Assembly (NCBI GenBank): GCA_944389455.1
Contig: CALXMK010000027.1
Coordinates: 1-32,224 of the forward strand
Direction of reading: 5' to 3'
Source: an uncultured Verrucomicrobiota bacterium
GTDB taxonomy: Bacteria; Verrucomicrobiota; Verrucomicrobiia; Limisphaerales; UBA1412
Length of the DNA: 32,224 nucleotides
The translations under genes and the position numbers were made by a program. Numbering within the stretch: the stretch's first letter is position 1; every line of letters starts with the position of its first letter. Of the stretch, positions 1 to 32,224 are shown in pieces. The notes beneath the pieces are model-generated. The model had not been told where the DNA came from, did not search any database, and was given only the letters and a program-made list of their open reading frames with translations.

Positions 1-384
1 TTTGTTCTTTTGCATCATACAGTTATTACTTTAATATAGTCTACTAATCTTTTACGGTCTTTTCTCTACTGCCGTATTCCCAAAGATTAATCCTTGGAAA
101 CTCTCCCCTCCGCTTTCGCTTCGCTTCAACAGACCGACCGCTCCGTCTGCGGCAATTCGGTATTTTCTTAATGCTTCCCACACAAAAACTGTTAAGTCTC
201 CCTTAAAACAGAATTGGTTATAAGCACACATTAAGTCTAATCCCATTGAGAATAATAGCATTTCTATTATGCTAATACAACTTTTTAGTTTGTAATTGTT
301 ACAAATCTCAAAAGCTCTTAATTTTTATAGTTTTAAAAAATCAAAATCCTCTCCATAAAATGTCTCATAGATATATGCCGAAAC
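1..384. other. Region without a convincing gene
   Basis: This stretch lies downstream of the GH106 gene. A minus-strand reading frame of 69 codons (261 down to 52) is open, but I do not recognise its product, it has no clear ribosome binding site, and it crosses a GC-richer block at about 95-165 inside AT-rich DNA. A 6-bp hairpin (256-261 with 269-274, 7-base loop) overlaps the start of that frame and is too weak to call a terminator. It could be a degraded gene, a small unknown gene or a dispersed repeat; nothing here decides between them. Confidence 0.3.
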
Positions 385-3300
385 TTATTGAGAAGAATTC
401 TTTATTTCCAAATTTTCTTTCTCTTTTTTTCCTATGACCTCGGATGGAAGTTCTAAATATATGTCAACTGATTGTAGAGTAACCGGACCTTCTAATCCTG
501 ATGGCTGAAGAGGAGAATCAGCTTTCCAAGCATTATTGATAACCCAGAAACGGCGTTCTTCTTCCGGTAAATTCATATCTCCAATCATACGGTTGCACCA
601 GGTATTAACAACCTCAATTTCAACCTGATTGATCCCTTGAATAAGAGCTTCTGTCACATCAACCCGATAAGGGGAAGTCCATACTCCTCCTACATACTTT
701 CCATTAATTTTAACTTTTGCCATGACATTGACTTTTCCCAGATCCAAAAAGAATACTTCCTTTTCTGAATCAGGCATCTGCTCCAAGGTGAACTGGCTGT
801 GATATGATGCCGTACCGGAGAAGTACTTAACCTCCGGATCTTCACTCTGAGTCAGATTGATCAACTTAGGCAAATCAATTTCTTTCTTCATCTGCCGGAA
901 TGGATTCAGCAACTCAACTTTCCAAGGACCATTTAATGACTGAACTACCTTCGGACTAGGACAATTGAAATCAACTAATACTGGTAGATTAAAAGAAGAA
1001 ATTTTTTCACGAAACACAATAAAAGTACTTTCATTGGCCGCCAAACTAATCGGCACAATTATACCTGTTGAAGTTTCTTTATAAGAAGCTAATGGACGGG
1101 TCTTACCCGTAGTAGCATCCCACCATTCCGGACGCAGTCCTTGAACCCTAAACTCAGGAAAAGCCTTGATTGTTTGCTTGCTTTGATTAGAAATAAAATA
1201 AATCTCTCCTCCCTTTAGAGTTCTATGTGAATAGAGCAATGGCTGTTCTACCGCACAACGGAAATCCGGAGGGCAATTGATTTTATCCAGAGCAGCTTGA
1301 ATATCTTCCCCCTTGATAAGCATTCCTCGTCCAATCTTTTTATAGGTTTCATCGCCGCTCCAAAGCTCTTCAGCAATTTTCCTCACTTCTACATCTGCCT
1401 GAGGATAGTTTTCCAAACTGGGAGAACGCTTCGGAGCGGGGCCCATAACAACAGCCCCCTGCTCAATGAGTTTTTGTATTTTCTTTAATAACTCCGGACG
1501 CATAGTTTCCTGTGGAGGCAAGACCAATAGGCGATAACGAGTTCCATGAGGCAGAACAAGATATCCATCTTTAACACTCAAATCTCTTTCTAGCACTTCC
1601 GCATTGATATAGTCAAACTGATATCCTTTAGGAAGAGCCGGATGAGTAATACCGGTCATCTTGGGAGTATCTTCTCCAATAAAATAGGCCACATCCGCCA
1701 CATTGAGCCCTTGCTGAAGCATGTAATTGACTCTCTTGAGATAATCAGTGAAAAGATCCATTTGTGGAAACCAGATATTGAAACGGTTAAAATCACTTCC
1801 AAACCAAGCATTCACACCAGGCTGCCGGTCTTCATAAGGTTGATGAATATAAAGATGCAATAAAGTACTGTTGATTCCTTCCGTGAAAAAGCGATCTCCT
1901 CTCTCCTTAAAAATGGCAGGATAATCACTGTAGCTGTAATTACCGGAAGTAAAAGACTCGGCATAGATCTTCCTTTTACCATAAATATGCCCACAGGAAG
2001 ATGCCGCTCTGTTCTCAATATCTCCTAAACTACCTACAGCCCAAAACTCTCCGCCGATTTCATCGGATTGTCCTCCGTATTGCAGAAATTCGCCTGGAAA
2101 TCCCCAGTGACCATAGTTTTCTAACCATGTCGTGAGTCCATTACGATTACTGATCTTACGTAATCCGCCAATATAATCATAAGCTACTTTATCTGCGATT
2201 AACCGGCGCAGATCCCATAAGAAACGATCCGATATTTCTCTGCTTTCTACAATAAAGCCCTCTATAACCGGAAGGAAAGGAATCGGGTCATAGCCATAAC
2301 GTTTTTGAAAGTCTTCCCAAAGTGTATCCGTATAGTTCTGCCCTCCCATTTCATAGCTATCCATAACAACTACCTTCCAACACTTACGATCCTTTTCAGG
2401 AATTCGGCGCATAACCATTCCCATAAAAGCATCAAAATGAAAGGCAATATGTTCCTGGCTCATCTTATCGACTTCCAACCCCGTAGCTTCTTTGCTGGCA
2501 GGAGAATTCTTCACTCCAGTGGGAACCGCTCCTATACGCATCACAACCCATTTCCCTTCAGGAGCTTCCCAGTCGAGTGTATTACCAGAGAGAGATTTGG
2601 AAATATCAAGAACACGGGTTCTGTCGATTACACAGTTGGCATCGCTGACTTCCGGAGCTGTTTTCCACTGATACTCATGCCAATAAGGAAGAGGCTCCTG
2701 GAACATTTTGCCCAGTGTTTTCTCAGGGTATCTTTCAATATAAGGCATAGAAGAAAGCTCTATTTCCGCTAATCCTAATCCATTGGAAGAATTATCTACT
2801 ATTAAACGGAACTCCGTACCGGAAACCTCCGGAAGAGCTACTACAACCGGCGCTAATGGCTGAAACCCTACATTCAAAGCCCTATTGTATCGATCTATTT
2901 TGAAGTCAGCCAATGTAACAAATTCTTCCCCTTTCTTAACCTGCAGATGAGCCGTCGTATTGACTCCATATTCATGAACGAATATCTTGAGAGAACGGAC
3001 TATCCCTTCTTCTGCTAAGGTCAAATCAATATATTGACAACCATCTTCTGCTCTTCCCAGATGAGTACCACTAGTCCTATTCCCATCAATAAGATTAGAA
3101 GCATCTTCCAGAGAAGGACTTGTCTGAATCGATTTAATTTGGACTTCTTTTTCGGGATAAATCGCTGGGAAAGCAATTACACGGACATCCTGAAAGTCAG
3201 CAGCCGGAGGTTTCAATTCAATATTTACTCTCTGTCCTCCTGCAACCTCAGCACTTGTTGCAAGAAGATAGCGCATTGCCTGTTCCGGTTTAACCCAAGG

Positions 3301-3717
3301 TCCACCGGATTGGCTCCAACCAGGAGAATTAAATAATCCTATTTCGATATCTAGTTCTGTAGCCGTTTTCATGGCAGCGTGAAGTGCTTCCCACCATTTT
3401 TCGGTGTCAAATTTTACATCTCCACTCAATCCATCTAATCCAATATTTCCAATATAGGCACGAGTAATTCCTGCTTCTTTCATGGCATAGAGATCATTTA
3501 CAACACCTTCTACAGAGATGTGATCCGAAATCCAGTACCAGTAACAGGCTACTCGAGTGGAAGAAGGAGGCTGAGCAAAGTCTGATCGCAACTGCTCATC
3601 ATTCCATGTTTGAACCATCGAAGGCGCCGCTTCAGATTGATTCAGTCCTGTTTGGATTAGCCCCGCTGCAAATATCAGGAAAGCTAATAAATTCCATTTT
3701 TTGTATTTTGTTTTCAT
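385..3717 (-). CDS. Secreted glycoside hydrolase family 106 protein (alpha-L-rhamnosidase-like)
   Basis: The 1110-residue product begins with a Sec signal peptide (basic start, hydrophobic residues 9-21, likely cut near SEA-A at about 30), so it acts outside the cytoplasm. Residues about 53-95 (aromatic CYWYW at 58-62, then a barrel-like helix and strand) are typical of GH106, whose members release L-rhamnose from pectic and other plant or bacterial glycans. Two acidic residues in conserved surroundings, E456 (MDSYEMGG) and E587 (IYAESFTSG), are 131 residues apart, close to the spacing of the catalytic pair in the characterised GH106 enzyme BT0986. A beta-sandwich of the galactose-binding type lies near the C-terminus (about 1000-1075). 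The ATG is preceded by AAAGGA and begins only 24 bases after hflX stops, so it is probably read with the dnaN-hflX run. The family call is firm; rhamnose specificity is inferred from the family. Confidence 0.85.
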   Translation of the reverse strand: MKTKYKKWNLLAFLIFAAGLIQTGLNQSEAAPSMVQTWNDEQLRSDFAQPPSSTRVACYWYWISDHISVEGVVNDLYAMKEAGITRAYIGNIGLDGLSGDVKFDTEKWWEALHAAMKTATELDIEIGLFNSPGWSQSGGPWVKPEQAMRYLLATSAEVAGGQRVNIELKPPAADFQDVRVIAFPAIYPEKEVQIKSIQTSPSLEDASNLIDGNRTSGTHLGRAEDGCQYIDLTLAEEGIVRSLKIFVHEYGVNTTAHLQVKKGEEFVTLADFKIDRYNRALNVGFQPLAPVVVALPEVSGTEFRLIVDNSSNGLGLAEIELSSMPYIERYPEKTLGKMFQEPLPYWHEYQWKTAPEVSDANCVIDRTRVLDISKSLSGNTLDWEAPEGKWVVMRIGAVPTGVKNSPASKEATGLEVDKMSQEHIAFHFDAFMGMVMRRIPEKDRKCWKVVVMDSYEMGGQNYTDTLWEDFQKRYGYDPIPFLPVIEGFIVESREISDRFLWDLRRLIADKVAYDYIGGLRKISNRNGLTTWLENYGHWGFPGEFLQYGGQSDEIGGEFWAVGSLGDIENRAASSCGHIYGKRKIYAESFTSGNYSYSDYPAIFKERGDRFFTEGINSTLLHLYIHQPYEDRQPGVNAWFGSDFNRFNIWFPQMDLFTDYLKRVNYMLQQGLNVADVAYFIGEDTPKMTGITHPALPKGYQFDYINAEVLERDLSVKDGYLVLPHGTRYRLLVLPPQETMRPELLKKIQKLIEQGAVVMGPAPKRSPSLENYPQADVEVRKIAEELWSGDETYKKIGRGMLIKGEDIQAALDKINCPPDFRCAVEQPLLYSHRTLKGGEIYFISNQSKQTIKAFPEFRVQGLRPEWWDATTGKTRPLASYKETSTGIIVPISLAANESTFIVFREKISSFNLPVLVDFNCPSPKVVQSLNGPWKVELLNPFRQMKKEIDLPKLINLTQSEDPEVKYFSGTASYHSQFTLEQMPDSEKEVFFLDLGKVNVMAKVKINGKYVGGVWTSPYRVDVTEALIQGINQVEIEVVNTWCNRMIGDMNLPEEERRFWVINNAWKADSPLQPSGLEGPVTLQSVDIYLELPSEVIGKKEKENLEIKNSSQ

Positions 3718-3741
3718 AGATCCTTTATATTATAAAATTTT

Positions 3742-5097
3742 TTAATTTTTAGTTTCAATTTCTTTAATTGGAATATCTCCTAAAGAAGATACGGTTTCTT
3801 TATCCTCCTGGTTTTCATCCATATACTTTTTAAACTCTGATTCTAACCATGGAGGGATACGGACAAAAAATTTTCCTACACTCCCATTTTCATAATTAGC
3901 GTTTACCACTTGAGCTACAGCATGAAGCCGTGCGATAACGGCAGAATCCGTATAGGGAATTTTTAGTTCACAAGCAATGCGGATAGGCCGAAGCATGGAG
4001 CCTATTTCTGCCATTAATTCCGGAAATCCTTCGCGAGTCTTAGCTGATATGGCAACTACATGCGGATAGAGTTCCTGCATTCTTTTAACTTCCAACCCAC
4101 AGCCAGGTTTATCTATTTTGTTCAGTACCATTAATGTCGGTTTCTCGTGAGCTTTTATTTCCGCCAGAGTTTGATTGACACTTTCAATCTGTTCTTGAGC
4201 CAGCGAATGACTAATATCTACCACATGTAACAGAACATCGGCCCTTACTACCTCTTCCAACGTCGCTTTAAATGAATCAACTAATTGATGAGGTAATTTA
4301 CGGATAAATCCGACCGTATCAGAAAGAAGTACATTCTGGTTTGTTGGTAAACGCAATCGGCGGGTTGTAGGATCCAATGTGGCAAAGAGTTTATCTTCCG
4401 CTAGAATTCCTGCTCCCGTCAGTGAATTAAAGAGGGTTGATTTACCTGCATTAGTATAACCTACAATTGAAGCTAACGGCCAGAGATTTCTTCTCCGTCC
4501 TTCGCGGCGGGTAGAGCGTTGTCTTTGAACCAAATCCAGTTCTCGACGAATCCGATCAATCCGCTCTTGAACTTTTCGTCGGTCCGCTTCCAGCTGAGTT
4601 TCTCCTTCACCTCCTCGCATTCCGATTCCTCCCTTTTGACGGGAGAGATGCGTCCAATAACCGGTCAATCTAGGTAAGAGATGCTGAAGCATGGCCAATT
4701 CTACTTGTAGTTTCCCTTCACGAGTTTGAGCACGCTGGGCAAAAATATCTAAAATAAGAGAGGTTCGATCTAATATCTTACATTTGAAAATTTCTTCCAA
4801 ATTCCGAGATTGTGCCGGACTGAGTTCATCATCAAAAATGACGGTATCTATATTACGACTGCGGCAATCTACCGCAAATTGCTCTGCTTTCCCCGAGCCA
4901 ATAAAAGTCGCTGCATGAGGTTTCTCTAAAACCTGTAAACCGGTATCAATAACTGTTCCTCCTGCTGTTTTAGCTAACTCCGCCAATTCAGAAAGAGATT
5001 CTTGAACTTCATAAGCCGTCCGGCTGGAGAATTGTGCTCCAATTAGAAAAACACGTTCTGTTTTGGACGTAGTATTGGTTGTAACCAGTGCCTTCAT
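3742..5097 (-). CDS. hflX: Ribosome-associated GTPase HflX
   Basis: The 451-residue protein has the full HflX layout. An N-terminal HflX domain covers about 15-180, with the conserved GGEGETQLE stretch at 162-170, and is followed by a basic linker helix. The GTPase domain carries G1 GYTNAGKST (213-221), G3 DTVG (260-263) and G4 NKID (326-329). HflX binds the 50S subunit and in other bacteria splits stalled or heat-damaged ribosomes. A C-terminal extension of about 80 residues ends in an acidic, lysine-rich tail. It follows miaA by 55 bases on the same strand; miaA-hflX adjacency is common in bacteria (there often with hfq between them, which is absent here). Confidence 0.96.
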   Translation of the reverse strand: MKALVTTNTTSKTERVFLIGAQFSSRTAYEVQESLSELAELAKTAGGTVIDTGLQVLEKPHAATFIGSGKAEQFAVDCRSRNIDTVIFDDELSPAQSRNLEEIFKCKILDRTSLILDIFAQRAQTREGKLQVELAMLQHLLPRLTGYWTHLSRQKGGIGMRGGEGETQLEADRRKVQERIDRIRRELDLVQRQRSTRREGRRRNLWPLASIVGYTNAGKSTLFNSLTGAGILAEDKLFATLDPTTRRLRLPTNQNVLLSDTVGFIRKLPHQLVDSFKATLEEVVRADVLLHVVDISHSLAQEQIESVNQTLAEIKAHEKPTLMVLNKIDKPGCGLEVKRMQELYPHVVAISAKTREGFPELMAEIGSMLRPIRIACELKIPYTDSAVIARLHAVAQVVNANYENGSVGKFFVRIPPWLESEFKKYMDENQEDKETVSSLGDIPIKEIETKN

Positions 5098-5152
5098 CTA
5101 AAAAATCGTCTTTTCTCTTATAATCTTTTTTCTCCTACAAAGTTATTTTTTC

Positions 5153-6151
5153 TCAACAGAGAGAAGAGTCTATTTTCCTTTGAGATTTTTCAATAAAAAA
5201 ATAATATTTTCGTTCAATTTCTTTTGCCAACTTTTCTATTTGTTCAGAAACTGTGAAAGTTTCTCCATAGTCCATTTGTCCTCTAAACCAGGTTCTTTGA
5301 CGTTTGGCAAATTGCCGGGTTCGGATTTTGATCTCTTCCTTCGCCTCTGATAAAGATTTTATTTCTCCTCTTAAATAAGCAGCAATTTGCCTGTACCCGA
5401 TGGCCTGCATGGCCGTTTTATTTTTTTCTAGACCTTGTTTGAGCAAAAAACAAGTTTCCTCTACAAGTCCTTGTTCAAACATTCGTTCTACTCTCAGATT
5501 GATTCTCTGTATAAGTTCTTCTTTTTCCCTTTGAAGAATGAATAAAAAAGGTTTTGTGCCGGATTCATATCCTTTCCAACATATATTCTTTAAACTAGCT
5601 GATTTCCCCGTAATTAGAAATATTTCTAGTGCTCTTTCTACACGTCTGCGATTTTTCAAATCTATTCTTTGAGCAGAAGTCGAGTCTTTTTGTAAAAGCA
5701 TCTTTTGCAGTTCTTCTAAGCTTAGCGAAGATAAACGTTCTCTTATTTTATTGGAGGGAGGAGGTACCGATGCTAATCCTTCTAACCAAACCTTAAAATA
5801 CATTCCCGTTCCTCCGCAAAAAATAGGAATTTTTCCGTAGGATTGGATTTTTTTCACTGCCGAGGATGCTTCTGTTATAAATGAAGCCGCGTCAAATTGT
5901 TCTTCTATTTCTCGTATATCAATAAGATAATGAGGAATTGATTCACGGATTTTCAAGGAAATTTTATCAGTTCCTATATCCAAACCCCGGTATACTTGCA
6001 TACTGTCTACACTGATAATTTCTCCTCCAAGTCGTTTTGCTACTTCCAAAGCCAGAGCAGATTTTCCGGAAGCTGTTGTTCCAGTAATATAAATAGCCTG
6101 AAGGGAAGCTCTCTGCTCCAGAGAAAGGATATTATCCATCCTGTTCGGCAT
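5153..6151 (-). CDS. miaA: tRNA dimethylallyltransferase MiaA
   Basis: This enzyme transfers a dimethylallyl group to A37 of tRNAs that read codons starting with U, the first step toward ms2i6A. The 332-residue product has the P-loop GTTASGKS (24-31), the conserved DSMQVYRG (49-56), a GGTGMY motif in the middle and the C-terminal RTRQFAKRQRTWFR stretch typical of the family. Its ATG overlaps the end of lspA by 20 bases, so the two are translationally linked. Length is slightly above the usual 300-320 residues because of an extended C-terminal tail. Confidence 0.97.
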   Translation of the reverse strand: MPNRMDNILSLEQRASLQAIYITGTTASGKSALALEVAKRLGGEIISVDSMQVYRGLDIGTDKISLKIRESIPHYLIDIREIEEQFDAASFITEASSAVKKIQSYGKIPIFCGGTGMYFKVWLEGLASVPPPSNKIRERLSSLSLEELQKMLLQKDSTSAQRIDLKNRRRVERALEIFLITGKSASLKNICWKGYESGTKPFLFILQREKEELIQRINLRVERMFEQGLVEETCFLLKQGLEKNKTAMQAIGYRQIAAYLRGEIKSLSEAKEEIKIRTRQFAKRQRTWFRGQMDYGETFTVSEQIEKLAKEIERKYYFFIEKSQRKIDSSLC

Positions 6152-6671
6152 TTTTTTTGATATGGAAAATTCCTAGAATGAATAAAATTCCTACTCCGAC
6201 GCAAATTCCTATATCGGCAATATTAAAAGCGGGATATCCCAGTTCTTTTCCGCTGCGGGTATAAATAAAGAAATAAAGAAAATCAACGACGTGTCCTCGA
6301 AAGAAGCGATCTACCAGATTTCCAGTTATTCCTCCCATCATCAATCCCATCCCTATTTGTCCTAAGGGATGAGAAAATTCCAAGAATCTTCTAAAAAAAT
6401 AGATAAATCCCAAAGAAAGAAGACCAAACCAACCTAATAAGATATTTTGACCTGTAAAAAGACTCCAAGCAGCTCCGGTATTTCCCCAATGAACCAGAGC
6501 AAAAAAACCAGATAGAATTTCGCTATGGCTGTTAATAGGAATCATCTTCTCTACTAGTAATTTAGAGAGTTGATCTAAAATAAAAACCACTCCGGCTGCC
6601 AACATTAACCGGATAAGTGGTTCTTTCTCCTCTCGGAGGGTTGATTTAAAATCTCCTATTCTAAATTTCAC
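6132..6671 (-). CDS. lspA: Lipoprotein signal peptidase (signal peptidase II)
   Basis: An inner-membrane aspartyl protease that removes signal peptides from diacylated prolipoproteins. The 179-residue product has four predicted membrane segments and the family signature GNLVDRFFRGHVVDF followed by FNIADIGI. By comparison with the Pseudomonas enzyme, the catalytic aspartates are D130 (VVDF) and D153 (IAD). Residues 1-18 are a short polar extension before the first helix. It starts 6 bases after dnaN stops and overlaps miaA by 20 bases, so it is clearly part of one transcript. A lipoprotein pathway fits with the lipobox-like start of the amidase at 16187. Confidence 0.96.
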   Translation of the reverse strand: MKFRIGDFKSTLREEKEPLIRLMLAAGVVFILDQLSKLLVEKMIPINSHSEILSGFFALVHWGNTGAAWSLFTGQNILLGWFGLLSLGFIYFFRRFLEFSHPLGQIGMGLMMGGITGNLVDRFFRGHVVDFLYFFIYTRSGKELGYPAFNIADIGICVGVGILFILGIFHIKKNAEQDG

Positions 6672-6677
6672 ACGATA

Positions 6678-7790
6678 TTAAGCTGTCGGAGGTCTCATCG
6701 GCATCACGACAAACTTACTGTTTTCTTTTGCTCTCAACAGGGCTGGACTAAATTCATCGTTAATTTCCAGATAGATTTCACTGTCATCTAATGTCTTCAG
6801 AGGATCCATCAAAAATGTAGGATTAAAGGAAATAACTATTTCTGGTCCTTCATGATTGATCATTAAGGTTTCTTTAGCTTCACCTACTTCTGCCGAATGA
6901 GAGGAAATTGTTAGTTGATTATTTCCAAAGGAAAGATTAACGATATGGCTACGCTCGCTTGTCATTAATTCCGCACGTGCAACTGCGTTGAGCAATTCCT
7001 CACGGCTTAACGCCAATGAATGCTTAAGTTCGACCGGCACTACTTGACGATAATTCGGATAAGTTCCTTCCATAAGTTTGCTGATCATCTTAACCTTGAT
7101 ATTCTTTTCCCCTTCAATGAAGAAGGATATCTGTCTATTTTCCCAGCAGATTTTGGCGCTTCCACTTGTAGAGAAGAGTTTCCTAAGTTCGCCAACCGTC
7201 CTGGAAGGAATAATGCATTGGCCGTTGCCAGAAAAAGAATCTACTTTGTCTTCACATAAAGCCATCCTTCGTCCATCGGTAGCAACTGTAGTCACTATAT
7301 CTCCTTCTACAGTAAAATACATACCGTTGAGGACCATCCTGTTATCTTCTTGAGACATGGCAAACGCAGTTCTTTCTACCATTCTCTTCATCTTTGAAGT
7401 AGGAATAATAATAAATTGCGTTTCATCTATTTGAGGAATAACAGGAAAATCTTCTGGAGGTAATCCGAATAATTTAAAGTAAACTGATCCTGATTCAATC
7501 GTACATTGATGGCTTTCATTAATATCTAAAGAAATTAATGGTGTGGGAAGTTTACCCACAATCTGAAAAAATCTTTTCGCCGGCAAAGTTGTTGCTCCCT
7601 GTACTTCTACATTGGCTTTAACAGTACAAATAATGGTCATATCCATATTGGTACCTGTAATTTCCAATTCGTTCTCTTTTGTCTTCAAAAGGACATTAGA
7701 AAGGACTGGGAGAGGCTGTCTTTCTGAAATGGCGCTTTGAACGGCTTGAAGACCGGCAATTAGATGCTCTTTAGCAATAGTGAATTTCAT
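6678..7790 (-). CDS. dnaN: DNA polymerase III beta sliding clamp
   Basis: Ring-shaped processivity clamp that tethers DNA polymerase III to DNA. The 370-residue length is standard. The N-terminus (MKFTIAKEHLIAGLQAV, then LPVLSNVLLK) and the C-terminal FVVMPMRP are family hallmarks, and three clamp domains fit the length. It heads the run dnaN-lspA-miaA-hflX-GH106. In many bacteria dnaN lies beside dnaA and oriC. Here dnaA is not in the window, but the 256 bases upstream carry four DnaA-box matches, so its promoter may be DnaA-regulated or the origin may lie there. Confidence 0.97.
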   Translation of the reverse strand: MKFTIAKEHLIAGLQAVQSAISERQPLPVLSNVLLKTKENELEITGTNMDMTIICTVKANVEVQGATTLPAKRFFQIVGKLPTPLISLDINESHQCTIESGSVYFKLFGLPPEDFPVIPQIDETQFIIIPTSKMKRMVERTAFAMSQEDNRMVLNGMYFTVEGDIVTTVATDGRRMALCEDKVDSFSGNGQCIIPSRTVGELRKLFSTSGSAKICWENRQISFFIEGEKNIKVKMISKLMEGTYPNYRQVVPVELKHSLALSREELLNAVARAELMTSERSHIVNLSFGNNQLTISSHSAEVGEAKETLMINHEGPEIVISFNPTFLMDPLKTLDDSEIYLEINDEFSPALLRAKENSKFVVMPMRPPTA

Positions 7791-7928
7791 GGTTCGATTT
7801 TTCTCTGTCGATCAGATCAATCGAGAAAGATAATACTCTATTCTTTTTTAAATGAAAAGGTGTTATTAATATGCGAAGTGAATATCTGAATAACTTCTAT
7901 AAATATCTGATAAAAAGTAAATTAAAGT

Positions 7929-7947
7929 TGTGTAAAAGTGTGAATAA
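7929..7947 (-). promoter_or_regulatory. Paired DnaA boxes, left arm
   Basis: Reading the minus strand, TTATTCACA (7947-7939) fits the strict pattern TTATNCACA and TTTTACACA (7937-7929) fits the relaxed pattern. They are in the same orientation, 10 bases apart. This is the left arm of an inverted repeat with 7986-8004. Confidence 0.65.
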
Positions 7948-7985
7948 CATTGAGAAAGAACTCCGTAAAAAAGTCAATTAGTCTG

Positions 7986-8004
7986 TTTTTCACACTTATT
8001 CACA
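7986..8004 (+). promoter_or_regulatory. Paired DnaA boxes, right arm
   Basis: On the plus strand, TTTTTCACA (7986-7994, relaxed match) is followed at one helical turn by TTATTCACA (7996-8004, strict match). The arrangement mirrors the left arm at 7929-7947. Confidence 0.65.
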
Positions 8005-8046
8005 AGTTTTTCTTTTTCTATAAACAAGTTATTCGGAAAGATATTA

Positions 8047-8553
8047 TCAAAGGTTGTTTAGGCAATCTTGATTGGCTATGCCTTTTTTCGTTTGATTAGT
8101 GCGAAACTCTTCCCACGCAGCACGAATTTCAGGATATTTAAGTCCCAAAATAGACGCTGCAAACAGTGCAGCATTGATAGCTCCGGGTTTACCAATTCCT
8201 AAGGTTCCGACAGGAATACCTCCCGGCATCTGAACAATTGAAAGAAGAGAATCCATCCCTTTGAGATATTTACTTTCCATTGGAACTCCTAAGACAGGAA
8301 GAGTCGTTTTAGCAGCAGTAACTCCCGGTAAATGAGCTGCCCCTCCTGCCCCAGCGATAATAACTTCCAATCCTCGTCTCGTGGCAGATGAAGCATATTC
8401 TGCCAATAGATCAGGAGTGCGGTGCGCTGAAATAACTTTAACTTCAAAAGGAATACCCAGAGCTTTGAGGGTATCGGCAGCATTTTTCATTACTTCCCAA
8501 TCGGAAGTGCTGCCCATGATAATTCCAATCAGGTTTTTTTTTGTTTCACTCAT
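8047..8553 (-). CDS. purE: N5-carboxyaminoimidazole ribonucleotide mutase PurE (class I)
   Basis: Converts N5-CAIR to CAIR in de novo purine synthesis. The 168-residue product shows the class I motifs in order: MGSTSDW near the start, [22 protein letters not shown] and [10 protein letters not shown]. The partner carboxylase gene purK is not in the window; it may lie elsewhere, or the protein may work with CO2 directly. The gene begins 14 bases after the phosphodiesterase gene on the same strand, so the two are probably co-transcribed. No strong Shine-Dalgarno sequence is visible, which is common among the genes here. Confidence 0.96.
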
Positions 8554-8567
8554 AATAGGATAAGAAA

Positions 8568-9059
8568 TTAAAAGATAATGGGATTTTCCGGCAACCCATC
8601 TTCAGTGTCCAGAATGGCACAAGTAGATTTGCCGGTCAATACTCCGCTCAATTCTCCTGGGTTAATGAATCGTGTTTTTCCTTCTATTCCAATTTCATAT
8701 TGGTGATTATGGCCAAAGCAGAAAATATCATACCATCCACTAGCGATGATAGGACGAGCCAGGTTGTCATAATGGATGAATCCTATTCTTTTATTCGCCA
8801 ATATGATATCTCCTATTTCAGGGTACATTTTTATCTGGGGAAAGTTTTGCGAATTTTGAGTTATGCGGAAAATATCAGCATCATTATTGCCTAAAACCAG
8901 ATGAATCTCCTTATTATAGTGAGTTCCCAGTTCTCGGATAACAAAAGGAGAGCAAAGATCGCCGCAGCAAATAAGAGCATCTGTTTTTTGTAAAATATCC
9001 AAAGCCTTCCGAAGAATATCTACCTTGTCATGGATATCAGAGATAATACCTAATTTCAT
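8568..9059 (-). CDS. YfcE/MJ0936-family metallophosphoesterase
   Basis: The 163-residue protein is a single calcineurin-like metallophosphoesterase domain. The metal-binding motifs appear in order: D-x-H in SDIHD (about 8-12), GD in CCGDL (about 38), GNND (about 57-60), a histidine in GFIHYD and GHNH (about 116-119). Members of this small family hydrolyse phosphodiesters in vitro and most have no assigned physiological substrate. It sits directly upstream of purE and is the first gene of the pair. The family call is confident; the substrate is unknown. Confidence 0.9.
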
Positions 9060-9350
9060 AAATATTTTTGGATTAATATTGGAAGCGATATTTTTGAGGG
9101 GATATCGCTATCTTTTTATCCTACTTTTTACTTTCCTAAAAGTCGATAAAGGATTCATGATTTTATAAATCTCTTTTTAAAAATAAATTCTTTTTATCAA
9201 TATTTTTCTTTTTGGAGAACTTTTTTCGGCAGAAGAAGAAATTTGTATTTTCTTTTTTATAGAAAAATCAGGAGAAAAAATGAAAGAATAACAAAAAGAA
9301 AAAGGATTTTTATTCTTGAAACGGAAGAAACTATGGTTTAAAAAAACGCT
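9060..9350. other. Divergent AT-rich intergenic region with a perfect inverted repeat
   Basis: This lies between the minus-strand phosphodiesterase gene and the plus-strand nfeD-like gene, so it should contain both promoters. The one clear structure is an 8-bp perfect inverted repeat, AGCGATAT (9084-9091) and ATATCGCT (9102-9109), with a 10-base loop. It would sit in the leader of the minus-strand transcript about 25-50 bases before the start codon. It could be an operator, a leader hairpin or chance. No DnaA box or confident -35/-10 pair was found. Confidence 0.4.
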
Positions 9351-9824
9351 ATGTCTATCGCTATAGCAATAGGAGCGGGAATTATCCTTATTTTATTAGA
9401 AACGGTTTTACCGGGATTGATAGCTGGAATTTCCGGTGGATTTTTGATGGGATTGGGAATTTTTCTTTCTTTTCGAGATTATGGTACGGGGATTGGAATA
9501 GTGGTGCTGAGTGGTTCAATACTCTCTCTTATTATTATCGGAATAATCTGGTTAAAATATTTTCCTCAATCTTCATTTGCCAAAATATTTATCTCTGAAC
9601 GGTCTATAGGAGGAGATATCGGAGAGGAAGTTCCTTCGGAATTGATTGGCAAGGAAGGAATAGCAGTAACGCGGCTTTATTCTTGCGGAAAAGTTAAAGT
9701 GGGAAATGAGTTATTAGATGCAATTACAAACGGGGAGGGAATAGAAGCTGGCTCTCCTATTAAAATTATTGCAGTTGAAGGATTTAAAATTATTGTTCAA
9801 GAAATAATAAAAGAGGAAAATTGA
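9351..9824 (+). CDS. NfeD-like membrane protein with C-terminal OB fold
   Basis: The 157-residue protein has three hydrophobic segments (about 2-20, 22-41 and 47-68). After these comes a soluble NfeD-type OB domain with the typical pattern LIGKEGIAVTRL, then G-K-V-K-V-G, then a valine-rich end (about 102-155). NfeD proteins are membrane proteins usually paired with stomatin or a ClpP-class protease and thought to act in membrane-protein quality control. Neither partner is adjacent here, so this is a short, stand-alone form. It stops 8 bases before larE and appears to lead the plus-strand run to 14422. Confidence 0.85.
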   Translation: MSIAIAIGAGIILILLETVLPGLIAGISGGFLMGLGIFLSFRDYGTGIGIVVLSGSILSLIIIGIIWLKYFPQSSFAKIFISERSIGGDIGEEVPSELIGKEGIAVTRLYSCGKVKVGNELLDAITNGEGIEAGSPIKIIAVEGFKIIVQEIIKEEN

Positions 9825-9832
9825 TCCCTTAA

Positions 9833-10696
9833 ATGAAGGAATTGCTGGAAAGAATTAAGGAAAAATTAGCTTCTTATAAAAGTGCTTTAATTGCTTATAG
9901 CGGAGGAGTTGATTCAACTTTATTAGCTGTATTAGCGAAAAAAACACCCGGATTGAGAATGAAGGCAATAATGGAGGATTCTCCGAGTATGCCAAGAAGC
10001 GTCCGTACTAAAGCTATTGAACGAGCTCGGCAGCTGGATATTCCTTTAGAGATCCATCCATCCCGAGGTTTTTATAATTCGGAATATCAGGCTAATTCCC
10101 CTAATCGATGTTATATCTGCAAAAAGGATTTCTACTCGGATTTTCTGGAAGTAGCCCATCGGGAAAAGTATCTTTATTTGTTGGATGGTCTCAACGCAGA
10201 TGATAATTACGATTATCGGCCGGGGACAATAGCTGCCCGAGAGCTGAATGTAAGTTCTCCTTTTCAGGAATTAGGAATCAATAAAATTCAGATTAGGGCT
10301 TTATCTTCCGAATTAGGGCTGCCTACAGCGGCAGAACCGGCAATGGCTTGTTTGGCTTCAAGAATTCCATATGGAGAACCAATTACGGCAGAGAAATTGA
10401 GAATGATTGATGAGGCGGAAGAATTTCTTCATTTCATTGGTTTCAGAACATTGAGAGTAAGACATCATCAGTGCTCAACGGGATCATTAGCCCGAATTGA
10501 ATTGGGAGAAAACGAAATGGGAGAAATAAGCAAAAAGAAAGATGTTTTCCGGGAAATTGCCGAAAAATTTTATCAGATTGGTTATGTCCATTGTTGTTTG
10601 GATTTAGAAGGTTATCGAATGGGGAGTTTGAATCCTTTTGTCGGTTCTTTTTTGCAAAGAAAGGAAAGGAAATCTTCTTCTCCGACGGATGATTAG
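9833..10696 (+). CDS. larE: ATP-dependent sacrificial sulfur transferase LarE
   Basis: LarE adenylates and then sulfurates pyridinium dicarboxylate mononucleotide on the way to the nickel-pincer cofactor of lactate racemase and relatives. The 287-residue product has the PP-loop SGGVDST (23-29), a C-x-x-C pair at 93 and 96 (NRCYICK), and the conserved cysteine C173 in ACLASRIPYG, the position of the sacrificial cysteine in the Lactobacillus enzyme. No larA, larB or larC is in the window. It lies between an nfeD-like gene (8-base gap) and a TIM-barrel gene. Orphan LarE homologues may serve other sulfur-transfer reactions, so family membership is firmer than the pathway. Confidence 0.92.
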   Translation: MKELLERIKEKLASYKSALIAYSGGVDSTLLAVLAKKTPGLRMKAIMEDSPSMPRSVRTKAIERARQLDIPLEIHPSRGFYNSEYQANSPNRCYICKKDFYSDFLEVAHREKYLYLLDGLNADDNYDYRPGTIAARELNVSSPFQELGINKIQIRALSSELGLPTAAEPAMACLASRIPYGEPITAEKLRMIDEAEEFLHFIGFRTLRVRHHQCSTGSLARIELGENEMGEISKKKDVFREIAEKFYQIGYVHCCLDLEGYRMGSLNPFVGSFLQRKERKSSSPTDD

Positions 10697-10770
10697 TTGC
10701 ATCATGAGAAGAATTAAGGAATAATGGCAATTTGTATAACCTCTCCGATGGAGTGAGGGACTGAAATATT

Positions 10771-11685
10771 ATGTATTCATTATCAACTTGCTGGAATGCA
10801 AAGAGATTCACTGATGGACGTGCCATGCTGGAAGAAGTCCGTTCAATGGGATTTGAATATGCGGAATTAGGACATAACACACGGATTAGTTTGTTGGAAG
10901 GGATTCTGGACGCCGTAAAGAATAAAGTTATCAAAATCTCGAGTTTACATAACTTCTGCCCTCTGCCGGTGGGGGTTAATCATTCAGCACCAAATATTTT
11001 TCAATTCAGCTCAGATGATCCTCGAGAAAGAGATCGTGCGATAGCGCAGACAAAAAAAACATTGGAAATGGCGGCTCGACTGGAAGCTCCACTGATGGTA
11101 ACTCACTTTGGCTCAATAAAGATAGAAGATTACAAGGCGCGACTTAGACCATTGGTTTCAGCTCATATGCAAGGGACTCCTCGCTACGAGCGATTGCTAA
11201 TGGAAGTGAACGAGTATCTGGAGATGGCCAAAGAGGAATGGTTTGAACGTTCTTGCTCTGCTTTGGAAGAATTAGTGCCAGAAGCTAAAGCGCGTGGAGT
11301 TAAAATAGGAATTGAGAATCGAGAAGGACTTAATGAATTGCCTTTGGATGCGGATTTCCCTGCTCTGATGGAACGTTTTCCCCAGTCGGAAGTTGTCTAT
11401 TGGCATGATACTGGACACGCACAGATTAAAGAAAATTATGGTTTTATCAATCATTATTTGCATCTCGATAATATGAAGGACCGTATGTATGGAACACATA
11501 TCCATGACTGTGCGTATCCCGAAGGAGATCATTGTCCTCCGGGAGAAGGTGATTTAGATTTTGCTCAGCTTAAGGAGTTAATTCTCCCTACTCATCTGAA
11601 GGTTTTGGAAATGAATCCGCGAGTGGAAGCTGAAGCTCTTAAGAAAGGCTTTATTTACATTAAGTCTGTTTGGGGAGAGGAATAG
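10771..11685 (+). CDS. Sugar phosphate isomerase/epimerase-like TIM-barrel protein
   Basis: The 304-residue product matches the xylose isomerase-like TIM barrel / AP endonuclease 2 fold. Strand-end motifs include GFEYAELG (about 28-35), a SSLHNFCP stretch near 57, PLMVTHFGS (about 108), KIGIENREG (about 175), YWHDTGHAQ (about 210), GTHIHD (about 237) and a final EMNP. The conserved E, H and D positions fit the usual divalent-metal site. The start ATG follows a GGAG/AGGG-rich stretch about 10 bases upstream. It is 74 bases after larE and 10 bases before the flippase-like gene. The exact substrate cannot be told from sequence. Confidence 0.82.
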   Translation: MYSLSTCWNAKRFTDGRAMLEEVRSMGFEYAELGHNTRISLLEGILDAVKNKVIKISSLHNFCPLPVGVNHSAPNIFQFSSDDPRERDRAIAQTKKTLEMAARLEAPLMVTHFGSIKIEDYKARLRPLVSAHMQGTPRYERLLMEVNEYLEMAKEEWFERSCSALEELVPEAKARGVKIGIENREGLNELPLDADFPALMERFPQSEVVYWHDTGHAQIKENYGFINHYLHLDNMKDRMYGTHIHDCAYPEGDHCPPGEGDLDFAQLKELILPTHLKVLEMNPRVEAEALKKGFIYIKSVWGEE

Positions 11686-11695
11686 CAGGATAAGA

Positions 11696-12814
11696 GTGAG
11701 TTTACTAAGATCCATTTTGCTGAAAAGCGCCAAGATACTGATCACATTATTATTGTTAATCTGGATCTTGCACGTGATTTTTATGGAACAGGGTGCGAAG
11801 GCTGCTCTGCAGATGGGGAGCAATTGGGAAGAGCTTACTCGCTGGGAACAATGGGGAATTGCCTGGTTTTACGGTCCTCCTGTTCTATGGGAAGTCTTTC
11901 GAACAATTTCCCCTTGGGGATTTTTATTCTCACTCCTTTGTGTGGGCATGACGGTTGTTTTGGGTGCTTGGCGTTGGTATTTGCTGCTCAAAGCGCAGCA
12001 TGCGGGAATTTCATTCTGGCGAACTTTTGAAATTACAATGATTGGCCAGTTTTTTAATAGTTTTTTGTTGGGAGCTACGGGAGGAGATATTCTCAAAGCA
12101 TGGTATGGAATGGGAGATGCTAAAAATCAGCGTACGGAGGTTATTACTACGGTTATAGGAGATCGATTGGTTGGATTGCTCTCGATGCTTTTTTTTACAA
12201 TTATTTTTATTCTTCCTAATCTGGAATTGCTACTTGCGGATAAAAGGCGGATAATCCTGATTCTTTTTACGATGGGGATGTTTTTCTGCTGTTTAATTTT
12301 TCTTGTTATGGCCGGTAGCCGCGGATTATTGAGTAAAATATTGAACTATCTGCCAAAGATGCACAAGATAGAACGGGCATTGGAAGCATGTGATAAAATG
12401 TTTCGGCATCGCGTAGTTTTGGCTGAGGTGTTTCTAATCTCAATGGTACTTAATGTATTTTGTATCTTACAGTTTTTTATTATTGCCTATGATTTGCAAA
12501 TTTCTATACGAGCCATTCAGCTGGCGTTGATTGTGCCGATGATTATTTGTATTTCATCTTTACCGATTACTCCCAGTGGGTTAGGAGTGAGAGAGAATCT
12601 CTATGTCATTATTTTAGGAGGTCCCTTATTGCAGATAGAACCGGCTCAAGCCTTAGCTCTATCATTAGTTGCTTATATGGGATATCTTTGTTGGAGTGCC
12701 TTAGGAGCTTTTTTTTACTTACTTTGCCGTCAAGGTATTCATCATAAAATTGAATTTGCTTCAACGCAAGATAGGCAGTCTGAATCAAGTAGAAAAATTG
12801 AATCGGCAAAATAA
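11696..12814 (+). CDS. Flippase-like integral membrane protein (lysylphosphatidylglycerol synthase TM / UPF0104 family)
   Basis: The 372-residue protein starts at GTG, with AGGA 5 bases before it. It has about eight hydrophobic segments, and the family pattern appears as GQFFNSFLLGATGGDILKAW (about 116-135), TTVIGDRLVGL (about 150) and SLPITPSGLGVREN (about 290-303). This domain is shared with the flippase part of MprF and with many stand-alone proteins of unknown lipid substrate. A soluble polar tail of about 25 residues ends it. It is co-directional and tightly spaced with the TIM-barrel gene (10 bases) and the sialate O-acetylesterase, so an operon is likely. Lipid or lipid-linked sugar translocation is an inference. 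Confidence 0.82.
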   Translation: MSLLRSILLKSAKILITLLLLIWILHVIFMEQGAKAALQMGSNWEELTRWEQWGIAWFYGPPVLWEVFRTISPWGFLFSLLCVGMTVVLGAWRWYLLLKAQHAGISFWRTFEITMIGQFFNSFLLGATGGDILKAWYGMGDAKNQRTEVITTVIGDRLVGLLSMLFFTIIFILPNLELLLADKRRIILILFTMGMFFCCLIFLVMAGSRGLLSKILNYLPKMHKIERALEACDKMFRHRVVLAEVFLISMVLNVFCILQFFIIAYDLQISIRAIQLALIVPMIICISSLPITPSGLGVRENLYVIILGGPLLQIEPAQALALSLVAYMGYLCWSALGAFFYLLCRQGIHHKIEFASTQDRQSESSRKIESAK

Positions 12815-12922
12815 CTTTATACCGAGTTTTAAAGGAGTGGGAATTTGCGGAAAGGAAAAAGCACTTTCCTTCTTGAAAGAAAAGAAGAAAATCAATATAA
12901 TGCATCGCGTAGCGATTCATTT

Positions 12923-14422
12923 ATGAATAGAACAACTTTTCAAAAAATTGCAGTGGCGGTGGTCATTGGAGGAACCTTGACTGCGGCACAGGCTCAGAGT
13001 CGTCCTCAGACTCAGATGCCTTTTCTTCATCCCCTTTTTTCCAATCATGCTGTTTTACAACGTGATTTAGAAGTTCCAGTATGGGGATGGGCTGATCCGG
13101 GAACCGATGTGACGGTAGAATTCGCCGGGCAAAAAGTCACAGCTAAGGCTGGAAATGATGGCAAATGGATGCTTAAACTAGGCAAAATGGGGATCTCGGC
13201 TGAACCAAGAACTATGAAAGTGACTGGTACCGCCAATAACTTGACTCAGACTGTAGAAGCTAAAGATATTCTGGTGGGTGATGTGTGGTTTTGTTCTGGT
13301 CAGTCTAATATGGAAATGGGCATGAAGCTATGTAATGCCCAAGCCGATATAGATGCCGCTAATTACCCCACGTTGAGACTGTTGATGGTCCCACACAGTG
13401 TCCAATATCAGCCTCAACAGACAGCAGTCATGAGTTGGGAAGCTTGTACTCCTCAAGTTCTGGAGAACAAAGGAGTTTGGGGAGGTTATTCCGCAACGGC
13501 TTTCTATTTTGGACGGGAGCTTAATCAGACGCTGAATATTCCCATTGGATTGATTCATAGTTCATGGGGAGGCACTTTGGCCGAAGCATGGACCAGTGCT
13601 GAAGGACTGAAACCTCTGAAAGATTTTGATGAACGTCTGAAAAATGCTAAATCACAAATTGAAAAGGATCCCGGTAATCCGCATGTTTGTACGGCTCTCT
13701 ATAATGGAATGGTGACGCCTGTGATTCCTTACGGAATTATGGGAACTATCTGGTATCAGGGATGTTCCAATGCCGATAGAGCATGGCAGTATCGTTCATT
13801 GCTGTCGGCTATGATCAAGGATTGGCGTAACTCTTTCCAAACAGGAGACTTCCCTTTCATTATTGTACAATTGGCCTCTTTTATGCCGAGCAGTCCTGAG
13901 CCACGTGAACACGCCTGGGCAGAGATTCGTGAATCTCAAGCCTATGTAGCCGAAACGGTTCCTAATTGCGGCTTGGCGGTAACAATAGATATCGGTGATG
14001 TTAATGACATTCATCCTAAGAATAAAGCGGATGTAGGCCGTCGTCTCGCCTATTGGGCTCTAGCCAATACTTATGCTAAACGCGGAATGGCATTTTCAGG
14101 GCCCGTTTACAAGAAGATGAGTATTGTCGATGGGACTATCCGATTAGAGTTTGATTATGATTGTGGTGGTTTGGTTGCTAGAGGGAATGATGGAGTTCTG
14201 ACAGGATTTGCCGTTGCGGGTGAAGATAAAAAATTCCATTGGGCCAAAGCGATTATTCAAGATGATACTATTCTGCTTTATTCTCCTGAAGTTCCAAATC
14301 CGGTTGCCGCGCGTTATGCCTGGGATACCTCGCCTGTTTGCAATCTCTATAATAAGGCGGGATTGCCTGCGGGGCCTTTCCGTACAGACGATTGGCCGCT
14401 GACAACAAAGGATAAAAAATAA
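12923..14422 (+). CDS. Secreted sialate O-acetylesterase-like SGNH esterase
   Basis: Starting at the ATG, the product is 499 residues with a clear signal peptide (MNRTTFQK, hydrophobic core, AAQAQS cut site near 24). Family features are the N-terminal strand region HPLFSNHAVLQRD, the catalytic serine S128 in FCSGQSNMEMG, a WYQGCSNA block, and the D362-H364 pair in NDIHPKN completing the SGNH triad. These enzymes remove O-acetyl esters from sialic acids or from acetylated plant glycans. An alternative TTG start at 12845 has a much better ribosome binding site (GGAG, 7 bases upstream) but would put 26 polar residues before the signal peptide. A terminator-like hairpin follows the stop. Confidence 0.9.
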   Translation: MNRTTFQKIAVAVVIGGTLTAAQAQSRPQTQMPFLHPLFSNHAVLQRDLEVPVWGWADPGTDVTVEFAGQKVTAKAGNDGKWMLKLGKMGISAEPRTMKVTGTANNLTQTVEAKDILVGDVWFCSGQSNMEMGMKLCNAQADIDAANYPTLRLLMVPHSVQYQPQQTAVMSWEACTPQVLENKGVWGGYSATAFYFGRELNQTLNIPIGLIHSSWGGTLAEAWTSAEGLKPLKDFDERLKNAKSQIEKDPGNPHVCTALYNGMVTPVIPYGIMGTIWYQGCSNADRAWQYRSLLSAMIKDWRNSFQTGDFPFIIVQLASFMPSSPEPREHAWAEIRESQAYVAETVPNCGLAVTIDIGDVNDIHPKNKADVGRRLAYWALANTYAKRGMAFSGPVYKKMSIVDGTIRLEFDYDCGGLVARGNDGVLTGFAVAGEDKKFHWAKAIIQDDTILLYSPEVPNPVAARYAWDTSPVCNLYNKAGLPAGPFRTDDWPLTTKDKK

Positions 14423-14730
14423 TTCTCCTTTTAATATTCTGAAAGAGTCAAGTGAAGACGGTTTTCCTGTTTGGAAGTAGTCTAGGAAAAAGCTTGGCTC
14501 AAAAACAAAACAGCCGCGCCAGGTTAATATGCCAGGTGCGGTTGTTCTGTTTTCTGAGGTAGACTGAATCAAATTTTGGCCCTTTCTCCCCTATTCAAAA
14601 TAAGAGATTTTTATCGGAGCGAAGTTTCTCTTTTTCATTTTGCGAAGGTTAATTATTCTTATAAACTCCGTCTTCTTTAGGAGTGGAATTGACTTGAGAG
14701 ATTTAAAAAAAAACAGATAATAGATATTGT
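14423..14730. other. Intergenic region after the esterase gene
   Basis: The 308-base gap holds the terminator-like hairpin listed at 14509-14546 and, after it, AT-rich DNA that should include the antiporter promoter. No convincing small gene, tRNA or other structure was seen; the reverse-strand frames here lack recognisable content. Confidence 0.5.
14509..14550 (+). terminator. Rho-independent terminator-like hairpin after the esterase gene
   Basis: A 12-bp stem pairs 14509-14520 (AACAGCCGCGCC) with 14535-14546 (GGTGCGGTTGTT), including two G-U pairs, around a 14-base loop. A short CTGTTTT follows, so the U-tract is imperfect. Position about 90 bases after the stop codon supports a terminator. 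Confidence 0.65.
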
Positions 14731-16050
14731 ATGCTGAATAATGCACTATTCGCAGCAGGTTCAGCACAGGAACTTGTAATTCATCCATGGCTGATATTAC
14801 CTTTTGTCCTGCTGCTTCTTTCAATAGCGTTAATACCTCTCATCAATTCTAAGTGGTGGGAAAAGTATTATTGGTTGGTTTCAGTGGGATTGGGAGCTTT
14901 TGTCCTTTGCTACTATCTATTTATTTTCAAAGCGCCAGTCAAAATGCTGCATGTGGCGCATGAATATATTAGTTTTATTGTATTAATAGGTTCCCTTTTT
15001 GTGGTTTCTGGGGGAATTCATATTTCTACCAAGGGACAAGCTAAACCGCTGATTAATTGCATTTTCCTTTTTGCGGGTTCTATTTTGGCAAACTTGGTCG
15101 GAACGACAGGTGCTTCCATGCTGATGATTCGTCCATGGATTAGAATGAATCGCAGACGTATCACGGGATTTCATATTGTCTTTTTTATTTTTATTGTCAG
15201 CAATATTGCAGGTGCTTTGACTCCGATTGGGGACCCTCCTCTTTTCTTAGGCTTTTTGCGTGGAGTCCCCTTTTGGTGGATATTGGAACATTGTTGGACG
15301 GGATGGTTAATAGCGGTTTTACTTGTATTGGCTATTTTCTATGTTATTGATTTACTTAATTATAGAAAGGCCATGCGAAATATAAAGGAAGTCCCTAATG
15401 ATGAGGATGAAAAAATCAGTGTAACAGGATTACCCAACCTCTTCTTTTTGTTGATGATTCTTTGTGCTGTATTTATTGAAAATCCCCTTTTCCTGCGAGA
15501 ATCGTTGATGGTTTTGGCGGCAGTAGGTTCTTATCTGACAACTTCACGGCAAGTTCATGAAAGAAATGATTTTACTTTTGGACCGATTAAAGAGGTGGCC
15601 TGGCTTTTTGCCGGGATATTTTTGACGATGACGCCTGCCTTAGCGTATCTGGGAACCCATGCGGCGTCATTTGGGATTGATTCTCCTATAAAGTTCTTCT
15701 GGTGTACAGGAGCTCTTTCCGGATTTCTAGATAATGCTCCCACCTATCTGACATTCCTTGCCACAGCTATGGGATTGTATGATATGGATGTGGGCAGCAA
15801 ACAGGAGGTTTTAGCTTTTGTGGGAGAGCATGGGCATCACCTAATTGCCATTTCACTGGGAGCGGTTTTCTTTGGAGCGATGACTTATATTGGTAATGGT
15901 CCCAATTTTATGGTTAAATCGATTGCAGATCGGGCGGGAATTCATATGCCTACTTTCTTTGGATATTTGCTGAAGTATTCAATTCCTATTTTAATCCCGG
16001 TATTCTTGCTAATTACAATTCTCTTTTTCTCTCCATGGGCGATTTTCTAA
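14731..16050 (+). CDS. NhaD-like sodium:proton antiporter (citrate transporter / IT superfamily)
   Basis: The 439-residue inner-membrane protein has about a dozen hydrophobic segments. Conserved re-entrant motifs of the NhaD/ArsB/CitM group are present: NLVGTTGASMLMIRP (about 113-128), NIAGALTPIGDPPLFLGFLRG (about 152-172), LSGFLDNAPTYLTFLA (about 330) and GAMTYIGNGPNFMVKS (about 381). NhaD members exchange Na+ for H+ and help in pH and salt homeostasis; the closely similar motif set leaves other ions or dicarboxylates possible. It is a single-gene unit between two terminators. Confidence 0.85.
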   Translation: MLNNALFAAGSAQELVIHPWLILPFVLLLLSIALIPLINSKWWEKYYWLVSVGLGAFVLCYYLFIFKAPVKMLHVAHEYISFIVLIGSLFVVSGGIHISTKGQAKPLINCIFLFAGSILANLVGTTGASMLMIRPWIRMNRRRITGFHIVFFIFIVSNIAGALTPIGDPPLFLGFLRGVPFWWILEHCWTGWLIAVLLVLAIFYVIDLLNYRKAMRNIKEVPNDEDEKISVTGLPNLFFLLMILCAVFIENPLFLRESLMVLAAVGSYLTTSRQVHERNDFTFGPIKEVAWLFAGIFLTMTPALAYLGTHAASFGIDSPIKFFWCTGALSGFLDNAPTYLTFLATAMGLYDMDVGSKQEVLAFVGEHGHHLIAISLGAVFFGAMTYIGNGPNFMVKSIADRAGIHMPTFFGYLLKYSIPILIPVFLLITILFFSPWAIF

Positions 16051-16105
16051 TCGATTTATGCTGGGAGAAGATTAGACTTGGCAATTAGGAAAAGTATAAA
16101 TTAAC

Positions 16106-16143
16106 AAAAGCCGTCTCTGACAAAAAGTTCAGAGACGGTTTTT
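16106..16143 (+). terminator. Strong bidirectional terminator
   Basis: A perfect 10-bp stem, CCGTCTCTGA (16111-16120) with TCAGAGACGG (16129-16138), and an 8-base loop are flanked by AAAA on the left and TTTTT on the right. It lies between the convergent antiporter (plus) and amidase (minus) genes and should stop transcription from both sides. Confidence 0.9.
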
Positions 16144-16186
16144 GTATTGGAATCAAGTTCTGATTAGGGAGATTTGCCGTAGGGAA

Positions 16187-17317
16187 TTAGAGTTTATCAA
16201 TTTGAGTAATATTGCGTCTGGAATTTGAAGAAGAAGAAAGAGAGTCGCTTTTACTGGAGGAAATGGATTTGTTGTAATTCAATATTCCTTCTGCGATAGC
16301 ATTGGCTATTTTTTTACGCTCGGAGGTAGATAACAGTTTCTTTTGATCCGATTTGTTGCTGATAAAACCGGCTTCTACCAAAACGGCAGGCATCTTTGTA
16401 TTGATGAGAACAGCCAGCCGATCACGGCGGACTCCACGATCCGTCATGCGGGTTTGATCGACAAGTTCTTTCTGAATGTGATAAGCCAGTAGGGAGTTAT
16501 AAGCGTCATAGGCATTACCGGCAGTGCGGGCTCTGCTTCCGGAACGATCTGGATTGGTAGAACGAGCGCCGGAAGGAGTAGTTGTAAAAACTTCAACTCC
16601 GTTAGCTTTGGAAGAAGCGGCAGAATTGAGATGGATACTGACAAAGAGATTGGCATTCTGCTTTGAAGCATAGGCAGGACGTTCTGAAAGCCCCATATAT
16701 TTGTCACTGGAGCGGGTCATGACAACTTTAATTCCATTGTTTTCAAGAATGCGTTTGACCTCTTGAGCAATCAGCAGAACATATGTTTTTTCCTGCATTT
16801 TGCCGGAGACGGCGCCGGGTTGTTTTCCTCCGTGTCCTGGATCTAGAGCGACGATTTTGACTTGAGAGCGAGCTTTAGGCTTGAGAATAGCTTCCAGACA
16901 GGTGGAGATATCCTGCTGGTGCATATACATAGTTCCATTGGCGCTTTTAATCGGATAGGAAATCCAAAAAGAGATATCATTAATAGTGACTTTTTGAGAT
17001 TCGGCCTCAAAAGAGACTACATCCGAGGCTGTGTAGAGATTCATTTTCTTATCTTTTTGAACCCAGCGAGAGCGCAGTTTGTATTGCTTTCCCCAAGTCA
17101 CAATATTTTTGTAGTTGCTGGGAACTTTGACTATCGTTTTAGGATTGGGACTGGCGTCTGGAAGACTTTCAGGGTTAGCACAGGCAGAGAAAAAGATTGA
17201 TCCCAAGAAAAAACAGCAGAGAAAAACAAGATGGAATACTTGTTTGAGATTCATTCGATAGAGTCGTTTGTGTTGTTTGAGATAGGAATTCATAAGGGCT
17301 ACGATAAAGAGAATCAT
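16187..17317 (-). CDS. N-acetylmuramoyl-L-alanine amidase (Amidase_3), likely envelope-anchored
   Basis: A zinc amidase that cleaves the bond between N-acetylmuramic acid and the stem peptide, used in cell separation and wall turnover. The catalytic domain (about 153-345) has the zinc ligands H162 (DPGHGG), E176 (MQEKT) and H229 (SIHLNS) and the catalytic glutamate E315 (VLVEAGFIS). Before it, residues about 70-148 resemble a small copper-amine-oxidase-N-like domain. A hydrophobic segment with FFSAC at 42-46 is lipobox-like, so it may be a lipoprotein; LspA is encoded at 6132. The ATG overlaps the upstream stop (TAATG), suggesting coupled translation; an internal ATG at codon 22 would give a more standard signal peptide. 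The tail is serine-rich. Confidence 0.92.
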   Translation of the reverse strand: MILFIVALMNSYLKQHKRLYRMNLKQVFHLVFLCCFFLGSIFFSACANPESLPDASPNPKTIVKVPSNYKNIVTWGKQYKLRSRWVQKDKKMNLYTASDVVSFEAESQKVTINDISFWISYPIKSANGTMYMHQQDISTCLEAILKPKARSQVKIVALDPGHGGKQPGAVSGKMQEKTYVLLIAQEVKRILENNGIKVVMTRSSDKYMGLSERPAYASKQNANLFVSIHLNSAASSKANGVEVFTTTPSGARSTNPDRSGSRARTAGNAYDAYNSLLAYHIQKELVDQTRMTDRGVRRDRLAVLINTKMPAVLVEAGFISNKSDQKKLLSTSERKKIANAIAEGILNYNKSISSSKSDSLSSSSNSRRNITQIDKL

Positions 17318-17904
17318 TAGACGGTAAAGAGAAGGAGTTTTTCTCGGAGTTGTTCATCCCAGCGGCTGATATAGCTTAAGGATCGATAGAGTTCTTCAAG
17401 TCTCTCAAGAGGAATCTCTTTTTCTGGTATGGAATTCATTGCTTTGAGCTCTTCTTCGATTTGTGAGCGGAGGCTAAAAAGCTTTTTCTGCAAAGTGGTT
17501 AATTTGTCTATTTGAGTGAGCGATTCGGCAAAGCGCTTTGCTTTAAGGATGGGAGAGTCTTCTTGAGGAGCTGTCTGGAGGAAAGCATCGGCAGAGGCAA
17601 GCGTTTGGGCCATTTCCATGAAGAGCTCACCGTAACCGGGAGGAATTCGCTGAATATCGGTTACTTGTTTGCCGGAGATGAGTTCAATCAGATGTAGAAT
17701 CCGGCTGCGGTTGGAACTGAGATTCTGATAGGCGGTATTGAGCAAGGCATATTTCTCTGTTCGGAGGGAGTGTTCTTCCGGTGTATCATGAGGAAATTTA
17801 TCTGGATGAGCCTGAGCGGTTAATTCCATAAATTTGTTTTTCAATTCATCGGGATCCAGCCAGGGAAGACGCGGTTGGGCAAGTAATTTAAAATAGTCGG
17901 TCAT
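17317..17904 (-). CDS. J-domain protein resembling the HscB co-chaperone
   Basis: The 195-residue product has an N-terminal J domain with the HPDK motif at 33-36, followed by a helical C-terminal region (about 100-190), the overall layout and size of HscB, which brings the scaffold IscU to the chaperone HscA in Fe-S cluster assembly. The linker sequence is not strongly HscB-like and no isc genes are nearby, so a different J-protein role is possible. Its stop overlaps the start of the amidase gene by one base; the two form a unit transcribed away from the MATE gene. Confidence 0.78.
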   Translation of the reverse strand: MTDYFKLLAQPRLPWLDPDELKNKFMELTAQAHPDKFPHDTPEEHSLRTEKYALLNTAYQNLSSNRSRILHLIELISGKQVTDIQRIPPGYGELFMEMAQTLASADAFLQTAPQEDSPILKAKRFAESLTQIDKLTTLQKKLFSLRSQIEEELKAMNSIPEKEIPLERLEELYRSLSYISRWDEQLREKLLLFTV

Positions 17905-18129
17905 TCTAATGTCATTTTTGTGAGAGAGGGAGAAGAGAATCCTGAATCAAATTCATGTATTGACTCTTCGTTTTATTCTCCTCTCTGCATTTAATTTGTG
18001 TTTTTTGCGTATCTGTTCCACCAAAACTTATTTTTAAAAAAAGAGTTTTCTTTGTCAAGAATAGGAGAAAAAATATTTGTTTTTGTTGGGATGATAAAAA
18101 GTGTTGCCATTTTTTTTATTGAGAGGATA

Positions 18130-19596
18130 ATGATGATACTTGTCGGGCTGAGTCCCGATTGGAGAGATTCGAATTTGGATAAAAATTTAACACAAGGCAA
18201 TCCTATTCGCCTGATTATTTTATTCGCCATCCCTTTGCTGTTAGGCAATTTTTTTCAACAGATCTATAACATAGCAGATATGTTCATTGTCGGCAGAACT
18301 CTGGGCGCGAATGCAATGGGGGCGGTGGGGAGTACGGGAAGTATTCTCTTTTTTTTAATTGGCTTTATCTTTGGCGCGGAAGCTGGATTTGGCATTGTGA
18401 CGGCTCAGTATTATGGAGCTAAAAATGAAAAGGGAGTTCGGAGGAGTTTTGCCTCGGGTACTATTTGCAGTGCTTTCATTGGGATTCTGCTTATGGTATT
18501 CGGGATATTGTTTGTAGATCCTATTCTGCATTTACTCGAAACGCCTGAAGAACTTTATGCCAATGCAAGGATTTACTTGCTGATTATTTTTTGGGGAATA
18601 CTGCCGCTGGTTTTTTATAACCTGATGGCAAATATGATCTTAGCGTTGGGGGATAGTAGAACTCCTTTAATTTTCCTTATTATTACTTGTGTCCTTAATA
18701 TTGTCCTGGATTATATCTTTATCCTGTTTTGCGGCTGGGGAGTTGGTGGTGCCGCTGGGGCTACAGTGCTTGCGCAGGTTATATCAGGGATTTGTTGTCT
18801 TATTTATGTGTGGAAGAAACAGCCTCTGTTAATCCTTAAGAAAGAGGATTGGAAGGTGGGCTGGGCAGATTTGATGCACTCGATGCGCATCGGATTGCCG
18901 ATGGGATTTCAGGCAAGTGTAATTGCGATTGGCTGCATTGTAGTGCAGGTTTATATCAATAAGTTGGGACCTGCTTCGGTGGCGGCGTTTTCCGCGGCGG
19001 AAAAGGTGAATCTTTTGGCACTTATGCCACTGATGTCCTTTGGGATAGCAATGGCTACTTATGTGGGACAGAATTATGGAGCTGGAAAGTATGACAGGAT
19101 TCGTCAAGGGGTCAGGCAGTGTTCGATTCTCTCTCTTTCCGTAGCGATCGGTATGGCGTGGTTAAATATTTCATTTGGAGTGTATTTTGTGGAATTATTT
19201 GTAGGAGAGGAAGATCCCTTGCTGCCTCAGATTTCCGAATTAGCTCAGATGTATATGGGATTAAATGCACCGCTCTACTGGGTATTGGGATTACTTTTTG
19301 TTTACCGTTATACCCTGCAGGGGCTGGGTAAGAGTTTTGTTCCAACTTTTGCCGGAGTGATGGAGCTTGTGATGAGAATAGGAGCTTCTGTTCTCTTTGC
19401 CGCACCATTGGGTTTTGGAGGAATTTGTCTGGCGAGTCCGTTGGCTTGGATAGGAGCAGCGGTTCCGCTGGGGGTTGCTTATTTTTACGTTATCCGCAGG
19501 CTTGATTATATGGATTCGAATGGGTTCTCTTCTTCGACAGAAGACCCTTTGGGAGAGGTTGTCGGCAGAAGGAGAAATTTGATAGCCAGTGATTAG
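18130..19596 (+). CDS. MATE-family multidrug/sodium antiporter
   Basis: The product (about 489 residues from this start) has twelve membrane segments arranged as two similar halves. The MATE N-terminal signature appears as TQGNPIRLIILFAIPLLLGN and IADMFIVGRTLGANAMGAVG, with a matching second-half motif around PASVAAFSAAEKVNLLA. MATE proteins expel cationic drugs and metabolites in exchange for Na+ or H+. The frame is open upstream to 17998, but ATG at 18130 or 18133 follows AGAGGA at a proper distance and gives the usual short N-terminus, so I prefer it. It converges with the gene at 19612 with only 15 bases between and no visible terminator. Confidence 0.92.
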   Translation: MMILVGLSPDWRDSNLDKNLTQGNPIRLIILFAIPLLLGNFFQQIYNIADMFIVGRTLGANAMGAVGSTGSILFFLIGFIFGAEAGFGIVTAQYYGAKNEKGVRRSFASGTICSAFIGILLMVFGILFVDPILHLLETPEELYANARIYLLIIFWGILPLVFYNLMANMILALGDSRTPLIFLIITCVLNIVLDYIFILFCGWGVGGAAGATVLAQVISGICCLIYVWKKQPLLILKKEDWKVGWADLMHSMRIGLPMGFQASVIAIGCIVVQVYINKLGPASVAAFSAAEKVNLLALMPLMSFGIAMATYVGQNYGAGKYDRIRQGVRQCSILSLSVAIGMAWLNISFGVYFVELFVGEEDPLLPQISELAQMYMGLNAPLYWVLGLLFVYRYTLQGLGKSFVPTFAGVMELVMRIGASVLFAAPLGFGGICLASPLAWIGAAVPLGVAYFYVIRRLDYMDSNGFSSSTEDPLGEVVGRRRNLIASD

Positions 19597-19611
19597 CAGT
19601 ATCGATGCTCA

Positions 19612-22365
19612 TCAGTGGTCTGGAGGAGGTTCAATTCCGAAGAGGAGTTCATTAGCCCAGTGGGAAGAATCTTGGATGAAAGTAAGACGATTCCCCTTGG
19701 AGACACTGCGTCCGACTGCCAGCTCGGTTGAGCGTGTATCGCTGTCAATTCGATAGGTCATCTTGATAGGGATTCCCTGAAGAACGAGTTTGTGTACCTG
19801 TGGTATGTCTTGCCATGGGATGGCGCATTCACAGTAGGAGCCTCGAATGGCAATGGCCGCCGGAGTGCCGAGAACGTATGGGGATGAATTTTTTCCGGGA
19901 TATTTTAAGCAGATAATTTCCGCTCCGCCGTCTTGGCAGAGATTGAGAGCAAATTCATAGTCGCTGTCGGGATAGCTTCCAAAGCCAGGGGGCGTTCCCG
20001 GAGAGAATTCTGAGATGTGTTTTTCTTTAGCCGGCAATACATTAAAGGCAATCCTTGCATTATATTTTTCTAAGGAGGCTGTGTTGGGATTAAAACGTGC
20101 TTGAGGTTTAAATCCAAAGGTCTTGAGGCTGATATAGAGAGCCATTTCATCCCAAGCAAATTGAGCGGAGGCCGTTCCTTGCGCGGGTGCATAGGGCCAA
20201 TCATAGAAGGGGCGATAGTTGTTAGTAGGAGTGCTGAATTGAGGCGAAAGAAAGGCGATTTGCTGAAATCGATTAGGCCATTCACGGGGATTGGCATCAA
20301 TTTCGGGAGTCATTCGGGAAATATAATTTACATGGATGGTTTCAGCGTGTTTGAGCGTGGCGTTTTCATCTGTCCATACGAGAATAAGGGGATAATTGTT
20401 ACCTTCTCGTTCGGTAGATATGGTGTTGAGGATATCGAATTCGATCTCTTTACTCTGATGAGGGCGGAGGTGTATTTCTAGTGTATCCGGATCCACCATA
20501 ATTCCAGGAGCCAAAGCTTGTAGGGAGCCGGAGATAGGCTGATTGAGAACATTCTTTAGGATAACATTCAGTTTGACCTCGGGAGAGGTGACCGGATGAA
20601 TTAAATCTCGGACTTGGATCTCGACAGGTTCGACATTGAGAATTTTGGCCGCTCTAGCTTCTTTCACAAGTCGTTTAAAAGAGCCAGATTTATTTTGTGC
20701 ACGAAGAATATATCCGCTGCCATTGAGCGGAATTATAAGTCTGTTGGCAATGTTCTCCAAAGGATTGCCATAGAAATCATAGAGAATAAATTCATTGCGT
20801 GGATTATCAATTTCCAGAGAAGCTCCGTTTTTGAGTTTAACCGAACGAAAAAGGGTCAGTTCCGGAGGGAAAAGGTTCTTGAGATCACCCAGTATAACTA
20901 GTGTTCCATCATTTGGATTGGGTTTGCTGCGGGCAGCTGCAGCCATTCCTTCAAAGATAAAACCCCAGGGTAAACCTTCGGGAAACAGTATTTCAGAAAA
21001 TTTTCTTTTTCCAATAAATTTTTGTGCCGCGGCTAAGCTGGCGGCCGGAGCCCATACCTGGAGGATATCGTATCTTTTCCCTTGGATTTGAATGGTTTGA
21101 GGAGTAAAAAGACTCTCGGGATAAATCCCTTCTGTGTGATCTGTTCCCATGGCCAGCAGAGCGCTGAGCAGGGCCGTGATTTTGTCTTCACTTGCGGCAG
21201 TCTGGGTTTGAGTGTTCCAGATATGTGGGGAAGCGGCTCTGTTTTTTAAGGAATCAAGACTGGGTAAAACTTCTGCCGGAAAGGGTGTGTCTCCAATATT
21301 GATAAAATGCGGAAGCGTCATTTGTAAAATGTTCTCTTTTGCCAGAGGGGAATTTTTCCACCTGTCGAGAGAGATCCCTATAAGAATAGAGTTTCCTGTG
21401 GCTTGTTCGGCTGCGGTAGCAGCCTCTATCATGGATTGGAAGAATCGATTCCAATGAAGAGCATAATTTTTATTTGTTTCAGAGAGAGTTGGATAGATGA
21501 GTTCTGCGGCTCCAATGGGACCCAACGGATATCCGTATTGGGTAAAAAGGGTTTGTAGATTGAGTTTCCAATCATTTATTTTTTCGGTTTCAGCAGGAGG
21601 AGAGAGGTGAAGATGGAAGGAAAGTTCCCGTTCTCGGGCTAATTCCAGCAAGGAACGTAATTCTTTATCTTGCGGGGAGGATGTTTCAACGCGGGCTCCT
21701 TTAATACCAAGCTTATTTAAGGCTTCCAGCAGAAGAGGGGGAATGGAATCTGCTTTTCCCAGGTTAAGCGCAAAGGCTGGTTCTGCTTGATGTCCTTGAG
21801 AAGGAGGAAGAACCCGGACGGCTGTCGCGGCGAAATTCCTTCCACGTCCTTCCAATTCTATTATAAGGCCATAGCCGCCGTAAGTTTCTCCAATGGGTGG
21901 AATAAAGCTGATAAAATCTCCTTCCGGTGGGAGCTCTGCTTCTGTGGTCAGGATGCCTTCCGATTCGATCTGGAAGACGACGGGGCGTTTAGGAGATTCC
22001 TCTCGGCTACGGGTGCCGTAGCGAATGACTTCCAGAGAAATTTTTCCCTTGAAACTTGTTTTTGGTTGGATGAAGAAAGTAAATTGAGCGGATTCTCCCG
22101 GCAGAAGAATATTAGGGCCGGTACTGCATTCGGTCTGTTGAACTTTCCAATCCGTATCAGGACTGAGTCCAAAGGCACCGTCAAAGTTTTCCATGGATGA
22201 GCCGACAGAGTATTCCGTTGTCTGCGAAAATGCACAGAAAGAGCTTCCTTCTAAAAAGAGGATCAGGAGACTAAATAGAAGAAAGTTTGAAAACAGAGAC
22301 GATTCTGTTTGACGTAATAGGTGCGATAAGATTGATTTATTTGAGCGTTTCTTTGTCCAATCCAT
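19612..22365 (-). CDS. Large secreted protein with barrel-like middle and C-terminal CBM9-like domain
   Basis: The 917-residue product begins with an export signal (hydrophobic about 28-44, likely cut near AFSQ). Residues about 50-190 look like beta-sandwich; about 195-480 have the alternating helix and strand pattern of a glycosidase-like TIM barrel (KLGIKGARVETSS, ERELSFHLHLSPP), but I cannot point to a catalytic pair. Residues about 570-680 look like an NPCBM- or Ig-type sandwich. From about 685 to the end (EIDANPREWP, then AQFAWDEMALYISLK and CAIPWQDI) it resembles the family 9 carbohydrate-binding/DOMON group. This makes it a likely extracytoplasmic glycan-binding or glycan-processing protein of no recognised family. 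It is transcribed toward the MATE gene. Confidence 0.75.
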   Translation of the reverse strand: MDWTKKRSNKSILSHLLRQTESSLFSNFLLFSLLILFLEGSSFCAFSQTTEYSVGSSMENFDGAFGLSPDTDWKVQQTECSTGPNILLPGESAQFTFFIQPKTSFKGKISLEVIRYGTRSREESPKRPVVFQIESEGILTTEAELPPEGDFISFIPPIGETYGGYGLIIELEGRGRNFAATAVRVLPPSQGHQAEPAFALNLGKADSIPPLLLEALNKLGIKGARVETSSPQDKELRSLLELARERELSFHLHLSPPAETEKINDWKLNLQTLFTQYGYPLGPIGAAELIYPTLSETNKNYALHWNRFFQSMIEAATAAEQATGNSILIGISLDRWKNSPLAKENILQMTLPHFINIGDTPFPAEVLPSLDSLKNRAASPHIWNTQTQTAASEDKITALLSALLAMGTDHTEGIYPESLFTPQTIQIQGKRYDILQVWAPAASLAAAQKFIGKRKFSEILFPEGLPWGFIFEGMAAAARSKPNPNDGTLVILGDLKNLFPPELTLFRSVKLKNGASLEIDNPRNEFILYDFYGNPLENIANRLIIPLNGSGYILRAQNKSGSFKRLVKEARAAKILNVEPVEIQVRDLIHPVTSPEVKLNVILKNVLNQPISGSLQALAPGIMVDPDTLEIHLRPHQSKEIEFDILNTISTEREGNNYPLILVWTDENATLKHAETIHVNYISRMTPEIDANPREWPNRFQQIAFLSPQFSTPTNNYRPFYDWPYAPAQGTASAQFAWDEMALYISLKTFGFKPQARFNPNTASLEKYNARIAFNVLPAKEKHISEFSPGTPPGFGSYPDSDYEFALNLCQDGGAEIICLKYPGKNSSPYVLGTPAAIAIRGSYCECAIPWQDIPQVHKLVLQGIPIKMTYRIDSDTRSTELAVGRSVSKGNRLTFIQDSSHWANELLFGIEPPPDH

Positions 22366-22452
22366 CCTTGAAAGAGTGTATGGAAGGGAATTGAAGCCGT
22401 CAAGTATCTAGTTTTCTTTTGGTTAGCACAAAAAGAAATTGGTTGCCAAAGT

Positions 22453-23199
22453 TTATTGCCAATCGGATCTTGGGAGGAGTGAAATCAGTTTTATCAATGA
22501 GTCTGCCAAAGCTTTTGCAGCTCGGGATGAATTGATTCCTAAGCGTATCAATGCCGGAATTTTTTTGTATGGAGAGGCTAAAATCGTGGAGGATAGGAGG
22601 GAGAGACTTATTTTGCCGTTGGGTTTCAGGATTTGATTAAAATCTACGGCTAGATCTTCATCTGCTTGATCTGAGATCGAGCGAATAATGATACAGGGGA
22701 TTTTTTGGCGAGAGCAATATTCCATGATTGTCCCGGACTCCATTTCTACGGCGCCGCATTGGGTGGAGCAAAAGAGTTCAGCCTTCTCTTTTGCCGTTGT
22801 AATAACATGTTCGGCTTGGAAAAAACGGGTTTTGTGAAGATGAATGTTTTCTTTATTTTGTAAAATATGTGGGAAGAAGAGATTTTGTTGGATAAGAACG
22901 TCTCCGATTTTAAATTGGGGATCCAAAGCTCCGGCAAAACCGGCTGTTATTACATATTGGGGGGGAAATTGGATGGAGATTTCTTCCGTTGCCCGGAGAG
23001 CGCAGGATTTTCCCATTCCGATATAATATATCCTTAAAGGAGGAAGAGTTCGCTTTTTTGAAGTTGAGGGAGAGTAAATTCCTTTTTTATCAAGGCAATA
23101 ACCTTGCTGCTTCAGATATTGGCAAAAAAAGCGAGATTCTTCTTTAACCGCGAAGAAGAGGAGAATCGGTATGACAGATAGCTGATATTCGTTATCCAT
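22453..23199 (-). CDS. Phosphorylase-superfamily nucleosidase (MTA/SAH or futalosine hydrolase-like)
   Basis: The 248-residue product has the nucleoside phosphorylase fold signatures: a YYIGMGKSCA loop (about 58-67), ITAGFAGALDPQFKIGDVLI (about 84-103), the purine/ribose-binding GAVEMESGTI (about 147-156) and IIRSISDQAD (about 172). The glutamates in VEMES match the ribose-binding site of 5'-methylthioadenosine/S-adenosylhomocysteine nucleosidases. It is divergent from the standard MTAN, and futalosine hydrolase and hopanoid-associated phosphorylases share the same motifs, so the substrate is open. It starts 129 bases from a small divergent ORF and ends about 90 bases from the 917-residue protein gene. 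Confidence 0.8.
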   Translation of the reverse strand: MDNEYQLSVIPILLFFAVKEESRFFCQYLKQQGYCLDKKGIYSPSTSKKRTLPPLRIYYIGMGKSCALRATEEISIQFPPQYVITAGFAGALDPQFKIGDVLIQQNLFFPHILQNKENIHLHKTRFFQAEHVITTAKEKAELFCSTQCGAVEMESGTIMEYCSRQKIPCIIIRSISDQADEDLAVDFNQILKPNGKISLSLLSSTILASPYKKIPALIRLGINSSRAAKALADSLIKLISLLPRSDWQ

Positions 23200-23328
23200 T
23201 TGCGGAGAATTTACTCTTTCTCTCGTAAAAAAATAAAGTTTAAAATTTTAAAATTTTTTAGGGGTCCCCCCGTATTTGTCCTACCCCATCATGCAAAATG
23301 AGATTGCTTTTGAAGAGAGAGGCTTTGA

Positions 23329-23511
23329 ATGAGAAAAGAGCAGCTTTTATTTAATGGGGCTCTCTGCCAAGGCAGAGGAAGAAAAAACTCCGTTACACCC
23401 GAGGTAGGACGCTGGTTTTTTAAGCAGATTTTTAAGGCCATTGAAGAGGCTTGTATAGATCAAAAACGGGAGATGAAACCCGTACAGCTGGTTTTACCTT
23501 TAGGAGATTAA
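23329..23511 (+). CDS. Possible small protein of 60 residues
   Basis: An ATG-started frame with GAGAGG 7 bases before the start codes for a basic, soluble-looking 60-residue peptide with a central predicted helix (about 28-48) and an end of QLVLPLGD. I do not recognise it. It lies between the divergent nucleosidase gene and the convergent lpxI gene, whose stop is 7 bases away, and it opposes no other real gene, so it is not a shadow frame. Codon choice looks similar to neighbours. It may be a real small gene, but length alone cannot prove it. Confidence 0.45.
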   Translation: MRKEQLLFNGALCQGRGRKNSVTPEVGRWFFKQIFKAIEEACIDQKREMKPVQLVLPLGD

Positions 23512-23518
23512 GGGTATT

Positions 23519-24376
23519 CTAGTTTTCAGGTGTTTTTCTCAAATCGGCTTCGGAGAGACTCATTAGGCTAATTCCCAATTTTTTAGCCAGAGCGCAGACA
23601 TCGGGTTGATCCAAGAGCAGGGTTTTATGTGCTTCAAATGCAACAGCGCAAATCCCCTTCCCACGGCAATTTTCTATTGTTTTAAGTCCTACGCAGGGAA
23701 TATCAAAACGCATATCATGGTTGAGCCGGGCAACTTTGACTACGACAGCCCCCTTCCCGCCGGAGAGTTCGGCTCCGCGAGCAATGCAGGCATCGGTCCC
23801 TTCCCATCCCTCTACGGCAAGTGTTGTTCCCTCTTTGACGACGACGGTTTGTCCTATCTCAAGTTTACTGATAGCCTTGGCTATCTCGAAACCATAAAGT
23901 GCGTCATCCCGAGTTTGAGAACTGACTTTAGCTCCCGCGTGGAAATTTTCTCCCGGCATGACGGGAGTCAACCATGGAACTGCGGAGATTAAGGTGACTC
24001 CATCTTTGGCAAGTTCTTCGCCAATAGCCCCGAAAATGGTGTGAGCATTCCTTTTTTTGAGTCTCATCAAGGTCATAATTCCTCGTAAATCGGGGCGGAC
24101 CTGATAGAGATTGGAGGGTGCAATCTGCCCAGCCATTACGCACTGACGGATTCCTCGGTCTGTTAGTGCTCGAATCATTTTGTTCAGTTGGCCGACTTTA
24201 ATCCAAACGAAGTCGTCGACTAGATTTGCCAGAGCCGGATCGGTTTCACCGACAAAACCCACGGCGACGATTTTTTCGACTCCGGCTTTACGTGCTTGCT
24301 CGACCACCACAAAGGGTAGATTGCGGTTCCCAGCCAAGATGCCTAGTTGTTTGATGGATTCTATTTGCTCACTCAT
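23519..24376 (-). CDS. lpxI: UDP-2,3-diacylglucosamine pyrophosphatase LpxI
   Basis: LpxI hydrolyses UDP-2,3-diacylglucosamine to lipid X and UMP in lipid A synthesis, replacing LpxH in many bacteria. The 285-residue product spans the full family: the N-terminal domain starts LGILAGNRNLP, a VMAGQIAP motif lies at about 80-87, and the C-terminal catalytic domain contains KEGTTLAVEGWEGTDACI (about 181-198) and FDIPCVG. D225 in that last motif falls at the catalytic aspartate position of the Caulobacter enzyme. GGAG lies 5 bases before the ATG. Its presence shows the organism makes an LPS-type outer membrane. No other lpx genes are in the window. Confidence 0.95.
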   Translation of the reverse strand: MSEQIESIKQLGILAGNRNLPFVVVEQARKAGVEKIVAVGFVGETDPALANLVDDFVWIKVGQLNKMIRALTDRGIRQCVMAGQIAPSNLYQVRPDLRGIMTLMRLKKRNAHTIFGAIGEELAKDGVTLISAVPWLTPVMPGENFHAGAKVSSQTRDDALYGFEIAKAISKLEIGQTVVVKEGTTLAVEGWEGTDACIARGAELSGGKGAVVVKVARLNHDMRFDIPCVGLKTIENCRGKGICAVAFEAHKTLLLDQPDVCALAKKLGISLMSLSEADLRKTPEN

Positions 24377-24481
24377 TCGTGCTCCACGGAAAAGATAACA
24401 TGAAAGAACGGTAGAAAAAATAAAATTCTCTACCCGGAGAGATTTTTATGCTATTCTTTTCTCTGCTTGGATAGCAAGATT

Positions 24482-26104
24482 ATGAAGAGTGTAATGAATA
24501 AGAAACAACTCTGGGAGAGGTTCCAGAAGTATTATAAAGAATATATCAGCTTAGGGATGGGATTGGATATCAGCCGTATGAACTTCCCTGAGAATTTTTT
24601 TGATACTCACAAGGACTTGATCGATAAAGCATTTGCGAATATGAATGCTTTGGAGAAAGGCGAAATTGCTAATCCGGATGAGAACCGCCGGGTTGGTCAT
24701 TACTGGTTGCGTGCGCCAGAGCTGGCTCCAACAGAAGAGCTGCAAAAGGAGATTAAGAACACTCTGGATAAAATTTTGGATTTTGCGGATGAAGTTCATT
24801 CCGGTGAATTGGAGGGAGCTGGTGGCCCATTTGAGAATATTTTGTTAATCGGTATCGGGGGCTCCGCTTTGGGACCTCAATTTGTCTCACGTGCTTTGGG
24901 TAATCCGTCTACCGATCAGATGAAGGTTTTCTTTTTTGATAACACGGATCCGGATGGAATGGACCGCACTTTGGCAGAGATAGGGAGTGACTTGGATGTG
25001 ACTCTTTGTGTGGTAATTTCCAAGTCCGGTGGAACTAAGGAAACTCGTAACGGGATGCTCGAGGCAAAGGCTGCTTATCAGAAGCGCGGACTCTGTTTTG
25101 AAGATCACGCTGTGGCAATCACTATGGAAGGGAGCGCTCTTTACTCCATGGCGGCAGAGAACGATTGTTGGTTGGAGACTTTCCCCATGTGGGATTGGGT
25201 AGGAGGACGTACAAGTGAGACTTCTGCCGTAGGATTGTTGGTAGCGGCTCTTCAGGGAATTGATATTGAAGATATGCTGGCAGGAGCGGCTGCTTGTGAT
25301 GCTGTTACACGTCAGTCTTCGATGGATAATCCGGCGATGCTTTTGGCATTGATGTGGTATTATGCCGGCAGTGGCAAGGGACTCAAGGATATGGTTATTC
25401 TCCCATACAAGGATCGCTTGGAGCTCCTCTCGAAATATCTTCAGCAGCTGATTATGGAATCCTTAGGTAAGGCTCTCGACTTGGATGGGAATGAGGTTCA
25501 TCAGGGAATTGCCGTTTATGGCAATAAGGGGAGTACCGATCAGCATGCTTTTGTGCAGCAGTTGAGAGATGGTATCAATAATTTCTTTGTAACTTTTATT
25601 GAGGTGCAAAAGGATCGTGAATCGGCAAGTATTCCGGTTGAACCGGGTGTTTACAGTGGAGATTATCTCCAAGGTTTCTTACTGGGAACGCGTCAGGCTC
25701 TCTTTGAGAGCGGACGGGAATCTATCACAATTACAATCAGCGATGTATCCCCTTATTCGGTTGGAATTCTGATTGCTCTCTATGAAAGGGCTGTAGGTTT
25801 CTATGCATCTCTAATTAATATCAATGCTTATCATCAGCCGGGAGTTGAGGCAGGCAAGAAAGCGGCCAATGAGATTCTAAAGCTGAAAGCGGCTGTTCAA
25901 GGGTATCTGATTGCGAATAAAGTCTCTAAACTAGATGCCGCTTCGGCAAAAACAGTTGAAGAAATTGCTGCGGCTATCGGCAGAGATGATGATGTAGAAA
26001 CGATTTTCAAACTGTGTGAGCACCTGGCCGGGAATTCGGATAGATGTGTAATTCGTTTTGTTGGTTCAAATCCGAGTTCTAACAAGTATCAGATGGTTTA
26101 TTAA
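24482..26104 (+). CDS. pgi: Glucose-6-phosphate isomerase
   Basis: Interconverts glucose 6-phosphate and fructose 6-phosphate in glycolysis and gluconeogenesis. The product (about 540 residues) has the two SIS-type phosphosugar-binding regions with [40 protein letters not shown] and, near the end, [13 protein letters not shown]. The glutamine/lysine-rich [18 protein letters not shown] block carries the catalytic histidine region. The frame is open from a TTG at 24467; I chose the ATG at 24482, and ATG 24494 (with AAGAG just upstream) is also possible. It stands alone, divergent from lpxI, and ends before a strong terminator. Confidence 0.95.
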
Positions 26105-26169
26105 TCAACAAGGAGCAGGCGAAATCTGAAATAGAAGATTTTTCTTGCGAATAGATTGAAATGTTTCAT

Positions 26170-26199
26170 AACGCTCTCTTTAAAAAAGAGAGCGTTTTT
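26170..26199 (+). terminator. Rho-independent terminator of pgi
   Basis: An 11-bp perfect stem, AACGCTCTCTT (26170-26180) with AAGAGAGCGTT (26186-26196), has a 5-base loop and runs into a T tract. It lies about 65 bases after the pgi stop. Confidence 0.92.
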
Positions 26200-26218
26200 A
26201 TATTAAAATAGGCAGAAT

Positions 26219-26234
26219 TGTTCCACGTGGAACA
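26219..26234. promoter_or_regulatory. parS: parS site 1 (ParB-binding centromere)
   Basis: The 16-bp perfect palindrome TGTTCCACGTGGAACA fits the near-universal chromosomal parS pattern TGTTNCACGTGNAACA at every position. ParB/Spo0J loads here to direct origin segregation with ParA and SMC. parA and parB are not in the window. Confidence 0.9.
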
Positions 26235-26485
26235 TCTAGGATTCTGATTATAGAGGGACAATCTCATCATTTTGGCAGATAAAAGTCTTCTTTCCCCTGC
26301 CTCTTCAATTTTAGAAAAAATTATTCTCTTTTATAAAATTGAATTTTTTAAGAAAAAATTAAATAGAGTATATTTATCTTTCTCAGGGGAAATAACTTGC
26401 AATCTATTTAATTCAAGAATAAAGATTATTGCTCTATTTATTAAGGATGGATAAACTCTTTACAGGACTATTTATGTTTTTCAAT

Positions 26486-26501
26486 TGTTCCACGTGGAAC
26501 A
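26486..26501. promoter_or_regulatory. parS: parS site 2 (ParB-binding centromere)
   Basis: A second exact copy of TGTTCCACGTGGAACA. Here the symmetry extends three bases further on each side (26483-26504, a 22-bp perfect palindrome). It lies 208 bases upstream of the mnmG start. Confidence 0.9.
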
Positions 26502-26709
26502 ATTAGCAGTGAGAACTTTCAGAAGAGTAGAGTGATCATTTATTGGAATTTAAAGGATATGAGATTCTTTTGTTTGATTCTTTTATCTCAGTATTTGTTC
26601 TAACGGAGAAAGAGTTCTCCTGAAAGATTTTCTTTGTGCTTTTTTCTTTAAGGTGCTCTTTACAGAGAGGAAGAATCAACTTATTCTATGAAACGGAGGA
26701 ATTGTTGGA

Positions 26710-28665
26710 GTGAACAGGTTTCCTAAGGATTATGATGTGATTGTTGTTGGAGCAGGACATGCCGGGATTGAAGCTGGTTTGGCAGCTGCTCGTTTAGGGG
26801 CACAGACGTTGCTATTGACTTTAAATATGGATACTATCGGTCAGCTTTCTTGTAATCCCGCCATGGGTGGTTTAGCTAAAGGACATCTTGCCCGTGAAAT
26901 TGATGCTATGGGAGGGGAGTTGGGAAGACTGACAGATCTCTCTGCGATTCAATTTCGAATGCTTAATATGCGCAAGGGACCTTCGGTTCGAGCTCAACGG
27001 GCTCAGTGTGATAAGAAATGGTATCAGTTTCTTTGTAAATGGGTCTGTGAGCAGGAGCCTAATCTGGACCTGAAACAGGCGAAGGTGACTGGGCTTCTTC
27101 TTGAAAAAGGGAAAGCGGTTGGAGTGAGAACTTCACTTCAGATGGATTTTTATGGGAAAACAGTCATTGTGACAACAGGAACTTTCCTTCGAGGGTTAAT
27201 GCATATCGGTTCTAATCAGATTCCAGGAGGACGTTTGGGAGATGGAACTGCAGAAGAGCTTTCGGGGTCCCTGCGTGAGGCGGGTTTAACTTTGGGGCGA
27301 CTCAAAACGGGAACACCTTGCCGACTAAATCGACGTTCCATTGACTTTTCAAAATGCACGGTTCAGCCGGGGGAAGAACCGATTCCTTGGTTCAGTTATT
27401 GGCATGACGAACTCTTTTCGGAACGATATCTTCCCTATCCGCTTCGTGAAAAATTGAATGGAAAAAATTCTGGGGGCGGATATCCTCCAGGATCTGTATT
27501 AGCCAGAGCAGGGGGGCAAGTTCCTTGTTACATCACGATGACAACTCCGGAGACAAAAAAAGTAATCCAAGAGAATCTGCATAAATCTCCTCTCTTTTCC
27601 GGAGTAATACAAGGGGTAGGACCTCGGTATTGCCCTTCAATCGAAGATAAAATCGTCAAATTTGCGGATAAGGAGCAGCATCAGCTCTTCTTGGAACCGG
27701 AGGGAATTCTTACGGAGGAGATTTATGTAAACGGATTTTCCAGTTCCCTTCCTTTTGAGGTCCAGCTCCAGATGATTCGTACGGTTATCGGCTGCGAACA
27801 TGCCGAGGTGATGAGGCCTGCTTATGCCGTAGAATATGATTATGCGGATCCTACACAGCTTTTCCCTTCACTGGAAACGAAATGTTGTGAGAATCTGTTT
27901 TTGGCGGGGCAAATTAATGGAACCTCTGGATATGAGGAGGCTGCCGCTCAGGGGTTGATGGCTGGACTCAATGCCGCACGAAAACTTTCCGGCAAACCCC
28001 CGATTATTTTACGACGCGATCAGGCTTATATAGGGGTGTTGATAGATGATTTAGTTACACTGGGAACGCGGGAGCCTTATCGGATGTTTACTTCGAGAGC
28101 GGAGTATCGGTTAATACTTCGGCAGGATAATGCGGATGAACGGCTTTGTCAAATCGGATATGAGGCCGGATTGCTTCCTGAAAGATTCTACCGCAGATTT
28201 CTCGAGAAATCGGATAAAATCGAGAAGGAACTCCGGCGTTTAGAAGAAACACGAGATGGAGGGATTCCCTTAAAGAGGCTACTTAAAAGGCCTGAAATAA
28301 ATTATCGTGATTTACCTGGGTGCGATCCAGAATTGGAAGAGGAAATTGCCGAACAGGTGGAAATCCAAGTGAAGTATGAAGGATATATTCAGCGACAGGA
28401 GGAGGAGATTCGTAAATTCCGGACATTAGAGAGTAAGCAGATTCCGAATTGGCTTGATTATCATTCTATTCCCAGTCTGAGTTATGAGGGAAGACAGAAG
28501 CTTTTGCAGATTCGTCCGACAACCTTGGGGCAGGCAGGAAGGATTTCTGGAGTTACGCCGGCGGATGTAAGCCTGTTGGCGGTATGGATGAAGAGGGGGA
28601 ATCCTGAGACTTTTTCAGAAAAAACATCTTTAGAGAATGTGAAGAAATCTGAAGAAGAGGAATAA
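26710..28665 (+). CDS. mnmG: tRNA uridine-5-carboxymethylaminomethyl modification enzyme MnmG (GidA)
   Basis: With MnmE, this FAD enzyme adds the cmnm group to C5 of the wobble uridine U34 of certain tRNAs. The 651-residue product begins at GTG with GGAGGA 9 bases upstream. The FAD dinucleotide-binding GAGHAGIEA follows at about 13-21, then [14 protein letters not shown] (about 47-60), [11 protein letters not shown] and the C-terminal [24 protein letters not shown] region. Length is slightly above the usual 620-630 because of a charged tail. mnmE and rsmG are absent from the window. Its place next to parS matches the origin-proximal gidA-gidB-parAB neighbourhood of many bacteria. Confidence 0.97.
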
Positions 28666-28784
28666 TGTAGAAAAGAGGGGGAGTGGTTTATATTCTTTTT
28701 GAAGAGGCTCTGATTGCTTTTTATAGAAAGATGCATAGATTGTTTTAAAAAGGAGACTTTTATTCAAAAAAACGCTCTCTAGTG

Positions 28785-28813
28785 TTGACTTTTTCTTTAT
28801 TTTCCGTTATAAG
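28785..28813 (+). promoter_or_regulatory. Near-consensus sigma-70 promoter of the MBG-repeat gene
   Basis: TTGACT (28785-28790), a 17-base spacer and TATAAG (28808-28813) make an almost ideal housekeeping promoter. Transcription would begin near 28820, giving a leader of about 95 bases. Confidence 0.75.
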
Positions 28814-28842
28814 AAGCGTTACGAGTCTTGCTCTTGAATAGA

Positions 28843-28912
28843 CTTGATAGAGTTATTATCAAGGCGAGAGAAAAGGTTGTGAGACCTTTGTGAAAGACTA
28901 AAGGTGTGTTAG
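28843..28912 (+). promoter_or_regulatory. Leader with three successive small hairpins
   Basis: In the predicted leader, CTTGATA (28843-28849) pairs with TATCAAG (28857-28863), AAAGGT (28872-28877) with ACCTTT (28884-28889), and CTAA (28898-28901) with TTAG (28909-28912). The loop of the last holds the purine-rich AGGTG that would serve as ribosome binding site. The first two pairings are convincing; the third is short. No known riboswitch is recognised. Confidence 0.45.
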
Positions 28913-28914
28913 CT

Positions 28915-31900
28915 ATGAACTATAGAAAAAATACTAAGCCCGAAACTAAGTGGGCCAGTTGGAAGAGATTATTCTCCTCCTTGACAGTAGTAGCACTTGC
29001 TGCAAGCGCTAGTTATGCGAATGCGGCTGATGTTACTTCGGAGACTGAGCTGAAGGCTGCCATCTCTGCAGGGGATACAAATATTACTATCCCTGCTAAT
29101 ACGGTGATTACTCTTACTTCTGCATTGCCTGAGATCGGATATAATACGGTTATCAGCGGTGCAGCGGATGGTTCATCTGTTATTGATGGGGCCAGCAGTT
29201 ATACGGCCTTTTCGATTGCGTCAAACGCAACAGTTACGATCAAAGGTCTGACTATTCAAAATACATATTTGGCGTTAGTAGATCTTGCTGGTACGCAGAA
29301 AGGTGGTGCTGCTATCTATAATCAGGGTACTCTTACAGTTGAAGAGTGTCATTTTGCTAATAATAAAGTTGATGGTTCGGTAGCGGTAGCTGCCCGTGGC
29401 GGTGCTGTTTACAGTACGGGTACTTTAAATCTTCTTTATTCTTCTTTCTTTAGCAATATGTCTGAGGGAGGAGATACAATTACAGACGGTGCGGGTAGAC
29501 CGGTTTCTCTTTCTACCGTAGGCCGTGGTGGTGCTCTTTATATTGAAAATCAAGGTACAGTACAGAATTGTACCTTCAGTGGAAATACTGCCAAAGGCGG
29601 TGACGGACACGGTAAAGATCCAGATATTGCCGGCGGTGCAGGGGCTCATGCTTATGGCGGAGCTATTGCTGTGGCAGCCAATGCGACTGTTTTGGTAGAT
29701 TTTGTCACCATGGTTGATAACCAGGCTCAAGGTGGCAATACGGAACTTTCTGAAGGCGGTGGTGTAACTGGTGCAGGTGAAGGACATGGCGGAGCTATTT
29801 ATACCGCAAGCAGCACCCTGACGGTTCGCAATACAATTTTTATTAACAGCCGTCAGTCTACCGGTGTAGTAACTGCCAGCAGTGAACCTGATATTGATGG
29901 TAACTTCATTGACGGAGGCGGAAATCTCTTTAATTCGCCAACGACAAGTGTAGAGGCAGTGCAGAAGGCTTCAAATGGTACATTTGTCTATCCGATTAAC
30001 AAGACAAGTCCCGCCTACAACCAGGCTGCCGCGGTGGATACTGTGACCCGTGACCAGAGAAATGTAGCGCGCCCTCGTCCCAATGCAATGGAGGGAACCG
30101 GTTATGATATCGGTGCCTATCAGCTGGGGGTTTGGACAGTCGTAGCTGATGACAAGACCCGTCCTTACAATACCGAGAATCCGGAATTGACTTACTATAT
30201 TCTTGACCCGGATGGAGAGGTGGTCACCTCAACAATCAGTGGTATGCCCGACTTGAATACAACGGCTGTTATTACCAGTCCCGTGGGTGATTATCCTATT
30301 ACTGTAACTCAGGGTACTTTGGATCCTGCTTTGGATTATATTTATCAGGACGGAACTCTGACTATTACCTCTGTAGCTCTGACTGTAACGGCTGAAGACA
30401 AATCTCGTCTTTACAATACTCCGAATCCGACCTTGACCTATATCATTACGGATGCTGCTGGTGAAGTGGTTTCCGTGAGCGGAACTGCAGAGATTGGCAC
30501 GGATGCTGTTATCTCCAGTCCAATAGGAGAGTATCCTATTGTGGTTACCCAGGGTACGCTTGATCCGAACTATACCTACACTTTTGTAGATGGTACGTTG
30601 ACGATCAATCCTGCTCCTCTGACTGTAACGGCTGACAACAAGACTCGTCCCTATAATACTGAGAATCCGACCTTGACCTATGTCATTACCGATCCTACGG
30701 GTGCGGTAGTTTCTGTTGGAGGTGAGGCTGCTATCAGTACGACGGCTGTTATTAGCAGTCCAGTAGGTGATTATCCTATTACTGTAACACAAGGTTCTCT
30801 CGACTCGAACTATACCTATACCTTTGTGCCCGGTACATTGACTATTACTCCGGCTTCACTGATCGTAACGGCTGATGATAAGACCCGTCCCTACAATACT
30901 GAGAATCCGGCGCTGACCTATGTCATCACTGATGCTTCAGGAGCTGTTGTGTCAGTAACCGGTGAAGCTGCTATCAGCACAACCGCTGTCAAAGAAAGTC
31001 CGGTAGGGGATTATCCTATCACTGTAACTCAGGGTACACTTGATTCGAACTATACCTATACCTTTGTGAACGGGACTTTAACCATTACCCCGGTCGCCTT
31101 GACCGTGACGGCTGACGACAAGACCCGTCCCTACAATACTGAGAATCCGGCGCTGACCTATGTCATCACTGATGGTTCTGGAACTGTTGTGTCAGTAACC
31201 GGTGAAGCTGCTATCAGCACGACTGCTGTTAAGGAAAGTCCGGTAGGGGATTATCCTATCACGGTAGCTCAGGGTACACTGGATTCCAACTATACCTATA
31301 CCTTTGTGCCCGGTACATTGACTATTACTCCGGCTTCACTGATTGTAACTGCGGAAGATAAGACTCGTCCTTATAATACAGATAACCCGGCCTTGACCTA
31401 TGTCATTACCGATGGTTCCGGTGCTGTGGTGACCGTTCCCGGTACACCTGCTCTGAGCACAACTGCTGTTAAAGAGAGTCCGGTGGGTGAGTATCCTATT
31501 ACAGTGACCAAAGGAAGTTTGAGTGACAACTATACTTATACCTTTGTCAACGGAACTCTAACCATTACTCCGGTTGCACTGACCGTGACGGCTGATGATA
31601 AGACCCGTCCCTACAATACTGAAAATCCGGCGCTGACCTATAAGATTACGGATGGTTCCGGAGCTGCGGTGACTGTTCCTGGTACACCTGCCATCAGCAC
31701 GACTGCCGTTAAGGAGAGCCCGGTAGGAGAGTATCCCATTACGATAGCTCAAGGTACACTCGATTCGAATTATACCTATACCTTCGTTAACGGAACTTTG
31801 ACCATCACTCCGGTTGCATTGACGGTGAAGGCTGACGACAAGACTCGTCCGTACAATACTGAGAATCCGGAATTGACTTACGTGATTACGGATGCTTCAG

Positions 31901-32224
31901 GTGCGGTTGTGACCGTAACCGGTACACCTGCTCTGAGTACGACTGCTGTCAAGGCGAGTCCGGTAGGAGATTATCCTATCACAGTGGCTCAAGGTACTCT
32001 TAGTGCCAATTATACCTACACCTTCATCAATGGTACGTTGAAAGTTACCCCGGTTGCATTGACGGTGAAGGCTGACGACAAGACTCGTCCGTACAATACC
32101 GAGAATCCGGAATTGACTTATAAGATTACGGATGCTTCAGGTGCGGCTGTGACCGTAACCGGTACACCTGCTCTGAGTACGACTGCCGTTAAAGAGAGCC
32201 CGGTAGGAGAGTATCCCATTACGG
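28915..32224 (+). CDS. Giant secreted beta-helix and MBG-repeat surface protein, 5' part (runs off the window)
   Basis: The frame from ATG 28915 stays open for at least 1103 codons to the right edge, so the true length is unknown. It starts with a signal peptide (basic start, hydrophobic about 22-32, cut near ANA-AD at 37/38). Residues about 40-400 form a right-handed beta-helix with Pmp-like GGAIYNQGTL and FANN/FSGN turns. They end in a choice-of-anchor-Q-like stretch (SPAYNQAAAVD, then YDIGAYQ near 396-403). From about 408 on come tandem MBG-type domains of 80 residues with the pattern T-x-TADDKTRPYNTENP, SPVGDYPI, YTYTFVNGTLTITP. AAAGG lies about 9 bases before the ATG. It is likely an adhesin or surface-layer filament; its export anchor must lie beyond the window. 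Confidence 0.9.
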   Translation, partial: MNYRKNTKPETKWASWKRLFSSLTVVALAASASYANAADVTSETELKAAISAGDTNITIPANTVITLTSALPEIGYNTVISGAADGSSVIDGASSYTAFSIASNATVTIKGLTIQNTYLALVDLAGTQKGGAAIYNQGTLTVEECHFANNKVDGSVAVAARGGAVYSTGTLNLLYSSFFSNMSEGGDTITDGAGRPVSLSTVGRGGALYIENQGTVQNCTFSGNTAKGGDGHGKDPDIAGGAGAHAYGGAIAVAANATVLVDFVTMVDNQAQGGNTELSEGGGVTGAGEGHGGAIYTASSTLTVRNTIFINSRQSTGVVTASSEPDIDGNFIDGGGNLFNSPTTSVEAVQKASNGTFVYPINKTSPAYNQAAAVDTVTRDQRNVARPRPNAMEGTGYDIGAYQLGVWTVVADDKTRPYNTENPELTYYILDPDGEVVTSTISGMPDLNTTAVITSPVGDYPITVTQGTLDPALDYIYQDGTLTITSVALTVTAEDKSRLYNTPNPTLTYIITDAAGEVVSVSGTAEIGTDAVISSPIGEYPIVVTQGTLDPNYTYTFVDGTLTINPAPLTVTADNKTRPYNTENPTLTYVITDPTGAVVSVGGEAAISTTAVISSPVGDYPITVTQGSLDSNYTYTFVPGTLTITPASLIVTADDKTRPYNTENPALTYVITDASGAVVSVTGEAAISTTAVKESPVGDYPITVTQGTLDSNYTYTFVNGTLTITPVALTVTADDKTRPYNTENPALTYVITDGSGTVVSVTGEAAISTTAVKESPVGDYPITVAQGTLDSNYTYTFVPGTLTITPASLIVTAEDKTRPYNTDNPALTYVITDGSGAVVTVPGTPALSTTAVKESPVGEYPITVTKGSLSDNYTYTFVNGTLTITPVALTVTADDKTRPYNTENPALTYKITDGSGAAVTVPGTPAISTTAVKESPVGEYPITIAQGTLDSNYTYTFVNGTLTITPVALTVKADDKTRPYNTENPELTYVITDASGAVVTVTGTPALSTTAVKASPVGDYPITVAQGTLSANYTYTFINGTLKVTPVALTVKADDKTRPYNTENPELTYKITDASGAAVTVTGTPALSTTAVKESPVGEYPIT
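30136..32224 (+). repeat. Tandem 240-bp repeat array encoding MBG domains (at least nine units)
   Basis: Units are marked by the codons for A-(D/E)-(D/N)-K-(T/S)-R at 30145, 30391, 30631, 30871, 31111, 31351, 31591, 31831 and 32071. The first spacing is 246 bases and all others exactly 240, so there are no indels among the later units. The ninth is cut by the window edge. Neighbouring units are often almost identical at the DNA level, others have drifted at synonymous sites, and segments are shared between non-adjacent units. Confidence 0.95.

What the first reader, a model, noticed from the sequence alone, without database searches (positions are those of the whole stretch)
7929..8004. Symmetric DnaA-box cluster beside dnaN: candidate oriC
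Two DnaA-box pairs, each with one strict match (TTATTCACA) and one relaxed match at 10-base spacing, face each other as a 19-bp inverted repeat with only three mismatches. Four boxes in 76 bases, phased by one helical turn and sitting in an AT-rich gap upstream of dnaN, are hard to explain by chance. Either this is the replication origin in a lineage where dnaA has moved away, or it is a DnaA-controlled dnaN promoter.
Basis: partly seen in the sequence, partly recalled or inferred. Interest (0 to 1): 0.82.

Follow-up and report, generated by a model that had tools for sequence, protein, structure and literature searches.

The report
Replication origin beside dnaN, without dnaA
This stretch of DNA beside the sliding-clamp gene dnaN is likely the place where an uncultured Verrucomicrobiota bacterium starts copying its chromosome, although the gene for the starter protein DnaA sits on a different contig.

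Summary
In detail: four DnaA-box matches lie at 7929-8004 as two tandem pairs forming a 19-bp inverted repeat with 3 mismatches. The most likely function is oriC. In samples covering 53% of the rest of the genome, no other contig shows a minus-to-plus GC-skew change; dnaA lies on contig C4 with positive skew on both sides. The four-box array is lineage-specific: four genus relatives keep one of its boxes. In sister lineages dnaA sits just upstream of dnaN, so dnaA probably left while the origin stayed.

Against: finer skew mapping favours points between 7.7 and 9.2 kb and does not centre on the boxes; the dnaA promoter has its own conserved box array, without clear trios; most relatives have skew too weak to test. 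Synechococcus elongatus has a comparable dnaN-linked oriC, so this is a new member of a known kind. DnaA binding and initiation are untested.

The parts
7929..7937 (-). DnaA box TTTTACACA (left pair, distal array)
   Evidence: no aligned counterpart in G001-G004
7939..7947 (-). DnaA box TTATTCACA (left pair); aligned counterpart in all four genus relatives that have dnaN
7986..7994 (+). DnaA box TTTTTCACA (right pair)
   Evidence: not conserved
7996..8004 (+). DnaA box TTATTCACA (right pair)
   Evidence: not conserved
7885..7893 (-). Predicted unwinding element, first box TTATTCAGA (1 mismatch)
7877..7885 (-). Predicted unwinding element, second box ATATTCACT (2 mismatches), overlaps the first by one base
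7860..7876 (-). Spacer TCGCA (7872-7876) and DnaA-trio-like run TATTAATAACAC (7860-7871), facing dnaN
   Evidence: alignment with G001-G004 and order motif
7791..8046 (.). dnaN-purE gap, 73% A+T: predicted oriC
6678..7790 (-). dnaN (DNA polymerase III beta clamp)
8047..8553 (-). purE, gene on the other side of the gap

Best explanation
The dnaN-purE gap is most likely the chromosomal replication origin: DnaA would bind the two paired box arrays and load from them onto a predicted unwinding element (7860-7893) beside dnaN, opening the AT-rich DNA there. Shown by sequence: the boxes and their symmetry, a skew change within about 1 kb on either side, dnaA on another contig, and an order-wide box-spacer-trio motif upstream of dnaN. 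Inferred: that DnaA binds these sites; that the four boxes act as a distal array raising local DnaA concentration by looping, as proposed for incC of Bacillus subtilis; that opening starts at the trios and proceeds toward dnaN; and that dnaA left an ancestral dnaA-oriC-dnaN block in this order while the origin stayed with dnaN.
For: Skew: among samples of 1,386,216 bases outside the window (52.9% of the genome) no other contig turns from minus to plus, and C6 turns from plus to minus (terminus-like). Change-point log-likelihood gain in the window 85-117. Conserved motif: box (up to 1 mismatch), 2-7 nt, two TAN trios at -57 to -85 of dnaN in 22 of 30 order loci, 0 of 30 antisense, 0 of 30 reversed, shuffle mean 0.08. 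The genus relatives carry it too, even where other sequence separates dnaN from purE (G001, G004). Window copy: 3 TAN trios 13 nt after a 1-mismatch box and 5 nt after the overlapping second one; such runs follow 0.5% of positions. Distal boxes lie 44, 54, 101 and 111 bp from the first box, centre to centre; in B. subtilis a distal box needed at least 44 bp, showed helical phasing and worked in both orientations (PMC6669920 section 6). dnaA lies directly upstream of dnaN in 29 of 113 loci, none of them among the 25 order loci or the 9 loci titled Limisphaerales, Pedosphaera or subdivision 3.
Against: The window's own motif is degenerate and fails the strict scan that 22 of 30 loci pass; a 2-mismatch scan gives 11 hits in the window, so it rests on conservation. 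Change-point estimates are 9214, 7692 and 8467 by site set; at 7870 the log-likelihood is 8.3, 3.2 and 5.0 below the best and at 7966 10.5, 6.4 and 5.0 below, all beyond the 1.92 limit. Gene orientation turns at 9060-9350, not at the boxes. In larger contigs of relatives a sign change at dnaN is seen in G026 and G003 but not clearly in G018, G041, G054, G044, G012, G027 or G001. dnaA promoters of the order have their own conserved box array. No binding or replication data.
Confidence: 0.8

Rival explanations
1. The boxes and the conserved motif are only a DnaA-controlled dnaN promoter, and the origin lies elsewhere. DnaA would time dnaN expression as it may other box-bearing genes.
For: Box clusters also sit upstream of dnaA, mraZ and an SMC-like gene, none at a skew change. 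A TTGACA sequence recurs shortly before the dnaN motif in many order loci (by eye), so promoter and motif may overlap.
Against: Only this cluster coincides with the skew change. Trio runs with a fixed C-rich spacer are not expected of an operator, and they are absent behind the dnaA arrays in the six genus sequences (by eye).
Confidence: 0.09
2. The origin is the next gap, 9060-9350, between the divergent genes yfcE-like and nfeD-like; the boxes at dnaN only regulate.
For: Gene orientation turns there; the all-base change point is 9214, 95% support 8657-9272; 76% A+T.
Against: No site with up to 1 mismatch to TTATNCACA in that gap. yfcE already has right-arm third-position skew, +0.23. Codon-independent sites favour 7119-8558, with 9200 6.6 log units worse.
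Confidence: 0.06
3. The origin is at the box array upstream of dnaA on contig C4, as in many bacteria.
For: A triple tandem array is present in 6 of 6 genus genomes, and an antisense box or tandem about 0.26-0.34 kb upstream of dnaA in 28 of 30 order loci, the other 2 having a misplaced dnaA start (my count). Three of 30 of these loci (L048, L056, L068) have a box, AGT and TATTAA.
Against: Skew is positive on both sides over all of C4. No TA-trio run follows the genus arrays (by eye). Autoregulation of dnaA explains the array.
Confidence: 0.05

Closest known systems
Synechococcus elongatus PCC 7942 oriC (PMC3480399 and PMC7198777, passages seen)
   Same: Origin in the gap next to dnaN, many DnaA boxes, dnaA elsewhere in the genome, near a skew shift
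   Different: 11 boxes with consensus TTTTCCACA there; here four boxes in two divergent tandem pairs, another phylum, no experiment
incC / basal unwinding system (BUS) of Bacillus subtilis (PMC6669920, PMC8287927; passages and one section each)
   Same: Box, short spacer, NAN trios on the dnaN side, with distal boxes at least 44 bp away
   Different: There dnaA is directly upstream; seven boxes in incC; here the proximal boxes are degenerate and the distal array is symmetric
dnaA-dnaN locus of L191 (record titled Candidatus Auribacterota)
   Same: Two divergent box pairs (-298/-287 and -221/-210), then a box followed by TAC repeats, then dnaN, near a local skew minimum
   Different: dnaA is still upstream; pairs are 11 bp apart and all four boxes read TTATCCACA; homology of the pairs not tested

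Membership tests
DnaA-dependent bacterial oriC | Cluster of DnaA boxes in an AT-rich intergenic region | tested here: met
DnaA-dependent bacterial oriC | Lies at the genome's skew minimum | tested here: met
   Met at contig and few-kb scale; at sub-kb scale the estimates disagree
DnaA-dependent bacterial oriC | Bound by DnaA and initiates replication | not testable with these tools
   No experiment
BUS (basal unwinding system) | DnaA box, spacer of at most 16 bp, at least three NAN trios (rule in PMC8287927) | tested here: met
   Window: 13 nt after box 1, then TAT TAA TAA. The NAN rule alone is met by 28-34% of window positions, so it is weak; the TAN form (0.5%) is also met
BUS (basal unwinding system) | Conserved at the same position in relatives | tested here: met
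   22 of 30 order loci at up to 1 mismatch (the window not among them), 26 of 30 at 2 mismatches with 1 antisense and 2 reversed hits
BUS (basal unwinding system) | DnaA- and trio-dependent strand opening | not testable with these tools
   No experiment
Canonical dnaA-oriC-dnaN block | dnaA immediately upstream of dnaN | tested here: not met
   dnaA on C4, dnaN on C27

The most novel reading that the evidence does not exclude
In the order Limisphaerales the initiator gene left the ancestral dnaA-oriC-dnaN block while oriC stayed locked to dnaN. In this lineage the origin then gained a symmetric, two-sided DnaA launch pad, two divergent tandem box pairs that could nucleate DnaA filaments in both directions, while a separate conserved array keeps the distant dnaA gene autoregulated.
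Probability: 0.3. Interest if true: 0.68.

Novelty: new member of a known kind. Interest (0 to 1): 0.5.

Why it matters
Origins are usually sought beside dnaA. In this mostly uncultured order that rule would likely point to the wrong place. A box-spacer-trio signature at dnaN, seen in most of the 30 order loci examined, offers a sequence rule for finding oriC in fragmented assemblies, and the order is a natural test of whether an origin needs its initiator gene nearby. The genome also shows that DnaA-box clusters alone mislead: richer ones lie at dnaA, mraZ and an SMC-like gene.

Tried and rejected
Box density as the deciding test: rejected, because dnaA, mraZ and an SMC-like gene have more exact boxes.

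Skew around dnaN in relatives as a general test: inconclusive. Exact localisation by change point: site sets disagree.

A mirror-image unwinding element on the purE side: after 8004 the loose rule passes (14 nt, TATAAACAA), but that rule passes at 125 of 230 positions on that strand of the gap and the TAN test fails; rejected as evidence. No trio run follows the left pair.

The divergent array found in G437 lies next to mraZ, not dnaN. The single-protein dnaN search in genome contigs confirmed no relative; the alignment search did.

Literature: searches for oriC with Verrucomicrobia, Akkermansia, Limisphaera or Planctomycetes listed no paper whose title or shown abstract start describes an origin of this order; those papers were not opened. 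The main text of PMC8287927 holds no 'Verrucomicrobi'; its supplement, which may list such genomes, was not available. DoriC was not consulted, so an existing prediction cannot be excluded.

Rows left out: one search prints 75 of 80 named loci (L130, L131, L145, L160, L178 dropped for short upstream sequence). One search prints 72 of 110 dnaN loci. One search uses the 30 loci delivered (L010-L039), own window included, of 52 genomes with a dnaN match. Searches use the 30 dnaA loci delivered of 53 genomes with a match. The 113 loci overlap: at least four stretches repeat genomes already in the list. One search stopped with an error at C42 (no G or C in it) after printing C1-C41. One planned control, the divergent-array pattern over the order, never ran; locally, none of the other 29 order dnaN loci shows more than two TTWTNCACA sites in its roughly 4 kb.

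Full report
Setting. The window is the whole of contig C27 (32,224 bases) of a 2.62-Mb, 42-contig genome, 93% complete. Named dnaN relatives are Verrucomicrobiota, several of the nearest titled Limisphaerales, Pedosphaera or Verrucomicrobia subdivision 3, so I read the order as Limisphaerales (inference). On the minus strand: a GH106 rhamnosidase-like gene, hflX, miaA, lspA, dnaN (6678-7790), the gap, purE (8047-8553) and a yfcE-like gene (8568-9059); plus-strand genes follow from 9351.

Observation. Four boxes form two tandem pairs, 10 bp start to start, making a 19-bp inverted repeat with 3 mismatches. No shuffle of the gap in 4000 holds four such sites. The array occurs once in this genome and in 2 of 387 phylum genomes, own included; the other case, in G437, lies next to mraZ. 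That sample held one other member of the order; among the 29 other order dnaN loci none has more than two TTWTNCACA sites.

Skew. Per kilobase the skew is -0.11 to -0.22 over 1-7 kb, -0.03 to -0.04 over 7-9 kb, and mostly +0.1 to +0.28 from 9 to 30 kb (23-24 kb +0.03), with -0.02 in the last two. Samples of the other contigs keep one sign each within noise, except C6, which goes from plus to minus irregularly; the small contigs C39-C41 are near zero and C42 has no G or C. A pair of changes hidden in unsampled stretches cannot be excluded. Contig C4, with the dnaA domain at 108,215-108,694 of 142,185, is positive throughout. At finer scale the change point is 9214, 7692 or 8467 depending on sites, and the box positions score 3.2 to 10.5 log units below the best. 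By gene, third-position skew is -0.23 to -0.17 up to miaA, +0.09 in lspA, -0.06 in dnaN and purE, +0.23 in yfcE and +0.33 or so after that. The gap lies inside this transition; skew alone does not choose between it and 9060-9350.

The missed element. Aligned upstream regions of the genus show a second conserved block nearer dnaN: a box-like sequence, a C-rich spacer and TAATAATAA. Across the order it reads, for example, TTATTCACA-CCCCT-TAATAATAAG, at -57 to -85. With up to 1 mismatch 22 of 30 loci have it in sense, 0 antisense, 0 reversed, shuffle mean 0.08 of 30; with none 15, 0, 0; with two 26, 1, 2. The window, G001 and G004 are among the 8 that fail at 1 mismatch. This is the layout called BUS (PMC8287927, passages and part of the Results; PMC6669920, passages and section 6). 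In the window it is TTATTCAGA (7885-7893), overlapping ATATTCACT (7877-7885), TCGCA, TATTAATAACAC (7860-7871), on the minus strand facing dnaN. A 2-mismatch scan gives 11 such hits in the window, so only position and conservation single it out.

Role of the four boxes (inference). In B. subtilis incC a distal box had to lie at least 44 bp upstream of the proximal box, worked in either orientation, showed helical phasing and is thought to loop (PMC6669920 section 6). Here the distal boxes lie at 44, 54, 101 and 111 bp. The array is local: G001-G004 have an aligned counterpart of the 7939-7947 box only; G005 had no dnaN hit.

Where dnaA went. In 113 partly overlapping loci, tblastn with the own DnaA finds dnaA near dnaN in 30: 29 upstream on the same strand (27 of them between -1157 and -2157; one at -3435; one at -441, cut by the contig end) and one, L119, at -3043 on the other strand. 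The 29 include records titled Chthoniobacterales, Spartobacteria, Verrucomicrobiaceae, Kiritimatiellaeota and Auribacterota. None of the 25 order loci (about 1.5 kb upstream each) and none of 9 loci titled Limisphaerales, Pedosphaera or subdivision 3 (one with 2 bp upstream) has it. In 48 order-sample genomes where both genes were found, own included, only G034 has them on one contig, 9.4 kb apart (my count). In the own genome contig ends put dnaA at least about 39 kb from dnaN. The simplest history is an ancestral dnaA-oriC-dnaN block from which dnaA departed (inference; no tree was built).

dnaA keeps its own array. Six of six genus genomes have a triple tandem array upstream of dnaA, and 28 of 30 order dnaA loci an antisense box or tandem about 0.26-0.34 kb upstream. 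This is as conserved as the dnaN motif and is the best point for an origin at dnaA. Against it: no skew change on C4 and no TA-trio run in the genus arrays; three order loci have a short one (box, AGT, TATTAA). With box clusters at mraZ and an SMC-like gene it suggests a DnaA regulon (inference).

Comparison. Synechococcus elongatus has oriC beside dnaN with dnaA elsewhere (PMC3480399, PMC7198777; passages). This is therefore a new member of a known kind, in another phylum, with an unusual symmetric distal array. L191 (Auribacterota) has a similar divergent pair layout with dnaA in place; homology is not claimed.

Not shown: DnaA binding, unwinding, initiation. Confidence that the origin is in the dnaN-purE gap is 0.80.

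Noticed in passing
L003 and L009 (G000:C4:107232-107750); L324-L328; L047-L076: Conserved DnaA-box array upstream of dnaA: triple tandem in 6 of 6 genus genomes, antisense box or tandem in 28 of 30 order loci.
   Followed up: partly
L322 (G000:C5:45731-45919); L319 (G437): Seven box matches (three exact), one orientation, just upstream of mraZ; a divergent array also sits next to mraZ in G437. DnaA may control the division cluster.
   Followed up: partly
L323 (G000:C11:26281-26399): Three exact boxes upstream of an SMC-hinge protein gene.
   Followed up: partly
L191 about 5480-5576: Auribacterota record with two divergent pairs of TTATCCACA, 11 bp apart, then a box with TAC repeats before dnaN, dnaA upstream, local skew minimum at 5060.
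   Followed up: partly
upstream regions L015-L039: TTGACA recurs shortly before the dnaN motif in many order loci, so a dnaN promoter may overlap the predicted unwinding element.
   Followed up: no
window 26710-28665: mnmG (gidA), an origin neighbour in some bacteria (recalled), lies 19 kb from the predicted origin.
   Followed up: no
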